NCBI GenBank assembly: GCA_003130815.1
Contig: QFDA01000001.1
Span: 76,131 to 140,130 of the forward strand
Direction: 5' to 3'
Length of the DNA stretch: 64,000 bases
Origin: Bacteroidetes bacterium SCGC AAA795-G10
GTDB taxonomy: Bacteria; Bacteroidota; Bacteroidia; Flavobacteriales; Flavobacteriaceae
In this document: piece by piece, positions 1-64,000 of the stretch
How positions within the stretch are numbered: position 1 is the first letter of the stretch
Layout of the letters: each line of letters begins with the position of its first letter
Program-made: the position numbers and the translations under genes
The notes under the pieces: model-generated
Told to the model about the DNA's origin: nothing
Seen by the model: the letters and a program-made list of their open reading frames with translations, nothing else
Databases searched by the model: none

Positions 1-194
1 GTGAAGAAACTCCTACCACTGATGAGGCTCCTGCTACTGAAGAGGCCCCTGCTGATGAAGAAACTCCTACCACTGATGAGGCTACTGCTACTGAAGAGGC
101 TCCTGCTACTGAAGAGGCTCCTGCTGCTGAAGAGGCGTCCGATAAAGACAATGAAACAGCTAAAGGCGAGAATAACTCCAAAAATACTGACTAG
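1..194 (+). CDS. rpsP: 30S ribosomal protein S16, C-terminal acidic tail (partial)
   Basis: Only the last 63 codons are inside the window; the gene begins upstream. The reading frame starts at base 3 and ends with TAG at 192-194. All that is visible is a low-complexity tail of Glu, Ala, Pro and Thr (units such as EEAPAT and EETPTTDE) ending in a polar stretch. The conserved S16 core is not visible. I identify it because rimM follows after 17 bp, the classical rpsP-rimM order, and because Bacteroidota S16 proteins often carry Ala/Glu-rich C-terminal extensions. S16 is a small-subunit protein needed for 30S assembly. The tail is encoded by tandem DNA repeats and probably varies in length between strains. 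Confidence 0.75.
   Translation, partial: EETPTTDEAPATEEAPADEETPTTDEATATEEAPATEEAPAAEEASDKDNETAKGENNSKNTD
3..128 (+). repeat. Tandem repeat encoding the acidic S16 tail
   Basis: A 54-bp unit beginning GAAGAAACTCCTACCACTGA at position 3 recurs at position 57, and an 18-bp subrepeat (Glu-Glu-Ala-Pro-Ala-Thr coding) follows several times up to about 128. All units keep the S16 frame, so unit gain or loss changes only tail length. Confidence 0.8.
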
Positions 195-211
195 ACTAAA
201 ATACTTTTCCG

Positions 212-730
212 ATGAAAAAGGAGGAATGCTTTTACATTGGCAAGATTACAGGGAAATATAGTTTCAGAGGAGAGTTATTGGTCAAAACAGATAGTGACAA
301 TCCAAAACAGTATACCAAATTAAAATCAATTTTTATCGAACTTGATTCCGGATTGGTGCCTTTTGTGATAAAAAATATCCAAATGCACAAATCAGAGTTA
401 ATTAGAATTCAATTCGACAATATATTGAACGAAATGGAAGCAAATAAATTGATAAAAAAAGACGTTTACCTCCCATTAAGTTTTCTTCCAAAATTAAAGG
501 GGAAAAAATTTTATTACCATGAAGTTATAGGTTTTTCAATTATGCATAATAATGAAAATTTAGGTACAATTGAAAGAATTCATGATCAAGGTCTACAGGC
601 TCTATTTGAAATAAAAAAAAATAATGGATCTACATCCTTAATTCCAATTCACGATGATTTTATTATAAATGTTGATCGTGTAAAAAAAAATATATCTGTT
701 GAGATACCAGACGGTTTACTAGAATTGTGA
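212..730 (+). CDS. rimM: Ribosome maturation factor RimM
   Basis: A 172-residue protein of normal length for RimM, which binds S19 in the head of the 30S subunit and helps 16S rRNA processing and assembly. The N-terminal RimM beta-barrel covers about residues 6-92 (IGKITGKYSFRGELLVKT), and the C-terminal PRC-barrel about 98-170 with the expected YYHEVIGF opening. The ATG at 212 lies 17 bp after the S16 stop, so the two genes are co-transcribed. The 3' end faces a TonB receptor gene on the other strand only 7 bp away, with no obvious terminator hairpin between them. Confidence 0.95.
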   Translation: MKKEECFYIGKITGKYSFRGELLVKTDSDNPKQYTKLKSIFIELDSGLVPFVIKNIQMHKSELIRIQFDNILNEMEANKLIKKDVYLPLSFLPKLKGKKFYYHEVIGFSIMHNNENLGTIERIHDQGLQALFEIKKNNGSTSLIPIHDDFIINVDRVKKNISVEIPDGLLEL

Positions 731-737
731 ATATTTT

Positions 738-3098
738 CTAAAAGAATAAAACAAATCCAAAAGTAGGTAGTGGTGAACTATTTCCTTCTTGATTAGATAC
801 AGGAACTAAATTTTTAGGTATTATAACAGTACCATCCAGATTTCTGTTTAATCCGTATTCTGTTGGAGTAGGGTTTGGTTGAGCTAAAAAATTTTGTACC
901 TCGAAATATAAGTTAAATGAAAGATTCTTAAAATTCCATTTTTTATCTATTCGAATATCTGCAAGATTGAAAGCATCTAGTCTAAATTCTCCAAGTGTAT
1001 CGTAATCTAAAATAATTTCTGGATATGAAATAGTACTTGCATTAATATCAACCGGAACATAAGGGTTTTTTCCAGCATACCTCCATCGAGCACTTATCTC
1101 CCAATTTTTCCTTAGTTTGTAACCTCCAGAAAATGAAATAAGATGACGACTATCCCATACGGAAGGTCTCAAGATTCCATCTAGACCAGAAAATTCACTG
1201 GAGAAATAGGTATAAGCCAAAATACCATAAAAGTTTTTGGCTAACTTTTGTTGAAATAAAAATTCCAAACCGGATGTTTTACCTTCTCCTAGAGATAGAA
1301 TAGCTTCATTGCCTAAAACTTCAAATCCTCCCCCTTTATTTGCAAGTGATACACCATCAATCAAAGAAACAGGAAACTGCGAATAATTTTTCAAGAATCC
1401 CTCTACGGTTAATCTTGAAACTGATGTTAGATTATATTCTAAACCAGCCACATAGTGTTCGCTTTTAGTGTATTGAGCAGATTTATTAACAAAAACTGAT
1501 GAGTTGTTCTGAAAACCCAACATTGTGTAGGTAGGAATTTTAAAATACCTGCCAATGGAAGCATTAAATTTCCATTTTTGATCCTGGGAAAGGGAATATG
1601 AAAATGAAAGTCTTGGAGAAAAATTGTCGATTAAATTTGATCCAGTTGAAAAGGTGTCAGCATCAGTTCTTATACCTAAAGAAATATTTAGTCTTTGATT
1701 AAAAAAATTATTCCCAGCTTTTAGAAATAAACCATATTTAAAAAAATTTAAATCTGTTTCATAAAATATATTTTCTCTTAAAAAACTTGTTCCATTTTTA
1801 TAACTTGAATTTTGAACATTAAATCCTGCAGACCATTTCCAATCATTTACAAATTGTGTTATGCTAAAACGTAACTTTGTTTCCCACTCATAAGAATCGT
1901 TTTGAAAAATAATTCCAGTTTTATTTACATTGTCAAGGTATCTTGAAAAAACATTTCCTAGCCTGTTCGAACTAAGGGAAGTTGATGTAAATCCATTCCC
2001 ATTTTTAAAGTTTTTCTTCCATGACAATCCAACTGTAGTAGTTCTTTGTTCGATAATAGGCACTTGCTCTAGTGTTGCTTGTTGTTCTGCATCAAACTGA
2101 TCTGGTTGCTTAACAGAAAAATTATCTATTGAGCCCAAACCTATAAAAGTTAGATTATTATAACGGTCTAACTCATGTTTTACTTTCCATTGGTAATCCC
2201 AGTAATCCGGTCGTATTGGCAATCCAATGAGTTCAAAAAGAAATTGTAAATAACTTCTTCTCGCTGAAAATAAAAAGGTAGTTTTTGAAGGTTCAGTTTT
2301 ATTTTTTCTGAAGAGGGGACCTTCCAAAGTTAGTCCTGCTTCACTAGCTCCAAGTCTAAAATTACCACCAAATCTGTTTGGGTCACCCTCTCTTTGTTGA
2401 AATGATAAAACACCTGAAAGTGGATTGTCAAATTCCGCACCAAAGGCAGAGCTTGTAAGAGTTACTTCCCTAATAAATGAAACATTAATCATACCAACAG
2501 GTCCACCTGCACTTCCCTGCGTACTAAAATGATTAATGTTTGGTATTTCGATACCATCTAAATAATAAACAGTTTCATTAGGTGCTCCCCCCCTTATAAT
2601 TATGTCATTCCTAAAACCACCTATTGAGGGAGAAATACCTGGCATGCTTTGTACTACTTTAGTAATATCATTGTTTCCGCCAGGGTAAGTTTCAATTTCA
2701 ACAACTGAAAATGTTTGAGTTGATAAGGGAGTTTCACTACTTGTCTTAAAAGGGTTACTTGAAACTATAACTTCCTCAAGATCTTCGGATAATTCATTTA
2801 ACTCAAATATTAAAGGAATATTTCCAGCTGATTTTACAATTACATTAAATTGTTTAGTGGTTTGATATCCTAAAAAGCTAGCTTCTACATTGTATGATTT
2901 AAAGGGGATTTGGTTTAAAATGAAATAGCCATTAGAATCTGTTATAGTTCCAATATTTGTGCCCTCAAGAATTATTGTTGCTCCCTGTAATGGTTGTTGG
3001 GTTTTTTCATCAACAATGCGACCATTTAATGTTCCTAGGTTTTGAGCACAAACAGCTTTAATACATATAAAAACTATTAATGTTAATACCTTTCTCAT
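738..3098 (-). CDS. TonB-dependent outer-membrane receptor with CarboxypepD_reg-like domain
   Basis: About 786 residues. The ATG at 3098 is chosen over an in-frame TTG at 3113 because it begins a clean signal peptide (MRKVLTLIVFICIKAVCA, then Q). Next come a carboxypeptidase-regulatory-like beta-sandwich (residues about 20-110), a plug domain with SMPGISPSIGGFRND and IIIRGGAPNETVYYLDG, and a long beta-barrel ending in FGFVLFF, the terminal aromatic expected of Bam substrates. This is the SusC/FecA-type importer organisation. There is no SusD partner beside it, so substrate is unknown; a siderophore, vitamin or peptide is as likely as a glycan. It is a single-gene unit, tail-to-tail with rimM and divergent from the Rieske gene. 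Confidence 0.9.
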   Translation of the reverse strand: MRKVLTLIVFICIKAVCAQNLGTLNGRIVDEKTQQPLQGATIILEGTNIGTITDSNGYFILNQIPFKSYNVEASFLGYQTTKQFNVIVKSAGNIPLIFELNELSEDLEEVIVSSNPFKTSSETPLSTQTFSVVEIETYPGGNNDITKVVQSMPGISPSIGGFRNDIIIRGGAPNETVYYLDGIEIPNINHFSTQGSAGGPVGMINVSFIREVTLTSSAFGAEFDNPLSGVLSFQQREGDPNRFGGNFRLGASEAGLTLEGPLFRKNKTEPSKTTFLFSARRSYLQFLFELIGLPIRPDYWDYQWKVKHELDRYNNLTFIGLGSIDNFSVKQPDQFDAEQQATLEQVPIIEQRTTTVGLSWKKNFKNGNGFTSTSLSSNRLGNVFSRYLDNVNKTGIIFQNDSYEWETKLRFSITQFVNDWKWSAGFNVQNSSYKNGTSFLRENIFYETDLNFFKYGLFLKAGNNFFNQRLNISLGIRTDADTFSTGSNLIDNFSPRLSFSYSLSQDQKWKFNASIGRYFKIPTYTMLGFQNNSSVFVNKSAQYTKSEHYVAGLEYNLTSVSRLTVEGFLKNYSQFPVSLIDGVSLANKGGGFEVLGNEAILSLGEGKTSGLEFLFQQKLAKNFYGILAYTYFSSEFSGLDGILRPSVWDSRHLISFSGGYKLRKNWEISARWRYAGKNPYVPVDINASTISYPEIILDYDTLGEFRLDAFNLADIRIDKKWNFKNLSFNLYFEVQNFLAQPNPTPTEYGLNRNLDGTVIIPKNLVPVSNQEGNSSPLPTFGFVLFF

Positions 3099-3135
3099 GT
3101 TATAAAAATACAATTAAAAGAATTCAAAAATTTAT

Positions 3136-3163
3136 TTTGTTTATATTTTTTTAATTATCTTTA
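3136..3163 (+). promoter_or_regulatory. Candidate Bacteroidota promoter for the Rieske gene
   Basis: TTTG at 3136-3139 and TATCTTTA at 3156-3163 resemble the -33 TTTG and -7 TAnnTTTG elements, with a 16-bp spacer (slightly short) and the ATG 15 bp further on. The background is very AT-rich, so this is weak evidence. Confidence 0.3.
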
Positions 3164-3177
3164 AACAAAAAATTGTT

Positions 3178-3633
3178 ATGAAAAATAGACGAAATTTTCT
3201 CAAAACCGCTTGTAAACCGATAGTTTTAGCAACACTAGGAATTCCAATAATTGAGGCCTGTTCTACTGAAGAAGATTCTAATGTAACAGCTCCAACTAAT
3301 TCGACACCAACAGATAATTCGTCGTCTCAAGCCAGCTCAAGCAATGAACTTGAAATTGATTTAGATGATAACAGATTTTCCTCTTTAAAAGAAGTTGGTG
3401 GTTGGTTAAACTTCACTTCTGAAAATATTTTATTAGTAAGAATTAGTGACAGTGAGATTAGAGCATTTGATAATGCTTGTCCACATCAGGGTACCAGGAA
3501 TCGATGGTCATTTGATGGGAGTAATTTTACATGCGCTCGCCATGGAAACTCATTTAGTGCATCGTGCAGTGGTTCATTAAAATGTTTTGATACAAGTTTA
3601 GACGGTAATATTCTTACTGTAGATTTAGGGTAA
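3178..3633 (+). CDS. Exported Rieske [2Fe-2S] lipoprotein
   Basis: A 151-residue protein. The N terminus combines a twin-arginine pair (NRRNFLK, Arg4-Arg5) with a lipobox-like IIEAC ending at Cys28, followed by a Ser/Thr-rich linker to about residue 58. The Rieske fold (about 60-151) has both cluster motifs, C101-P-H103 and C119-A-R-H122. Two extra cysteines, C130 and C136, follow the second motif. Tat export would fit a cofactor loaded in the cytoplasm. It acts as a one-electron carrier or the ferredoxin part of an unknown enzyme; no oxygenase or cytochrome b subunit is adjacent. Function in the cell is not established. Confidence 0.88.
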   Translation: MKNRRNFLKTACKPIVLATLGIPIIEACSTEEDSNVTAPTNSTPTDNSSSQASSSNELEIDLDDNRFSSLKEVGGWLNFTSENILLVRISDSEIRAFDNACPHQGTRNRWSFDGSNFTCARHGNSFSASCSGSLKCFDTSLDGNILTVDLG

Positions 3634-3637
3634 TCAG

Positions 3638-4198
3638 TCAATTTTTTTTTTCTGATTTTCTCTCAATTTTTCTTTGCTCTTTTTGCCTATTTTTTTGTTC
3701 AACGGCATTAATTGCATCTTGTTTTTCTTTTTCTCTTTTGTCGTACTGTTGACGAAGTTCATCTAAATCCTCATCACCTATTTTCTGCTGATCACTAGCT
3801 TGTAGAGCTCCATCCTCAACACTAAAACTAGCATTTTGGGTTTGTTTGCGCATAATTTCTTGAGCCGACTTTAGGTTATAATAAACTCCAGGATCAATCA
3901 TTTTATTTGCAACATAATGCTGCTTTTTTTGTTTATCCCAACGAACAAATACAAATCCGCCAGTAACAGAATCTAATTTTACTCGAAAGACATGCGAATA
4001 ATTTGGAAGGCTTTGATAAATCTCAATTTTTTCAGGTACATAACCTGCAACATATAAAAGCTCTTCAACAAATGCAGTTTGAGTAACTAATGATGGATCA
4101 TTATAATTTCCTTCTATTAAAGTTTCATCTTGTGCAACAACAAATAATGTACTTGTTATAGAGAACAATAATAATTGTAGTACTTTATTGTTAATCAT
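3638..4198 (-). CDS. Hypothetical periplasmic protein with charged coiled-coil tail
   Basis: A 186-residue protein that I do not recognise. It has a signal peptide (residues 1-22, ending FVVAQ), a compact domain at about 25-115 with alternating hydrophobic and aromatic residues (GGFVFVRWDKQKKQHYV), and a strongly charged, probably helical Lys/Glu/Gln-rich tail from about 140 to the end. The tail suggests a coiled coil or nucleic-acid or envelope contact, but nothing more specific. It converges on the Rieske gene with a 4-bp gap and lies 66 bp beyond the end of the next TonB receptor on the same strand. Confidence 0.65.
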   Translation of the reverse strand: MINNKVLQLLLFSITSTLFVVAQDETLIEGNYNDPSLVTQTAFVEELLYVAGYVPEKIEIYQSLPNYSHVFRVKLDSVTGGFVFVRWDKQKKQHYVANKMIDPGVYYNLKSAQEIMRKQTQNASFSVEDGALQASDQQKIGDEDLDELRQQYDKREKEKQDAINAVEQKNRQKEQRKIERKSEKKN

Positions 4199-4264
4199 TC
4201 ACACTGAAAATTTTATAATACTTAAAGTTATTATAAATATTTTAAGATAAAATTACGTTGGTGA

Positions 4265-6685
4265 TTAATAATTAAAATTAAGTTGAATTTGGAGATTTCT
4301 TCCCAACTCAGATGAATAGTAACGCATTCTGTTAAGATAGTCTCGATAATCGCTATTTAAAATATTTTGGGCTATCAATCTTAAATTAGTTGTAAGATTT
4401 TTTTGATTCCTTATTTGTAACGAGAAAATAGCATCAAATCGATGAAATCCAGAAGGAGACTCGCTAATATCAACTGTTTTTGAAACAATTGTTCCGTCCT
4501 CTATATAATCAAAAATGAAATTAGAGTCTGGAAATCTATTTTGTTTTGCGCTTATGTGATTGGATATCTCAAAAGTCCATTTACTCTTTTTGGGTGAAAA
4601 TTTTAATTTTTGAAAAGAATTTAGAGGGGGAATTAAAATTAGAGGCTGAGAATTTAATATGTCCTGGGCATATACATATGAAGCTCCAATATCAAATCTA
4701 AGATTTTCTATTATTGATTGAGAATAATTAAGATCAATACCTGTCAAAAAAGCGTCTGTACTCTTGTATGTCCATACTGGAAAAGCGCCTCTGATAGTTT
4801 GTTTTAATCCTGTTGGTTCTATGAAAATGTAGTTAAAAGTTTTTGAAATAAAAGGCTCTAATGACCAATTATAATTTGGTTTAGTTTTTGATAAACTCAA
4901 AAGAAATTTGTGACTTGTCTCGGTATTTATACTTAAGTTCCCGTATTCAATAGCCGCCATGGCATGATGTAATCCATCACTAAATAATTCAGAAGGATTT
5001 GGAGCTCTTTGGGACAAGATGTAAGAAATATTAAATTCAGAATTGTCTGATATTTTTTTTGAAATACCAGTTTGCGCGGAAACATTTAGATAATTGAATT
5101 TTGGGTTTACTAGGATTTGATTTGCAAAATTGGTTCCTGTTTCAAATTCATTAAACAAGACATCGTAATTTCTTTCTTCCCAAACTGATGTATAATAATA
5201 TTTTTTAGCGTCATAAAACACATGATCTAGTCTTAATCCCCACTCCCATAAAAAGGAGTTGGATTCCTGATAGCTTCCTAGAATATAGATTCCATTCTCA
5301 AACTTAATATAATCAGGAATTAGTCTTTTTACGCCAGTATCTGGAGTAGAAAAGTTGTCTTGAATTAATCCATTGTATCCAAATTCAAAGTCCCAATTTT
5401 CCATTTTTATATTTGAAAAACCTAACATTAAATTATGAGTTTTAAGTAGTAAATCAACTACCGGTATATTTGTTCTACCACCTCTTCTTATATCAAACTC
5501 TTTTCGTTTGTTGTTTTGATAGCTATATCCAAAATCAAGTTTAACATCATTTTTCAATGATCTGAAATATTTAAATGTTAACCTTTGATGACTGGCTCTT
5601 TGATTTGGGGCCCCTACGTTATAAGTGAAATCGTCAATTATTGATGGTTCGCTAGAATTAAGTGCAAAAAATAAATCTTGGACATTACCAATATGTGATG
5701 CCTTTAAAATTCCAGGCTCTAAATTATAATTTGAATATTTTAAATTCCATCCTTTTGAAACTAAATCCTTTCCAAGTTTTATTGAAAAATCTACTTCTTT
5801 AAATCCAGTATTTGAAAGGATATAATTTGGAGTATTAAAGTCCCCATATCTTTTACCTGTAAAATTTCCATTTATATAAAATCCGCTTGAATAATTTTTT
5901 TCAAGTCTAGATCCAAATTTTCCTCCCCAACCGTTAGATTCTAAATTTATAAATGAGGTTCCAAAAAGTGAATCTCTTAAAACCTTTCTTTTGGAACTTA
6001 AGATAATTGAACCTGCAGATGTATCTCCACCGTATTTTAAAGCAGCAGCCCCTTTTATAAGTTGAATTGTTTCAAAAGAATCGAAATCAACATTTGGTGC
6101 ATGGTCAGGGCCCCACTGTTGATCGTACTGCCTAAATCCATCGGTCACAATACCAACTCTACTTCCATACATACCGTGAATAACTGGCTTGCCAATTGAA
6201 TTTCCAGTTTTTAAAATTGATGCACCAGGGATATAATTTAATGCGTCAACCAAAGTATTACTTCCATATGAATTAATTTCACTTATATCAACTAAAACTT
6301 CCTGAACTGATTTTCTAGTTCGAGAAAGCCTAGAGTCAGATACTATAATTTCTTCTAATTCATTTATATGGTGTTCTAATTTTAAATCAAATATTTTGTT
6401 TTCTTTAAGATTAATGTTTTTGGTTTTTGATTTACAATTTGGATGGCTAATATTTAAAATATATCTACCAGGACATATTCCCTCTATTTCGAATTCTCCA
6501 TTTAGATTCGTTTGTGAAAAAAAATTGGTACCCTTAATTTGTATAAGGGCACCAATTAAAAAAGTGTCATCGTGAAAGTCAGTGACTTTACCTTTTAAAA
6601 ATAAATTGCATTCTTGACTATAAGTAAGATTCCAAATTAATAAACAATTCAGAATAAAATATAGATGTATTGATTTGTGTTTCAA
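4265..6685 (-). CDS. ZnuD-like TonB-dependent receptor (probable zinc uptake)
   Basis: An 806-residue outer-membrane receptor. The start is TTG at 6685, directly after the TAA of the upstream lipoprotein gene; there is no in-frame ATG before the plug, so translation is probably coupled. It has a signal peptide to about residue 23, a carboxypeptidase-like domain (about 25-110), a plug with VHGMYGSRVGIVTDG-type sequence and the QWGPDHAPNVD segment, and a barrel ending IQLNFNY. The PDHA segment just before the plug's conserved ending resembles zinc receptors of the ZnuD type. Together with the adjacent Fur/Zur-family gene and His-rich small proteins, this points to zinc. Copper or another metal is not excluded. 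Confidence 0.82.
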   Translation of the reverse strand: MKHKSIHLYFILNCLLIWNLTYSQECNLFLKGKVTDFHDDTFLIGALIQIKGTNFFSQTNLNGEFEIEGICPGRYILNISHPNCKSKTKNINLKENKIFDLKLEHHINELEEIIVSDSRLSRTRKSVQEVLVDISEINSYGSNTLVDALNYIPGASILKTGNSIGKPVIHGMYGSRVGIVTDGFRQYDQQWGPDHAPNVDFDSFETIQLIKGAAALKYGGDTSAGSIILSSKRKVLRDSLFGTSFINLESNGWGGKFGSRLEKNYSSGFYINGNFTGKRYGDFNTPNYILSNTGFKEVDFSIKLGKDLVSKGWNLKYSNYNLEPGILKASHIGNVQDLFFALNSSEPSIIDDFTYNVGAPNQRASHQRLTFKYFRSLKNDVKLDFGYSYQNNKRKEFDIRRGGRTNIPVVDLLLKTHNLMLGFSNIKMENWDFEFGYNGLIQDNFSTPDTGVKRLIPDYIKFENGIYILGSYQESNSFLWEWGLRLDHVFYDAKKYYYTSVWEERNYDVLFNEFETGTNFANQILVNPKFNYLNVSAQTGISKKISDNSEFNISYILSQRAPNPSELFSDGLHHAMAAIEYGNLSINTETSHKFLLSLSKTKPNYNWSLEPFISKTFNYIFIEPTGLKQTIRGAFPVWTYKSTDAFLTGIDLNYSQSIIENLRFDIGASYVYAQDILNSQPLILIPPLNSFQKLKFSPKKSKWTFEISNHISAKQNRFPDSNFIFDYIEDGTIVSKTVDISESPSGFHRFDAIFSLQIRNQKNLTTNLRLIAQNILNSDYRDYLNRMRYYSSELGRNLQIQLNFNY

Positions 6686-7231
6686 TTACTCAACTATAGA
6701 CACTGGGATATCGATGGAAACATCATTATACCCTCCAAAACCTTCTCTTGTAGTAGCATTAAAATTTGTCGGTTGATGTATTAAATATACTCTTACCAAA
6801 CCAGTTCCAGTGGAACTCGCATTCCATACACTATTTAGAAGTACGCCTCTACTTCCAACTTTTGTATCGTTTGATGCTGAGGTTACATTTACAGAAACAT
6901 CCGCAAATTCAAAAAATACCTGATGCTCATCGGCCTCATCAATAATCTCTAATGTTACTTCCTCAACATCAGTCGGATCACTACTATTAATGAATCTTAT
7001 TCCAACATTATGATCGGTATTTACTTTTAAACTAATTGTCTGTGAGTTCATTTCACTCAAGTCCCAGTCTACTGTTTGTGACGTTCCATCTGCAGATTCA
7101 ATTGTCATCAAAACATTTGAAATAAATTCTTGCTCGTTTACAGCATCTGGATCGTCTTTACTACATGAGACAATAAAAAGAAAAGCTAAAAAAAGAATTT
7201 TTGCTTTTTTAAATTTTGTGTAAAATTTCAT
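6686..7231 (-). CDS. Lipoprotein partner of the ZnuD-like receptor
   Basis: About 181 residues from the ATG at 7231; the frame is open further upstream but only this start gives a lipoprotein signal (KILFLAFLFIVSC, then SKDD). The SKDD directly after the lipidated Cys is typical of exported Bacteroidota lipoproteins. The mature part is a beta-rich single domain with the motif DEADEHQVFF near the middle and an IHQP motif near the end. I recall similar flavobacterial lipoproteins next to zinc-type TonB receptors, sometimes annotated only as a periplasmic-binding-fold protein. It is the first gene of the unit, joined to the receptor by TAATTG. A role in metal capture at the surface is inference. 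Confidence 0.75.
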   Translation of the reverse strand: MKFYTKFKKAKILFLAFLFIVSCSKDDPDAVNEQEFISNVLMTIESADGTSQTVDWDLSEMNSQTISLKVNTDHNVGIRFINSSDPTDVEEVTLEIIDEADEHQVFFEFADVSVNVTSASNDTKVGSRGVLLNSVWNASSTGTGLVRVYLIHQPTNFNATTREGFGGYNDVSIDIPVSIVE

Positions 7232-7263
7232 AATAAATTTTTTGATTAAATGATTTAAATTAA

Positions 7264-7278
7264 TGCAACTCAGTTGCA
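7264..7278. promoter_or_regulatory. Perfect 15-bp palindrome, candidate Zur operator
   Basis: TGCAACT-C-AGTTGCA: seven-base arms around one central base. It sits in the divergent region between the metal-lipoprotein/receptor unit (start 7231, minus) and the Fur/Zur-family gene (start 7331, plus). It overlaps the candidate minus-strand -7 box by two bases, the position expected for a repressor site. The link to the adjacent regulator is inference. Confidence 0.65.
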
Positions 7279-7284
7279 AAAATA
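7277..7284 (-). promoter_or_regulatory. Candidate -7 promoter box of the zinc receptor unit
   Basis: On the minus strand this reads TATTTTTG, an exact match to the Bacteroidota -7 consensus TAnnTTTG. It is followed immediately by the 15-bp palindrome and then the lipoprotein ATG at 7231. Upstream, where the spacer to a -33 element would be, lies a 13-base T run (A on this strand); I see no clear TTTG -33 box. Confidence 0.5.
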
Positions 7285-7289
7285 AGTAC

Positions 7290-7302
7290 TTTTTTTTTTT
7301 TT
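7290..7302. repeat. 13-base homopolymer in promoter spacer
   Basis: Thirteen consecutive T bases lie 6 to 18 bp upstream of the candidate -7 box of the zinc receptor unit. Tracts of this length can change by slippage and would alter promoter spacing. Confidence 0.7.
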
Positions 7303-7330
7303 GAGGAAAAAAAATAAATAAATTTGTTAT

Positions 7331-7720
7331 ATGGGTATACATAGAAAAACTTCTTCACTTAATACCTTGTTAAAGGAATTCAATAATGATATAAGCGCTA
7401 TCACAGTTGTAGATCTTGTAAGTCGTTTAGGAGATAAAATGAACAAAACAACTATCTATCGTATCCTTAACAAGTTAGAAGAGGACTCTATATTACATTC
7501 ATTTTTTGGGAAAAATGGGTTAAAGTGGTATGCAAAATGTGATGGGTGTTGTAATAGCAAGCCTGAATCAATCTTAAATAAATTTCGTCCACATTTTCAA
7601 TGTCTTAGTTGTGGTAAAATAGATCGCCTTAACATAGAAATGAAATTACCAAAAGTGACTGATCAAAAAGTTAGTGTATCGCAATTATTGATTCAAGGAA
7701 GATGTGAATCATGTAATTAA
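7331..7720 (+). CDS. Fur-family metal-responsive regulator, probably Zur
   Basis: A 129-residue protein, near the short end for the Fur family. The N-terminal winged helix (about 1-75) has the recognition-helix motif TTIYRILNKLEE where Fur proteins have TVYRTL. The C-terminal dimerisation domain begins near PHFQC and has the two structural zinc pairs C91-x2-C94 and C125-x2-C128. Three more cysteines (C70, C73, C74) precede it. The His-rich stretch seen in iron-sensing Fur before this Cys is reduced to one His (H88). It is divergent from the ZnuD-like receptor unit, with the palindrome between. Zinc is the best guess; iron or peroxide sensing is not ruled out. Confidence 0.85.
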   Translation: MGIHRKTSSLNTLLKEFNNDISAITVVDLVSRLGDKMNKTTIYRILNKLEEDSILHSFFGKNGLKWYAKCDGCCNSKPESILNKFRPHFQCLSCGKIDRLNIEMKLPKVTDQKVSVSQLLIQGRCESCN

Positions 7721-7762
7721 TTGATATTTTTCATTAATAAGAAACTTAGTTTAAATTTTAGA

Positions 7763-7800
7763 TAAAAAAAATTGGCCTTACACAAATATGCAAGGCCAAA
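7763..7800 (-). terminator. Intrinsic terminator after the His/Asp lipoprotein gene
   Basis: Arms TTGGCCTT (7772-7779) and AAGGCCAA (7792-7799) form a perfect 8-bp stem with a 12-base loop. On the minus strand the stem is followed by a run of seven T. It ends the leftward unit that includes the 44-residue lipoprotein gene and also separates it from the convergent regulator gene. Confidence 0.85.
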
Positions 7801-7831
7801 ATCACTATTATCGTTAAATAATTATTTTTAC

Positions 7832-7966
7832 TTAAGCAATGTTAGCTGAAGAATCTTCTACTAATGCAGAATGATCATGTCCATCGTGATCGTCATGATC
7901 ATCGTCTTCACAAGAAATAACAGCGAAGGATGCAAAAGCGAATAATAATAATAAGTATTTTTTCAT
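7832..7966 (-). CDS. 44-residue His/Asp-rich lipoprotein
   Basis: A very small gene, ATG at 7966 and TAA at 7834-7832. The product has a canonical lipoprotein signal (MKKYLLLLFAFASFAVISC, lipidated Cys19) followed by EDDDHDDHDGHDHS, with four His (24, 27, 30, 32) and many Asp in 14 residues, then a short polar tail. The acidic/His stretch looks like a metal-binding tag. It lies 29 bp after the His-rich membrane protein gene and is followed by a good terminator, which supports it being a real gene. A periplasmic or surface metal buffer or shuttle is inference; size and composition have no enzyme signature. Confidence 0.75.
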   Translation of the reverse strand: MKKYLLLLFAFASFAVISCEDDDHDDHDGHDHSALVEDSSANIA

Positions 7967-7995
7967 TTTAAAAAGTTTTAATTGTTAGTTAATAT

Positions 7996-8286
7996 TTAAT
8001 AATTACCGAAAAAAAAATTCGGTGGACCTCTATCTCTTAGATTATTGAAACTCAATCTATTGTAAATAGAAGTATTATTAAATATGTATTTAAATAATGT
8101 TTGAGCATTATTTAAAATTATTTCACTATTAAAATGATATTCAACTAAAGGCTGGTAATAAATATCTAGAAAATCATTATGCTTATTAAAATTATGAATA
8201 TGAGTCTGTTCATGAGAACATTCAATTTTATCAAAGTGATAATCAAATATATGTTCCAGTTTTAAACCCATAGGGATTAAAAACAT
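7996..8286 (-). CDS. His-rich membrane-anchored small protein
   Basis: From the ATG at 8286 the product has 96 residues with seven His in the first 51 (12, 17, 25, 29, 31, 36, 51), one Cys23 and a C-terminal NNLRDRGPPNFFFGNY segment. The ATG cuts into a hydrophobic segment; the same frame is open to a stop at 8364 and encodes SVVSIFLIAMFLIPMGL with a preceding KTKNPN. The true start may be a non-ATG codon upstream, for example CTG at 8349, one base after the DUF1080 stop. Similar small flavobacterial proteins with one N-terminal helix and a His/Cys-rich tail are common but uncharacterised. A metal-related role is inferred from composition and neighbours. Confidence 0.65.
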   Translation of the reverse strand: MFLIPMGLKLEHIFDYHFDKIECSHEQTHIHNFNKHNDFLDIYYQPLVEYHFNSEIILNNAQTLFKYIFNNTSIYNRLSFNNLRDRGPPNFFFGNY

Positions 8287-8350
8287 GGCTATTAAAAAAA
8301 TTGAAACAACAGAATATAGAGGACTAATATTTGGGTTCTTCGTTTTCAGA

Positions 8351-9076
8351 CTATAATTTTTTTATTTTAATATTTTTATATGAAATTATTCCTGGGTGAT
8401 CTTGTAGGGTAATATGTCCTTTTTTGTATTTCCCGAAACCTGACATGTCTCTAAACTTGCTATTCTCGACCATTGAATCCCATTCTGGGCCAGTTAATGG
8501 AAAGCTGTTTACAATTATTCCATTAAGAAACACAGTTCCTTTGTTCTTATTGTGGTTTACTATAATGTGATACTTATTCCACTCACCTGCTTTTTTTGAT
8601 GGTTTAGAACTTGGTGGGATCATATCATAAAGTGCACCAACAGTATGCTTTTGATGATCAGGATCATCACCGTAAATATCAGCATCTATTACTTGGATTT
8701 CCGGGCCAGTAACATGTGGATGTTCATACATTTTGTCTTCACTTACTCCCCACATAAAACCGCTGTTCGAACCTGGGGAAACCATCCACTCAAACTCAAT
8801 TTCAAAACTTTCAAAGACTTCGTCTGTTAGCAAACTTTTATTTCCTTCACCGGTTGCGTTACTTGCATTAAAAGTAAAAATACCATTCTCAACAGTCCAT
8901 CCGCTTTTTCCACCATCTTCATTCTGGTATATATGCCAGCCCCTGAAGCTATCCTGTTGTGATAGAAGCAGCCAGCTAGACTCTGGCTTCTTTGAAGTTT
9001 CTTTATTACTTTCTTTGGAAATTTGTTTACAACTTACAAATGCGATAGATAAAAGAATAATTATTCTACATGTCAT
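8351..9076 (-). CDS. DUF1080 (3-keto-disaccharide hydrolase-type) lipoprotein
   Basis: A 241-residue protein with a lipoprotein signal (LSIAFVSC, lipidated Cys16) and one DUF1080 domain over about residues 35-241. It is a concanavalin-like beta-sandwich fold with the usual landmarks: GWTVENGIF, DEVFESFEIEFEW, SNSGFMWGV, TGPEIQVID, EWNKYHII and GHITLQDH. Members named 3-keto-disaccharide hydrolase cleave oxidised sugars; many are only annotated by domain. The exported, lipid-anchored form suggests outer-face sugar processing. It stops just before the His-rich protein frame, so that downstream gene may share its transcript. Specificity cannot be read from the sequence. Confidence 0.88.
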   Translation of the reverse strand: MTCRIIILLSIAFVSCKQISKESNKETSKKPESSWLLLSQQDSFRGWHIYQNEDGGKSGWTVENGIFTFNASNATGEGNKSLLTDEVFESFEIEFEWMVSPGSNSGFMWGVSEDKMYEHPHVTGPEIQVIDADIYGDDPDHQKHTVGALYDMIPPSSKPSKKAGEWNKYHIIVNHNKNKGTVFLNGIIVNSFPLTGPEWDSMVENSKFRDMSGFGKYKKGHITLQDHPGIISYKNIKIKKL

Positions 9077-9159
9077 TATCCAAATATTTAAGTAAAAGTA
9101 ATGAATTCTTTAAAAGTCTTAGATTTAATTAAGGTAAAGATGTAAACAAAAATTAAAAT

Positions 9160-10113
9160 TTAAAGCTTTCGAGCTTTTAGTTTTTCCGTCAATTTTGGAA
9201 CGATCTCAAATGCATCCCCAACAATACCATAATCTGCTGCTTTAAAAAAAGGTGCTTCCGGGTCATTATTAATTACAACCTTGACTTTTGAGGAATTAAT
9301 CCCGGCTAAATGTTGAATTGCACCTGAAACGCCAACCGCTATATACAAATTTGATGCAACAGGCTTACCAGTTTGACCTACGTGTTCACTATGAGGTCTC
9401 CATCCCATATCAGATACAGGTTTAGAACAAGCAGTAGCGGCACCTAGAACGTCAGCCAAGTCTTCAATAAGATTCCAGTTTTCTGGTCCTTTTAATCCAC
9501 GTCCGCCTGAAACAACAATATCTGCGTCTGCAATAGTGACTTCACCTTTTAATCTATCTACCTCAGTTACTTTTAAACTTTTAGTTGAAGATATATATGT
9601 GCCTTTTAAATATTCACAAGTTTTATTTTGTTCTTCTAATCCAAAAGAATTTGATGAAAGTGATAAAATTACTCGGTCTTTTAAACTTTTATTCTCATTG
9701 TATGCCTTATTCGTAAAACAAGAACATTTAACTTGAATAGGATCGTATTTTGTTGGTAATCCAACTACATTTGAGATATAGGCTGAATTAACTTTAACAG
9801 ATAAAATTGGTCCTAAATATCTTCCATCAGCAGATGAGCTTACTACAATTATGCTTGCTTTTTCCTTTTCTATTAGTTGAGAAATACTATCACTATAACT
9901 TTCTACATTAAAAAAATTATCTTCTTTTGTTTCTATGTTATAGAATTTATCAACTCCATAAGACTCAAGTATTATTGTGTTATTAATATTGAATCCTACT
10001 CCAACTAACTCATAACCTTTAGCATCAGCTATAGCTCTAGAATAAGAAGCTATCTCTAAACCTGTTTTTTTAACATCTCCGTCTTGTGATTCAATAAATG
10101 CAAGTATTTTCAT
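9160..10113 (-). CDS. etfA: Electron transfer flavoprotein, alpha subunit
   Basis: A 317-residue protein of normal length. The C-terminal FAD domain (about 195-317) carries the family signature: VSGGRGLK, HVGQTGKPVASNLYIAVG, SGAIQHLAGINSSK and ADYGIVGDAFE. EtfAB accepts electrons from acyl-CoA and other flavin dehydrogenases and passes them to ETF:quinone oxidoreductase. It follows etfB with a 9-bp gap, so the two subunits are made together. No dehydrogenase gene is in the window; presumably the pair serves fatty-acid or amino-acid oxidation encoded elsewhere. Confidence 0.96.
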   Translation of the reverse strand: MKILAFIESQDGDVKKTGLEIASYSRAIADAKGYELVGVGFNINNTIILESYGVDKFYNIETKEDNFFNVESYSDSISQLIEKEKASIIVVSSSADGRYLGPILSVKVNSAYISNVVGLPTKYDPIQVKCSCFTNKAYNENKSLKDRVILSLSSNSFGLEEQNKTCEYLKGTYISSTKSLKVTEVDRLKGEVTIADADIVVSGGRGLKGPENWNLIEDLADVLGAATACSKPVSDMGWRPHSEHVGQTGKPVASNLYIAVGVSGAIQHLAGINSSKVKVVINNDPEAPFFKAADYGIVGDAFEIVPKLTEKLKARKL

Positions 10114-10122
10114 TTTTTTACT

Positions 10123-10869
10123 TTATAGAACTTTTGCTTCATTTTCTAGTAACTTAATTAATTCATCAATATTATCTGAATCAACTAGTTTAACTGGACC
10201 TTTTTCATCTGGTTTTTTAAAAGTTAGAATTTCAGTTGCTGGTTTAATTTCATTTGGAGATATTACTTCTAACGGTTTTTGACGCGCTTGCATTATTCCA
10301 CGCATGTTTGGTATTATAAGATCTTTCTCTTCAACCAGTCCTTTTTGAGCACCAATAATAACTGGTAGGGAAGCTTTCAAACTTTCCTTACCGCCATCTA
10401 TTTCTCTCTGTAAATCAACTTTGTTTCCGTCTATTTCTAAATGGATGCAATTTGCTAAGTAGGGCATTTCACAAAGTGTGGCAAGTATTCCGCCTACCAT
10501 ACCTCCATTATAATCAATTGATTCTCTTCCTGTAATAATAAGATCATAGTTTTTATCCTTGCAAATAGTTGACAAAACTGATGCTACTTGAAAACCGTCT
10601 TTTGCTTGAATATTAACTCGAAGTGCTTGGTCAGCGCCAATAGCAAGACATTTTCTTAAGATAGGATCACAGCTTTCATCCCCAACTGTTACGACTGTAA
10701 CTTTTGCTCCTGATTTTTGCTGAAGCCATATTGCACGCGTCAACCCGAATTCATCATTTGGATTGATTACAAATTGAACACCCTGAGAATCAAAAGAAGA
10801 ATTACCTTCTTTGAAATTAATCTTCGAAGTTGTATCTGGAACACAACTGATGCAAACAAGAATATTCAA
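10123..10869 (-). CDS. etfB: Electron transfer flavoprotein, beta subunit
   Basis: A 248-residue protein beginning NILVCISCVPDTTSKI, the standard EtfB N terminus, so the TTG at 10869 must be the start. Further landmarks are FVINPNDEFGLTRA, VVTVGDE, the GRESIDYNGG AMP-site region and GKESLKASLPVIIGAQKGL. It is the first gene of etfBA. The promoter must lie in the roughly 30 bases between the start and the terminator hairpin of the upstream unit. Confidence 0.96.
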   Translation of the reverse strand: MNILVCISCVPDTTSKINFKEGNSSFDSQGVQFVINPNDEFGLTRAIWLQQKSGAKVTVVTVGDESCDPILRKCLAIGADQALRVNIQAKDGFQVASVLSTICKDKNYDLIITGRESIDYNGGMVGGILATLCEMPYLANCIHLEIDGNKVDLQREIDGGKESLKASLPVIIGAQKGLVEEKDLIIPNMRGIMQARQKPLEVISPNEIKPATEILTFKKPDEKGPVKLVDSDNIDELIKLLENEAKVL

Positions 10870-10897
10870 TCTAAAACAATTTTAATCTAATGTAGTT

Positions 10898-10924
10898 AAA
10901 AAAATGACATAGTGTCATTTTTTT
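10898..10924 (-). terminator. Intrinsic terminator of the xylB-xylA-FGE unit
   Basis: A perfect 12-bp stem: seven A plus TGACA (10898-10909), loop TAG, then TGTCA plus a T run. It is symmetric, so both strands end in a T tract. It lies 16 bp beyond the stop of the FGE-like gene and just upstream of etfB, matching termination of the leftward xylose unit. Confidence 0.8.
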
Positions 10925-10939
10925 TATATTTCATTTAGT

Positions 10940-11953
10940 TTAATTAATGTCTTTAACCAATCTAAATCCAGTATGTTGGAGTCCTGTGTCTGGTGAGGAT
11001 TTCATTCTAGCTGAAACCCTATATCCAGAACAATAAGCGTCATTGCACAAAAAAGATCCTCCTCGCATGACCTTTTGTTTAAGATAAGGTTGGTAAGGAT
11101 CATAAGGCTTCTCAGGCCCTTTTGGATTTGATAACTTCTGATCTTTTATTTTCGAATAATAATTAAAATCATACCAATCTGAACACCATTCCCATACATT
11201 CCCTGCCATGTCATAAAGCTCAAAAGAATTTGGTTCAAATGATCCAACTGGAGCAGTATAAAAGAAATTATCTCTTTGTTCATTAAAATAAGGGAAACTT
11301 CCCTCCCATGAATTTAATTTTGGTGATCCAGAGTTCAAATCTTCATTACCCCATGGGTAAATTGAATTTTTTCTACCTCCTCGAGCAGCCCATTCCCACT
11401 CAGCCTCTGTTGGTAATCTTTTCCCTACCCACTTAGCATAGGCAATTGCATCATACCAGGATATATGAACAACAGGATGGTCACCTTTCCCTTCTATATT
11501 ACTATCTGGACCCATAGGATGTTTCCAATTTGCCCCGGGTTGCCACTTCCACCACTGATTGTGATAATTTAAATTTACAGGGCCTTGTGAAGAAGTAAAT
11601 ATTAATGACGCTGGTTTAAAAAGAGAATCATCTGGTCTTGGGGTATTGGGTGGGAGTTCCTTTTTAATATCTTCCCACTTGGGGGGAATCTCTGCTGTAG
11701 TTACGTAGCCTGTTGCTTCAACGAATCGTGTAAATTGACTATTGGTGACCTCAGTTTGATCGATCCAAAAAGAATCAACATAAACAAGGTGCTTTGGAGA
11801 TTCATCTTTTCTTGAAAATTTTTCTTCACTACCCATTAAAAAACTCCCTGAGGGAATCAATACCATTCCTTCTTTCTTGACTATGTTACTTTCAAAGTTA
11901 TCTTGATTACACCCAAGAAATAAAATTGAGGCTAATATTAGGAGGCGTAACAT
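10940..11953 (-). CDS. Formylglycine-generating-enzyme-type lipoprotein (SUMF1/FGE domain)
   Basis: About 337 residues from the ATG at 11953 (an in-frame TTG lies one codon upstream). A lipoprotein signal ends at Cys15 (ILFLGC). The FGE-sulfatase domain runs from about residue 28 to 337: IPSGSFLMGSEE, WIDQTEVTNSQF, HPVVHISWYDA, KRLPTEAEWEWAARGG, YDMAGNVWEWCSDWY. The C-terminal motif GGSFLCNDAYCSGYR carries both cysteines (C303 and C308) that in true FGEs bind copper and oxidise the sulfatase Cys to formylglycine. It is therefore a plausible active enzyme, not just a structural homologue. It lies 6 bp after xylA, so belongs to that unit. No sulfatase is in the window, and the exported location is odd for a sulfatase activator. 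Confidence 0.85.
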   Translation of the reverse strand: MLRLLILASILFLGCNQDNFESNIVKKEGMVLIPSGSFLMGSEEKFSRKDESPKHLVYVDSFWIDQTEVTNSQFTRFVEATGYVTTAEIPPKWEDIKKELPPNTPRPDDSLFKPASLIFTSSQGPVNLNYHNQWWKWQPGANWKHPMGPDSNIEGKGDHPVVHISWYDAIAYAKWVGKRLPTEAEWEWAARGGRKNSIYPWGNEDLNSGSPKLNSWEGSFPYFNEQRDNFFYTAPVGSFEPNSFELYDMAGNVWEWCSDWYDFNYYSKIKDQKLSNPKGPEKPYDPYQPYLKQKVMRGGSFLCNDAYCSGYRVSARMKSSPDTGLQHTGFRLVKDIN

Positions 11954-11959
11954 CAAATA

Positions 11960-13285
11960 CTATATAAATTGATTAATTATATTTTCAAAAAGTTCCTGCT
12001 TTCCACTTACCTGTTTTGGAGATTTAGAGTTGAATGCAATTTCTGATAAATTCTCTAAACTTAATTTTCCATTCTCAAATTGTTTACCGTTGCCACTGTC
12101 AAAAGAATTATAACGATCTTTTCTAAGCCGAGGAAATTCTGATTGAGTAAGTATTTTCTCTGCAGTTAGAATTGCCCTAGCAAAAGTGTCAGCACCACCG
12201 ATGTGAGCATGAAAAATATCATCTAAATCTGTAGAATTTCTTCTAATTTTTGCATCAAAATTTATTCCTCCCCCTTGTAAGCCTCCAGATTGTAAAAAAA
12301 TGAGCATTGCTTCTGTAACCTCATAAATATTCACAGGAAATTGGTCAGTATCCCATCCATTTTGATTATCTCCTCTGTTAGCATCAATACTTCCTAGCAT
12401 CCCAGAATGTGCTGCTATAGCTAATTCGTGTTCAAATGAGTGCTGAGCTAATGTTGCATGGTTTACCTCGATATTTAACTTGAAATCTTTCTCTAGTCCA
12501 TACGCTCTTAAAAAACCAATGGCTGTTGCTGCATCAAAATCGTACTGATGTTTCATGGGTTCCATCGGTTTGGGCTCTATAAAAAAGGTTCCCTTAAACC
12601 CCTGACCACGAGCATAATCTCTTGCCATTGACAACATTTTAGCCATATGATCTAACTCTCTGTTAATGTCTGTATTTAGTAAAGACATGTATCCTTCCCT
12701 TCCACCCCAAAAAACATAATTTTCTCCACCAAGTGCAATAGTTAAATCTAATGCCATTTTAATTTGAGCACCTGCACGAGCTACAACTTCAAAATCTGGA
12801 TTTGTTGCTGCTCCGTTCATATAAATTGGATTAGAAAAACAGTTTGCAGTTCCCCAAAGGATCTTTACACCTGAATCCTTTTTCTTTTGAGAAATATAAT
12901 CAGCAATTTTATGTAAACGCTTTTCAGTTTCAATCAAATTGTCTGCTTCGTCTACTAAATCTACATCATGGAAGCAGAAATAATCAAAACCTAACTTTGT
13001 AATTAATTCAAATGCTGCATCTGCTTTATCACGTGCTCTTTGCAATGGATCATTTGATTGATCCCATGGAAATTTTTGAGTTCCAGGGCCAAACGGATCT
13101 GCTCCCTGTCCACAGAAGCTATGCCAGTAAGCAATAGCAAACTTAAAATGCTCCCGCATTGTTTTACCCATTACTAATTGATCTGGATTATAGTATTTGT
13201 AAGCAAACGGATTATCAGATTCTTTTCCCTCATAATTGATTTTGCTAACTCCTTTATAAAATTCTTTATCGCCCGTAATTATCAT
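11960..13285 (-). CDS. xylA: Xylose isomerase
   Basis: A 441-residue class II xylose isomerase, interconverting D-xylose and D-xylulose in the cytoplasm. Characteristic segments are FHDVDLVDEADN (catalytic His region), FWGGREGYMSLLNTD, FIEPKPMEPMKHQYD (metal-binding Glu), LNIEVNHATLAQHSFEHEL and GSIDANRGDNQNGWDTDQFP (metal ligands), and INFDAKIRRNS. The start ATG overlaps the TGA of xylB by four bases (ATGA), so the two catabolic enzymes are translationally coupled. Confidence 0.98.
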   Translation of the reverse strand: MIITGDKEFYKGVSKINYEGKESDNPFAYKYYNPDQLVMGKTMREHFKFAIAYWHSFCGQGADPFGPGTQKFPWDQSNDPLQRARDKADAAFELITKLGFDYFCFHDVDLVDEADNLIETEKRLHKIADYISQKKKDSGVKILWGTANCFSNPIYMNGAATNPDFEVVARAGAQIKMALDLTIALGGENYVFWGGREGYMSLLNTDINRELDHMAKMLSMARDYARGQGFKGTFFIEPKPMEPMKHQYDFDAATAIGFLRAYGLEKDFKLNIEVNHATLAQHSFEHELAIAAHSGMLGSIDANRGDNQNGWDTDQFPVNIYEVTEAMLIFLQSGGLQGGGINFDAKIRRNSTDLDDIFHAHIGGADTFARAILTAEKILTQSEFPRLRKDRYNSFDSGNGKQFENGKLSLENLSEIAFNSKSPKQVSGKQELFENIINQFI

Positions 13286-14769
13286 TGATTTGTATTTAAT
13301 TTATTATTTAAGATTTTTTCCCATTTATCATAAGCTATTTTATACTCTTCATTTTTGATATGGGGTTCTATAATTTTGATTTTGTCATTGTTACCTAGGG
13401 AGGTGCTTAACTCTTCCATAGAATTTACATCAAGACTTGACGCCCTTGCAGCTCCAACTGCTCCTGTAGTATTATATATTTCAACTGGCCTACCTATTAA
13501 TGAAGAAAAAGTAGAAGTGAAAACTTCTGATTGAAAAATATTATCATTTCCAGCTCTAATTAATTCTGTATTCAGACCATCCTTATTCATTATTTTCATT
13601 CCATAAACAAAAGCAAAGGCTATACCCTCTAAAGTTGCTCTACAAAGATGGGAATCATTATGCAAATTTAAGTTTAGATCGCTCAGATGGGCGCCTAAAT
13701 TTTGATTATTTAACATTCGCTCAGCTCCATTACCAAAGGGTAAATTGACAAGTCCATTACTTCCAATTTCAATTTTACTTGCCAAGTTGTTCATAGTAGT
13801 AAAATCATCAATTTTGGTCAATTTTTTTAACCAACTGTAAAAAATACCAGCTCCATTAATGCATAAAAGGGTTCCGATTCTTGGTTGTTCTGGCGTATAA
13901 TTTACGTGAGCAAAATGATTTAATCTTGAAAATTCTTTAGAATCAATTTTATCACTAACTGAAAAAATAACACCTGATGTGCCACCAGTTGCAGCAACTT
14001 CTCCTGGTTTTAGAACATTTAAAGAAAGTGCGTTGTTTGGTTGATCTCCAGCACGATATCTAATCGGAATTCCAATTGGTAAACCAGTAGCTTTTGCTGC
14101 TACATCGGTTACAAATCCTTGGTTTTGAAAGTTACTAACTAAAGATGGAGTTAAACTGGTATCTAAATCAAAAAATTCAAGCAGCCAATTTGCTACTTTT
14201 TTTTCTTTATAATCCCATAAAATTGCTTCTGATATACCGTTAGTGGTTGTGTTAATTTCACCAGTCAGCTTATAAGCTATAAAATCTCCGGGCAACATGA
14301 AGTTTGACACTTTCTCATATAATTTTTCTTCATTGTCTTTTACCCATTTTAGTTTTGACGCAGTAAAATTTCCAGGTGAATTTAATAATTGTTTACCGTA
14401 TTTACTTTCACCTATTTCCTTTGCTGCCAAATTCCCAATTTCAATGGCTCTACTGTCGCACCATATAATTGAATCTCTTAAAAGTTGACCTTTATTGTCT
14501 ACTATAACCAATCCATGCATTTGATATGAAATACCGATCGCAAGAATATCCTTTGACGAAATTTTATTTTCATATAAGATTCGTTTTGTTGCCGTGCAAA
14601 TACAATCCCACCAAATATTAGGGTCTTGCTCGGCCCAATTAAATTTGCCTGCTTTAATCACCATTTCATTTTTAGGTTCAGAAACCACAGCAATTGATTT
14701 CTTTGTTTTTTCGTCTACTATAGCAACTTTTATAGATGAACTTCCTATGTCATAGCCTATGTAATACAT
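13282..14769 (-). CDS. xylB: Xylulokinase (FGGY family)
   Basis: A 495-residue sugar kinase that phosphorylates D-xylulose to xylulose 5-phosphate. The N-terminal FGGY half starts YYIGYDIGSSSIKVAIV and contains MHGLVIVD and IIWCDSRA. The C-terminal half has the ATP-site motifs ATGGTSGVIFSV and INGAGIFYSW, and GNDNIFQSEVFTS with the NTTGAVGAARAS ending. Function as a xylulokinase is supported by direct coupling to xylA. First gene of the xylB-xylA-FGE unit; a perfect 15-bp palindrome lies 27 to 41 bases upstream of its ATG. No xylose transporter or dedicated regulator is in the window. Confidence 0.96.
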   Translation of the reverse strand: MYYIGYDIGSSSIKVAIVDEKTKKSIAVVSEPKNEMVIKAGKFNWAEQDPNIWWDCICTATKRILYENKISSKDILAIGISYQMHGLVIVDNKGQLLRDSIIWCDSRAIEIGNLAAKEIGESKYGKQLLNSPGNFTASKLKWVKDNEEKLYEKVSNFMLPGDFIAYKLTGEINTTTNGISEAILWDYKEKKVANWLLEFFDLDTSLTPSLVSNFQNQGFVTDVAAKATGLPIGIPIRYRAGDQPNNALSLNVLKPGEVAATGGTSGVIFSVSDKIDSKEFSRLNHFAHVNYTPEQPRIGTLLCINGAGIFYSWLKKLTKIDDFTTMNNLASKIEIGSNGLVNLPFGNGAERMLNNQNLGAHLSDLNLNLHNDSHLCRATLEGIAFAFVYGMKIMNKDGLNTELIRAGNDNIFQSEVFTSTFSSLIGRPVEIYNTTGAVGAARASSLDVNSMEELSTSLGNNDKIKIIEPHIKNEEYKIAYDKWEKILNNKLNTNQ

Positions 14770-14795
14770 TAAGCAAGCGTAATAATATTTGTGAA

Positions 14796-14810
14796 AATTT
14801 GATTCAAATT
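14796..14810. promoter_or_regulatory. Perfect 15-bp palindrome upstream of xylB
   Basis: AATTTGA-T-TCAAATT: seven-base arms around one base, in the 154-bp divergent region between xylB (minus) and the Tat TIM-barrel gene (plus). It is close enough to the xylB start to overlap its promoter. The arms are AT-rich, so chance is possible; an operator for a sugar-responsive repressor is inference. Confidence 0.45.
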
Positions 14811-14923
14811 AAATATAAAGAAAACTTTTTTGGGCATCAATGAAATAGTGGACTTTATATGTAGTTGTGCTTTATAAATAATTTACATAATTTTATTTAG
14901 ATGAATAAATTTTAGATAAAATC

Positions 14924-15973
14924 ATGAAACTAAAAAAATCGAATTTAAACAGACGTGAGTTTTTTAAAAATACTGGAATCGCTGCTGTAGGACTTAGCAT
15001 AGGGACAAACAAGTTATGGGGAGCACCTGCTTACATACCAAACTTACTGAAACCAAATTCAAAAATTAATGGAATACAAATAGGAGTAATTACTTATTCC
15101 TTCAGAGAAATGGAAGATCAAAGTGCTGAAGCCACGCTCCAATATATTTTAGATTGTGGCATAAATGCGATTGAGCTGATGGGTGGTGTAGCTGAAAACT
15201 ATTTAGGTAGACCAGAATATAAAATTGATAGAAGAACTTACTACAGGCTAATGAGATTAGATAGAAAAAAAGAAATATCTCGAGATGAAAAGAAACAATT
15301 AGCTGACTTAAAACAACAACAGAAATCCTACGAAAAAGAGGCTGCAAATTGGGGGAAAAATAGAAATCCAAATAATTTTTTAAAGCTCCGTAAAATGTTT
15401 AACGATGCCGGTGTTGAAATTTATGCATTTAAACCTGACTATTTACTGGGTAAAAAAAATTCAGATGCTGATATAAACTATGCGATGAAAGCAGGAAAAG
15501 TTCTTGGAGCAAGTCATGTTACTCTTGAATTACCTGAAGATCCAGAACACACACTAAGGCTTGGAAAATTAGCTGAGAAAAATAATATTAAAGTTGCTTA
15601 CCACGGTCATACTCAGCAGCATGCAAAATGGTGGGATACAGCACTTAAACAATCAGATAGTAATGTTATGAATCCAGACTTGGGTCACTATATAGCTGCT
15701 GGAAACACAGATGGATTGGAATTTTTATCTAATATGAATAAAAAAATATATAGTATGCATACCAAAGACCGCAAGAGTCTTGCTAATGGACAAGATAATA
15801 TGCCTTTTGGGATGGGAGACACTCCAATAGTTGAAGCATTACAATTAATGAGAGATCAAAAATATTCATTCCCAGCTACCATAGAATATGAGTATAAGAC
15901 ACCAGAAAATTCTACTATAATTAATGAAATAAGAAAGTGTGTTGATTACTGTAAGGATGCTTTAGAATCATAG
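14924..15973 (+). CDS. Tat-exported sugar isomerase/epimerase-like TIM-barrel protein
   Basis: A 349-residue protein with a twin-arginine signal (NRREFFKNTGIAAVGLSIG) and a xylose-isomerase-like AP-endonuclease-2 TIM barrel. Barrel landmarks include GVITYSFREM, GINAIELMGG, SHVTLELPEDPEH, IKVAYHGHTQ, NVMNPDLGHY, IYSMHTKDRK and TIEYEY, which supply the His, Asp and Glu metal ligands of the fold. An additional charged helical insertion lies at about residues 105-150 (RKKEISRDEKKQLADLK). Such exported members are frequent in Bacteroidota polysaccharide users and often have no assigned substrate. It is divergent from xylB; shared control is possible but not shown. Confidence 0.88.
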   Translation: MKLKKSNLNRREFFKNTGIAAVGLSIGTNKLWGAPAYIPNLLKPNSKINGIQIGVITYSFREMEDQSAEATLQYILDCGINAIELMGGVAENYLGRPEYKIDRRTYYRLMRLDRKKEISRDEKKQLADLKQQQKSYEKEAANWGKNRNPNNFLKLRKMFNDAGVEIYAFKPDYLLGKKNSDADINYAMKAGKVLGASHVTLELPEDPEHTLRLGKLAEKNNIKVAYHGHTQQHAKWWDTALKQSDSNVMNPDLGHYIAAGNTDGLEFLSNMNKKIYSMHTKDRKSLANGQDNMPFGMGDTPIVEALQLMRDQKYSFPATIEYEYKTPENSTIINEIRKCVDYCKDALES

Positions 15974-15980
15974 ATAAGAT

Positions 15981-17579
15981 TTATTTATCAGTGTGATACT
16001 CTACTGTTCCCTCCCAGTCAGGGTCAGCAGAACCAAACCATGAATTTGATATAGAATCATAGGAAATGGCATGAACCCTTCCAAATCTAGCTTTCTCATC
16101 AACTAGTTTGACAGGATATTCATTTTGGTCTAGGTCCGCATTTAAAGACTTTACCTCATCATGATCTTCTATCCAAAGCGAATCTTCGTATGGATAAATT
16201 CTCGGAAGCATAAGAGATGTATTCAAGTCTTTTTTTTGAGACAAATATCTATGAGCAACTTGTGTGATTGCTGTTGGAATTCTACTACCTCCGGCAGCGC
16301 CAAGTGCAAGTTGAACTTTTCCGTTTTTCATAAATAATGTTGGTGAAATATGTGAGTTGGAACGATCCCCTGGTTTGTATTCTCCTAAGTAACCTCCTAG
16401 GCTTACTGCATACAAAAATCCAAGACCTTTTGTGGCTACTTTTGATCCCATTGTCGGTCCAATGGTCTGGGTTAGACTTACCACATTACCCATTTTATCT
16501 GCAGTAGTAAGATGTGTTGTGTGACCATCTGCTATCCATGAGTAAGGTGTTTTCACATCTGTATTTTTAACTATATCAATTTGGTTATTTTCGATTTTTT
16601 TTGCCCAAATTTTTGCTTCATCATAACTTAAGATTTTTGAGAGTGAATCTAAATTATCTTGAAAATCTCTATACTTGTATGCTAGTGAGGTAACCTTATC
16701 AAATTGTAATGCCCATTCATTCTCGGAATTAGAAAGATTTAGGTTATCTATAATCTGTAAGATTTGAATGGTTATTGCACCAAATGAGGGAAGATTTAAA
16801 GAAAAAATATCATTTCCATTGAAAAATCCCTTTACAACTTTTGAATCTAGTGCATTGTAATTTTTTAAATCTTCTATTGTTAGAATACCACCATTGGATT
16901 GAATATCACTAACAATTTTTCTTGCAACTTCACCCTCATAAAATCCTTTTTTCCCCTCATTTGCTATTTTTTTTAAAGTCTTCGCTAGATCCATTTGTAT
17001 TACTAAATCTCCAGATTTAAAAGAATTACCGTTAGAATTTAAAAAATGGAATTTAGACCCCTCAAATTCGAGAAGATATTTTTTTACACTTTTCTGTCTC
17101 TCTGACTCAAGAGGAAGAATTCTGAAACCTTTTTCAGCAAATTCAATTGCTGGGGCCATAACCTTTTTAAGAGATAAGGATCCATAACTTTCATGAAGTT
17201 TTAATAGACCTGCTACAACTCCAGGTATTCCAATAGTTTCATATCCATAACTATATTTTTTATTCATTTTTTTGTAATTCATAGGAACTTGAGTTGAAGC
17301 ATCTACTCCTCCTATTTTACCAGATGAGTTTCTATATATAGCTTGAAGACGACCACCAATACCACTCATGCTTGGCTCTACTACAGCCAAAGTGAAACCA
17401 GCTGCAACTGCGGCGTCAAAAGCATTTCCATTTTGTTCATACATTTTCTTTCCAGCTTGAGATGCTAGGGGATGTGCCGCGGATATTGAACTATTAGTTA
17501 TAACATTTTTATTCTCCTTAGTACAGGAAAATGGTACTATAAACAATAGTAATAATAATCTTAAAATAAAATTTTTCAT
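15981..17579 (-). CDS. ggt: Gamma-glutamyltransferase, lipoprotein form
   Basis: A 532-residue Ntn-hydrolase precursor. The signal ends in a lipobox (FIVPFSC, Cys19), so it is lipid-anchored rather than soluble periplasmic. The large-subunit region has HPLASQAGKKM, GNAFDAAVAAGF and a GIPGVVAGLLKLHE segment. The self-cleavage site is DGHTTHLTTADKMGN, with Thr354 as predicted nucleophile starting the small subunit. The small subunit has ISPTLFMKNGK and LGAAGGSRIPTAI. The enzyme breaks glutathione and gamma-glutamyl amides for amino-acid recovery. The oxyanion-loop region reads SMSGIGGRLQ, with Arg where most members have Gly or aromatic residues. Divergent from the lipoprotein RidA gene. Confidence 0.92.
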   Translation of the reverse strand: MKNFILRLLLLLFIVPFSCTKENKNVITNSSISAAHPLASQAGKKMYEQNGNAFDAAVAAGFTLAVVEPSMSGIGGRLQAIYRNSSGKIGGVDASTQVPMNYKKMNKKYSYGYETIGIPGVVAGLLKLHESYGSLSLKKVMAPAIEFAEKGFRILPLESERQKSVKKYLLEFEGSKFHFLNSNGNSFKSGDLVIQMDLAKTLKKIANEGKKGFYEGEVARKIVSDIQSNGGILTIEDLKNYNALDSKVVKGFFNGNDIFSLNLPSFGAITIQILQIIDNLNLSNSENEWALQFDKVTSLAYKYRDFQDNLDSLSKILSYDEAKIWAKKIENNQIDIVKNTDVKTPYSWIADGHTTHLTTADKMGNVVSLTQTIGPTMGSKVATKGLGFLYAVSLGGYLGEYKPGDRSNSHISPTLFMKNGKVQLALGAAGGSRIPTAITQVAHRYLSQKKDLNTSLMLPRIYPYEDSLWIEDHDEVKSLNADLDQNEYPVKLVDEKARFGRVHAISYDSISNSWFGSADPDWEGTVEYHTDK

Positions 17580-17688
17580 TGATTAATTGTTTTGTCAATT
17601 AGCGAAAATATATATCCTACAAAGTAAAAGTGTAATTCATAAAAAATCTAATTGAATTTGTAAATTGCGAATAACTAGATTACCAGAT

Positions 17689-18237
17689 ATGAATTTAAGA
17701 AATCTTGTGATTTTTTCACTATTATTTTTTTGCTGTGAACAAAATCAAAGCAAAAACCAAAGAGATAATAATTTAGAATATAATCCTGAAAAAAGATTAG
17801 AGCAATTAGGTATAAAAATACCTGAGGTATCACCTCCAGTAGCAAATTATGTCAGAGTAGTAAAATCAGGAAACTTATTATTTCTATCCGGTAGTGGTCC
17901 AAAAAAAGCAGATGGATCATATATTACCGGTAAATTAGGTAAAGAATTAACTATAGAAGACGGATATCAAGCAGCATGGCTAACTGGAGTAAACCATATT
18001 GCTACTTTAAAATCTGAACTTGGAAATTTAAATAGAGTCAAAAGGATTGTGAAAGTTTTGGGGATGGTGAACTCTACTCCAGAATTTCGTGACCAGCCTA
18101 AAGTTATAAATGGTTTTTCAGACTTAATGGTTGAAGTTTTTGGTGACCGAGGTAAACATGCTCGTTCTGCTGTAGGGATGGCTGCACTTCCTCTAGGAAT
18201 TGCTGTAGAAATTGAACTTATTGTTGAAGTTGAATAA
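17689..18237 (+). CDS. Exported RidA-family lipoprotein
   Basis: About 182 residues from the ATG at 17689, chosen because it opens a lipoprotein signal (MNLRNLVIFSLLFFCC) and an upstream in-frame TTG would spoil it. The rest is one RidA/YjgF domain (about 40-182): NYVRVVKSGNLLFLSGSG, GYQAAWLTGVNHIATLKSELG, VKRIVKVLGMVNSTPEF and the C-terminal HARSAVGMAALPLGIAVEIE. In that last motif the Arg is the one that binds the enamine/imine carboxylate in active RidA. Classical RidA is cytoplasmic and detoxifies 2-aminoacrylate; an exported form must act on something else. Divergent from ggt, 109 bp apart. Confidence 0.88.
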   Translation: MNLRNLVIFSLLFFCCEQNQSKNQRDNNLEYNPEKRLEQLGIKIPEVSPPVANYVRVVKSGNLLFLSGSGPKKADGSYITGKLGKELTIEDGYQAAWLTGVNHIATLKSELGNLNRVKRIVKVLGMVNSTPEFRDQPKVINGFSDLMVEVFGDRGKHARSAVGMAALPLGIAVEIELIVEVE

Positions 18238-18247
18238 ATCTTATTAG

Positions 18248-19858
18248 CTATTTCATATCAGTCTTAATCCATTCAATAAATGTCCTAGTATTTTTTTTTG
18301 AGCTCTCATTTATCTTATGAAAAGGTTCACTAGAATTATATTTTGACTTAAAAAATTCTGAAAACATATATGCAGAAATTTCATTAGGGTGATCGAGACC
18401 TCTTGACACAGGATATGACTTAATATAAAATGACAATTCTTGTAAAGGCTGATTTACTAATTTATTTTCAGATTTTAAAACAAAGTATTCCTCATTTTTT
18501 TCTTCAACATGGAAAACCAAATCTATAAAATCTCTACCCATTTTCGGTATCTCAATATTTTTTTTTAAAAGTGTTCTTATCCAAAAAAACTTATTTTCAT
18601 TTTGAGGGTCTTGAATCAACCACTCAGCTAGAGGTGCATCTGGATTTGAAACTTGATTTAGTGTTATTTCATTCTCAACCTTTACTATTTGTTTTACAAA
18701 TTTCCATTTTTCTGAATAAAGCTTATCAAATTTAGTTTTGAAGGTTCTTTGAAGAGAATGCATTTGTTCGTGAACCAATAAACCACCTAATGAAGTTACT
18801 AATTTTGCTTCATTATTCTTATCCATCTTTTCACTCCAATTAGTAGAAAGCTTATCAAGATAGGCTTGACTTAAAATAATATATGTTCCTCTTGTGTGGG
18901 CAAATCCACCACAAAGCCAATTTTGAATTTTGATAAATCTCCAAGGCTGACGGGCCATAAGATTTATTTTATTTTGCAATAACCAATCATTTGTTTTCTT
19001 AACAACAAATGATAGTATTTTTTTTTCTTTTTCACTAAACTCCATTACTGCTGAAGAAAATTTTTCTCTTGCAAATTTTCGTGCTGAATCAACCTTTTTC
19101 GGAGATTTTTGCTGGACAAAAGTTGTAATTTCTCGGGCCTGAAGTTTTGAAAAATAGGGTTCAAAAGTTTCATCTAATATCGCTTTTTTGGCTTGAATTG
19201 GGGTTAAAAAATTTATTCTAGAATGAAAAAGAGGACTTTTTTTGATCTGTTCTATTTGATAATGATTAAGACTAAATTTTGGATCAATTCTATCTTCAAA
19301 CTCTCCATCACCTTGAATATTTGGTAAAGAGTCATTTACATAAGGATCGTCTAAAGCATGCTTTAGCCCCAAATTGTGACCTATTTCGTGAGCTACAACA
19401 AAAGCTTCTACATACTTTTTTTCTAAGCCCTTGTACTTACTATCATCACCAAGAGTTATGAATACAAGGTTTCCATTCATCATTCCTCGTCCGGTTGGGC
19501 CTTTATTTCCATCAATAGCGTTAACAAAAAACATGTTTATAATATCACCTTGACCTCTCAGAATTTTTTCTTCTCTTGCAATTGAAACTATACTGTCTAG
19601 ATTGATTTTTCCATCTCTAGCATCTGTATTATTAAAATAAATTGGTTCTAGATAATGAAAGTCTATATCTAATTTAGAATATGCTCTATTGACTAACCTT
19701 TTTGATAAATTTATTTTTGATGGCTCATCGCCAATATCAGATTGTGTTATGATTGGCTGGATAATAATTACATTGGAACTAAGTTTTTTATGCAATGTCT
19801 TTTTGCAAGAAAAAAATTGTATACAACACAAAAAAACAAATAGTAAAGATCGATCCAT
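18248..19858 (-). CDS. Lipoprotein with two zinc-protease motifs
   Basis: About 536 residues from the ATG at 19858. A lipoprotein signal ends QFFSC (Cys18). The N-terminal half is a metzincin-like domain with HEIGHNLGLKH (residues 157-167; three His ligands plus catalytic Glu) preceded by FITLGD and followed by a helical segment. A second, separate HEQMH motif occurs at 363-367, inside an alpha-helical C-terminal half with GGFAHTRGTYIILSQAY upstream and a downstream Glu-rich region, resembling a gluzincin arrangement. I do not recognise a named family for the whole protein. It is convergent with the RidA gene. Substrates are unknown; a cell-surface protein-degrading role is inference. Confidence 0.75.
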   Translation of the reverse strand: MDRSLLFVFLCCIQFFSCKKTLHKKLSSNVIIIQPIITQSDIGDEPSKINLSKRLVNRAYSKLDIDFHYLEPIYFNNTDARDGKINLDSIVSIAREEKILRGQGDIINMFFVNAIDGNKGPTGRGMMNGNLVFITLGDDSKYKGLEKKYVEAFVVAHEIGHNLGLKHALDDPYVNDSLPNIQGDGEFEDRIDPKFSLNHYQIEQIKKSPLFHSRINFLTPIQAKKAILDETFEPYFSKLQAREITTFVQQKSPKKVDSARKFAREKFSSAVMEFSEKEKKILSFVVKKTNDWLLQNKINLMARQPWRFIKIQNWLCGGFAHTRGTYIILSQAYLDKLSTNWSEKMDKNNEAKLVTSLGGLLVHEQMHSLQRTFKTKFDKLYSEKWKFVKQIVKVENEITLNQVSNPDAPLAEWLIQDPQNENKFFWIRTLLKKNIEIPKMGRDFIDLVFHVEEKNEEYFVLKSENKLVNQPLQELSFYIKSYPVSRGLDHPNEISAYMFSEFFKSKYNSSEPFHKINESSKKNTRTFIEWIKTDMK

Positions 19859-19887
19859 ATTCAACTTAAATTGATAATTATATCTTA

Positions 19888-19920
19888 GAATTAATTAAAC
19901 TCATGGTTTTAAATTAATTC
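19888..19920. repeat. AT-rich inverted repeat downstream of tRNA-Leu
   Basis: GAATTAATT plus AAAC (19888-19900) pairs with GTTT plus AATTAATTC (19906-19920) with a 2-base bulge and the loop TCATG. It lies between the tRNA-Leu 3' end and the double-zincin gene. Without a T tract it is not a classical terminator; it may mark tRNA 3' processing or be a regulatory hairpin. Confidence 0.45.
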
Positions 19921-19929
19921 CATTGATTG

Positions 19930-20011
19930 TACCTCGGGTGGGAATCGAACCCACACTCTCGAAAGAACTGGATTTTGAATCCAGCGCGTCTACCAGTTCC
20001 GCCACCGAGGC
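19930..20011 (-). tRNA. tRNA-Leu (anticodon CAA)
   Basis: An 82-base class II tRNA starting at 20011 on the minus strand. The acceptor stem is GCCTCGG paired with CCGAGGT (one G-U) and the discriminator base is A. The D-arm sequence is GGTAGACGC, the anticodon stem CTGGA/TCCAG with loop TTCAAAA giving CAA, then a long variable arm, and the T-arm GGGTTCGATTCCC. The long variable arm and discriminator A fit leucine. It decodes TTG. CCA is not encoded, so it is added after transcription. Confidence 0.97.
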
Positions 20012-20092
20012 ATATGTTGAGAGAATTTCTAAAAATAGTAAAATATTTTTTTAGGTTTTGTTTTAAAAGCTACTCCCGGAAAAATTTATTTT

Positions 20093-20100
20093 TAAATTTG
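20093..20100 (+). promoter_or_regulatory. Candidate -7 box for prs
   Basis: TAAATTTG matches TAnnTTTG and lies 16 bp upstream of the prs ATG at 20117. The nearest TTTG upstream (20057-20060) is too far for a standard spacer, so only the -7 half is supported. Confidence 0.3.
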
Positions 20101-20116
20101 CATTATATTCATTTTG

Positions 20117-21049
20117 ATGAAAACTCCAGCTAAAATCTTTGCGTGTAATCAAAGTAAGCTACTTGCTTCAAAAATCTCAGACCATTTTGGAATACCTGTG
20201 GGGAAGGTAAATTTCTCAAGATATAGTGATGGTGAATTTCAACCTTCATTTGAAGAGTCGGTGCGTGGAGCAAGAATATTTATTATAGGATCCACACAGC
20301 CCACTTCTGATAATTTAATGGAAATGCTATTAATGTTAGATGCTGCTAAAAGAGCTTCAGCAAGACACATAACAGCTGTCATGCCATATTTTGGTTGGGC
20401 TAGGCAGGACAGAAAAGATAAACCTAGAGTTCCTATAGGTGCAAAATTAATTGCAAAGCTGCTAGAAACTGCCGGTGCTACCCGAATTATTACAATGGAT
20501 TTACACGCTGATCAAATACAAGGATTTTTTGAAAAACCAGTTGATCATTTATTTGCATCTACGATTTTTCTGCCACATATAGAGTCTCTAAAATTATCAA
20601 ATCTTACAATTGCCTCTCCAGATATGGGTGGTTCAAAAAGGGCATACGCCTACTCTAAATATTTATCAAGTGAAGTAGTAATTTGTTACAAACAAAGAGA
20701 AAAAGCGAACAAGGTTTCGCATATGGAACTTATAGGTAATGTAAATGGCAAAAATGTCATTTTGGTTGATGATATGGTAGATACAGCTGGAACACTGACT
20801 AAAGCAGCTACACTTATGAAAGAGCGAGGAGCTATTTCAGTTAGAGCGATATGTACTCATGCTCTTCTTTCGGGTGACGCCTATGATAAAATTGAAAAAT
20901 CTGAACTTGAAGAGTTAATAGTAACTGATTCTATAGCCCCAAGAATTAGTCACAATAAAGTAAAAGTATTATCTTGCGCCCCATTATTTGCCGAAGTAAT
21001 GCACAATTTGCATTTCAATAAGTCGATAAGTTCAAAATTTATAATGTAA
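20117..21049 (+). CDS. prs: Ribose-phosphate pyrophosphokinase
   Basis: A 310-residue enzyme making PRPP from ribose 5-phosphate and ATP for nucleotide, histidine and NAD synthesis. The ATG at 20117 is preferred to the adjacent TTG. Landmarks are YSDGEFQPSFEESVRG near the N terminus, PYFGWARQDRKDKPRVPIGAK (split here as the ATP loop), the DLHADQIQGFF motif, and the ribose-phosphate loop VDDMVDTAGT. It is the first gene before rplY with a 14-bp gap, an order common in Bacteroidota. Confidence 0.97.
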   Translation: MKTPAKIFACNQSKLLASKISDHFGIPVGKVNFSRYSDGEFQPSFEESVRGARIFIIGSTQPTSDNLMEMLLMLDAAKRASARHITAVMPYFGWARQDRKDKPRVPIGAKLIAKLLETAGATRIITMDLHADQIQGFFEKPVDHLFASTIFLPHIESLKLSNLTIASPDMGGSKRAYAYSKYLSSEVVICYKQREKANKVSHMELIGNVNGKNVILVDDMVDTAGTLTKAATLMKERGAISVRAICTHALLSGDAYDKIEKSELEELIVTDSIAPRISHNKVKVLSCAPLFAEVMHNLHFNKSISSKFIM

Positions 21050-21063
21050 TTAAATAATATATC

Positions 21064-21720
21064 ATGAAATCAATTACCATTAACGGTTCTAAAAGAGAAA
21101 GCGTAGGCAAGGTTGCTACCAAAGCCTTACGTAATGCTGGAAGAGTTCCCTGTGTTCTTTACGGAGGTGGTGAGTCTTATCACTTTTCTGCTCAGGAACT
21201 TGATTTCAAAAAACTAGTATACACTCCAAACGCACATACAGTAGAAATCATACTTGATGAAAAAACAAAAATCAATGCAATTCTCCAAGACATACAATTT
21301 CATCCTCTAACAGATAAAATATTGCACGTTGATTTTTATCAACTCTTTGATGACAAAGAAATTTCCATGAATATACCTGTTAAAATTGAGGGTTCCGCAC
21401 CAGGGGTTTTAAATAGTGGTGGTGTTCTATCTGTTAATAAGAGAAAACTACGCGTAAAGTCATTACCTAAAAATTTACCGGATTTCATTACTGTGGATAT
21501 ATCTAATTTAGAATTGGGAAATAAACTTTATACCTCTGAACTACAAAATGAATCTTACACTATTTTGCACCCAGATAACACTGTTGTTTGTCAAGTAAGA
21601 ACATCTAGAGCCTCAATAAAAGAAGAAGAGCTAGTAGCTGAAGGAGAAGCAGAATCAGAAGTAAGTTCGGAGACTCCTGCTAAAGAAGGTGGAGAAGGTG
21701 AAACTAAATCTGAAGAGTAA
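21064..21720 (+). CDS. rplY: 50S ribosomal protein L25 (Ctc form)
   Basis: A 218-residue long-form L25. The N-terminal 5S-rRNA-binding domain (about 1-90) has [29 protein letters not shown] and the [20 protein letters not shown] segment. The C-terminal TL5/Ctc beta domain follows (about 95-180). The last 35 residues are an acidic tail rich in Glu, Ser and Ala. It binds 5S rRNA in the central protuberance. It lies 14 bp after prs and is followed by an intrinsic terminator before pth. Confidence 0.96.
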
Positions 21721-21743
21721 AAAATATTTTTACTCAAAATTCC

Positions 21744-21778
21744 AAGCATGTGATAACTCAACCGCATGCTTTTTTTTA
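21744..21778 (+). terminator. Intrinsic terminator after rplY
   Basis: AAGCATG (21744-21750) pairs with CATGCTT (21765-21771) around a 14-base loop and runs into a T tract to 21777. It lies 24 bp after the rplY stop and 10 bp before pth, so pth may be read through or have its own promoter. Confidence 0.85.
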
Positions 21779-21787
21779 TTTTAGAAA

Positions 21788-22402
21788 ATGCAATTTTTAA
21801 AAAACTTATTTAAAAAAAAGGTACCTAAACTGAGCATGAAAAAGTATTTGATTGTAGGTCTTGGAAATGTTGGCGAAGAATACAATAATACAAGACATAA
21901 TATTGGTTTTAAAATTATAGATAAACTCGTAGAAAAGAATGAAACAGATTGGGAAGTAAAAAAATTAGCTTACTATTCTTCATTTAAAAAAAAAGGGCGC
22001 CAATTTTTACTTATTAAGCCTTCAACTTTTATGAATAATAGTGGTAAAGCAGTTCGCTATTGGGCCCTAAAAGAAAAAATTCCTTTGCAAAATATTTTAA
22101 TTATTACAGATGACTTGCATCTTCCCTTTGGTGACTTAAGATTAAGGTCAAAAGGAAGTCCAGCGGGCCATAATGGATTAAAAGATGTAGAGAATCAACT
22201 AAATACTTCAAATTATCCTAGACTAAGATTTGGAATTGGACAGAATTATAAAACATTTGATCAAGTAAAATTTGTTTTAGATCAATGGGACGAAACAGAA
22301 AAAACTAAAATAGAAAAGCGAGTTTCAATTTGTACAGAAGCAATTTTATGTTTTGGCTTAGAGGGCATAAATGAAGCTATGAACAAATTTAATGGTAAAT
22401 AG
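21788..22402 (+). CDS. pth: Peptidyl-tRNA hydrolase
   Basis: A 204-residue enzyme that releases tRNA from drop-off peptidyl-tRNA. The catalytic core starts at LIVGLGNVGEEYNNTRHNIGF, where His37-type catalytic His (in TRHN) and the Asn are present; FMNNSGKAV and DDLHLPFGDLRLR (catalytic Asp) and GSPAGHNGLKDVE follow. Flavobacterial Pth often has a short basic N-terminal extension, which supports the ATG at 21788; an internal ATG at MKKYLI would also give a functional core. It is tail-to-tail with the FN3-type lipoprotein gene with no gap. Confidence 0.96.
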   Translation: MQFLKNLFKKKVPKLSMKKYLIVGLGNVGEEYNNTRHNIGFKIIDKLVEKNETDWEVKKLAYYSSFKKKGRQFLLIKPSTFMNNSGKAVRYWALKEKIPLQNILIITDDLHLPFGDLRLRSKGSPAGHNGLKDVENQLNTSNYPRLRFGIGQNYKTFDQVKFVLDQWDETEKTKIEKRVSICTEAILCFGLEGINEAMNKFNGK

Positions 22403-23077
22403 CTATTGTGTTTCAAAACTAAATATTTCAGAGTAAGAGCTGTTATTGCTTTTGTCTGTTGTCTTGATTTGCCAAAAATAAGTTGAATTGGAATCCAATT
22501 CTATAGAAACTTGACTTGTGCTTATGTCTTCTTTTTCAAGATTGAGATTCTCCTCTTGAACTCCAATGTAAAAGTCATATAATTCGATATCATTATCTAA
22601 ATCAGCACCTTTCCAACGAAATAGGATTTGATTTTCGTTAGTTAAACTTACAGATGTGTTATTCAAAGGAAATAATAATGAAGCTGGAAAAGGAATATGA
22701 CTTTCAGTTGGTATTCTTTCAAGATAAAATTGCCAAATTTCGCTGTTTTTTGTTACCGAGGTAAAATCTGATTTTGAACGAACAAACCAGCTATAGGGTG
22801 CACCTGCTAAAATTACTAACGAACTATTTAAAAGAGGTGTATTAGAAATAAATTTTTCTTTTGTTATAGAATTTTCGACTACTAATTCATATTGATCCAC
22901 ATTTAGAGCTTTTGTCCATTCAAAACGTACCTGACGATAAGCATCATTAATCCTAACTGCATTTGTACAAGACTCTAAGTTTTTTGGAGAAATTAAAGAA
23001 ACACTCTCAGGGTCCAAGGCAGTGTCTGAAACGCAATAGAAAAACATAATACTGAAACAAACAGAAAATTTTCTCAT
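22403..23077 (-). CDS. Lipoprotein with two fibronectin-III-like domains
   Basis: A 224-residue protein with a short signal ending in FFYC (Cys15). The remainder looks like two Ig/FN3-like beta-sandwiches: about 25-120 (VRFEWTKALNVDQYELVVEN, then YSWFVRSKS) and 128-224 (ILFRWKGADLDNDIELYDFYIG, then TYFWQIKTTDKSNNSS). The same FN3 phrasing (SWDIDSN, NYYWRIQSQNN, SFQT) occurs in the large protease just upstream. Its ATG overlaps the protease stop by four bases, so the two are translationally coupled. Function unknown; a surface partner or anchor for the protease is inference. Confidence 0.78.
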   Translation of the reverse strand: MRKFSVCFSIMFFYCVSDTALDPESVSLISPKNLESCTNAVRINDAYRQVRFEWTKALNVDQYELVVENSITKEKFISNTPLLNSSLVILAGAPYSWFVRSKSDFTSVTKNSEIWQFYLERIPTESHIPFPASLLFPLNNTSVSLTNENQILFRWKGADLDNDIELYDFYIGVQEENLNLEKEDISTSQVSIELDSNSTYFWQIKTTDKSNNSSYSEIFSFETQ

Positions 23078-26000
23078 TTCTTGATAAGTTTATGATTTTC
23101 TATATGATCATTATAATCTATTTTTAATATATAGATTCCCGCAGGTAAAAATTGCATAGGAATTTCAACTAGTCCATAAAAACTGTTAACACTTTTTTGA
23201 GACCAAAATAAATCTCCATTACCCGAAAATAAATAAATGTCTGGTGTTGAATCTTTTGGTAAAACTATTTTTATTAAATCAGATACTGGGTTAGGATAAA
23301 CCCTTGCCTTTTCAGTTAGATTTAACCATTTTTCAAATATACCTTGGCAATCCTTATCAGTTCTTATTTCTATACGATTTATTTTTTCATTCACTGGTAG
23401 TTGAATATTATTCTGATTTGATACTTTGTAAGATTTGTCATTTAGAATTATATCGTAGTATTTACCTCCAGATAAATCAATATTTAAAACACTTAAAAAT
23501 GGATTATATTCAGCTTGAACGGATAATTTTTCTGGAGCATTAATCTGAGTTTCGTAACAATATTGAAAGTCAGGATAATTATTTACTCTAACACAAACAT
23601 TATATCTACCAGGCTTCAAATTTTCAAGAACTTCACCTAATATTGAAAATTCAAATGTTTTGTAGAAACCGTTTGGTCCATTTATTTCTGTTGTATATAT
23701 AAAATCAGCTCTAGCATTAAAAAATAAAGTCCCGTTATCCTCATCTGGACATGTTGCATCATTTTTTATGATAGAGATATTCTGGGTTGAAAAAAGGTCG
23801 CAAATATCTCCTACCCCGTTATTATCAATATCTGACTGATCTTCATTTGTTACAAACGGACAATTGTCCTGACTGTCTGAAAATGAATCATTGTCACTAT
23901 TATTTTCAATATTTCCTTCAACACAAAAATTAAGTTGAAATTGAAGAAGGGTGCCCGTATCATTTTTATACTGATCTAAAACTATAAGTTTCCAGGTACC
24001 ATAGGACGAAGTTCCATATAGAATACTTAAATCTTGTAAAGGAACAAATGAACCTGTAAATGGAGGTTGACTTTGAGAAATATTTAAAGTAGCCTCTTGA
24101 TTGAAAGTTGTTTGTGTATAATTATCTCCTTCATCTCCTAGAGCCCTACTTAACAAAATGCGCTCTCCATTTGGTGTTTCCAAATACAAAGTAAGATCGT
24201 CAGTATAAGTGTGTTCTAGATCAACTAAAACGTCTAAATCTATAATTGTAGAATTAAAATCTACTTCTATAGAAGATAAGGTTTCACCATCCTCGTTTTC
24301 TGTAGCATCTTCTATATCATTTGGTAAATCGTCTGAATTTATATCTTCACAAGAAATTGAATTCGTTTGAAATGAAAAAACTTCAGAAAAATTTCCAATC
24401 TCACAGTTATTTTGGCTTTGGATTCGCCAATAATAGTTTGTTTCTGATTTTAATTTACCCAATTGAAACTGTGATGTTGCCAATGTGGTATCAATTACTA
24501 TACTTTGAAAATCTGGATCAGTAGCAATTTGAATTCTACTATTATCTATATTCGAATCAATATCCCAGGATAAAACAGGATTTAAACTGACATTATTTGA
24601 ATTATTTTCAGGCGCCAAAATATCAGCAGTTTCTATTTCATCATTACGCTGCTCCAAAATAAATGGAAATTGTTCGGACCCTGAAGAAAATACAGCTTCA
24701 AGAGTGAAGTTATAATCCCCCGTATCGAGCGAACTTAGCCCACTGAATTCAAAATATCCTAAACTATCACTTTCAATAAATGAAGCTTTTGAAAATTTTA
24801 CGTCAATGTTTGGCGGTTGAGGATTAAGTTGTAGTGTAAATGGTTCTTTGAAATTATTATATTTTTTTATTTCAAATGTGAAACGCTGTACATCACTACC
24901 ACAATTTTCTTTCACAAATGTATCTAGATTTAAAATTAAATCTCTAGACTCAATTTTAAAATCAGTTGAATTTATTGCAAAGAAAATATTATTAGTTGGC
25001 TTAATCATTAATCTAGCTTGATCAGTATTGATTTCATTAGGAATTATCACTCTAGAAAATCCATTATTTTTTATCCCGTTTGCAAGTTCAATTGGAAAGC
25101 TTTCTCCACCATCCGTGGATAAAGTAATATTTACATGAGAGGCATCAATCGGATTTTGATCAGTTTTAGCAACATCCCAAATAATATTTTCTAAGGATCC
25201 TCCTTTTAAGGATAGTCCTAATTCATTTTGAGAATTAATTTTAAAAGGTCCAGCATTTACATATGAAGTTATCTCAATTGAGTCTTGAGAAACTAATGAT
25301 ACTGAAGGAGTTTGCTTTCTTACTGTAAGGCCCCATTTCATTTTTCTTCCAATAAGCGGAACAGTTTCCCAATCATCTCCTATGCTAGGGTTCTGTTCTG
25401 TTAATTCATTTTCTAAAATTCTCCTTATGTTTGGAATTGTTCTTTGGGAAGACCTATTTGGTGGTAAAGATCTAGCCATTGAACCAATCGGGTTATAAGG
25501 TCCAAAATTGCTAGATGTAATTTCAGCACTATCGAGTTGTTCCCAACAATAAGTGTAATTTTCTGTCTCTAAATTTGTAGATAAATCAACCTTTAACTCA
25601 TAAGGCGTACCAATTGGAATAATATAATCTTGACCTGCATCCACACTTAAGGTTTCTGACGATAAAATTTCAGTACTTCCACAATTTATTGATTCAACAG
25701 TGCTTAATATGTTTTGAATACTGTAGTAATGAAAATAAGGATCTCCGTGTTGTTGTATGTCGTCAGGTCCTGTGATTCCTGCGTAACCCATAATCGTAGA
25801 TCCACTACCAGGTTCAGCATTAACGCCAGTTCCTTCAGTTTCAAAGGAATAAGTGTGAAATGCTCCAAATTGATGCCCTATCTCATGACCTGCATAATCA
25901 AGATCAAAATAATCGTTGCGATATTCACCTCCATACGTATCCCTAAATGGGTGAGTAGAAAATCCTTGGCCTTTTTCACCTTTTGAACATACACAACCGA

Positions 26001-26916
26001 TACAGCCAGCGTCCCCATTTGGTTCTCCATAGTCAAAAAGATGTCCGATATCATAATTTTCATCACCTAAAACATCGTCTAAAGTCCTCTGAAGTTCAGA
26101 ACTAAAATTTCCTGTAAAAGGATCTTGATTTACATCTTCATAAATCAAACTTTCATCGGAAACCAATTCAAGACGTATATTTAAATCCCTTTCAAAAATT
26201 GAATTAATTCTATTTAGGGTACTCACTATAGCAGCAAAAGCATCTTCCTTATTAGTTCCATTATTTTGATTATTATCACCCCAATAATTTGTATACTCAG
26301 CAGTTGTAGCTATCGCAATCCGAAAGGTACGGATGCCTTGCGGAAATTTTTGTTTCTTAAATTTTGGTTGTATTGGCTTTTCCATATCTCCTCGGATTTC
26401 TGTTTTACAAAATAAATTTGAGGAATTATGATTTTTTATTTTTAAATAACTAAAGTGTAAATTTTTATTCCCTTTTACAGGTTGAAGAAATAAGTCGGGG
26501 CCATTTTCAAACTGAATCCAGGCATTGATTCCAGCTTGTTGAGTACTTAAACGAACTTCAACATCTTTTCGCACTTTACTTTTACCCTTAAAAGTTTTAA
26601 TCCTTGGATATTTCTTTGATAATTTTTCAGTCAATAGTGGTACAGGTGTAATTTGAAAAACTTCTTCTTCCCCCATTTCATTTGGAAGAGAAATTTCTAT
26701 TATCATATCTCCTTTTTTTGAAGCACCCTTTCTAAACAAATCTTGTGGCATTATGAAATAGTTTTCATCATATTCAATAAATGAATTTAGATTTTGGCTT
26801 GGGATTTCTACTTTAATCCACTTGTTTTGGCTTAGAGCTATATTTATAAATAAACTGAGAAAAATAACCAATATTATAAATGGCTTTTTATGGCAGTAAA
26901 CATTGTAATTTCCCAT
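23074..26916 (-). CDS. Secreted reprolysin-like metalloprotease with P-domain and type IX sorting tail
   Basis: A 1,280-residue protein with a signal peptide to about residue 30. A propeptide-like region is followed by the catalytic domain (about 195-420) with HEIGHQFGAFH at 344-354 and a TIMGYAG Met-turn, as in M12B/metzincin proteases. Then come Ig/FN3 modules (one at about 775-860), a proprotein-convertase P-domain (about 870-1,000, DVLVDLEHTYTDDLTLYLETP), a thrombospondin-3-like calcium repeat (SDSQDNCPFVTNEDQSD) and a C-terminal type IX sorting domain (RVYPNPVSDLIKI, ending ENHKLIKK). It should be exported through the SprA translocon and attached to the surface or released. It digests environmental protein; exact targets unknown. 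Confidence 0.9.
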   Translation of the reverse strand: MGNYNVYCHKKPFIILVIFLSLFINIALSQNKWIKVEIPSQNLNSFIEYDENYFIMPQDLFRKGASKKGDMIIEISLPNEMGEEEVFQITPVPLLTEKLSKKYPRIKTFKGKSKVRKDVEVRLSTQQAGINAWIQFENGPDLFLQPVKGNKNLHFSYLKIKNHNSSNLFCKTEIRGDMEKPIQPKFKKQKFPQGIRTFRIAIATTAEYTNYWGDNNQNNGTNKEDAFAAIVSTLNRINSIFERDLNIRLELVSDESLIYEDVNQDPFTGNFSSELQRTLDDVLGDENYDIGHLFDYGEPNGDAGCIGCVCSKGEKGQGFSTHPFRDTYGGEYRNDYFDLDYAGHEIGHQFGAFHTYSFETEGTGVNAEPGSGSTIMGYAGITGPDDIQQHGDPYFHYYSIQNILSTVESINCGSTEILSSETLSVDAGQDYIIPIGTPYELKVDLSTNLETENYTYCWEQLDSAEITSSNFGPYNPIGSMARSLPPNRSSQRTIPNIRRILENELTEQNPSIGDDWETVPLIGRKMKWGLTVRKQTPSVSLVSQDSIEITSYVNAGPFKINSQNELGLSLKGGSLENIIWDVAKTDQNPIDASHVNITLSTDGGESFPIELANGIKNNGFSRVIIPNEINTDQARLMIKPTNNIFFAINSTDFKIESRDLILNLDTFVKENCGSDVQRFTFEIKKYNNFKEPFTLQLNPQPPNIDVKFSKASFIESDSLGYFEFSGLSSLDTGDYNFTLEAVFSSGSEQFPFILEQRNDEIETADILAPENNSNNVSLNPVLSWDIDSNIDNSRIQIATDPDFQSIVIDTTLATSQFQLGKLKSETNYYWRIQSQNNCEIGNFSEVFSFQTNSISCEDINSDDLPNDIEDATENEDGETLSSIEVDFNSTIIDLDVLVDLEHTYTDDLTLYLETPNGERILLSRALGDEGDNYTQTTFNQEATLNISQSQPPFTGSFVPLQDLSILYGTSSYGTWKLIVLDQYKNDTGTLLQFQLNFCVEGNIENNSDNDSFSDSQDNCPFVTNEDQSDIDNNGVGDICDLFSTQNISIIKNDATCPDEDNGTLFFNARADFIYTTEINGPNGFYKTFEFSILGEVLENLKPGRYNVCVRVNNYPDFQYCYETQINAPEKLSVQAEYNPFLSVLNIDLSGGKYYDIILNDKSYKVSNQNNIQLPVNEKINRIEIRTDKDCQGIFEKWLNLTEKARVYPNPVSDLIKIVLPKDSTPDIYLFSGNGDLFWSQKSVNSFYGLVEIPMQFLPAGIYILKIDYNDHIENHKLIKK

Positions 26917-26979
26917 TTACGTTCATTCAAGTCTTAGCTAAAAATAAACAAACTAATTCTTCCATAATCGATATTAACG

Positions 26980-26987
26980 TACTTTTG
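26980..26987 (+). promoter_or_regulatory. Candidate -7 box for ribF
   Basis: TACTTTTG matches TAnnTTTG, 28 bp upstream of the ribF ATG in the divergent region from the protease gene. No convincing -33 TTTG is present at the usual spacing. Confidence 0.3.
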
Positions 26988-27015
26988 TTTGACATACACG
27001 AATAGTTTTTTTTAG

Positions 27016-27942
27016 ATGGATATTATCCAAGGAATTCAGAATTACACTTCATCATCAAAATCAATTCTTACAATAGGAACATTTGATGGTGTTCACATGG
27101 GACACCAAAAAATTATTAATGCTCTTGTAAAGGATGCCAAAGAAAAAAAACTTCAAGCAAATCTTCTGACTTTTTTTCCACACCCTAGGATGATTTTAAA
27201 AAGTGAGAGGACCATTAAATTAATTGATACAATTCAGGAAAAAGAAATAATTTTGAAAAAATTAGGGATTGATAACCTCATAATCCATCCTTTTTCATTA
27301 GAATTTTCAAAACTGAGTGCCGTTGAATATGTTAGAGATATTTTAGTTAAAAAGCTTAAAATTAGTACTCTGTATACTGGCTCCAATCATCATTTTGGAA
27401 AAAATAAAGAAGCAAGTGTTGATGATCTGATTTTATTTGGTCAAAAATATGGCTTTGAGGTAAGAACTGTATCCGCTGAAAATATTTCATCAATTACCGT
27501 AAGTTCAACTAAAATAAGAGACGCAATACTAAATAGTAATTTTGAAATAGCAAAGAAATTTTTGGGGCGTGATTATGAACTCAATGGTGTTGTAATTAAA
27601 GGAAAAGGGTTAGGAAAAACCATAAACTTTCCCACAGCTAATTTGAATATTAAAGAACAATATAAATTAATCCCATCAAAGGGTGTTTACTTTGTAAGAG
27701 TATATTACAATAATAATTTTTTTGAAGGGATGATGAACATTGGTAATAGACCAACAATCCAAGGAATTAATCAAACACAAGAAGTACATATTTTTAATTT
27801 TAACAAAAACATTTACGGAGAACATTTGAAAGTACTTTTTTTAAAAAAAATCCGTAATGAAAAAAAATTTAATTCTGTTGAAGATTTAAAAAACCAGCTT
27901 ATTAGGGACAAGGATACATGTAAAAGAAACTTGTCAATTTAA
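27016..27942 (+). CDS. ribF: Bifunctional riboflavin kinase / FAD synthetase
   Basis: A 308-residue enzyme that converts riboflavin to FMN and FMN to FAD. The N-terminal nucleotidyl-transferase domain (about 1-180) carries TIGTFDGVHMGHQKI, FFPHPR and SSTKIRDAIL. The C-terminal flavokinase domain (about 182-305) has GKGLGKTINFPTANL, GVYFVRVYY, MNIGNRPT and a terminal LR-rich helix. The length is normal. It is followed by serS after 42 bp on the same strand. Confidence 0.96.
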   Translation: MDIIQGIQNYTSSSKSILTIGTFDGVHMGHQKIINALVKDAKEKKLQANLLTFFPHPRMILKSERTIKLIDTIQEKEIILKKLGIDNLIIHPFSLEFSKLSAVEYVRDILVKKLKISTLYTGSNHHFGKNKEASVDDLILFGQKYGFEVRTVSAENISSITVSSTKIRDAILNSNFEIAKKFLGRDYELNGVVIKGKGLGKTINFPTANLNIKEQYKLIPSKGVYFVRVYYNNNFFEGMMNIGNRPTIQGINQTQEVHIFNFNKNIYGEHLKVLFLKKIRNEKKFNSVEDLKNQLIRDKDTCKRNLSI

Positions 27943-27984
27943 ATGTTAATACAAAATTGCCTTATTTTTGAATAAAAAAACAGA

Positions 27985-29250
27985 ATGCTTGGCTTGCGGT
28001 ATATTCAAGAAAATAAAAAATCCATTATCAATGGAATAAAAAAAAGGGGGATTGATTCTTCAAAAATTATTGAAAAAATTATTGATCTTGACAAAAAAAG
28101 AAAAGAAAAGCAAACAGAATTGGACAATCATCTGGCTAATTCTAATAAAATTGCCAAAGAGATAGGAACTCTGTTCAAAACTGGTGAAACTGAAAAAATA
28201 AATAGTTTAAAAGAAAAAAGTACAAATCTTAAAAGTTTAACAAAAACTTTACAGGAGCAACTAATCGAGATTGAAAAAAGTTTATTAGACTTAAGAATTC
28301 AATTACCAAATGTACCATACGAAATTGTCCCAAAAGGTAATTCAGAAAAAGATAACGAAGAGATATTTAAATCAGAGATACCCAAAATAAATATTGATTG
28401 TCTTCCCCATTGGGAGCTTGGAAAAAAATATGATATAATTGACTTTGAACTAGGAAATAAAATTTCTGGAGCTGGATTTCCAGTCTATAAGGATAAAGGT
28501 GCAAAATTACAGCGCGGCTTAATAAATTATTTTCTTGATAAAAATATTTCAGCGGGATATAAAGAAGTCCAAGTACCCATTTTAATAAATGAAGCTTCAG
28601 GTTATGGAACTGGCCAACTCCCAGACAAAGAAGGTCAAATGTACCATATTGGTAAAGATGACCTCTACCTAATACCGACTGCTGAGGTTCCAATAACAAA
28701 TATTTATCGTAACAGTCTATTAGATTTTAAAGAACTTCCAATTGCATTAACTGGTTATACTCCTTGTTTTAGAAGAGAAGCGGGCAGCTATGGGGCTCAT
28801 GTTAGAGGATTAAATAGACTTCATCAGTTTGACAAAGTTGAAATGGTGAGAATCGAAGAACCACAAAATGCATTAAATGCTTTAGAGGGTATGGTAAGTC
28901 ACATAAAATCTATTTTGGATGAATTAAAACTTCCGTACCGTATTCTTAGACTTTGTGGTGGAGACTTAGGTTTTACCTCTGCTTTGACCTATGATTTTGA
29001 AATATACTCAGTTGGACAAAGCAAGTGGCTTGAAGTAAGTTCAGTATCGACATTTGATAGTTTTCAAGCAGAACGTCTAAAATTGAGATATAGAAATTCT
29101 AAAGGTAAAAAAGAACTTGTACATACTTTAAATGGGAGCTCATTAGCACTACCAAGAATTATTGCAGGTATATTGGAAAATTATCAAGATGCAAATGGAA
29201 TTAATCTTCCAAAAGTTCTGGTTCCCTATACAGGGTTTGAGAAGATTTAA
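27985..29250 (+). CDS. serS: Serine-tRNA ligase
   Basis: A 421-residue class II synthetase. The N-terminal coiled-coil arm (about 25-105, Lys/Glu/Leu-rich) contacts the long variable arm of tRNA-Ser. The catalytic domain has TAEVPITN, CFRREAGSYGAHVRGLNRLHQFDKVE (motif 2 region), DLGFTSALTYDFEI and motif 3 GSSLALPRIIAGILEN. Size is normal for bacterial SerRS. It lies in a ribF-serS-rsmA-mgtE run. Confidence 0.97.
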   Translation: MLGLRYIQENKKSIINGIKKRGIDSSKIIEKIIDLDKKRKEKQTELDNHLANSNKIAKEIGTLFKTGETEKINSLKEKSTNLKSLTKTLQEQLIEIEKSLLDLRIQLPNVPYEIVPKGNSEKDNEEIFKSEIPKINIDCLPHWELGKKYDIIDFELGNKISGAGFPVYKDKGAKLQRGLINYFLDKNISAGYKEVQVPILINEASGYGTGQLPDKEGQMYHIGKDDLYLIPTAEVPITNIYRNSLLDFKELPIALTGYTPCFRREAGSYGAHVRGLNRLHQFDKVEMVRIEEPQNALNALEGMVSHIKSILDELKLPYRILRLCGGDLGFTSALTYDFEIYSVGQSKWLEVSSVSTFDSFQAERLKLRYRNSKGKKELVHTLNGSSLALPRIIAGILENYQDANGINLPKVLVPYTGFEKI

Positions 29251-29299
29251 TAAATGAGGATTTATATTATATATAAGCAATTCATAACTCAGTATTCAA

Positions 29300-29338
29300 A
29301 AAACTAATAAAGGAGAAAATAATTAGTTTTGGACTAAT
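29300..29338 (+). other. Two mutually exclusive hairpins in the rsmA leader
   Basis: AAAACTAAT (29300-29308) can pair with ATTAGTTTT (29322-29330). The same ATTAGT (29322-29327) can instead pair with ACTAAT (29333-29338) across a 5-base loop. Only one pairing is possible at a time. It lies 25 bases before the TTG start of rsmA. An attenuator-like switch is possible but unproven. Confidence 0.4.
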
Positions 29339-29362
29339 GCCTTCTAGTAAAGTATTATTTAA

Positions 29363-30160
29363 TTGAGAAAAAAAATCCAAACAGTTCGTGCGAAAAAAAA
29401 GTTAGGCCAACATTTTTTAAAAGATATAAATATTGCAAAGTCAATTTCTGAAACCTTAACTTTTGAGAACTACAATACGGTTTTAGAGATTGGCCCTGGG
29501 ATGGGAACATTAACTGATTTTTTGATTCCCAAGACTAATGACCTAAATCTTATTGAAATTGACAAAGAGGCTGTGGAATATCTTGAAAACAAGTATCCAA
29601 ATCTAAAAAGTAAAATCATAGAAGGAGATTTTTTAAAGCTTGATTTAAATCAAATTTTTAGAAACAAACTATTTGCTATTATTGGCAACTTCCCTTACAA
29701 TATTTCAACCCAAATTGTTTTTAAAACACTAGCATATAGAGATCAAATTCCATTCTTTTGCGGAATGTTTCAAAAAGAAGTTGCAGAACGTATTTGTGAA
29801 TCTCCTGGATCAAAAAAATATGGGATTATTTCTGTTCTTACTCAATTATTTTATAAAACTGATTTACTTTTCGAAGTACCTCCGAATGTGTTTAATCCTG
29901 TTCCAAAAGTTTATTCTGCTGTTATTCAGCTGATACGTAAGAACAACACTAATCTAAACTGCGACGAGCAACTCTTATTTAAAATTGTTAAGTTAAGCTT
30001 TCAGCAACGTCGTAAAACTCTTCGAAATAGTTTAAAAAATCTTAATATTTCTAAAAAGTTAAGAGAAGATAGTATCTTTGATAAACGTCCTGAGATGCTC
30101 TCGGGTTTTGACTTCGTCCAAATTGCAAAAAGGATCGACAATGGCAACATTTCAAATTAA
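29363..30160 (+). CDS. rsmA: 16S rRNA (adenine1518/1519-N6)-dimethyltransferase
   Basis: A 265-residue KsgA-type enzyme that dimethylates two adjacent adenines near the 3' end of 16S rRNA late in 30S assembly. The TTG at 29363 gives the expected RAKKKLGQHFLKD opening; no ATG fits. SAM motif I is LEIGPGMGTLTDFL, motif II LIEIDKE, motif IV GNFPYNIS. The C-terminal helical domain has FNPVPKVYSAVIQL and SFQQRRKTLRNSLKN. Its end overlaps the mgtE start by 20 bp. Confidence 0.97.
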   Translation: MRKKIQTVRAKKKLGQHFLKDINIAKSISETLTFENYNTVLEIGPGMGTLTDFLIPKTNDLNLIEIDKEAVEYLENKYPNLKSKIIEGDFLKLDLNQIFRNKLFAIIGNFPYNISTQIVFKTLAYRDQIPFFCGMFQKEVAERICESPGSKKYGIISVLTQLFYKTDLLFEVPPNVFNPVPKVYSAVIQLIRKNNTNLNCDEQLLFKIVKLSFQQRRKTLRNSLKNLNISKKLREDSIFDKRPEMLSGFDFVQIAKRIDNGNISN

Positions 30161-31499
30161 TGAAGCTTTTTTAGTTGAGATAAAAGACCTTATTAAAAAG
30201 AGGAATATCTCTCGCATTAAAGGAAAGCTAGGACATGCACACTATGCAGATCTAGGAGAAATTATTGAGGCCATCTCTCTTAATGAGGCAACATATTTAG
30301 TAAAAGTATTGGGTAGTGACAAGACTGCGGACGCCCTGGCTGAGGTTAATCCTGATATTAGAGAGGGAATTTTGGAAAAGCTTTCAGCAAAAGAAATTGC
30401 AAAAGAAGTTCTAGAACTTGACACCGACGATGCTGCAGACATAATCCTAGAACTTCCAGAAGAGAGACAAGAGAAAGTAATGTCTCAGATTTCAGATGAT
30501 GAACATGTGAGTGATATTCGTGATCTACTTAAATATGAAGAAAATACAGCAGGTGCACTAATGGCAAAAGAATTAGTAAAAGTGAATGAAAACTTAAGTA
30601 TTTTAAAATGTTTGAATGAAATGAGAGCACAAGCAGAGAATGTTACACGGGTTCATTCCATTTATGTTGTTAATGAAAAGAACCAACTTAAAGGAAGGCT
30701 TTCGCTAAAAGATCTTATTACTGCAAATTCGAAAGCTAAAGTTAGAGATATTTACATCCCAAAGGTCGATTATGTAACAGTTGATCAAGAATCTGATGAA
30801 GTTGCAAAAATTATGTCAAAATATGATCTAGAAGCAATTCCAGTAGTAAATATGAGAAAAGAATTATTAGGACGTATTACGATTGACGATATTGTAGATT
30901 TTATTAAAGAAGAAGCGGACAAAGATTATCAATTAGCAGCTGGTATTTCAGCTGATGTTGTAGTAGATGATAAAATATTAGATTTAGTAAAAGCAAGACT
31001 ACCTTGGCTTTTTCTCGGTTTATTAGGAGGCATAGGTAGTGTTTTTATTTTACAAGATTTTGAAGCAATTATGGAGCAACCTTTGTTGCGTAATTTGTTT
31101 TTTTATACACCACTAATTGCAGCAATGGCAGGTAACGTTGGAGTTCAATCTTCAGCAATTATAGTTCAAGGTTTAGCTAATGATATAGTAAAGGGATCAT
31201 TGTTTAATATTTTAATCAAAGAAATTGGTCTCAGTCTAATAAATGGATTTGCTCTAGCTATAGTTATTCTTATTTTCGGATATTTTATAAATCAATCTTT
31301 TCTTGTCAGCACAACAATTGCTGGATCTATGATGTTAGTTATTATAGTTGCTGCACTTGTAGGTACATTCGTCCCGATTATTCTTAATAGAAAAGGAATT
31401 GATCCTGCAATAGCTACTGGTCCATTCATAACCACCGCTAATGATATTTTTGGAATCTTTCTGTTTTTTTATTTTGCAAAAATAATTTTAGGGTTCTAA
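30141..31499 (+). CDS. mgtE: Magnesium transporter MgtE
   Basis: About 452 residues from the ATG at 30141 (MATFQINEAF), inside the rsmA end; longer upstream reading is rejected because it is out of family. The N-terminal MgtE helical domain (about 25-125) has LAEVNPDIREGILEKL and ELPEERQEKV. Two CBS domains follow (about 130-255), containing the usual EENTAGALMAKELV bridge. Five membrane helices form the pore (from about 280), with the conserved AAMAGNVGVQSSAI and NDIFGIFLFF segments. Mg2+ binding between the cytosolic domains closes the channel. Its stop overlaps the next start (TAATG). Confidence 0.95.
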   Translation: MATFQINEAFLVEIKDLIKKRNISRIKGKLGHAHYADLGEIIEAISLNEATYLVKVLGSDKTADALAEVNPDIREGILEKLSAKEIAKEVLELDTDDAADIILELPEERQEKVMSQISDDEHVSDIRDLLKYEENTAGALMAKELVKVNENLSILKCLNEMRAQAENVTRVHSIYVVNEKNQLKGRLSLKDLITANSKAKVRDIYIPKVDYVTVDQESDEVAKIMSKYDLEAIPVVNMRKELLGRITIDDIVDFIKEEADKDYQLAAGISADVVVDDKILDLVKARLPWLFLGLLGGIGSVFILQDFEAIMEQPLLRNLFFYTPLIAAMAGNVGVQSSAIIVQGLANDIVKGSLFNILIKEIGLSLINGFALAIVILIFGYFINQSFLVSTTIAGSMMLVIIVAALVGTFVPIILNRKGIDPAIATGPFITTANDIFGIFLFFYFAKIILGF

Positions 31500-32455
31500 T
31501 GAAGAGACCTAAAGTTCTCCATGTTGACGAAAACCATCCGATTCTTGTAGATGGCCTTGAAAAATTAGGCTTCGAGAATATTATTGAATATGAAACTCCT
31601 CCAAGTGAAATTATGAAAATGATAAATCAATATGATGGTATTGTAATACGTAGCAGATTTATAATAGATAAACTCATTTTAAAAGCTGCAAAAAGACTTA
31701 AGTTTATAGCTAGAGTAGGTTCAGGATTAGAAAACATTGATGTAAAATATGCTAAGTCAAAAAAAATACATCTGGTTTCCTCGCCTGAGGGCAATCGCAA
31801 TGCTGTTGGTGAGCACGCACTTGGTCTATTATTGAGTTTGATGAATAAACTTCACTCTGGTCACCATAAAATAATAAATGGTTCTTGGATCAGAGAAGAG
31901 CAAAGAGGATTCGAGTTAGAAGGAAAAACTGTTGCTATAATTGGTTATGGAAATACTGGAAAAAGTTTCGCAAAAAAATTAGTAGGCTTTAATAATTTAA
32001 AAATACTATGTTATGATATCAAGCCAAATTTGGGTGACGAAATAACATCTCAGGTTAGCTTAGAGGAAATAAAAAATAAAGCCCAAATATTAAGTTTACA
32101 TCTACCCCAAACCAAAAAAACTGTTGGATTTCTTAACAGATCATTTATAGAAAAAATGAAAAATCCATTCTGGTTAATAAATACCTCAAGAGGAAAAGTA
32201 GTTGTTACGGAGGATCTAGTTGAAGGGTTAAAAACAAAAAAAATATTAGGTGCAGGATTAGACGTTCTCGAGTATGAGTCTAATTCATTTAATTCAATAA
32301 CAAATTCAAATAAATTTGCTCCATCTCTTGAATACTTAATTAAATCTGATAAAGTTTTATTAAGTCCACATGTAGCTGGATGGACTTATGAAAGTCACAA
32401 AAAACTGGCTTTAACAATAGTTAAAAAAATTAAGGATTTAAGGTTAACCAATTAA
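31499..32455 (+). CDS. D-isomer-specific 2-hydroxyacid dehydrogenase
   Basis: A 318-residue NAD-dependent dehydrogenase of the SerA/phosphoglycerate-dehydrogenase family without ACT domain. Substrate domain: IVIRSRFIIDK and RVGSGLENID. NAD domain: TVAIIGYGNTGKSFAKKL Rossmann motif, LHLPQTKKT, INTSRGKVV (catalytic Arg) and LSPHVAGWT (catalytic His). Whether it oxidises 3-phosphoglycerate or another hydroxyacid cannot be told; its place next to mgtE is common in Flavobacteriia. The stop overlaps the aspartate kinase end by four bases, tail to tail. Confidence 0.9.
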   Translation: MKRPKVLHVDENHPILVDGLEKLGFENIIEYETPPSEIMKMINQYDGIVIRSRFIIDKLILKAAKRLKFIARVGSGLENIDVKYAKSKKIHLVSSPEGNRNAVGEHALGLLLSLMNKLHSGHHKIINGSWIREEQRGFELEGKTVAIIGYGNTGKSFAKKLVGFNNLKILCYDIKPNLGDEITSQVSLEEIKNKAQILSLHLPQTKKTVGFLNRSFIEKMKNPFWLINTSRGKVVVTEDLVEGLKTKKILGAGLDVLEYESNSFNSITNSNKFAPSLEYLIKSDKVLLSPHVAGWTYESHKKLALTIVKKIKDLRLTN

Positions 32456-33702
32456 ATAACAAATTGAGCAGTTTCTTCTGTTCTTTGTTCTAGTAAAATT
32501 GGTTTTCCAATATTTTTAATAAAATTGGATGCTTCATGATTAAAGTGTCTGATAGTAAATAAGTCAACCCCGTCATTTACTTCTACATTAAACTTTGCAC
32601 GTAGAATAAGTAATAATTCATCTAATTTATTGTATTTATTGTTTATACAAACTGAAAAACTGATTGCTGAGTTTTGTATAAGCTCAACCGACATTTGATA
32701 CTCATGTAATAATCTAAAAATATAACTTATATTTTCTTCAACTATAAATGAAAAATCAATCGTAGAAAGTCTTAGTAAGACTTGGTTTTTTTTTAATATA
32801 TAGCATGGCATTAATGGATCTAAATTTTTACCTTTTAATACAACAGTTCCCTCATTTTTAGGATTTTCAAAAGATTTTACGTGAAGAGGTATTTCTTTTC
32901 TTTGCAGTGGTTGAAGAGTCTTGGGATGGATCACCGATGCACCATAAAATGCGAGCTCTATAGCTTCTCTGTAGGATATTTTTTTTAATAATTTAGTTTT
33001 TTTAAATACTCTTGGATCCCCATTTAAAACTCCGGGAACATCTTTCCATATTGTTAGAGATGATGCATTTAAAACATATGCAAATATCGCGGCAGAATAA
33101 TCTGACCCTTCCCTGCCTAATGTTGTTGTGAAATTGTTTGAATTACTCCCAATGAATCCTTGAGTTACAGCTAGAGAATGTCCTTTCAAACCGTTTTTTA
33201 TATTTTGACTTGTTAACTCCCAATTTAAATTTGCAGCACGATAGTAATCGTCAGTTTTTATACATTTTCGGGAATCAAGCCAATAATTCTCCAATCCGGA
33301 AAACTTCATAAATGCATGAACTATTTTTGAAGATAAAAGTTCACCAATACTTACAACCTGATCGTAAACAAAACTATAGTTTGGTGACTTATTTGTATTT
33401 AAAAATCCTGATAATTCTTCAAAAATTTTGTTTATAGTTTCTTCGGTTTCAAAGCTATCATTTCCAAATAAATTTTTGACAATTTTTATGTGATATTGCT
33501 TAAGTTGAAGCAATCCATCTATAGTCTTTTTTGAATCATTGAAATAATTTTCTAAAATTTTCTCAAGGGCATTAGTTGTTTTCCCCATTGCTGAGACGAC
33601 TACTATTGTTTTATCATACCCGACTTCTTTTAAAACCGAAACAAGATTTTTTACCCCTTCTGCATCTCTAACTGATGCACCACCAAATTTAAAAACTTTC
33701 AT
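32452..33702 (-). CDS. Aspartate kinase (monofunctional)
   Basis: A 416-residue enzyme phosphorylating aspartate at the entry to lysine, threonine and methionine synthesis. The kinase domain starts KVFKFGGASVRDAEGVKN and has TTLGREGSDYSAAI and WKDVPGVLNGDPR. The C-terminal part (about 290-400) is shorter and more divergent than in feedback-regulated isozymes, with ACT-like strands (VLLRLSTIDFSF, AISFSVCIN). There is no homoserine dehydrogenase fusion. It is followed upstream by an acetyltransferase gene with an 8-bp gap, so the two probably share a transcript. Confidence 0.93.
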   Translation of the reverse strand: MKVFKFGGASVRDAEGVKNLVSVLKEVGYDKTIVVVSAMGKTTNALEKILENYFNDSKKTIDGLLQLKQYHIKIVKNLFGNDSFETEETINKIFEELSGFLNTNKSPNYSFVYDQVVSIGELLSSKIVHAFMKFSGLENYWLDSRKCIKTDDYYRAANLNWELTSQNIKNGLKGHSLAVTQGFIGSNSNNFTTTLGREGSDYSAAIFAYVLNASSLTIWKDVPGVLNGDPRVFKKTKLLKKISYREAIELAFYGASVIHPKTLQPLQRKEIPLHVKSFENPKNEGTVVLKGKNLDPLMPCYILKKNQVLLRLSTIDFSFIVEENISYIFRLLHEYQMSVELIQNSAISFSVCINNKYNKLDELLLILRAKFNVEVNDGVDLFTIRHFNHEASNFIKNIGKPILLEQRTEETAQFVI

Positions 33703-33710
33703 TACTTAAT

Positions 33711-34196
33711 CTAATGTTCTTTATTTTTTAGATATTTCTTCATTTCGGATCGGTGCATTTGAACTGATCTCCAATCGTCCAAAACTTTAGCCCCACTTTT
33801 TTTATAAAAGTTTATTGCAGGACTATTCCAATCTAAAACATTCCATTCAACCCTTTTGACTCCTGAATTAAAAGCCATTTTAATAAAATTTGAATACAAC
33901 TGAGTCCCTATACCTTTACCTTTATATTGTTCAGAAACAATCAAATCTTCTAAATGAATAGTTGGTCCATTCCAAGTCGAATAACGCGGATAGTAGATGG
34001 CCATTCCAATTATCCTCTCATTTATCTCTGCGACAATACATTCAAATAATGGTTTTGTTCCAAAACCATCATTTTCTATGTCAGTTAGTTTGAGTTTGAC
34101 ACTTTCTGGCTCTTTCTCGAAAAGTGCAAGCTCTTTAATTAAATTTAATATAGCTAAACTGTCTTTTTTTTCAGCTTTTCGTATAAGAGCATTCAT
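33711..34196 (-). CDS. GNAT-family N-acetyltransferase
   Basis: A 161-residue GNAT protein. The acetyl-CoA loop is SEQYKGKGIGTQLYSNF (Q/R-x-x-G-x-G pattern at about 95-105) and the preceding strand is HLEDLIVS. The WNVLDWNSPAINFYKKSGA ending is the form found in diamine (spermidine/spermine-like) acetyltransferases. The substrate is uncertain; a polyamine or thialysine is possible. First gene of a two-gene unit with aspartate kinase. Confidence 0.88.
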   Translation of the reverse strand: MNALIRKAEKKDSLAILNLIKELALFEKEPESVKLKLTDIENDGFGTKPLFECIVAEINERIIGMAIYYPRYSTWNGPTIHLEDLIVSEQYKGKGIGTQLYSNFIKMAFNSGVKRVEWNVLDWNSPAINFYKKSGAKVLDDWRSVQMHRSEMKKYLKNKEH

Positions 34197-34287
34197 TAAA
34201 CTAAATTTTTGAATAAAAATATAATAAGATTAGTTTTTAACACCTTGACTACAATAAATTTCACAATTTTTCTATGGATGTTATAAA

Positions 34288-35079
34288 TCAACCAAATTCA
34301 TTCAACCATTTGGAAGTAACTTCAATAAATTCTTTTGGATTTTCTGCATGAAGCCAGTGGCCTGCTTTGGAAATTGTAGCCATTTGAGCTTTAGGAAAAT
34401 AGTCTTTAATTAAATCTTCATCACTATCTAAAATATAATCAGAGTTTTCACCTTTAAGAAAAAGGCAGGGTAATTTAGAATGAATATTATAGTTTAATTC
34501 TTTTCCAATTAAATGATTGGCTTTTTTAAGAACTTCAATATTAACTCTTAAACCTAACCTTCCTTTTTCTACCCAGTAAAGATTTTTAAGTAAAAACTGT
34601 CTCAAGGAGTTTTCAGGGATCATACTTGACAACTTTTCATCTGCTGTTGCTCTTGAATTAATTATGTTAAAATCTAGACATGACAGTCCATTTAAAATTT
34701 GCTCGTGCTTAGGTTTGTATTTTCTTGGTGAAATGTCTGCTATAATTAATGCTTTGAGTAAATACGAATGATTAAATGCAAGCTCCATAGCAACTTTTCC
34801 GCCCATAGAATGTCCAAGTATAAAAATTTGCCCAAGACTATGAAATTTGCAATAATTTACAATATCCTCTGCCATAACTGAGTAGGAAAATTCTTCACTC
34901 CAAAAGCTTTTACCGTGATTTCTTTGATCAATAAGATGAACCCTATAACCCATTTTGGTCAAAACATTAGCATATGTTTTCCAATTATCTCCCATACCAA
35001 GGAAACCATGGAGGATTAATAATTCTTCTCCCTTATCAGAGGTTATTTTACTGTGAAGTATTTTCAATTTACTAGACAT
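34288..35079 (-). CDS. Alpha/beta-hydrolase, YbfF-like esterase
   Basis: A 263-residue cytosolic hydrolase without signal peptide. It has the oxyanion segment LLILHGFLGMGDNW, the LIDQRNHGKS strand, the nucleophile elbow GHSMGG (Ser91) and the catalytic His in AGHWLH (His241). This layout resembles E. coli YbfF esterase. Its start overlaps the pdxJ stop by 16 bp, a coupling often seen in Flavobacteriia. Natural substrate unknown. Confidence 0.9.
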   Translation of the reverse strand: MSSKLKILHSKITSDKGEELLILHGFLGMGDNWKTYANVLTKMGYRVHLIDQRNHGKSFWSEEFSYSVMAEDIVNYCKFHSLGQIFILGHSMGGKVAMELAFNHSYLLKALIIADISPRKYKPKHEQILNGLSCLDFNIINSRATADEKLSSMIPENSLRQFLLKNLYWVEKGRLGLRVNIEVLKKANHLIGKELNYNIHSKLPCLFLKGENSDYILDSDEDLIKDYFPKAQMATISKAGHWLHAENPKEFIEVTSKWLNEFG

Positions 35080-35780
35080 TCTAAATACTTAGGGATAACA
35101 TTTTTAAATCCTAAATATAAGCTTTCAGAAATGAGAGCATGGCCAATTGAAACTTCTAATAAATCAGGAATATTTTGTGCAAAATATGCTAAATTTTTTA
35201 GGTTTAAATCGTGTCCCGCATTAACTCCAATTCCTAATTCTGTAGCTTTCTCAGCTGCTAAAATATATGGTGTTATTCCATTTTCTCTATCAAAATCATA
35301 AACTTTAGCATAGTTTTCTGTGTACAGTTCTATTCTGTCTGTGCCAGTTTCAAATGCTGCCTCAATAATTGAGATGTCAGGGTCAACAAAAATTGAAGTT
35401 CGAATACCTTCAATTTTTAATTTATCAATAACACCCTTCAAAAATTTAGCATGTTTTTTAATATTCCATCCAGCACTTGATGTGATTGCATCTTCAGCGT
35501 CTGGAACTAATGTTACTTGAGTAGGTTTTACTTCACATACTAGATTCAAAAATTTTGTTGTGGGATTACCTTCAATATTAAATTCTGTTTTAATTACTTT
35601 AGGTAAATTTCTTGCATCTTCATAACGAATGTGCCGTTCGTCTGGCCTCGGATGAATTGTAATTCCTTGTGCACCAAAATTTTGTAAGTCTTCTGCAACT
35701 TCGATCAAATCAGGCACATTGCCACCCCTTGAATTTCTTAGGGTTGCTACTTTATTAATATTTACGCTGAGTAATGTCAT
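35064..35780 (-). CDS. pdxJ: Pyridoxine 5'-phosphate synthase
   Basis: A 238-residue TIM barrel that condenses 1-deoxyxylulose 5-phosphate with 3-amino-2-oxopropyl phosphate in vitamin B6 synthesis. Landmarks: NINKVATLRNSRGGNVPD, GITIHPRPDERHI (catalytic His), VTLVPDAEDAITSSAGW, IELYTENYAK, VNAGHDLN and SIGHALI. Divergent from nadK with 121 bp between, an arrangement typical for the group, although the CBS-domain gene often found here is missing. Confidence 0.97.
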   Translation of the reverse strand: MTLLSVNINKVATLRNSRGGNVPDLIEVAEDLQNFGAQGITIHPRPDERHIRYEDARNLPKVIKTEFNIEGNPTTKFLNLVCEVKPTQVTLVPDAEDAITSSAGWNIKKHAKFLKGVIDKLKIEGIRTSIFVDPDISIIEAAFETGTDRIELYTENYAKVYDFDRENGITPYILAAEKATELGIGVNAGHDLNLKNLAYFAQNIPDLLEVSIGHALISESLYLGFKNVIPKYLECLVN

Positions 35781-35901
35781 TTTATTTTACAAAAATATCC
35801 TTAATGTTAGACTTATAAAATAAATTAATAACAAATTAATTATTGAAACTAAAAATATAGGTTATAACGAGTTTTGTAACTTTACACTTAGAATTTATTT
35901 T

Positions 35902-36783
35902 ATGAACATCGCCATATATAGTGCATTTTTTTCACCAAAGTCAATTGATTATGTCAAAACCGTAATTGATTATCTTAATTCTAGGAAACACAATTTTATA
36001 ATATTTGATAGGATAAAAAAGTATTTAGGTGATGGTGCAGTCAATTACAATTATTTTAAAGATGATGAATTACTGAATGAAAAGGTTGACTTTTTATTTT
36101 CTATTGGTGGTGATGGAACACTTTTGAGATCTGTATCATTAATTAAGGATTCCAAAATCCCCATTTTAGGAATCAATGCTGGAAGATTGGGCTTTTTAAC
36201 AACTATAAAAAAAAATACTTTAGAAGAAGGACTTAATCAATTTTTTGAGGGCAAATATGATTTTGTTGAAAGATCTTTATTAGAAGTATCTACAAAATAT
36301 AACTCTGAAGCATCAAATGACTTTGGTTATGCTTTAAATGAAGTTACCATTAATAGAAAAAATACTACATCTATGCTTAGTATTGATACAAGATTAAATG
36401 ATCAATACCTAACAACTTATTGGTCTGACGGACTAATAATAGCAACACCAACAGGTTCAACTGGTTATTCTTTAAGTAGTGGTGGGCCAATTGTCACTCC
36501 ATCATCCAAATGCTTAGTGATTAATCCTATTGCTCCACATAACATAAATATGAGACCCCTTATTGTACCTGAAGAAACAACTTTAGAAATATCTGTAAAA
36601 GGTAGAGGCAATACTCATTTACTTTCATTAGATTCAAAAATATTTACTATTGAAAATGGTAACGATATTTATATAAAAAAAGCTGATTTTAATCTTCTAA
36701 CTATTCAATTACACGGAACATACTTTTTCGATACATTAAGAGAAAAGTTTTTCTGGGGGCACGATTCACGAAATACACAATAA
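35902..36783 (+). CDS. nadK: NAD kinase
   Basis: A 293-residue enzyme making NADP from NAD. The catalytic GGDG motif is in FSIGGDGTLLRS, followed by ILGINAGRLGFLTT, and the NE/D..T motif and TPTGSTGYSLSSGGPI glycine-rich segment are present. Length and order are normal. First gene of the block leading to bamA; 57 bp separate it from the DUF6089 gene, with a hairpin in between. Confidence 0.96.
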   Translation: MNIAIYSAFFSPKSIDYVKTVIDYLNSRKHNFIIFDRIKKYLGDGAVNYNYFKDDELLNEKVDFLFSIGGDGTLLRSVSLIKDSKIPILGINAGRLGFLTTIKKNTLEEGLNQFFEGKYDFVERSLLEVSTKYNSEASNDFGYALNEVTINRKNTTSMLSIDTRLNDQYLTTYWSDGLIIATPTGSTGYSLSSGGPIVTPSSKCLVINPIAPHNINMRPLIVPEETTLEISVKGRGNTHLLSLDSKIFTIENGNDIYIKKADFNLLTIQLHGTYFFDTLREKFFWGHDSRNTQ

Positions 36784-36800
36784 ATTCAGGCTTTTTCGGT

Positions 36801-36831
36801 TAATACTAAACACCTAACATCGTTTTAGTAT
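36801..36831. other. Inverted repeat and shared motif upstream of the DUF6089-uppS-bamA unit
   Basis: ATACTAAA (36803-36810) and TTTAGTAT (36824-36831) form an 8-bp stem with a 13-base loop. The stretch also contains TAATACTAA (36801-36809) and ACATCGTT (36817-36824), both of which recur upstream of the first ompH gene at 40839-40857. It lies 9 bp before the DUF6089 ATG. Confidence 0.4.
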
Positions 36832-36840
36832 AATTGAAAA

Positions 36841-37551
36841 ATGAACAAGAAAATTCATTATTTTATATTAATATTTTTTTTTACTCCTTTAATTAAAGCT
36901 CAATTTCATGAAATTGGGATTTTTCTTGGAGGCAGTAACTATGTTGGTGATGTTGGATCTCATCGATATTTAGATCCAAATGAATTTGCGTATGGTATTC
37001 TCTACAGATGGAATATTACAGACAGATATTCATTGAGAGGTGGATTTACATTAACAACGCTGAATGAAAATGAATATAGAAATAATGATATTAACCGATT
37101 TAGAAGATCATATAAAATTAGTAATTCAATTGAAGAGGCAGCTGCTGGTTTTGAAATAAATTTTAAAGAGTTTAATTTGCATGACCCTGTTTTAAGCTTT
37201 ACACCGTATATTTTTTATGGTATAGGTTATTTTAGGTATGACCAATTTTTTATTGAACCAGGTAATTCGTCAGTTGAACCTGTATATAATAACTATGGAA
37301 AAGACAAAAAAATTGCTATTCCGATAAGTGTTGGGTTTAAATTTAATCCAAATCCGTTTTTTGTGCTAGGACTTGAAGTTGGTGCCAGATATGCTTTAAC
37401 AGATAATTTAGATGGCAGTAATCCGGAAAATCAATACGCAAACAATTTAAATTATAAATTTGGAAATATTAATAATAATGACTGGTATATTTTTACAGGT
37501 TTCACAATTTCATTTACCTTTGGCGATCTTCCATGTTATTGCAAAGAATAG
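36841..37551 (+). CDS. DUF6089-family outer-membrane beta-barrel protein
   Basis: A 236-residue protein with a signal peptide (to about residue 20, ending IKAQ) and a small beta-barrel: FHEIGIFLGGSNYVGDVG, YGILYRWNITDRYSLRGGF, then FGFTISF-type strands, with a terminal CYCKE. The DUF6089 family is specific to Bacteroidota and almost always sits before uppS and bamA. Function is unknown; the placement suggests a part in outer-membrane assembly or lipid export. It abuts uppS directly (stop TAG then ATG). Confidence 0.88.
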   Translation: MNKKIHYFILIFFFTPLIKAQFHEIGIFLGGSNYVGDVGSHRYLDPNEFAYGILYRWNITDRYSLRGGFTLTTLNENEYRNNDINRFRRSYKISNSIEEAAAGFEINFKEFNLHDPVLSFTPYIFYGIGYFRYDQFFIEPGNSSVEPVYNNYGKDKKIAIPISVGFKFNPNPFFVLGLEVGARYALTDNLDGSNPENQYANNLNYKFGNINNNDWYIFTGFTISFTFGDLPCYCKE

Positions 37552-38268
37552 ATGAATAAAATTCCTAAACATATAGCCATTATAATGGATGGCAATGGCC
37601 GTTGGGCAAAAAAAGCTGGAAAAAAAAGATTTGCAGGACATACACGTGGTGCTGAAACGGTTAGTGAGATTGTTGAGGAGGCTGCTAGAAAAAAGATAAA
37701 ATTTCTAACACTTTTTGCTTTTTCAACTGAAAATTGGAATCGTCCAAAAAAGGAAGTTAACTTACTTATGAAACTACTTGTTAGTTCTTTAAAAAAAGAA
37801 TTTAGTCGGTTAAATAAAAACAAAATTAAATTGTGTTCAGTTGGTGATTTAAATTCATTACCAAATTCAGTTAAAGATGAACTAATGTTTGTTATTGAAA
37901 AGACAAAAAAAAATAAAAAGATGGTCCTCACACTTGCACTAAATTATGGTGCAAAAGAAGAAATCATTGAAGCGGTCAAAACAATATCCAATAAAGTTAA
38001 AAATAGTATAATTTCACCTGAAAAAGTTGATGAATCGACTATAATTAGTCATCTTTATACAAGAAACTTGCCTCCGGTGGATTTACTAATTAGGACAAGT
38101 GGTGAAGAAAGAATCAGTAATTTTCTATTATGGCATATTGCCTACGCAGAATTATACTTCACGAAAACTCTTTGGCCTGATTTTAAAAAAGAAGATTTTC
38201 AAAAGGCATTAATAAACTACAAAAAAAGAGAACGGCGATTTGGAAAGACGAGCGAACAAATCATATAA
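37552..38268 (+). CDS. uppS: Isoprenyl transferase (undecaprenyl diphosphate synthase)
   Basis: A 238-residue cis-prenyltransferase that makes the C55 carrier for peptidoglycan and surface polysaccharides. Landmarks: IAIIMDGNGRWA (catalytic Asp13), GHTRGAE, LFAFSTENWNRP, DLLIRTSGEERISNFLLW and ELYFTKTLWPDF. Length normal. It follows DUF6089 with no gap and precedes bamA by 7 bp. Confidence 0.96.
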   Translation: MNKIPKHIAIIMDGNGRWAKKAGKKRFAGHTRGAETVSEIVEEAARKKIKFLTLFAFSTENWNRPKKEVNLLMKLLVSSLKKEFSRLNKNKIKLCSVGDLNSLPNSVKDELMFVIEKTKKNKKMVLTLALNYGAKEEIIEAVKTISNKVKNSIISPEKVDESTIISHLYTRNLPPVDLLIRTSGEERISNFLLWHIAYAELYFTKTLWPDFKKEDFQKALINYKKRERRFGKTSEQII

Positions 38269-38275
38269 TTACTTC

Positions 38276-40804
38276 GTGCTGAAAATATGGTTAATTGGAG
38301 TAGCTTTTTTTATGGGAAATCCATTTTATGCACAAACTAGTGGGTTCGTAAAAGGAAAGACTTACAAGCTTGATTCAATAAGTGTCAGTGGTATTAAAAC
38401 TTTTAACGAGCAAACAGTAATTTCTTATAGTGGACTAAATATAGGTGAGAAAATTAAAGTTCCTGGAGAAAAAATTAGTGCTATGATTAATAAGCTTTGG
38501 GCATTAGAACTATTTAGTGATATTAATATTTTCGTAACTAAAGTAAATAAGAATAACATATCTCTAGAGCTTGAAATAGTTGAACTTCCAACATTGACAA
38601 ATGTCAAAATTAATGGCTTGAAAAAATCTAAGATTGATGTTATTATTAAGGATACAGATCTTGTTGAAGGTAAAAAACTTTCAGAAAGTTTTTTAACTAA
38701 CACAAAAAATTATATCATTAATAAATATCAAAAAGAAGGATTTTTAGATACGAAGGTTTCCTTGAATACCATAAAAGATACAGTTGGTACAAATTCATAT
38801 AAAATGGTTGTTAATGTTGATAGAGGGCCAAGAATTAAGATAAGGGATGTCAATTTCAAAGGAAATGAGATTTTTAAACAGGCTAAATTAAAATCGAAAC
38901 TAAAAAATACCAAATCTAGAAATCTAATACGTTTTTGGAAAAGATCAAAATATATAGTAGATGATTTTAAAGAAGATCTTGTAGGATTGATTGACTTTTA
39001 CAAGGAACAAGGTTACAGGGATGCTAGAGTACTTTCAGATACGGTTATTAGAAATGAAAAAGAATCAAAATCTATATCACTAAATTTAGAAATCGAGGAA
39101 GGTAATAAATATTATTTTGGAGACATCAATTTCATAGGAAATGCTGTTTACTCTAATGACGTTTTGCAACAAATTTTAGGTCTTAAAAAAGGAGATGTTT
39201 ACAACGGTGTAGTACTAAAAAAAAGGATTGCTGATACAAGTAAACCAGATGGAAATGATATTACTAACTTATATCAAAATAATGGGTATCTTTTTTCTAA
39301 TATAAATGCAGTTGAAGTAAGTGCAGTAGAGGATACGATTAATTTTGAGATTAGAATTACTGAAGGAAAATTAGCAAACTTTAATAAAATTGTAGTTGAA
39401 GGAAATACAAAAACAAATGATCATGTAATTTATAGAGAGCTACGTACTAAGCCAGGAGAGCTTTATAGTAAAGACAAATTAGTGAGGACTGTTCGAGAAG
39501 TTGGACAACTAGGTTTTTTTGATGCAGAACAAATTAATCCACAAATGGAAAATGTAGATCCTAACTCAGGAACAATCGACGTACGTTTTGATTTAGTTGA
39601 ATCTGGAGCAAGTCAAATAGAACTTCAAGGGGGATATGGTCAGGGGGGCTTTATTGGGACATTGGGGCTTTCATTTAACAATTTTTCGATGAGAAATATC
39701 TTGGATAAAACAAAGTACAAACCACTTCCCATGGGAGACGGCCAAACACTAGCACTAAGACTTCAGGCTAGTCAATTTTATAATACCTACAGTTTTAGCT
39801 TCTCTGAACCCTGGCTCGGAGGGCAACAACCAGTGCAATTTTCAACATCTCTGCAACACACAATTCAATACAGATATGATTTTTTTACGGGTCTTGCAGA
39901 CAAGTCTCAATCTTTTCAAATAAGCGGTGCAACAATTGGATTAGCAAAAAGACTAAGAATTCCAGACGACTTTTTTCAACTTTCACAGGCTGTTTCATTT
40001 CAATACTATAACTTAAAAAATTACTACACAGGACTATTTACATTTGGTGACGGACAAGCCAATAATCTTTCATACACCATTAACCTTACAAGAAATAATA
40101 CTAGAATTAATCCAATATTTCCAACTGGCGGATCCACTTTTAGCATTAGCGCGAAACTAACACCACCATACTCATTGTTTAGCAAAAAAGATTTTTCAAA
40201 TCTTGGTGTTTTAATGGAATTTCAAGACGAAAATGGTAATCCAGATCTTGCTAAAATAGACCAAGAAAAATTTAGATGGCTCGAATTTTATAAAATCAAG
40301 TTTAATGGCACTTGGTACACACCTATTTATGAAAAATTAATTCTTAAAACACAGGCAGATTTTGGATTTTTAGGCGCTTACAATCTCGCACGTGGTAATA
40401 TTCCATTCGAACGATTTTTTTTAGGTGGTGACGGAATGATTAATTATGCTTTAGACGGACGTGAAACTATTGCGTTGCGAGGCTATCCTAATCAATCTCT
40501 TTCAAGTACTGATGGCTCCGTAATTTTTAATAAATTTTCTTTAGAACTCCGTTATCCTATTACACTTAAGCCAAGTGCCTCAATATATGCTCTAACTTTT
40601 CTAGAAGCAGGTAATGGTTATAGTAGCTTTAGAGAGTTTGATCCTTTTAGATCTAAGCGCTCTGCAGGTGCTGGAGTAAGAATTTTTATGCCTGCATTTG
40701 GTTTACTTGGAATAGATTTCGGTTATGGTTTTGATAATGTGAATTCAAATTTAACTACACCTAATGGATGGGAAACACACTTTGTTATTGGCCAAAGATT
40801 CTAA
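38276..40804 (+). CDS. bamA: Outer-membrane protein assembly factor BamA
   Basis: About 842 residues from the GTG at 38276; an in-frame TTG at 38240 would overlap uppS and add a polar segment before the signal peptide (LIGVAFFMGNPFYAQ). Five POTRA repeats occupy about 25-420 (VKINGLKKSKIDVII, VNFKGNEIFKQAKLK, INFIGNAVYSND, VVEGNTKTNDHVIYRELRT), followed by a 16-strand barrel with the conserved loop-6 motif LRGYPNQSL and a terminal IGQRF. It inserts beta-barrels, including TonB receptors and SprA, into the outer membrane. In frame with the BAM/Skp block. Confidence 0.95.
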   Translation: MLKIWLIGVAFFMGNPFYAQTSGFVKGKTYKLDSISVSGIKTFNEQTVISYSGLNIGEKIKVPGEKISAMINKLWALELFSDINIFVTKVNKNNISLELEIVELPTLTNVKINGLKKSKIDVIIKDTDLVEGKKLSESFLTNTKNYIINKYQKEGFLDTKVSLNTIKDTVGTNSYKMVVNVDRGPRIKIRDVNFKGNEIFKQAKLKSKLKNTKSRNLIRFWKRSKYIVDDFKEDLVGLIDFYKEQGYRDARVLSDTVIRNEKESKSISLNLEIEEGNKYYFGDINFIGNAVYSNDVLQQILGLKKGDVYNGVVLKKRIADTSKPDGNDITNLYQNNGYLFSNINAVEVSAVEDTINFEIRITEGKLANFNKIVVEGNTKTNDHVIYRELRTKPGELYSKDKLVRTVREVGQLGFFDAEQINPQMENVDPNSGTIDVRFDLVESGASQIELQGGYGQGGFIGTLGLSFNNFSMRNILDKTKYKPLPMGDGQTLALRLQASQFYNTYSFSFSEPWLGGQQPVQFSTSLQHTIQYRYDFFTGLADKSQSFQISGATIGLAKRLRIPDDFFQLSQAVSFQYYNLKNYYTGLFTFGDGQANNLSYTINLTRNNTRINPIFPTGGSTFSISAKLTPPYSLFSKKDFSNLGVLMEFQDENGNPDLAKIDQEKFRWLEFYKIKFNGTWYTPIYEKLILKTQADFGFLGAYNLARGNIPFERFFLGGDGMINYALDGRETIALRGYPNQSLSSTDGSVIFNKFSLELRYPITLKPSASIYALTFLEAGNGYSSFREFDPFRSKRSAGAGVRIFMPAFGLLGIDFGYGFDNVNSNLTTPNGWETHFVIGQRF

Positions 40805-40838
40805 ACAAAAAACCAAAGCAGCCATTAACTTTATAATA

Positions 40839-40857
40839 TAATACTAATTACATCGTT
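40839..40857 (+). promoter_or_regulatory. Shared TAATACTAA / ACATCGTT motif upstream of ompH
   Basis: TAATACTAA (40839-40847) then ACATCGTT (40850-40857), separated by two bases, 8 bp before the first ompH ATG at 40866. The same two words occur upstream of DUF6089 at 36801-36824 with seven bases between. Confidence 0.35.
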
Positions 40858-40865
40858 ATTATTTT

Positions 40866-41453
40866 ATGCTTAAAAGAAATTTATACAAATTGATTTTTTT
40901 ATTTGTGTGCATTGCAACTTTTGGTCAAAAGGGAACTAGAGTTGGGTATATGGATATGAATGTAATTCTTGAAAATATATCAGAATATAATAAAGCAAAT
41001 GATTTACTTGATAAAAATATAGAAAATTGGAAGAAAGAAATTGAGTTAAAAAAAGTTCAATTAAGGCAGTATGAAGAACAGCTTAATATTGAAAGAATAC
41101 TTCTAACCCCCGAGCTCATTAAAGACAGAGAAGTGGAGATCCAAATTTTTGCCTCTGAAATCATATCCTTACAAGAAAAACGTTTTGGTCCAAAGGGAGA
41201 CATGATAGTCCAGAGGTCAAAATTAATCCAGCCCTTACAGGATCAGGTTCTATCAGTTGTCAAACAAATTGCTGAAGAAAAAAAATACGATTTTATTTTT
41301 GATCGATCTTCGAGCTTAACCATGCTATATTCCGCAAAAAATTACGATATTAGCGATCTAGTAATTAAAAGAATTAATAGACAACAACGCATTCAAAACA
41401 GAAAGGATCAAATAGAAAAATTAAAATCTAAATCAAGTTCCTTAAATAATTAA
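40866..41453 (+). CDS. OmpH/Skp-family periplasmic chaperone (first copy)
   Basis: A 195-residue protein with signal peptide (to about residue 20, FGQ), then GYMDMNVILENISEYNKAND, an extended Lys/Glu/Gln-rich coiled-coil arm (about 50-115), and the C-terminal QVLSVVKQIAEEKKYDFIFDRSS beta-containing head. This is the Skp jelly-fish trimer layout, which holds unfolded barrel proteins on the way to BamA. Longer C-terminal charged tail than the second copy. Followed after a short gap by the paralogous gene. Confidence 0.92.
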   Translation: MLKRNLYKLIFLFVCIATFGQKGTRVGYMDMNVILENISEYNKANDLLDKNIENWKKEIELKKVQLRQYEEQLNIERILLTPELIKDREVEIQIFASEIISLQEKRFGPKGDMIVQRSKLIQPLQDQVLSVVKQIAEEKKYDFIFDRSSSLTMLYSAKNYDISDLVIKRINRQQRIQNRKDQIEKLKSKSSSLNN

Positions 41454-41467
41454 AAAATTTGATAATT

Positions 41468-41974
41468 ATGAAATACCTTAATACCCTTATTGTTAGTTTA
41501 TTATTAATAGCTTTTCCATTAAATATTAATGCTCAATCAAAAGTTGCTCATATAAATACTCAGCAATTAATAAGTGAAATGCCAGAAGTTATTGCAGCTC
41601 AGAATGAATTGAAAAAACTAGAAGATCAATATGCGAAGGAATTAGAAAATTCTGCTAAAGAATTCCAAACAAAAGCTCAAAGTTATCAAGGAGATGCCGA
41701 AAACCAGACGGAATTAATTAACCAGCAAAGACAAGTCGAATTACAAGAAATGCAGAAAAGAATTCAAGAATTCCGAGAAACAGCTGCACAAGAGCTTCAA
41801 AAACGTTCTTCAGAAATGATGCGTCCTCTTTATGAAAAAGCACGTACTTCAATAGAAAAAGTAGCGGCTGCACAAGGTTTTGATTATGTTTTAGATTCTA
41901 GTCCCGGAGGAAGTGTAATAATGGCTACTGGTAAAGACTTAATGGCAGAAGTTAAATCTGATTTAGGTTTTTAA
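41468..41974 (+). CDS. OmpH/Skp-family periplasmic chaperone (second copy)
   Basis: About 168 residues from the ATG at 41468 (an in-frame TTG is 9 bp upstream). The signal ends ININAQ. VAHINTQQLISEMPEV opens the head, a Gln/Glu/Lys-rich coiled coil covers about 45-120, and EKVAAAQGFDYVLDSSPGG closes the head. It is the typical flavobacterial second Skp. The paralogues probably form separate or mixed trimers; which is not known. A hairpin with T tract follows the gene. Confidence 0.93.
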   Translation: MKYLNTLIVSLLLIAFPLNINAQSKVAHINTQQLISEMPEVIAAQNELKKLEDQYAKELENSAKEFQTKAQSYQGDAENQTELINQQRQVELQEMQKRIQEFRETAAQELQKRSSEMMRPLYEKARTSIEKVAAAQGFDYVLDSSPGGSVIMATGKDLMAEVKSDLGF

Positions 41975-42003
41975 ATAAGTTACATTTTTTTCAGATGAAC
42001 TTT

Positions 42004-42034
42004 GAGCCACTATAACTTTGGCTTTTATTTTTTG
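42004..42034 (+). terminator. Probable intrinsic terminator after ompH
   Basis: AGCCA (42005-42009) and TGGCT (42019-42023) form a short stem with a 9-base loop, followed by TTTATTTTTT. The stem is only five to six pairs, so strength is modest. It overlaps the last codons of the convergent gene. Confidence 0.5.
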
Positions 42035-42537
42035 TACCAATTTGCGTAAAAAAGATAATTCTCGGCGATTCTTTCAACTTCGTTTTTCTGTAGGTTTTGA
42101 TCTATCTCTTTAATTTTTCTTGCAGGAATACCAGCAAAGATTGATCCTGAAGGTACTATTGTATTTTTTATCATAACGGATCCTGCAGCAATTATGCTAT
42201 TACTATGAATCACACAATCATCCATTATAATGCTACCCATACCAATAAGTACATTGTCATTTAATTTACATCCATGAATAATAGCATTGTGGCCAATTGA
42301 TACATTATTTCCAATATCAGTAGAAGCCTTTTTATATGTACCATGAATTATGACACCATCTTGGATATTAACCTTATTTCCAATGCGAATAGAGTTGACA
42401 TCACCTCTAATAACAGCTTGGAACCATACAGAAACTTGGTCACCAATAATTACATCTCCTATAATTGTAGAATTCTCAGCAAAATAGCAATCTTTACCAA
42501 ATGTGGGGTTGTAACCTCTAACAGATTTTATAAGCAC
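42025..42537 (-). CDS. Gamma-carbonic-anhydrase-like left-handed beta-helix protein
   Basis: About 170 residues. The GTG at 42537 gives the usual VLIKSVRGYNP opening; a TTG at 42555 would add six residues. Hexapeptide repeats form a left-handed beta-helix: ENSTIIGDVIIGDQVSVWF, IRIGNKVNIQDGVIIHGTY, IGNNVSIGHNAIIHGCKL. Three His in the zinc-binding pattern of the gamma class (IHGTY, IGHNAIIHG) are present, though many such proteins are called YrdA-type and lack proven anhydrase activity. Convergent with ompH, divergent from the NifU-like gene. Confidence 0.9.
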   Translation of the reverse strand: MLIKSVRGYNPTFGKDCYFAENSTIIGDVIIGDQVSVWFQAVIRGDVNSIRIGNKVNIQDGVIIHGTYKKASTDIGNNVSIGHNAIIHGCKLNDNVLIGMGSIIMDDCVIHSNSIIAAGSVMIKNTIVPSGSIFAGIPARKIKEIDQNLQKNEVERIAENYLFYANWYKK

Positions 42538-42635
42538 GATATTTGTTTGATGCAAAATACAAAAAGATTATTTTCAAATTAAGTGTCAACTTTTTCAAAT
42601 TTTTCTTAAGCATTAATTATTTTTATAATCAATAA

Positions 42636-43520
42636 ATGCAGGCTGTGAAAAAATACAAAATAACCGCAAACATAAAAAAAGGAGATGATAAGGCTCAATT
42701 TTTGTTTAATCATATAATTGGATATAAGAAATCTCAATTTTATAAAAATGTTGATGATGCGAAAGGTGCTCCTTTAATTCAACAGCTTTTCTTTCTGCCT
42801 TTTGTTAAATCAGTACTTCTTGAAGAAAAGTGTCTAATAGTTGAACGTTTCAATATTTTAGAATGGGAAGAAGTTGCTGATGAAGTTTGTCAGCAGTTAG
42901 AAAGTTTTTTAAATAATGGAGGATCCATAATTGAGAAAATTCCAACTACCGTGTACGCAGAGAGCACGCCTAACCCATCTGTAATGAAATTTGTTGCTAA
43001 TAAATCTCTGGTATCTAAGAGTTTTGAGTTTAAAAATATTGATGAAGCCAAAACATCTCCTTTAGCTAAGAAGCTTTTTCATTTTCCATTTATCAAAGAA
43101 ATCTTTATAAATTCTAACTATATATCGATTACTAAATATGAAATTAATTCATGGGATGAAGTTGTAATGGAAATTAGAGAATTTGTGCGTTCTTTTTTAG
43201 AGGAAGGGAATACCATCATTGAAGAATCAACAGAACTTAAAAGAGATGTCAAAAATGCGTCTAGTCTTAAAAATCTAAATGCCTTGGAAAAGCAAATTAT
43301 TTCAATTCTAAAAGAATATATTCAACCAGCTGTTGCGTCTGATGGTGGAAATATCGAGTTCGATTCTTATGATTCCAATAAAAAATCCGTGCGAGTTATT
43401 CTTCAAGGTGCGTGCAGTGGGTGTCCATCTTCAACATTAACACTGAAAAACGGTATCGAAACAATGCTTAAAGAAATGATGCCTGGTAAAATAGAAAATG
43501 TTGTAGCATTAAATGGCTAA
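42636..43520 (+). CDS. NifU-like iron-sulfur cluster scaffold with duplicated N domain
   Basis: A 294-residue protein. Two Nfu-N-type domains lie in tandem: about 5-100, divergent and lacking the usual motif, and about 105-198, starting with VYAESTPNPSVMKFVANKS. The C-terminal NifU domain (about 215-294) has QPAVASDGGNIEFDSYD and the cluster-binding GACSGCPSSTLTLKNGIE, with Cys260 and Cys263. It carries [4Fe-4S] clusters to targets. The duplication is common in Bacteroidota. Single-gene unit, tail-to-tail with tsaB. Confidence 0.93.
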   Translation: MQAVKKYKITANIKKGDDKAQFLFNHIIGYKKSQFYKNVDDAKGAPLIQQLFFLPFVKSVLLEEKCLIVERFNILEWEEVADEVCQQLESFLNNGGSIIEKIPTTVYAESTPNPSVMKFVANKSLVSKSFEFKNIDEAKTSPLAKKLFHFPFIKEIFINSNYISITKYEINSWDEVVMEIREFVRSFLEEGNTIIEESTELKRDVKNASSLKNLNALEKQIISILKEYIQPAVASDGGNIEFDSYDSNKKSVRVILQGACSGCPSSTLTLKNGIETMLKEMMPGKIENVVALNG

Positions 43521-43523
43521 TAC

Positions 43524-44204
43524 TTATTTTTTCTTAGGGTTCTGTGTCTGAAAGTCTTTAAGGTAATAGGGCTCAAAAAGTGCTATATTTTCAAAGTTCC
43601 TATCTTTATAGTGATTCCAGCAAATATCACACATGTCTATTGCAGACGGAAAGTGTTCTTCATTATAATGTGCATTTATTTTTGGTTTTAGGGTTTTAAA
43701 TTTTGATGCTCCATTTCCAATTACTAAGCATGATCCATTTTCAACCTTATCAAAAAAACTATTTTCCGATAGTACAAAAGCATTTGTTTTTTGAATATAC
43801 CTTTTTTTAGTATCGAATATAGCAGAATATACTTCCATCCTTCTGGCATCTAACATAGGAATCAAGTAATCGTATTCATTTTTATTAAAAAAAGGAGCTA
43901 CCATAATTTCAAGAGTATTTACACCTATAAGTGGTATGTCTTGTGCAAAGCAAATTCCCTTAGCAGCAGCCACGCCAATTCTTAGTCCAGTATAAGAACC
44001 TGGTCCTTTACTTACAGCGACTGCATTAAGATCAGTTGTTTTGATTTTTATTTTTTCAAGTATATCTTTTATAAAAACATGAAGTTTTTTTCCATGGATA
44101 AATTCATTTACTAGTAATTGTTTACCAGCAATATACTCTCCTTTGAATGCTATCGAAACTGAACATTGAATTGTTGATGTTTCTATATGTAGAATGTAAG
44201 ACAT
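43524..44204 (-). CDS. tsaB: tRNA threonylcarbamoyladenosine synthesis protein TsaB
   Basis: A 226-residue ASKHA-fold protein: ILHIETSTIQCSVSIAFKG, then the conserved VAVSKGPGSYTGLRIGVAAAKG, GVNTLEIMV and IPMLDARRMEVYSAIFD. It partners with TsaD and TsaE in making t6A37 of ANN-decoding tRNAs. It lacks a kinase active site, as expected. Last of a leftward group with the SDR and PhyH genes, 6 bp from the SDR gene. Confidence 0.94.
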   Translation of the reverse strand: MSYILHIETSTIQCSVSIAFKGEYIAGKQLLVNEFIHGKKLHVFIKDILEKIKIKTTDLNAVAVSKGPGSYTGLRIGVAAAKGICFAQDIPLIGVNTLEIMVAPFFNKNEYDYLIPMLDARRMEVYSAIFDTKKRYIQKTNAFVLSENSFFDKVENGSCLVIGNGASKFKTLKPKINAHYNEEHFPSAIDMCDICWNHYKDRNFENIALFEPYYLKDFQTQNPKKK

Positions 44205-44210
44205 AGAATG

Positions 44211-45005
44211 TTAAAATGTTCCCAAAGAACTACCTCCATCAACCCTAACAACACTTCCATTAGAAGACGAGGAATGGTGACTGCAAAGGTAGGCTATCGT
44301 CGCTGCTACCTCACTTGTTGAAGCAAATCTTTGTGTCAAAGAGGTCTTTCTTTCATCTTTAAAAAAATTCTTTTCAACTTGATTTTTAGTTACATTTTCT
44401 AATTTAGATTTAATTTCTAAATAGTTTTTTGCTCCATCACTTAAAGTAGACCCTGGAACAACTACGTTAGAAGTTACATTTGAACCTTTAGAAAGTTGAG
44501 CTATACCTCTTGAAAGAGAGTGCAAAGCTGCTTTTGTAGAACTATATGAAATTAAATCTGTAGGTGCTAAGTAAACACATTCACTTGAAATAAAAATAAC
44601 TCTTCCCCAATTTCTTGCGATCATACCTTCTAAAAAATGTTTAGTCAAGATTACTCCACTCATTACATTTACTTGGAATTGGTCATACCAAGTTTTTTTT
44701 GGAGTATTAAAAAAAGATGTTGAAGAATATACTCCTACATTATTTATAAGGATATCAACATCTTTTAAAGAATTTAGAAGATTCTTTACTTGTGCTTGTT
44801 TGAGAAAGTCAGCTACAATACCCTTTACATCTGATCCCTTAATTTCATTTTTTAAATATTCTACTGCTTTCTTAACAGTCTTTTCACTCCTACCATTTAC
44901 ATAAACAGTCATACCTTCATTCAATAGAATTCTTGCAGTCTCTAAACCTATACCTGAAGTTGAGCCCGAAATAAAGGCTTTTTTGCCTTTTAATTTAAAA
45001 TCCAT
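44211..45005 (-). CDS. SDR-family oxidoreductase
   Basis: A 264-residue NAD(P)-dependent short-chain dehydrogenase. The nucleotide motif is SGSTSGIGLETA (about 13-24), then INNVGVYS, catalytic Ser in ISSECVYLAP, and YSSTK at 154-158. C-terminal VDGGSSLGTF. Substrate is unknown. It lies between tsaB and a PhyH-type dioxygenase, 6 bp from each, suggesting that the dioxygenase and dehydrogenase act in sequence on one compound, which is inference. Confidence 0.9.
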   Translation of the reverse strand: MDFKLKGKKAFISGSTSGIGLETARILLNEGMTVYVNGRSEKTVKKAVEYLKNEIKGSDVKGIVADFLKQAQVKNLLNSLKDVDILINNVGVYSSTSFFNTPKKTWYDQFQVNVMSGVILTKHFLEGMIARNWGRVIFISSECVYLAPTDLISYSSTKAALHSLSRGIAQLSKGSNVTSNVVVPGSTLSDGAKNYLEIKSKLENVTKNQVEKNFFKDERKTSLTQRFASTSEVAATIAYLCSHHSSSSNGSVVRVDGGSSLGTF

Positions 45006-45011
45006 CTTAAG

Positions 45012-45968
45012 TTAGTTCCATGAAGTTTTCCCCAAAAGTTTTTCTCCTAAAGACGATAATTTTGCGGTTCCATACTTTTTTTGCTCCCAATTTCTTGGGT
45101 CTCCAGGAAAGGCATATCCTTCTGGTGCTATTCTATTTTTCCAAGAGTTAATCCTCCATTGCTTAAGAAGTTTGTTGTCTTCCTCTGCAGGCATCATAGA
45201 TATGTATTGGGCAATACGGACTTTATCTTTTGAGAGATTAGGACGTATTCCGTGTGGTAGAAGACTATTAAAAATAAGTAAATCCCCTGCTTCCATTGCT
45301 ACCCTCTCAATTTTATTTTCAATACCTGAAATATCAGGTTGAAAGCGATTTCTATCCTCTGGTTGTGATAATTTCCATGAATCATAGTTTTGAAATAACC
45401 ATGGTATGCACTGAAATCCTCCCATATTTACATCAGTTTGATCTGATAGTGCAATTACACCTTGGACATTTTGAGGTTTTGATTCTGGATCATAATCCCA
45501 ATGAATGAATCCATTGTACTCAAAGCCCTTCCTGATAGGAAAATTTAAATTTGCTCGGTCAATTGTAACCCATAACTTTTCTGTTCCCCAGATATCGACA
45601 AAAGCATCATAAACTTTCTGAGTCTGACGATTATCCCATAAATACTGATTATTATATACCTCAACCATACCTGTTCCTGCAAGCTCTTTCATTTGCATTT
45701 CAGCTCTGGGTGGCTTATACCAAGTGGAAACGTCTTTTGGATTTTTCTCTTCAAATTCCCATAAGAAATTAGCTGTCTCTTCAGCTTGTTTTTTTGGGAT
45801 TGCATCTTTAATCACTATGTATCCTTTTTGAACCCAAAAAGACCATTGTTTTTCAGTCAAAACTCTTAAAGGACTTCTATTTTGACGATCGTTAAGCTTT
45901 TTTGAACTACTTTTTGCAGTGGACGGATTACCAGGAATTTCTTTATGTTCGCTAGCGTATTTATTCAT
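45012..45968 (-). CDS. Phytanoyl-CoA dioxygenase-family (PhyH) Fe(II)/2-oxoglutarate oxygenase
   Basis: A 318-residue cytosolic protein with a Ser/Lys-rich start (about 1-35) and a PhyH fold. The metal triad is His156 and Asp158 (FIHWDYDPES) with the distal His239 (LLPHGIRPN); a downstream Arg (KVRIAQYIS) is placed to bind 2-oxoglutarate. GGFQCIPWLFQNY and AGDLLIFNS complete the core. Family members hydroxylate acyl-CoAs, small metabolites or antibiotic precursors. First gene of the PhyH-SDR-tsaB run. Substrate cannot be predicted. Confidence 0.9.
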   Translation of the reverse strand: MNKYASEHKEIPGNPSTAKSSSKKLNDRQNRSPLRVLTEKQWSFWVQKGYIVIKDAIPKKQAEETANFLWEFEEKNPKDVSTWYKPPRAEMQMKELAGTGMVEVYNNQYLWDNRQTQKVYDAFVDIWGTEKLWVTIDRANLNFPIRKGFEYNGFIHWDYDPESKPQNVQGVIALSDQTDVNMGGFQCIPWLFQNYDSWKLSQPEDRNRFQPDISGIENKIERVAMEAGDLLIFNSLLPHGIRPNLSKDKVRIAQYISMMPAEEDNKLLKQWRINSWKNRIAPEGYAFPGDPRNWEQKKYGTAKLSSLGEKLLGKTSWN

Positions 45969-46050
45969 GAGTTGGTTGTTTTATGAAAAATAAATTTAGT
46001 GAATTTGATCGTAAAGGAAATTTAAATAATTGAATTAGGAAAATTTATAA

Positions 46051-47466
46051 CTAGACAGATATCTCAATTCCAAAATAAAATTCTAATACTTTTAGCTTGA
46101 AGATATAGTCATATTTTGCCCTAATATTATCAGAGGAAGCAATTTCATATCGTTGTTTTATTTGTATAAAATCAAATGAATTTAAAACGCCCGCTTCAAA
46201 TTGTTTTTCTGCCATTAGATATGCTTCCTTTCTAGCTTTAAGTGTCTTTTCAGACGCCTGATAAAACTTGTAAGCTCCTTCTGCGTTATTATAGGCTTGA
46301 TTTATCGTGTTTTCTAAATCTAACTTAGTTTGTTCGAATTGAACTTCTGATCTTTTTAAATTCAGTTTTCTTCTTTTAATATTATTCCTTAATGAGAGAC
46401 CATTAAATAAGGGAATGCTTAAGTTAAGTCCATAGCTATGCCCATCATTTTGACGAAACTGATCAGTAAATGATAAAGGCCCCGTTAGCTCTCGCTCAGG
46501 AAACTGAGATATCACAAGTGAACCATTTTCTTTTACAACTCCAATTGGAGTTTCTATAAGGTTTCCCGTTTCTATAAATCGGTCACTATAAGATATACGT
46601 GTATTGTAATTATAAAATGCTGAAATTGTAGGTAATAATGCACCTTTAGCTAAATCAATATCTTTTTTTGCTATCTCAATATTTGTTGCTGCTACTTTTA
46701 TATCATTTCTTAAGGTCAAAGATTTTTCAAAAATTTTTTTAGGTTTTTCTAAAAGAATCTGTGAAAGAGGGATAGAATAATCTACATCTGCTATATCAAA
46801 ATTTTCATAATCTGTAATCAAAAGTGACTGAGCTAGATTAATTAATGAGAGTCGTGTGGTATTTTCCGACTGAACCAAGGCCTGTTCTTGTGAAGCCAGA
46901 TTAGCTTCAATTTCATAAATTTCTGCTTGAGTTTGAATTCCCGCAGCAATTCTAAGTTGGGTTCTTTCTAATTCCTGTTTTGCCAATTCGAGTTGATAAC
47001 GCTGAACTTCTTCCAACTCTTTGTTAAACATTACTTGTAAATAAGAGTTTGCAACAAAAAGGCTAACATCGTCTTTCATGTCCTCAAGCTGATATTGTCT
47101 TGATATGATGTTTAGATTAGCCCTAGCTAATTGATTTATATTTTGTTTACCATTAAATAATGTAACTCCTAAATTTCCTCCAAAAGCAGAAAATTGAGTA
47201 GTCAAGTTTTCAATAAGACCGTTTGTAATATTTTGACTTAATCCATTGTTCCAAATATGTTGGGATTGAGCATTTATATTTGGCAGAAAACTGCCAATAG
47301 CATCTAACCTATCAATATCAGCCCCATCTAAATCAAATTCCGATTGTTGGATACTTATATTCTTTTCAAGAGCTATTGATACACATTCTTCTAATGTGTA
47401 GGTTTTTAACTGTGCAAAAAGAAATTGAAAGTTTAAAAACATCAAAATGCTGAAAATATTTTTCAT
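46051..47466 (-). CDS. TolC-family outer-membrane efflux protein
   Basis: A 471-residue protein with a signal peptide (to about residue 18, FLFAQ). It shows the two-fold TolC repeat: YTLEECVSIALEKNISIQQSE at the start of the first half and YGLNLSIPLFNGLSLRNNIKRRKLN of the second, with Gln/Glu/Asn-rich helices between (LEEVQRYQLELAKQELERTQLRI). It forms the outer channel of the efflux complex encoded by the upstream genes. Last gene of the ATPase-permease-permease-adaptor-TolC operon. Confidence 0.93.
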   Translation of the reverse strand: MKNIFSILMFLNFQFLFAQLKTYTLEECVSIALEKNISIQQSEFDLDGADIDRLDAIGSFLPNINAQSQHIWNNGLSQNITNGLIENLTTQFSAFGGNLGVTLFNGKQNINQLARANLNIISRQYQLEDMKDDVSLFVANSYLQVMFNKELEEVQRYQLELAKQELERTQLRIAAGIQTQAEIYEIEANLASQEQALVQSENTTRLSLINLAQSLLITDYENFDIADVDYSIPLSQILLEKPKKIFEKSLTLRNDIKVAATNIEIAKKDIDLAKGALLPTISAFYNYNTRISYSDRFIETGNLIETPIGVVKENGSLVISQFPERELTGPLSFTDQFRQNDGHSYGLNLSIPLFNGLSLRNNIKRRKLNLKRSEVQFEQTKLDLENTINQAYNNAEGAYKFYQASEKTLKARKEAYLMAEKQFEAGVLNSFDFIQIKQRYEIASSDNIRAKYDYIFKLKVLEFYFGIEISV

Positions 47467-47501
47467 GATAATATTGATTTAAATTTGATTAGTTTTTATT
47501 T

Positions 47502-48626
47502 CTACTTAAAACTATTTTGATTACCATCTTTCTTTAAAGGCTCCGTTTTATTCCAAACTTTAATTTTATCGTCTTCACTAATCCCAGTGATAATTTCAAC
47601 ATTTACTCCATCAGAGATACCAATTTCGATATCCTTTCTTTCAAACTTTTGATCACCAACTTCTATTTCCACGTAAGGCTCTTCTGTTTTTGAATCAAAT
47701 TGTAATAATGACTCTGATATAGCCATGACACTATCCTTTCGTTCTAGAACTAAAGAAGCATTAGCACTATATCCTGCACGTACGAAAATTGAATCATTAA
47801 GAAATAAATCTGCTTCTATTTTGAATTGCACTGCTCCCTGTTCTTCATTCCCTTTTGGAGCAATAAATTTTAATTTAGCTTTTAAAGATTTGTCTTCAAC
47901 CGCACCTAGATTTACCTCAAGTGGCATTCCAATTACTAATTTTCCAACCTCCGCTTCATCAACTTTTCCCTCAAAAATCATTTTGTTTAAATCTGCAATA
48001 GTTGCGACAGTAGTTCCTGCATTAAAACTATTACTTGCAATGACTTGATCTCCTTTCTCAACAGGAATCTCAAGTACAGTTCCCGCTACTGTGGCCCTAA
48101 TATTTGTATTAGCAGATGCTGAACCACCTTTAGATCCTAATCTTATAATTTGTAAATCAGATTTTGAGTTAGAGACATCTAATTTAGCTTGGTTGTAATT
48201 CAACTCAACATTATCAAATTGTTGTTTTGAAATAATTCCATTTTTGAATAAACTTTTATTTCTTTCATACTCAATTTTTGCATTTTTCAAGATAATTCTT
48301 GAATTTGCTAGTCTTCCCTCTGCACTGTTTAAGTTTTGTTCGTTTGGAACTACTTTAATTTTAGCTAGTAGGTCTCCATTATTCACCTGGTCTCCCTCCT
48401 CTACATAAATTCCATCAATAATACCTTGTATTTGTGGTGTGATTTCTACCTCATCCTCAGGTATTACTTTTCCAGTTACGACAGTTTTCTTTTCAATTGA
48501 TGTTTTAAACATCTTCTCAGTTTCAAAGGTTATTGCAGATTTGTTGTTTGTTTTTACAAAAAATGCCGCCGCAAATAAGCTACCTGCTATTAAAACCGAA
48601 ATTCCTATGTATTTTAAAATTTTCAT
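47502..48626 (-). CDS. HlyD/MacA-type periplasmic adaptor
   Basis: A 374-residue membrane-fusion protein anchored by one N-terminal helix (about 5-25). The lipoyl/barrel-sandwich halves are TPQIQGIIDGIYVEEGDQV and TVLEIPVEKGDQVIAS, joined by a helical hairpin (about 90-165). A beta-barrel (GKVDEAEVGKLVIGMPLEV) and membrane-proximal domain follow. It links the permease to TolC. In place after the two permeases, before the TolC-type gene. Confidence 0.94.
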   Translation of the reverse strand: MKILKYIGISVLIAGSLFAAAFFVKTNNKSAITFETEKMFKTSIEKKTVVTGKVIPEDEVEITPQIQGIIDGIYVEEGDQVNNGDLLAKIKVVPNEQNLNSAEGRLANSRIILKNAKIEYERNKSLFKNGIISKQQFDNVELNYNQAKLDVSNSKSDLQIIRLGSKGGSASANTNIRATVAGTVLEIPVEKGDQVIASNSFNAGTTVATIADLNKMIFEGKVDEAEVGKLVIGMPLEVNLGAVEDKSLKAKLKFIAPKGNEEQGAVQFKIEADLFLNDSIFVRAGYSANASLVLERKDSVMAISESLLQFDSKTEEPYVEIEVGDQKFERKDIEIGISDGVNVEIITGISEDDKIKVWNKTEPLKKDGNQNSFK

Positions 48627-48642
48627 TAGTTGTTTATAGTTT

Positions 48643-49917
48643 TTATTCTTCTCTTAGTGCATCTATAGGTTTCATGTTAACTGCTCTTTGAGCAGGAATT
48701 AGTCCAATAAGTGTTCCAAGAAAAATCATTAGAAATAGTGCTCCAAGGATATATGGTATTGGTACTGTTGGATTTGTATATGGAAAGTCAGTTAAATCTT
48801 TTGTAGCAGAGCTAATACCAAATAAAACAAAAGCTCCTAAAATAATACCAAATATTCCAGCTATGAGTGTAAGAAAGACCGATTCTAAAATAATTTGATT
48901 ACGTACCTCATTGGGAGTAGCACCGAGAGCCCTTCTTACACCAAGTTCTTTTGTTCTTTCTTTTACCGAAATTAAAAGAATATTCCCAATTCCAATTACA
49001 CCTGCCATTATTGTAGCAATGCCTACAATCAGTGACAAAAGTGTCATCCCTTTTGAGAATCCCATAATTTTATTAAAAATTTCTCCTAGATTAAACCCTC
49101 CAAACGCACGGTCATCTTCAGGAGAAACATTGTGTAATCTCTTTAATGCAGCTTTTATTTTTTTTTCAACAGAAACCACATCAGCATCATCATACGCAGC
49201 TATCGTAAACCACATTACATCATCACCAGTATTATATAGTCTTTTAAATGTTTCAAATGGAATAAAAATATCTCCATCAGTTTCAAATCCTCCTCCAGGT
49301 ATAAACTTATGAACTCCAATTACTTGAAAATATATATCATCAATTTTTATATACTTTCCAATTGGATCTTCGTCTTTTTCAAATAATTCTGTTTTCGTTC
49401 TTTCTCCTATGACGCATACTTTTCTTTTAAATTTTATGTCCTCTTCGTTGATAAAGCGACCACCGTTGAAGATTTTTTTTGTTGCAATTCTTGTATAATC
49501 GGGGAAGTCACCATAAATGTTGTAGTTGCTTGATTTATTTTTTCTTACAACTAAAGGCGGGCCACCCCAAAATACACCCCGTGAGTTTCTAGGTGCTATA
49601 AATTGAACCTCTGGAATTGTTTTTTTAATGTAATTCATATCTGAAAGTGTTAGCTGAATATTTCTTCCTGTTTTGAACCCAGCATAAGGTATGCTTGTCC
49701 TTTCAGCCCAAATAAACATTGAATTCATTGCTATATTTTCGAACTGGCGCTCAAATCCATTATCTAGTCCTTTAGCAGCTCCAGATAAAGTAATATAGAT
49801 AAATATTCCCCATAAAACTCCAATCACAGTAATGACAGTTCTTACCTTGTTTTTTGATATAGATCCAAAAATTTCTTGCCAAGTATCCCTATCAAAAATC
49901 ACCTTTAAATTATTCAT
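48643..49917 (-). CDS. MacB-type ABC transporter permease (second copy)
   Basis: A 424-residue permease with four membrane helices: one at about 28-50 (VRTVITVIGVLWGIFIYITL) and three near the C terminus, with a large periplasmic MacB_PCD domain between. FtsX signature near the end: KERTKELGVRRALGATPNEVRNQI and MKPIDALREE. It is a paralogue of the preceding permease, so the two likely form a heterodimer. Its ATG overlaps the previous stop by 8 bp (ATGAATAA). Confidence 0.94.
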   Translation of the reverse strand: MNNLKVIFDRDTWQEIFGSISKNKVRTVITVIGVLWGIFIYITLSGAAKGLDNGFERQFENIAMNSMFIWAERTSIPYAGFKTGRNIQLTLSDMNYIKKTIPEVQFIAPRNSRGVFWGGPPLVVRKNKSSNYNIYGDFPDYTRIATKKIFNGGRFINEEDIKFKRKVCVIGERTKTELFEKDEDPIGKYIKIDDIYFQVIGVHKFIPGGGFETDGDIFIPFETFKRLYNTGDDVMWFTIAAYDDADVVSVEKKIKAALKRLHNVSPEDDRAFGGFNLGEIFNKIMGFSKGMTLLSLIVGIATIMAGVIGIGNILLISVKERTKELGVRRALGATPNEVRNQIILESVFLTLIAGIFGIILGAFVLFGISSATKDLTDFPYTNPTVPIPYILGALFLMIFLGTLIGLIPAQRAVNMKPIDALREE

Positions 49918-51139
49918 CTCTTAAAGCAATTATGGGTTTGATACTTGAGGCTCTTTTTGCAGGAATATAACCAGCAATTGCACCAAAAACAATTAGTACT
50001 ACTGTTGCAATTAAAGCTGTAGAAATTTCAATAAAAGGATTTTTGATGAAATATTTGTCCAATTTTACTCCTATATTTTCAAGAACCAAAACTCCAAAAA
50101 TTAAGCCTAAATAGCCAGATATAATAGTTATAAATACAGATTCCTGAAGAACCATTTTTATTACTGAATTTGGTGTAGCGCCTAAGGCTTTTCTTATACC
50201 TAATTCTTTAGTGCGCTCTTTAACTACAAAAACCATAATATTTGAAATACCTATAATTCCCGCTATCAGTGTTCCTAGACCAACAAAACTTACAATAAGT
50301 TGAAGTACTACGGCAAATTGTTGTGTTTCTCTTAAATCATCTGCTATATTTCTTATGTAAAAGCCATTTGGATCCTCAGGAGAGACCGATTTTTTTTCTT
50401 TAAAATACTTTTTGAGTCCGTTTTCTAAGCCCATTGCTCCAAGGTAGCCAAGTTCTTTTCTATATGTTAGTATAATTTGGTCTACTTTATCATTACTTTT
50501 TTCAATTAGCTGTCTAGTTGTAAAGGGTATATATATATTTCTTTCTTCATTATCTCCACCCTCATCTTGAAAAATTCCAACAACCTTAAATGCTGAAGAA
50601 CCTAAATTGATGTATTTACCAATTGCTTCCTCAGACTTAAATAAATCTTTAGCTACCATTCTTCCAATCACTGCAACTTTGGTTTTACGACTTATATCAG
50701 ATTGATTAATATATCTTCCTTTCATCAATATTGTTTTTTCAACGAACTGATGTCCAGGGGCAACCCCACGAGTACTGTAATTATTACTCTGGTTTTTATA
50801 TCTTGTCAGTGCATTTCGAGTTATTCTTGGTGTTAGGTGTTCTAAATAAAATGAAAAATTTTCCTTTATATCCCTTAAATCATCATTTCTAAATTCAATA
50901 CGCCTGTTCGCCTTAAAACCTTTATAGGGTTTTGAAGTTTTTCCAGGATATAAGAAAATGGCATTACTGGCATCATCTAAAAAAAATTCTTGAAAAGTAT
51001 TTTTAAGACCATTACCAAGGCCAAATAAAATGATAAAAATAAAAATACCTAGAGAAACTGTAAAACCAGAAAGAAAGGTCCTCAGCTTATTTTTACCTAT
51101 AGTTTCAAAAATTTCTGTCCAGCGATCTCGATTAAACAT
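49910..51139 (-). CDS. MacB-type ABC transporter permease (first copy)
   Basis: About 409 residues from the ATG at 51139 (MFNRDRWTEIFETI), which overlaps the ATPase stop by 8 bp; an earlier start at 51178 would overlap by 47. It has one N-terminal helix, a periplasmic MacB_PCD domain (about 45-270) and three C-terminal helices with the FtsX-type motif KERTKELGIRKALGATPNSVIKM and the SSIKPIIALRDE ending. Paired with the following paralogue. Confidence 0.93.
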   Translation of the reverse strand: MFNRDRWTEIFETIGKNKLRTFLSGFTVSLGIFIFIILFGLGNGLKNTFQEFFLDDASNAIFLYPGKTSKPYKGFKANRRIEFRNDDLRDIKENFSFYLEHLTPRITRNALTRYKNQSNNYSTRGVAPGHQFVEKTILMKGRYINQSDISRKTKVAVIGRMVAKDLFKSEEAIGKYINLGSSAFKVVGIFQDEGGDNEERNIYIPFTTRQLIEKSNDKVDQIILTYRKELGYLGAMGLENGLKKYFKEKKSVSPEDPNGFYIRNIADDLRETQQFAVVLQLIVSFVGLGTLIAGIIGISNIMVFVVKERTKELGIRKALGATPNSVIKMVLQESVFITIISGYLGLIFGVLVLENIGVKLDKYFIKNPFIEISTALIATVVLIVFGAIAGYIPAKRASSIKPIIALRDE

Positions 51140-51833
51140 ATGATGAGGCTTTGACCTGTTTAACTTTGCTATCTTCAACTATAACTCCATCTTTGAGTTT
51201 CACAATTCTTTTACACATTTTTGCTATCTCTAACTCATGAGTTACTACTAATATGGTCTTGCCCTCTTCATTGATTTTTTGTATTAAGTCCATTACATCG
51301 CATGAAGTCTTAGTATCTAAAGCTCCAGTTGGTTCGTCAGCTAAAAGAACTTTTGGTTTTGAAGCCATAGCTCTGGCAATAGCTACCCTTTGTTTTTGAC
51401 CTCCAGAAAGTTCACTAGGCAAATGTGTTGCCCATTCCTTTAAACCAACTCGTTCTAAATAATCTACAGCTATTTGCTGCCTTTCTTTTCTTGATATTCC
51501 CTGATAATATAAAGGCAATGAAACGTTTTCTAGGGCAGTTTTATAATTTATTAAATTGAAAGACTGAAAAATAAACCCAAGAAACTTGTTCCTATATTTT
51601 GCTGCTTTAGTCTCATTTAAATTTTCAATCTTAAAACTGTCTAAAATATAATCGCCTTTGTCTGCTGTATCGAGCATCCCTAAAATATTGAGTAAAGTTG
51701 ATTTTCCAGATCCAGAAGATCCCATAATTGCGACTAGTTCACCATCCTCTATATTTAGGTTTATCCCCTTAAGAACATGCAATGAAGAGGACCCCATTTT
51801 ATATGATTTGTGAAGATTTTTTAATTTAATCAT
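51132..51833 (-). CDS. ABC transporter ATPase (MacB/LolD type)
   Basis: A 233-residue nucleotide-binding subunit. Walker A GSSGSGKST (38-46), signature LSGGQKQRVAIARA, Walker B VLLADEPTGALD and a switch His (VVTHELE). Q-loop in GFIFQSFNLI. LolD/MacB-type proteins drive mechanotransmission permeases that move molecules from the inner membrane or periplasm to the outer channel. First gene of the five-gene efflux operon; the long upstream gap (51834-51976) should hold its promoter but I find no clear box. Substrate unknown: drugs, lipoproteins or peptides. Confidence 0.95.
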   Translation of the reverse strand: MIKLKNLHKSYKMGSSSLHVLKGINLNIEDGELVAIMGSSGSGKSTLLNILGMLDTADKGDYILDSFKIENLNETKAAKYRNKFLGFIFQSFNLINYKTALENVSLPLYYQGISRKERQQIAVDYLERVGLKEWATHLPSELSGGQKQRVAIARAMASKPKVLLADEPTGALDTKTSCDVMDLIQKINEEGKTILVVTHELEIAKMCKRIVKLKDGVIVEDSKVKQVKASSYV

Positions 51834-51976
51834 TAAGACAGTTTTCAGTTCTTAAAATCTGATTTTTTGACAAAGGTGGTGTAAAATTACGGTTTAGAGC
51901 AAAATTTTCGTTTAAAAATTTGTTAAGTTCTAGCTCTTTTTAGTGAAATATTTTCTACTGTAACTTTAAGGCATAA

Positions 51977-52204
51977 TTATTTTTTCTTTAAAATCTTGTA
52001 TATTTTCCAACCTGCTAACCCAACCAAAAAATAAGGAATTGCCATCAAATACAAAATTCCATTGTTTATACCTTTGGCTGTAGATTGCCCTTCTTCAGAC
52101 TCAAGTACAGCTCTACACATTGAACACTGACTGAAGGCATCAGAGCTAAGGATAAGAAGAGAAAAAATTAATATTTGAACAAAAGGTGTATTTATCCTAA
52201 ACAT
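51977..52204 (-). CDS. Small membrane protein with CSMC motif
   Basis: A 75-residue protein: signal/helix (FVQILIFSLLILSSDAFSQ), then CSMCRAVLESEEGQ with Cys27 and Cys30, and a C-terminal membrane helix (GILYLMAIPYFLVGLAGWKIY) ending KILKKK. It is a common flavobacterial companion of the SCO/DUF420 genes. The Cys pair could bind copper or be a redox pair during oxidase copper loading; inferred from position only. Last gene of the cytochrome oxidase cluster, overlapping DUF420 by 8 bp. Confidence 0.75.
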   Translation of the reverse strand: MFRINTPFVQILIFSLLILSSDAFSQCSMCRAVLESEEGQSTAKGINNGILYLMAIPYFLVGLAGWKIYKILKKK

Positions 52205-52730
52205 AGTAAGGTGAAATCATTAGATACACAATCACTCCTGTAACTGCTATATACATCCAAATAGGAAAGGTATATCTTGCAATCTTTTTATGATTTTCGA
52301 AAAATTTTGATATCGCACGTACATAAGTAACTAATACCATTGGTATAATACCTACTGAAAGTAAAATGTGGCTTATAAGAATAAAATAATATATTGGTCT
52401 TAAAATCCCTTGGCCTCCGTATGGTGTAGGGTCAGAAGTCATGTGATATGCAACATACATGGCAAGAAAAACAACAGATAAGGATATTGCTATTTTCATA
52501 AGTCTTTCATGTAGAATCCTATTTTTTCTTTTAATTGCGGCATAAGCTAAAACAAGAACTACAGCTGTAATCGCATTAATAGTAGCATATGTAGGTGGAA
52601 GGAAAGTAAGCGGTTTTACATTAGGAATTTTAATCATAAAAAGAATCACAACTACTATTGGAATGGCAATCGATAATGTCCAAACCCAAGGGGTATATTT
52701 TTTTGTAATTAGTTCACCTGTTTTATTCAT
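52197..52730 (-). CDS. DUF420 membrane protein (CtaM-like)
   Basis: A 177-residue integral membrane protein with about five helices: WTLSIAIPIVVVILFMI, the AVVLVLAYAAIK helix, ISLSVVFLAMYVAYHM, YFILISHILLSVGIIPMVLVTY and YTFPIWMYIAVTGVIVY. DUF420 proteins resemble CtaM, needed for heme-copper oxidase maturation. His in YHMTSD and SHILLS are candidate heme or metal ligands. It lies between SCO and the CSMC protein genes. Confidence 0.88.
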   Translation of the reverse strand: MNKTGELITKKYTPWVWTLSIAIPIVVVILFMIKIPNVKPLTFLPPTYATINAITAVVLVLAYAAIKRKNRILHERLMKIAISLSVVFLAMYVAYHMTSDPTPYGGQGILRPIYYFILISHILLSVGIIPMVLVTYVRAISKFFENHKKIARYTFPIWMYIAVTGVIVYLMISPYYV

Positions 52731-52733
52731 TTT

Positions 52734-53429
52734 CTATTCTTTTAATAACTTTTCGATGTCCTCAATAAGCAAATCCACCTCTTGAACTTTTACGTTTTCT
52801 TGATCAACCCCCATATAATATACTATGGGATTACCATATTTATCTAGACGTGAACGGATAAAACCTTTTTTATCAATTAACGCAAAATAGCCTTGATGTT
52901 CAAATCCACCTGCAACTTTTGGATTTACAGATGCAAATATATTAAATCCTTCGTTGGCAAGAGAATATAAACTTTCCTTTTCACCAGTGAGAAAATGCCA
53001 ATTTTGAGAAAAAACGTCATATGATTCCGCATAATTTTTTAAAACCTGGGGTGTATCATATGTTGGATCAACTGTAAAAGATGCTATTCCAAAATTTTCT
53101 TTGTTTCCAAACTTATTTTCAATTTTTTTCATGTTTTTATTCATGATAGGACAAATGGTTGGGCATGATGTGAAGAAAAATTCAACAACGTAAACTTTAT
53201 CTTTAAAGTCTTCATTTGATATAATTAAGCTGTCTTGGTTAAAAAACGTAAAATCAGGGACTTTTTTTGCCTCTCCATTTAAAAAAATGAACTGAAGGGG
53301 TGATGCAGAAGTTGATCGATTATTATCTACCACTTTGTTATCAATAATTCTATTGAAAATTTTTGGAATAAATAAAATCCCAAAAATTATAATAATTAAA
53401 AAAAGTCCAACACTTTTTAACTTTTTCAT
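52734..53429 (-). CDS. SCO1/SenC copper chaperone
   Basis: A 231-residue protein anchored by one N-terminal helix (about 5-23). Thioredoxin fold with the copper ligands C89-x3-C93 (FFTSCPTICPIMN) and His178 (GGFEHQGYF). Also VDPTYDTPQVLKNYAESY and WHFLTGEKE landmarks. It delivers copper to the CuA site of cytochrome c oxidase. Overlaps the neighbouring 218-residue gene by 4 bp (ATGA). Confidence 0.94.
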   Translation of the reverse strand: MKKLKSVGLFLIIIIFGILFIPKIFNRIIDNKVVDNNRSTSASPLQFIFLNGEAKKVPDFTFFNQDSLIISNEDFKDKVYVVEFFFTSCPTICPIMNKNMKKIENKFGNKENFGIASFTVDPTYDTPQVLKNYAESYDVFSQNWHFLTGEKESLYSLANEGFNIFASVNPKVAGGFEHQGYFALIDKKGFIRSRLDKYGNPIVYYMGVDQENVKVQEVDLLIEDIEKLLKE

Positions 53430-54082
53430 TTTTCTCTTTCTGAATTATAAATTTTAAGTGCCAGTCGATATTCAGCAAGTATCACCTTTACATCATCAAT
53501 CATTTTTTTATTTATTTGTGCTACAGACCGAGCATCAAAAGCGTATAATGTCCCTGAATCTTCATCATCGTTTCTTCCCCTTAGACTCAAATCTTTATCA
53601 ATAATAAATACATATGGTGTATTACCTGATTCATCTAATAAAAAAGGAGTTTTTAGTGAGCTAAAATGAGTTTTCATATTTTCCGAAGTCGTATGTAAAA
53701 AATTCCACCTTGAAATATCAGTCCCTACTCCTTTTACAAGATCATTTTTCAATTCTTGAACCTGTTTAATTTGAAAAGTGTCTACAAAAAAAACAAACTG
53801 AAAGTCATCAAATTGGTAAAACCTTTTATAAATTTTTTCATTTAAATTAAGTGCTTCTGCCTTTTTATTTTTTAAATCACCACCCCAGTAACCTAGAATT
53901 GTAATCTTATTCTTTAATTTAATTTTTTCCCCTAGATAACCTTTAGGCAATTCATTTACTCTTTCAGTTAGAATTGGTAGCTTTGCGAAGTTATTTTTCC
54001 CAGAAGCAAAAAACAAATAAACTAATAGTGGAAATATGAACAGTATCCCTAAAACAAGCTTTTTATTTAAATCCTTAGTCAT
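53426..54082 (-). CDS. SCO-associated membrane-anchored protein without Cys pair
   Basis: A 218-residue protein with one N-terminal helix (KLVLGILFIFPLLVYLFFA). The rest looks thioredoxin-like in strand order (KITILGYWGGDL, FQFVFFVDTF, TPYVFIIDKDLSLRGR), but has no cysteine at all, so it cannot bind copper as SCO does. It ends with a long charged helix (AQINKKMIDDVKVILAEYR). Proteins like this sit beside SCO in Flavobacteriia. A structural or scaffold role in oxidase assembly is inference. Confidence 0.65.
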   Translation of the reverse strand: MTKDLNKKLVLGILFIFPLLVYLFFASGKNNFAKLPILTERVNELPKGYLGEKIKLKNKITILGYWGGDLKNKKAEALNLNEKIYKRFYQFDDFQFVFFVDTFQIKQVQELKNDLVKGVGTDISRWNFLHTTSENMKTHFSSLKTPFLLDESGNTPYVFIIDKDLSLRGRNDDEDSGTLYAFDARSVAQINKKMIDDVKVILAEYRLALKIYNSEREK

Positions 54083-54148
54083 AAATTTATACTCACTATG
54101 AATTAATAGTAATAACTAGTTGAATTGTATTTTAAAAATTATCCGAGG

Positions 54149-54532
54149 TTAGAAATTCCAGGAAACAAATCCAATATCCATAACATCAAAAATATAATCT
54201 GCCTCTAGTATAAGAATAAATATAAGATATGGAATCAAAATCACTAATGGTAAGACTATTGAATTTTTTAAACCACTTCGTTCATCACGAATATGCATAA
54301 AATCCCATGCGATGTAATATGCTTTTACGATTGTCAGTAAAATAAAAATCCAGTTTAGAAGTTTCATTCTAAGAAAACTTGTCATTAGAACTTCTGGCTT
54401 TAATATTCCTAGTCCTACTTCAATTGTTGTAACTATAGATAGAAAAATTAAAACTCCCCAAATCTTTTGTTGGTTAGATTTAAATTTTAATAGTCCTCTA
54501 AAAATTGCTAGTTTATGCTGTCCTTCTGCCAT
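54149..54532 (-). CDS. Cytochrome c oxidase subunit IV
   Basis: About 127 residues from the ATG at 54532 (MAEGQHKL). Three membrane helices: KIWGVLIFLSIVTTIEVGLG, MKLLNWIFILLTIVKAYYIA, and SIVLPLVILIPYLIFILI. This is the prokaryotic COX4/CyoD-like subunit of the heme-copper oxidase. A longer upstream frame is rejected. It follows the long subunit III gene on the same strand. Confidence 0.87.
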   Translation of the reverse strand: MAEGQHKLAIFRGLLKFKSNQQKIWGVLIFLSIVTTIEVGLGILKPEVLMTSFLRMKLLNWIFILLTIVKAYYIAWDFMHIRDERSGLKNSIVLPLVILIPYLIFILILEADYIFDVMDIGFVSWNF

Positions 54533-54542
54533 AGTAATTATT

Positions 54543-55523
54543 TTAAACGAGATAGAAAAATGTAAATACAAAAACCCATACTAAGTCTACAAAATGCCAA
54601 TACAATCCTACTTTCTCAACCATTTCATAGTGACCTCTTTTCTCATAAGTTCCTAGTATAACATTAAAAAATATTATGATATTTATAACGACTCCTGAAA
54701 ATACGTGAAAACCATGGAAGCCAGTTATAAAGAAAAAGAAGTCAGCAAATAGTCTGTTCCCATACTCATTATGAATTAAATTTGCCCCTTCAACAACTCC
54801 TGTTGCATCATCTATCTTGTAAATTGCTTCATCTCTTGAAAGCAATGTTTTTTGACCATTTTCAGAAATCTGTTCCGTTCTTATTGTAAGATTAGGGTTA
54901 GCTAAAAAACCCTTTTTAACTTCTTCTACGGTAATTTTTGGAAGTGTTTTTTCATTCTGATACCAAAGGCCAATATTTGACTTGTGAGTTTTGCGTTCTG
55001 AATTAATACCAATCGCAAAATCTTGAATAGATATGCGCTTATCATTTTCTAAATTAACGAACTGAAGTATTTGACCTCCTTTTGTCTCTAATGCACCGTA
55101 TTCACCTTTTATAAAATTCTTCCATTCCCAGGCTTGTGATCCTACAAAAATGGCACCACCAATTATGGTCAATAACATGTAAAAAGTAACTTTAGACTTG
55201 TTCATATGATGACCAGCATCGACAGCAAGTACCATAGTTACAGATGAAAAAATTAAAATAAATGTCATTAAGGCTACATAGTACATAGGAGCATCAATAC
55301 CATGTAAAAATGGGAAATGGGTGAAAACCTCGTCGGCGATTGGCCATGAGTTTATGTTTTTAAATCTTGAAAAACCATAAGAAACTAGAAATCCAGTAAA
55401 AGTCAATGCATCTGAAACAATGAAAAACCACATCATTATCTTCCCATAGCTCGCACTAAAAGGTTTAGCTCCACCACCCCAAAGCTCTCTTTCGTTGACT
55501 TGTGTGTTTGTAGTTACTTCCAT
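54543..55523 (-). CDS. Cytochrome c oxidase subunit III, long form with insertion
   Basis: A 326-residue CoxIII with seven-helix core. Helices at about 30-50, 78-98, 112-130 precede a hydrophilic insertion of about 115 residues (141-255), rich in Lys, Glu and Asn, before the conserved FFFFITGFHGFHVFSGVV and GLYWHFVDLVWVFVFTFFYL helices. The insertion is longer than in E. coli or mitochondrial forms but known in Flavobacteriia. Paired with the shorter paralogue at 55560. Confidence 0.92.
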   Translation of the reverse strand: MEVTTNTQVNERELWGGGAKPFSASYGKIMMWFFIVSDALTFTGFLVSYGFSRFKNINSWPIADEVFTHFPFLHGIDAPMYYVALMTFILIFSSVTMVLAVDAGHHMNKSKVTFYMLLTIIGGAIFVGSQAWEWKNFIKGEYGALETKGGQILQFVNLENDKRISIQDFAIGINSERKTHKSNIGLWYQNEKTLPKITVEEVKKGFLANPNLTIRTEQISENGQKTLLSRDEAIYKIDDATGVVEGANLIHNEYGNRLFADFFFFITGFHGFHVFSGVVINIIIFFNVILGTYEKRGHYEMVEKVGLYWHFVDLVWVFVFTFFYLV

Positions 55524-55559
55524 ATGTTTAAAGTCAAATCCGTTATAAATTTATGAAAT

Positions 55560-56135
55560 TTAACCATAGAATGAAACGAATAAATATAAATATAGCCACA
55601 GTATATCAAGAAAATGCCAAAAAGTTAAGGCCAGTTCAAATCCTAATGTATTCCCTTCAAAATAAAGCCCCTTAAAAGTATTAAGCAAAATATATAAAAC
55701 AATTATAATCCCTGCACCAAGATGTGCCATATGTAACAAAACTAATATATACAGGTAAGATGTAGTAATTGAACTTTCAGGTCCTGTAAAATAATATCCG
55801 GTGTCTATTATCCCATTAAAACCTTGTATTTGAAAATAAATAAATCCCAACGCTAATAATAGGGTTATACTAAGTAATAACTGGGTTATTTTGAAATTTT
55901 TCATTTGTAGCATTTTAAATGCTAAATAAAAAGTAACACTACTTAAAATAATTATTAGAGAACTAATAGTAAAATCAAAAGGTAAATCAATTTGTTGTAT
56001 CCAATCTGCTCGTGAGCTACTGACTACATATGCACTTGTAAGACCAGCGAAAGTCATACTCATACTTATCATACCAAGCCAAAGCATCATTTTTTTTGCT
56101 TTATTGGACTTTAATAATATTTCGTCATTACTCAT
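55560..56135 (-). CDS. Cytochrome c oxidase subunit III, short form
   Basis: A 191-residue five-helix CoxIII: KKMMLWLGMISMSMTFAGL, FTISSLIIILSSVTFYLA, LLLSITLLLALGFIYF, YILVLLHMAHLGAGIIIVLY and ELALTFWHFLDILWLYLYLF. The WHFLDILWLYLY end is the usual CoxIII signature. Its ATG lies in the ctaB end (ATGA overlap). Second subunit III beside the long form; which oxidase each serves is not visible since subunits I and II are outside the window. Confidence 0.92.
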   Translation of the reverse strand: MSNDEILLKSNKAKKMMLWLGMISMSMTFAGLTSAYVVSSSRADWIQQIDLPFDFTISSLIIILSSVTFYLAFKMLQMKNFKITQLLLSITLLLALGFIYFQIQGFNGIIDTGYYFTGPESSITTSYLYILVLLHMAHLGAGIIIVLYILLNTFKGLYFEGNTLGFELALTFWHFLDILWLYLYLFVSFYG

Positions 56136-57034
56136 TGAAATAATAATTTATCTAGCACATATACAATTTGTACTCCAGTAATATAAATAATACTTGATTT
56201 GATTAAAAGGCTTGCAGATCTGTCGGTTTTTGACAACATCAAATTTATAGCAAAATAAAAAAACATTATTCCTAATAGTAATATAATTACTGAGGCTAAC
56301 TGAGTTAAATAAAGAACACCAGTAAATCTGAATGAAGGTATAAGTGAAATTAAGATTGTCCAAAGAGTATAAAAGACAACTTGGAAAGCTGTACTTTGAT
56401 CTTTTGATCCAGAAGGTAACATTTTAAAACCCGCAGATTCGTACTGATCATGCATAAGCCATCCTATCGCCCAAAAATGGGGAAATTGCCAAAAAAACTG
56501 TAACATAAATAATAGTCCAGGTTCAATTCCAAACTTATTAGTTGCAGCTACCCACCCTAACATAAATGGTATCGCTCCTGGGAATGCACCCACAAAGACT
56601 GATAATGGTGTTTTTTGTTTAAGGGGAGTGTATAAGCAAGCATACAAAAATGTGGAAATGCATGCGAAAAAAGCAGTTTTTAAATTTATTAAATAAAGAC
56701 AAACAACTCCAATCAGGGTAAGCATAACTCCTATATACATTGCAGTCTTAGGTTGAATTCTCCCATCCGGAAGTGGCCTATTTTGCGTTCTTAACATTTT
56801 CTTGTCTAAGTCTTTTTCAAATATTTGGTTAAAAACATTTGAGGCTCCTACCATAGAAAAACCTCCTATTATAAGTAAAACTAAGGAGGTGTAGTCAATC
56901 TCCTCAGCAGCTAAAAAATAACCAGCGATTGACGACAATACAATTGAAATTGACAGTCTTAATTTCGTAAGCTGGGAAAAATCAATTAAATTTTGATACC
57001 GTGTGTTTATTGAAATGGTTTTATAAAGGAGCAT
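56132..57034 (-). CDS. ctaB: Protoheme IX farnesyltransferase (heme O synthase)
   Basis: A 300-residue UbiA-family membrane enzyme attaching a farnesyl group to heme b. The first Asp-rich motif is NVFNQIFEKDLDKKMLRTQNRPLP and the second region DQYESAGFKMLP; nine hydrophobic segments span the protein. Start of the oxidase cluster ctaB-coxIII-coxIII-coxIV-SCO-DUF420, leftward. TonB lies 73 bp upstream on the same strand. Confidence 0.96.
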   Translation of the reverse strand: MLLYKTISINTRYQNLIDFSQLTKLRLSISIVLSSIAGYFLAAEEIDYTSLVLLIIGGFSMVGASNVFNQIFEKDLDKKMLRTQNRPLPDGRIQPKTAMYIGVMLTLIGVVCLYLINLKTAFFACISTFLYACLYTPLKQKTPLSVFVGAFPGAIPFMLGWVAATNKFGIEPGLLFMLQFFWQFPHFWAIGWLMHDQYESAGFKMLPSGSKDQSTAFQVVFYTLWTILISLIPSFRFTGVLYLTQLASVIILLLGIMFFYFAINLMLSKTDRSASLLIKSSIIYITGVQIVYVLDKLLFQ

Positions 57035-57107
57035 CAGACATCATCATTCAACAAGCAAATATAGTACAGAATAAGTCATTGAGCAATGAATTATCCCTAG
57101 ATAAATT

Positions 57108-57812
57108 TTATTGCAGTCTGAATGTAATAGGGATACTAAAAGGAACCCTAACAGGTCGACCTCTTTGCTTACCTGGTGTCATAGATGGAAGTTTTGAAAT
57201 TATGCGTTCTGCTTCTTTCTCCAAATTTTTATCTGGTCCCCGCATTCTAATGTTTGTAATACTCCCATCTTTAGATATAATAAAATTAACATATACTCGC
57301 CCTTGTATACCCATTTCCTGGGCAATTTCAGGGTAACGGAAATTTTTCCTTATATGCTTATTCATTTTTTCTTGAAAACAGTTACGTCTCTCTGATTTTT
57401 TAACTCTTTCGCAACCTGGGAAAATTGGCACATCCTCAATAACAGCAAAAGGTACGTCTATATCAACTTCCTCTTCCTCTACTTCGACTATTTCAACAAT
57501 TTCCTCTTCATCTGTTTCTGTTGACTCAATTACAGTTTCCTCAACCTCTTCTTCATCCTCAACAATTTCAATTATTTCTGGTGCTGGAGGAGGAGGTGGT
57601 GGTGGTGGTGGTGGTGTTTTAATTTGTTCAGTAATTGGGATGTCCTCATCATCGTCGTCCTCCACATTCAGAGCCTCATAATCGTAAGTTTTTTTATAAG
57701 TTTTCCATTCAATGGTTTGCCATGTGATTAATAAAACAACTGATAAACCTATTACAAAATATAAACTGCTGTTTTTCGTTAAATCAACTTTTTCATTTTT
57801 TTTTGGCTGCAT
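57108..57812 (-). CDS. tonB: TonB energy-transducing protein
   Basis: About 234 residues from the ATG at 57812 (MQPKKNEKVDLTKNSSLYF); an adjacent TTG is not needed. One N-terminal membrane helix (LYFVIGLSVVLLITWQTIEW), then a linker with ten consecutive prolines (encoded by repeated GGT/GGA on the plus strand near 57586-57615) and a long Glu/Val/Asp-rich stretch. The C-terminal TonB domain (about 165-234) has YPEIAQEMGIQGRVYVNFIIS, GSITNIRMRGP and SMTPGKQRGRPV. It passes proton-motive energy to the receptors. ExbBD are outside the window. Confidence 0.93.
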   Translation of the reverse strand: MQPKKNEKVDLTKNSSLYFVIGLSVVLLITWQTIEWKTYKKTYDYEALNVEDDDDEDIPITEQIKTPPPPPPPPPPAPEIIEIVEDEEEVEETVIESTETDEEEIVEIVEVEEEEVDIDVPFAVIEDVPIFPGCERVKKSERRNCFQEKMNKHIRKNFRYPEIAQEMGIQGRVYVNFIISKDGSITNIRMRGPDKNLEKEAERIISKLPSMTPGKQRGRPVRVPFSIPITFRLQ

Positions 57813-57919
57813 CGTCAAATAAATTTAGAAAGCTAAACTAAAAAAAATATATAAAAAATAACTATTTCTTACCTAATAATAAGCCCATTTAATAATCATT
57901 ATGAGCAAAGTCATAAATT

Positions 57920-58303
57920 TTATCCTTTTTTCAGTAAAGTATCGTAAGATTCGTGATCTAAAAGGTTTTTAGATTGATTCAAATCACTACAGCGTACTTT
58001 AATCATCCAGCCTTTTCCGTAAGGATCCTCATTAACTATTTCTGGTGTGTCTTCTAAAAGTTCATTAACCTCAATTATTTCTCCTGTAACAGGCATAAAT
58101 AGATCTGAAACTGTTTTTACTGCTTCCACAGAACCAAAAACTTCTTCGGCATTAATTTTGGAATCTAGAGTATCAATTTCAACATAAACTATATCTCCGA
58201 GTTCGGCTTGGGCAAAATCAGTGATTCCTACAGTAGCAATTTCACCATCAAATTTTATCCACTCGTGGTCTTTAGTGTATTTTAAATCAGATGGTATACT
58301 CAT
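57920..58303 (-). CDS. gcvH: Glycine cleavage system H protein
   Basis: A 127-residue lipoyl carrier. Opens DLKYTKDHEWIKFDGEIATVGITDFAQAE... (core of the family), and the lipoylation site is Lys63 in VEAVKTVSDL. It carries the aminomethyl group between the P, T and L proteins, which are not in the window. It lies 45 bp after sprA on the same strand; in many relatives a VanZ-family gene lies between gcvH and tonB, but not here. Confidence 0.96.
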   Translation of the reverse strand: MSIPSDLKYTKDHEWIKFDGEIATVGITDFAQAELGDIVYVEIDTLDSKINAEEVFGSVEAVKTVSDLFMPVTGEIIEVNELLEDTPEIVNEDPYGKGWMIKVRCSDLNQSKNLLDHESYDTLLKKG

Positions 58304-58348
58304 TTTTTTTTTGACAAATTTATAATATTTCCTTTATCAAAAATACTT

Positions 58349-61300
58349 TTAATTACCAAAGTTATAACGAATTGTAAATCCTGATCGAATACTTGTTTGT
58401 GGAAAAGCAGTTGAAATAGCAAACTCTGAAAAATTGTGGTCATAAAAGAATAGAGCTGTAAGGTTTTTTGTAAGCGCATAATCAGCAGTTACTTTAATTG
58501 CCATAAGTTTTTGTCCTGCTGTTACTTGGTTATTATCATATTCAAGATTCTTGAGTAATGTCAAGTTATTACGATATGAAACATCAATTTTAACATTCAA
58601 ATCACCACTTAAAATAACTCTTCTCCCACTGATATTGGTTCTAAATCTTACATCTTTAACTCTATATCCAAGACCAACTATGTATTCATCTCCAAGAGTC
58701 TCAGTAATTAAATTATTATCAAGACTTAAAGAAATTGCACGTTCTTTTCTAAATTCTGCTAAAATTTTTATTGAATTTTTAAATTCCATATCTACCCTAG
58801 CTAATGGATTAAATTGTTCTACTAAATTAATATTAGAATAAAGTCGCTCCGGTATGTAATTTCCTAGTTTATCCGTTTGAAAAGGAACGGTTGAATCATA
58901 ATCAAAATTTGTTTGAAAGTTATTTAATGTGTAACTAGCTCTATAGGCATGATTAATAGAAAAACGATTGAAAATTTTTGAAAAAGACCTGATTTTTGAT
59001 AAAGCTGTTAATTTTAAATTCCAATTTGGCAGTGGCGTTTGTTTTATTGGATTTAGATTTATTTTGTAAGGATCAATACCTGAATACGCGGCAATAAAAG
59101 AATGAAGTAAAACTGATTGCTGGTTTTTACCGTAACCAATTGGGTATCCATCAATTTCACTTGTTAATTCTGAAATATTACTTCTATCATAAAGACGTCT
59201 TGCTATTACTGTTCTGTTTTTCCTAAATTCATCAAAGGTTTTACTACCTTGACCATTTGAACGATTAAATGCTGTTTTAATCATTATAGTAGAAATCCCA
59301 AAATTGCCTGAAATATTTGAGTTTTGAGGGTAATATTGTAAGTTGTTTATACTGAAGTTTTCTATCTTATTTTCCGCAAAATCTCTTTCTGCATTAAGGT
59401 CTATAATCAAGCCTTTAAAAGGAACCATCTGTGCAGTTGCAAGAAATTTATTTGATCTGAGTTGAGTGAATAATTGATTAAAGTTTGGAAATCCTGTCAG
59501 CCATCCTTTTCTTGCCGCTTCATATCTAATATCAGCTTGACTTCCTATCGTAAAACCTAGAGTAGGTTGCATACCTCCTGCAAAACCAACACTTGGAAGA
59601 TAGCCAGGAAGAACTGTACCATTATTTTCATTATAATTAAACTGAATTCTTTTTAATGTAGCTAGAGCATCTATCATTTTAATTAAACTTTTTCGAATTG
59701 TAGAATTTTTTTTAATCGTATCATTATTTTTTACTTCACTTGTCATTTTTTGTAATCTTGTTCTATTGGGTCTTAATCCAAGTGCATTGTAAAGTTTAGA
59801 AAAAGAAATTGCTCCAGTTAATGTCTTTTTATTATTATTTTGAATTGTGTTTACAATTCCTAATGATAAGCCATCATCATTAGTAACTTCTGCTAATGCT
59901 TCCGATCCTCGCTGCCAATTAAAATTACCCACATAACTATAAGCTGCATCTATAAAACTCAAAAATGGTATATTCTGAAAAGGAAATTTGTAATTTAAAG
60001 CCAAGGATTGAAAATGAGTGTTTGGTTCTCCTGTATTTAATAGGTTTCTCAATAAAATATTACTATTATCTCCCTCGTAATTTTGATCATTTTGCCTTAC
60101 TATACTACTTGTTGCAGCGTTAAAGTTAAATCGAAGAGAACGAGTGATATTATGAGTTAATGAATAATTATAATCAAACAAAAAATTTCTCTGTTGAAGG
60201 TTAGGTAAACTTCGTTGAAGTGAAGCATCAGTACCTTCTAAATAAACTTGTCTAAACTTTTGATTATTTAAAATTCGATTTACGTTTATCGTACCTTCAA
60301 GAGAGTTTGGTAATAAATTAAAGTTAAATTGTTGAAGCCATCTCCAATATCTTTTCCTATTAAAAAACTTTACTTTTTTGAAGGGCTCTATTGTTTTTGT
60401 ATTAAATGAATGCCCATAATTAGCTCCGAGCAACAAATTAATCTCTTCTTGTTTTTCTATCTCAAAATCACGATGCTCTAATTTGTTGTATGCATACGAA
60501 AAATCAAAATTCTCTGGGCTATAAAATCTTTGAATACCATTACCTGAAGCATTTTTTCTTACTCCAATTAGGCTTACACTTTTTCTATTTGTATAATCAA
60601 TTGCCTGATTACGAATTGAATCTCTTTGTGATCTTCGATCAGATGTTTCAAGGCGATCTTCTAATTTCAAATCCTCATAAAAAGGATCATATTTGGGAGT
60701 TATGAAAGTTTCTCCACTCGCGAAACTTAATGGAATTTGTAGTCCCCATTTTGATGGTGCCAACTGGCCTAAATTTAGATTAGAAATAAAATCGTATTGT
60801 AAAAGTTCCTCTCTTGTTCTTTGGTTTGGTGTTTGGTCTATACTGCCAAACCCTATCGATGAATATCTTCCATTGGCAGAAAAATTAGCAAAATCTGCTA
60901 AGTTGGCATCTAATGCACCAATAGCTGCCCACCCTTCTTGATTGTCTATTCCAGAAATACGCAACTCGTTAAACCAAACTTCACCAGAAAGGTCATCTCC
61001 CAATTTACTTGAAGGGTTTTTTAAGCCTATCATTAGTGTCCTTATGTTACCAAGTGATGGATTACCTTTAATTGCAAGTTTGTATTTTTTTTGCCCTGGG
61101 AGAGAACTTATCGGTGTGAATTCAAAAATTTCATTTAACTCCTCATCGAAATATAATGTTTCGCCTAATCCTAATTTTTGTAATGCTTTAGCTTTAAGCC
61201 TTGAAAGTAAGTCAATAGATATTTCAATTGAATTAGAATCTGGGATCCATACTTCTTCTGAGGTCAAATTATTTGAAACATTTTCATCATAATCAGAGGG

Positions 61301-64000
61301 TTTTAAAGGAATTTCAATTTGATAAAAATTATCCTGATAATCAGTACCTAAACGAATGAATGCGACTATTCTTTTATCGTATTCATCTTCAGATTTTAAA
61401 CCTGGAAGAGGCTCGTTACCCGGTAATGACTCTGCATGTAAAAACATTCGTAGTTTACTATATTGCCTCATATCAAGATCTACTGTTTTAAAAATTCCTC
61501 TTGAGTCCATAGGTTTTAGATCAAAAATTCGCATCGCTAGAGATTGTTCGTTTTGACGGATTATAGTGTTATTATTATTTATCTGCTCTCTTTGAATTTC
61601 GGGTGGCAAAACATAATTTATCGGAATTCTATTTTCGTTTTCCAAAATATTTACTGTACTAATATCAACCGTAGTATTTTCATTTGCTATTATGTTTTCA
61701 TTAAGAGCTTTGTTATAGCGTCTCCAATCTCCTCTTACCAAGTCTAGTGTGCCAAAACGAAATACTATATTTTCGCTAAAACCACTTAATAGCATTCGCA
61801 TAAATCTAATCGATCTTAAATCATTAATATTATTTACCGCACCAAAATATGAATTAAAAGAAGTGTTTTCATAATATGACTTTTGAATAGGTACTTTGAA
61901 TTGTATCCATCTAGTAGTATACTCGTCACCATTTGGAGCTCTGACCTCAACATTCTCTCTTACATCAGTTATAAATGGATGATTTCCTACCCGCATTGTT
62001 TTAAAAATTGGTACATGATATTCAAAATAACTATCAATCGTATTCATACTTTGATCTCTATTTATATCTTCTGTATCAGGCTCAGTTGTATTACCTCGAT
62101 CATTATCGCTGAATTCAATTGGAGTATTGTTTTCAAATCCATTATAATTTTTATATCGCTCAAGTATACTCCCTTCTGCTTGTAGATAATATTCATAATT
62201 ATCACCTGCAGGATCATTGGCTGGACCATTTGTGAAAACCTCAGACTCCTCTTGATCACTAAGACCATCTAATCCAACATCCTGTAAAATACGATCCTCA
62301 GAATTTGAATTAAAAGCATATACTAAAGATTGGGTAGCAGGGACTCTACCCCAGGGAGTTTCATATGTAGGTGTAATTTCGCTATTACTTGGTAGTCCGT
62401 TTTCAAATTGTTTTCTACCATCGCGAAGTATATCTTCAGATATATTACCTAAATGAAATACTAATTCCCCTAATTCGTCATTTTCTGAAGTATTATCTGA
62501 AAATGTATCTAGTAACCAAAATTCTATAAACTCAACATTTGACTGTTCAAAATTTGTTGCATTTAGTGTGCGTGTAATCCCAGCCCAGTTTTTTTTTGGG
62601 TCTAATAAAAATTGTGATAATTCTGCATTATTATAAGGTCCTTTTTCTTTCGGATAAAATGCCAAATCTAAGGTTGGTAGTCTACTAATCATCCCTTGAA
62701 CTAAATCTTGTTCTGGAAAAAGTTCATTTATAGATATACTTCTGGTTTCATTACTCGATATATCATCATTATTTATTCCTGGTGGTTGTCTAGAATAAAA
62801 AATTTGATCAATAGAATACCATGCTAGTTTAGATCTTCCGTATCCACTTTCAAGTCCCTGTAGCGATGATCCTAAAACTCCCTTAATCGGAACACTAGAA
62901 AGGTTCCATGCATTAAATCCTTTTACATCAATATTTGTTTGTGCCCCTTCAAAATCATCTATATAAACGTTTGTTTCACCATTTAGTCTTGTATTTCTAG
63001 GATCATTTGCATTTATGCTTGCAACTTCACCTCTAAATGAAATTTGAGAGGGAATACTAGTTCTTATAGTTGGCCACTTATTAACCAAACGAGTTAAAAA
63101 GGGAAGTTCAGTAGAAAAATTTGTATTTAAGCCTTTCATTGTATTATTTACTGGTTCGGTTCCATAATTTGCTTTTTGAGTAAGAGGATTTTCACTCAGA
63201 TTTATAAGCGTTCCTCCAACATAGAAATTATCACTTAGCCGATGTTTCAAATTAATTCCAGAGAATCTTTTATTCTGTTGATTAAAAAACGAATTATTTT
63301 CAACTGAAATATCGATTGGAATATTTGATGCTTTAAGACCTTCATCTAATATTTTTACCCTTCCTATTTCATAATTTACTGTATAATCCAATCCTTCCTG
63401 AAGAATTCTTCCTCCTGCTGTAACTCTAACAGATCCTCTTGGAATATTAAAAGCTCCTATATTTATACCATCACCTCCTTCAGACTTATATCTTCCCTTG
63501 AGTTGGAATTTATTTTTTTCGGTAAATTCTAAAGCAGCTGCTTTTGTAAGAGTATACATTTCCTTAAAAACATATTTTTTTTGATTTGCATTAAACGTAT
63601 TATCAATATCATAATTCTCTTTCGCTGAACTTGGATTATCTAAAATCTCAAATAAAAATTCTCCAAATGGCTCAACTTTAGTAAAGATTATTCTTCCAAA
63701 ACGAGGTTCAATAGTAATACCAGGAAGAAAGTCAAAAAATCCGTCTCCACTAGGTACTAAATCTTGATATGCATTTAGTTTATCGAGTTCTAATGTGTTT
63801 AATAATATTTCATTATCTAAATTTTCTGGCCATATGGATTTATCAACTGGAGTTAAATAATTAATTGGTGATGGATCACTATACAAAATATTTAATCGAA
63901 AATCCTCCTCGGAAAGTTGAAATGCTCCTGTATTGTAGATATTTTTCATCATCAAATCCCAAACTGGCTGGCGAACATCAGTTAAACTACTTTTTAACAT
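58349..64000 (-). CDS. sprA: Gliding motility / type IX secretion translocon SprA (C-terminal 1,883 residues, partial)
   Basis: The gene runs off the right edge; about 1,883 codons are present and full-length SprA proteins have roughly 2,300-2,500. Visible are conserved SprA phrases such as TRLNGETNVYIDDFEGAQ, GRSKLAWYSIDQIF, GAITRTLNATNF-type text near SPQ-like strands, PTQSLVYAFNS, SDQEESEVFTNGPANDPAGD, FMRMLLSGF and a terminal FTIRYNFGN. SprA is the 36-strand outer-membrane barrel through which type IX cargo leaves. The right end is an in-frame ATG by chance at the window edge, not the real start. Confidence 0.93.
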   Translation of the reverse strand: MLKSSLTDVRQPVWDLMMKNIYNTGAFQLSEEDFRLNILYSDPSPINYLTPVDKSIWPENLDNEILLNTLELDKLNAYQDLVPSGDGFFDFLPGITIEPRFGRIIFTKVEPFGEFLFEILDNPSSAKENYDIDNTFNANQKKYVFKEMYTLTKAAALEFTEKNKFQLKGRYKSEGGDGINIGAFNIPRGSVRVTAGGRILQEGLDYTVNYEIGRVKILDEGLKASNIPIDISVENNSFFNQQNKRFSGINLKHRLSDNFYVGGTLINLSENPLTQKANYGTEPVNNTMKGLNTNFSTELPFLTRLVNKWPTIRTSIPSQISFRGEVASINANDPRNTRLNGETNVYIDDFEGAQTNIDVKGFNAWNLSSVPIKGVLGSSLQGLESGYGRSKLAWYSIDQIFYSRQPPGINNDDISSNETRSISINELFPEQDLVQGMISRLPTLDLAFYPKEKGPYNNAELSQFLLDPKKNWAGITRTLNATNFEQSNVEFIEFWLLDTFSDNTSENDELGELVFHLGNISEDILRDGRKQFENGLPSNSEITPTYETPWGRVPATQSLVYAFNSNSEDRILQDVGLDGLSDQEESEVFTNGPANDPAGDNYEYYLQAEGSILERYKNYNGFENNTPIEFSDNDRGNTTEPDTEDINRDQSMNTIDSYFEYHVPIFKTMRVGNHPFITDVRENVEVRAPNGDEYTTRWIQFKVPIQKSYYENTSFNSYFGAVNNINDLRSIRFMRMLLSGFSENIVFRFGTLDLVRGDWRRYNKALNENIIANENTTVDISTVNILENENRIPINYVLPPEIQREQINNNNTIIRQNEQSLAMRIFDLKPMDSRGIFKTVDLDMRQYSKLRMFLHAESLPGNEPLPGLKSEDEYDKRIVAFIRLGTDYQDNFYQIEIPLKPSDYDENVSNNLTSEEVWIPDSNSIEISIDLLSRLKAKALQKLGLGETLYFDEELNEIFEFTPISSLPGQKKYKLAIKGNPSLGNIRTLMIGLKNPSSKLGDDLSGEVWFNELRISGIDNQEGWAAIGALDANLADFANFSANGRYSSIGFGSIDQTPNQRTREELLQYDFISNLNLGQLAPSKWGLQIPLSFASGETFITPKYDPFYEDLKLEDRLETSDRRSQRDSIRNQAIDYTNRKSVSLIGVRKNASGNGIQRFYSPENFDFSYAYNKLEHRDFEIEKQEEINLLLGANYGHSFNTKTIEPFKKVKFFNRKRYWRWLQQFNFNLLPNSLEGTINVNRILNNQKFRQVYLEGTDASLQRSLPNLQQRNFLFDYNYSLTHNITRSLRFNFNAATSSIVRQNDQNYEGDNSNILLRNLLNTGEPNTHFQSLALNYKFPFQNIPFLSFIDAAYSYVGNFNWQRGSEALAEVTNDDGLSLGIVNTIQNNNKKTLTGAISFSKLYNALGLRPNRTRLQKMTSEVKNNDTIKKNSTIRKSLIKMIDALATLKRIQFNYNENNGTVLPGYLPSVGFAGGMQPTLGFTIGSQADIRYEAARKGWLTGFPNFNQLFTQLRSNKFLATAQMVPFKGLIIDLNAERDFAENKIENFSINNLQYYPQNSNISGNFGISTIMIKTAFNRSNGQGSKTFDEFRKNRTVIARRLYDRSNISELTSEIDGYPIGYGKNQQSVLLHSFIAAYSGIDPYKINLNPIKQTPLPNWNLKLTALSKIRSFSKIFNRFSINHAYRASYTLNNFQTNFDYDSTVPFQTDKLGNYIPERLYSNINLVEQFNPLARVDMEFKNSIKILAEFRKERAISLSLDNNLITETLGDEYIVGLGYRVKDVRFRTNISGRRVILSGDLNVKIDVSYRNNLTLLKNLEYDNNQVTAGQKLMAIKVTADYALTKNLTALFFYDHNFSEFAISTAFPQTSIRSGFTIRYNFGN

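Follow-up and report, generated by a model that had tools for sequence, protein, structure and literature searches.

TonB-dependent receptors are paired with lipoproteins in HmuR/HmuY, BtuB/BtuG and SusC/SusD, the cargoes of which are heme, B12 and glycans, respectively. Zinc is handled by ZnuD of Neisseria meningitidis, a Zur-controlled receptor of solved structure (PDB 4rdr, 4rdt and 4rvw). The consulted portion of a study on Caulobacter crescentus describes three further TonB receptors repressed by Zur, ZnuK, ZnuL and ZnuM, of which ZnuK and ZnuL are important in zinc shortage (PMC4176598). Outer-membrane zinc import seems to be little described in Bacteroidota. The terms 'Bacteroid' and 'Flavobacter' are absent from the main text of a review of Zur (PMC6103462), and among the matches listed in the open-access literature, a scope that leaves most subscription journals outside, there was neither a flavobacterial Zur regulon nor a zinc pair of receptor and lipoprotein; the nearest match, in the part consulted, dealt with Riemerella anatipestifer and its ZntR and ZupT proteins (PMC11960050).

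The window, a 64,000-nucleotide stretch of the genome of Bacteroidetes bacterium SCGC AAA795-G10, a small flavobacterium of marine origin, contains a gene island that, judged from its sequence, is probably a zinc-repressed outer-membrane zinc importer. The interpretation offered in a first-pass annotation of this DNA is partly supported, and the island is read as a variant of zinc import of the Zur/ZnuD type that includes uncharacterised lipoproteins. The analysis provides an operator and a receptor site that are open to testing, together with two families of lipoproteins that await characterisation.

Organisation of the locus

All five open reading frames of the candidate set, proposed in the first-pass annotation, are real and occupy positions 4265-8349. 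A TonB-dependent receptor of the ZnuD type (REC, 806 aa, 4265-6685, minus strand) starts with TTG immediately 3' of the stop codon of a lipoprotein gene (LIP, 181 aa, 6686-7231, minus strand). The likely start of LIP is the ATG at 7231, the listed start of its reading frame, at 7342, lying further upstream. A regulator of the Fur superfamily, predicted to be a zinc-responsive repressor (ZUR, 129 aa, 7331-7720, plus strand), is transcribed divergently. The promoter region 7232-7330 serves only ZUR and LIP-REC, contrary to the proposal that five genes surround one divergent promoter. The remaining two genes, encoding a 44-aa mini-lipoprotein (MINI, 7832-7966, minus strand) and a small His-bearing membrane protein (RGPP protein, 7996-8349, minus strand), are oriented toward the 3' end of ZUR and are closed by a terminator-like minus-strand hairpin of 12 pairs followed by a T tract (7799-7772). 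MINI in the window is a transcription unit separate from LIP-REC. The RGPP protein is 96 aa long if translation begins at the first ATG (8286), and a CTG further upstream (8349) would extend it to as many as 117 aa; its start is uncertain, because in three related loci (L217-L219) a TTG directly follows the stop codon of the gene preceding the RGPP-type gene. No Rfam family reached its gathering score in 3500-9200, and a generic sigma-70 scan gave 19 hits, barely above shuffled sequences (mean 14.3, sd 3.9).

The regulator and its predicted operator

ZUR matches the Pfam FUR family with 26.3 bits (cut-off 23.1; 23.2 bits in the genome scan). The NCBIfam Zur model PRK11639 gives 13.6 bits, below its cut-off of 167, and the best Fur-family model of NCBIfam is that of iron Fur, with 24.6 bits against a cut-off of 220. 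The best PDB match, a weak one (E 0.0079), is the zinc uptake regulator FurB. According to Pfam searches at four loci, the neighbours of zur orthologs encode MerC, GTP cyclohydrolase I (folE) and cobW-type GTPases (COG0523).

The intergenic region contains a perfect palindrome, TGCAACTCAGTTGCA (7264-7278), located 32 nt ahead of the LIP ATG and 52 nt ahead of the zur ATG. This element is missing from the first-pass annotation. The exact sequence TGCAACnnnGTTGCA is present as a single copy in the 1.93-Mb assembly, at this position; no second exact operator was found in the assembly, the cobW and ZIP loci included, and MINI in the window has none of its own. The -7 box consensus of Bacteroidota is TAnnTTTG, and a candidate box fitting it, TATTTTTG (7277-7284, minus strand), overlaps the predicted operator. 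The palindrome is conserved in orthologs: of 23 loci with a close ortholog, 18 have TGCAACTnAGTTGCA or a near copy next to the organism's own zur, and in the other five the palindrome is not near zur. Exact TGCAACTnnGTTGCA occurs in 18/22 genomes with a close zur versus 15/127 without one, and a reversed control pattern matched 4/149 genomes. Within the genus of the window, 228 kb of sequence contained seven exact operators, each of them in the promoter of LIP or of MINI. In the consulted part of a study of Desulfovibrio, an identical palindrome core is predicted as the Zur site of zur_D/znuABC, the site of D. desulfuricans being ATGCAACtgaGTTGCAT (PMC545781).

The most plausible identity of the Fur-type protein is Zur, in line with the Fur/Zur type given in the first-pass annotation: most of its close orthologs have the operator or a near copy next to their own gene, the same core is predicted in Desulfovibrio, and in the window the operator lies on the LIP-REC promoter. 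It is very unlikely that the protein is instead Fur, PerR or another metal sensor. Such an identity would fit the weak family scores and the first rank of the iron Fur model, but the operator coincides with a site predicted for Zur in the portion of PMC545781 consulted and is unlike the palindrome that is given there for Fur; moreover, folE and cobW adjoin the orthologs, and the best structural match, though weak, is a zinc regulator.

The receptor and its lipoprotein partner

Pfam recognises Plug and CarbopepD_reg_2 domains in REC. ZnuD is its best solved match by profile search (E 7.4e-26) and, as 4rdr, heads the fold search (E 4.1e-34, 15% identity). Three of the four zinc ligands of ZnuD, D99, H100 and H499, align with identical residues of REC, D194, H195 and H573, and the fourth, E340, aligns with G403. 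The earlier designation of the receptor as ZnuD-like is supported by these matches, and REC is considered a ZnuD-type receptor with zinc as its most likely cargo.

The lipoprotein LIP has a lipidation site (CSKDDPD) and a predicted beta-sandwich fold. Five residues, C23, E35, H103, H152 and D170, are invariant among 41 aligned members. No Pfam or NCBIfam model reaches its cut-off for LIP of the window; matches of other members to families and solved structures are weak, look like signal-peptide matches and were rejected. A fold search of LIP against the PDB gave no match at E 0.001 (the best, RhoGDI, was weak, E 1.5e-3), and HmuY, SusD, BtuG and other known partners showed no match in sequence or fold at cut-off. 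A strong REC match is present in 60 of 149 sampled genomes of the family, all 60 of which also have a LIP match, and LIP adjoins REC in 79/80 loci of a locus set. By these counts, REC and LIP form a conserved core in a SusC/D-like arrangement of lipoprotein and receptor, beyond chance neighbourhood. In both LIP and MINI, acidic residues follow the lipid cysteine, a signal of the surface-export type; a periplasmic placement is therefore unlikely for either lipoprotein, and LIP is probably on the cell surface. In one relative (G029), LIP itself carries a MINI-like run, DGDHDDHDH, straight after the lipid cysteine.

The cargo of the pair could be different across the family: REC and LIP may import another metal or metal complex (copper, cobalt, a metallophore) or heme, the genus merely having placed them under Zur. 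This would agree with the position of the copper receptor OprC, which is a close second to ZnuD in the fold search and ranks ahead of it in a single-sequence search, and with the NCBIfam models for heme (71.9 bits) and copper (71.5 bits) receptors, which outscore the ZnuD model NF038289 (56 bits, cut-off 950); each of the three scores falls far short of the respective cut-off. Position 194 is E rather than D in 53/58 receptors, in an alignment that omits L080, a locus in which no LIP ORF was detected by blastp. The exact operator was found at 0/14 cassettes from outside the genus whose genomes have a close zur at another locus, one having a site with one mismatch and one with two, so that the ligands are the sole footing for a zinc role there. 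What appear to be serine-synthesis genes are also found near the cassette, at 21-24 of 59 loci, a further point for another cargo. However, the match of D194, H195 and H573 to the ZnuD ligands, with H at position 195 in 58/58 receptors, and the Zur control, of which zinc import is the easiest explanation, make a non-zinc cargo improbable. In the rest of the family, another palindrome, AAATTC-n5-GAATTT, was considered upstream of the cassette and rejected as weak (7/128 sequences versus a maximum of four in ten shuffles).

The two small proteins

The RGPP protein has an N-terminal hydrophobic segment, seven His residues and the motif RGPP near its C-terminus. The mature part of MINI, about 26 aa, is CEDDDHDDHDGHDHSALVEDSSANIA, and dN/dS values indicate purifying selection. 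Homologs of MINI usually follow the small His protein in relatives; in the search for them, 14 of 19 matched genomes were dropped as carriers of MINI copies, the match lying inside a long frame, one (G029) being LIP itself.

These two genes might have no part in zinc import and form a module of their own, for a metal or for envelope stress, that stands upstream of the receptor by happenstance, which we regard as doubtful, though deserving some weight. They form their own transcription unit with a terminator, and in G327 the small His protein and MINI occur with no REC in the 15 kb examined. In G065, the neighbours of RGPP-MINI are HMA/MauE and PepSY-like genes, which may point to another metal for these two proteins. 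Against a separate module, an ORF for a small His-bearing protein that ends in R-x-P-P is found upstream of REC in 133/139 loci versus 7/139 for a control interval, the MINI promoter of G410 contains an operator of its own, and a MINI-like run occurs in LIP of G029. By its conserved position, the RGPP protein is a companion of the receptor. Zinc binding by MINI and the surface-to-periplasm 'relay' of the first-pass annotation are inferences. Tentatively, MINI may also represent a new class of metallo-lipopeptides, a 26-residue, lipid-anchored His/Asp peptide displayed on the surface, like a freed His-rich loop of a zinc protein; together with LIP, it would form an external zinc antenna feeding the TonB receptor.

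Suggested growth of the regulon in the genus

The expected conservation of the gene set holds in part: LIP and the RGPP protein co-occur with the receptor and MINI is conserved, but zur adjoins LIP-REC in only 3/19 genus loci, all in the subclade of the window. Most of the set therefore exceeds a chance neighbourhood, and the lack of co-occurrence that would have spoken against the proposal was not seen for LIP, the RGPP protein and MINI. Other relatives in the genus have the operator on LIP-REC and no zur nearby, and G137 has neither zur nor operator. These counts leave out 3 of 22 loci with too little upstream DNA (G398, G404 and G402); L040 is cut by a contig end. Comparison of the related genomes suggests that the zinc island was built stepwise, making the genus a readable series of regulon growth, from the mini-lipoprotein to the operator and then to a regulator gene at its own operator.

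A second group of receptors (group 2, about 23-31% identity) was considered as alternative Zur targets and rejected, one of 15 loci (L142, G001) having sites with at most two mismatches upstream. The L142 site sits on a run of MerC, folE, a small protein and a receptor; L162 and L170, also among the 15, adjoin or are LIP-type pairs.

Proposed mechanism

With ample zinc, Zur would bind TGCAACTCAGTTGCA, which covers the -7/start region of the promoter for LIP-REC and lies next to that of zur itself, and both would be blocked. In zinc shortage, Zur would be released, and the ZnuD-type receptor would draw zinc across the outer membrane with TonB energy via a buried D194/H195/H573 site. LIP would dock on the receptor and capture or pass on zinc or a zinc complex, and the lipid-anchored His/Asp peptide MINI may buffer or gather zinc near the receptor. 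Import could be completed by a ZIP permease, which is present in the genome; ZnuA was not found there.

Comparison with known systems

The Desulfovibrio zur_D site, as given in the portion consulted, controls the ABC transporter znuABC (PMC545781), unlike the operator of the window, which is linked to a TonB receptor. The operators of ZnuK, ZnuL and ZnuM follow GTTA-n5-TAAC at the sites given and differ from that of the window, and no lipoprotein partner is mentioned in the portion consulted, in contrast to LIP here (PMC4176598). XusA/XusB of Bacteroides thetaiotaomicron combines a TonB receptor with a lipoprotein, as does REC-LIP, but its cargo, in the part consulted, is a siderophore (PMC12574912). 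Unlike the partners in the Xus, Hmu, Btu and Sus systems, LIP matches no known family at cut-off. OprC, the next closest fold after ZnuD, has no D-H pair opposite D194-H195 of REC in the aligned stretch. REC differs from ZnuD in its N-terminal CarboxypepD_reg-like domain, its paired lipoprotein, the accompanying RGPP protein and the unmatched E340, and aligns with it at the D-H ligands of the plug and the H ligand of a loop.

Organisation of the locus

The first-pass annotation had described a five-gene zinc island, and all five open reading frames are real on the window sequence, the source of which is a 1.93-Mb draft assembly (88.7% complete) that its named relatives indicate to be a member of the Flavobacteriaceae. 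The minus strand carries a gene that Pfam identifies as 3-keto-disaccharide hydrolase-like (8351-9076) and, after it, the genes for RGPP, a small His-bearing protein (from 7996 up to 8286 or 8349), and MINI, a 44-aa mini-lipoprotein (7832-7966). Past the regulator gene (7331-7720), a Fur-superfamily member in the opposite orientation, come the genes for the lipoprotein LIP (6686-7231) and REC, a TonB-dependent receptor of ZnuD type (4265-6685). A terminator-like hairpin (7799-7772) closes MINI, and thus the minus strand comprises at least two transcription units. LIP and the regulator gene are separated by an interval holding the palindrome TGCAACTCAGTTGCA (7264-7278), the predicted Zur operator. 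This palindrome overlaps a sequence that fits the Bacteroidota -7 box, TATTTTTG.

A second TonB receptor (738-3113) and a 186-aa protein (3638-4198) are found alongside the REC-LIP cassette in much of the genus. A Rieske-domain protein (3178-3633) has a lipoprotein-like or Tat-like N-terminus. The Leu/Lys repeat ORF at 1-261 seems to be a low-complexity tail, ahead of a presumed rimM-like gene, that is read in the wrong frame. An FGE-sulfatase-like lipoprotein (10940-11956, Pfam) is encoded beside what are presumably xylose isomerase and xylulokinase genes.

Conservation of the REC-LIP-RGPP core

Among 149 sampled genomes of the Flavobacteriaceae, LIP has a match in 64; REC matches strongly, at E below 1e-120, in 60, all of them within the LIP-positive set. 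REC is present at 59 of the 60 LIP places fetched from these 64 genomes; the one place without it, L040, is truncated by the end of its contig. When named genomes were scanned and the best 80 out of 588 confirmed stretches retained, LIP adjoined REC in 79 of these 80, the miss being L291. The common gene order is RGPP-REC-LIP, whereas the window's group has RGPP-LIP-REC. An RGPP-type ORF, defined by at least three His and by R/K, G/A/S/P and then PP close to the C-terminus, begins on the REC strand, at most 1.9 kb upstream of that gene, in 133 of 139 loci, compared with 7 of 139 for the control, a 1.9-kb downstream interval searched on both strands. In two close relatives (L330 and L331, from G397 and G410) the cassette is otherwise kept and the RGPP gene was not found upstream. 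In 17 of 59 family cassette loci (L034-L093), the opposite strand carries a gene resembling GTP cyclohydrolase I some 3.4 kb beyond the start of REC.

Receptor and lipoproteins

With a profile of 25 receptors, the first solved chain was ZnuD, the zinc receptor of Neisseria meningitidis (E 7.4e-26). The predicted fold of REC (pLDDT 81.5) had ZnuD (4rdr) as top match and the copper receptor OprC second, and a single-sequence search placed OprC on top. For the ZnuD ligands described by Calmettes et al. 2015 (PMC4557270), a chain offset of 14 was applied: D99 and H100 aligned with D194 and H195 of REC, and H499 with H573. In the 58 fetched receptors position 194 is E (53) or D (5), and His is found at 195 in all and at 573 in 54; the position of ZnuD E340 is G403 in the window's REC and acidic in 38. 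In heme receptors two facing histidines clamp the ligand at the same places as the zinc ligands of ZnuD, and receptor substrates are hard to predict (PMC4557270), so the aligned residues suggest, rather than prove, zinc. Import of another cargo, which we regard as unlikely, would accord with the NCBIfam heme and copper receptor models outscoring the ZnuD model on REC, all of them far under cut-off.

With the window's LIP, no family of Pfam or NCBIfam reached its cut-off. The predicted structure of LIP is a beta sandwich (pLDDT 90) that gave only weak matches in a fold search, and an alignment of 41 members has seven invariant columns, including C23, E35, H103, H152 and D170. Surface-exposed lipoproteins of Bacteroidota are taken, in PMC12578637 and PMC6222051, to be marked by at least two acidic residues within six after the lipid cysteine, a signal that fits LIP (CSKDDPD) and MINI (CEDDDHD). 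Of 58 LIP members 54 were readable, and 49 of these have at least two acidic residues among the five that follow the cysteine. A LIP homolog of G029 (L305, 1468-2040) carries a MINI-like His/Asp run, DGDHDDHDH, directly after its lipid cysteine, as if the functions of LIP and MINI had been joined.

MINI homologs retain the lipobox and an HDDHDGHDH-like run. dN was below dS in all six measurable pairs of eight tried (ratios about 0.05 to 0.26; dN 0.118 and dS 1.593 for G000-G410). Of 14 loci examined, 13 have MINI immediately after the gene for a small His-bearing protein; G410 is the exception. A search of 397 family genomes gave short-frame copies outside the genus in G081, G065, G095 and G327. 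In G065 (L326, 1807-3971) the RGPP-MINI pair lies beside PepSY-like and HMA/MauE proteins, immediately beyond the REC gene and on the opposite strand to it, and in G327 REC was not found in the 15 kb fetched. Zinc is therefore perhaps not the pair's only context.

Distribution within the genus

REC was found in all 21 genus genomes searched. Of 22 loci inspected (these and G137), 19 extend 1 kb or more upstream of REC and were counted: LIP is present in 19, RGPP in 17, MINI in eight and an adjacent zur in three. Six of the 19 have the exact operator upstream of LIP, and G397 has it with a single mismatch; it lies 85-87 nt from the LIP ATG in G406 and G415 and 28-32 nt in the others. AG-404-F06 (L222), with 96% receptor identity, has zur, MINI and an operator with one mismatch, while G410 has a second exact operator immediately upstream of MINI. 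The 228 kb of genus loci contain seven exact sites, every one in a LIP or MINI promoter.

In a receptor tree of 25 rows, with character states assigned by hand from locus inspection, a 4-row clade with adjacent zur is nested in a 9-row operator clade and this in a 12-row MINI clade, each branch having 100/100 support; G397, without MINI, is the exception, and G398, whose locus runs into a contig end, was not scored. On a simple reading the operator arose first and zur was placed there later, though an adjacent zur that was present earlier and then lost is conceivable.

Predicted zinc import

The best-supported account, and in our judgement a probable one, is zinc-repressed import via a ZnuD-type receptor and a surface lipoprotein partner. 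Zur would bind the operator and repress LIP-REC in response to zinc; the lipoproteins would be located at the surface, and LIP would hand zinc over to the receptor. Zinc may then cross the inner membrane by a ZIP permease, since one is found in the assembly (along with one cobW gene) and no ZnuA was detected at threshold in this 88.7% complete draft.

Of 14 family genomes that combine the cassette with a close zur at another place, none has an exact operator at the cassette; near operators occur in G017, at 892 nt upstream of REC with a single mismatch, and in G019, with two mismatches. The zinc cargo is therefore not extended to the rest of the family, where the cassette may carry zinc or something else.

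The regulator and its predicted operator

Of 149 genomes, 22 have a close ortholog of the regulator (>100 bits), counting that of the window. With the window's own locus left aside, 18 of 23 close loci carry the palindrome or a near copy either at the 5' end of the listed regulator ORF or no more than 110 nt before it; it was not found near the regulator in the other five or in four of four more distant loci. Exact TGCAACTnnGTTGCA is present in 18 of 22 genomes with a close regulator versus 15 of 127 without, where it falls within an open frame in 9 of 14 inspected; the reversed pattern, used as a control, is present in 4 of 149 genomes. Neighbours of regulator orthologs by Pfam include MerC with GTP cyclohydrolase I (L134, L142) and cobW-type GTPases (L140, L152); GTP cyclohydrolase and COG0523 genes are recurrent in Zur regulons, according to PMC2770081. 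In L142 (G001) Zur-type operators beside zur are followed on one strand by MerC, folE, a small His protein and a group 2 TonB receptor, apparently an alternative receptor under the same kind of control.

Although the window's regulator reached 13.6 of the 167 bits of the NCBIfam Zur model, Zur is its best name, as judged from sequence, because of the operators of its orthologs, their zinc-regulon neighbours and a core shared with Desulfovibrio. The Zur site that Rodionov et al. 2004 (PMC545781) predicted for Desulfovibrio is ATGCAACnnnGTTGCAT, that of D. desulfuricans being ATGCAACtgaGTTGCAT, and the core of this predicted site is identical to that of the window's operator.
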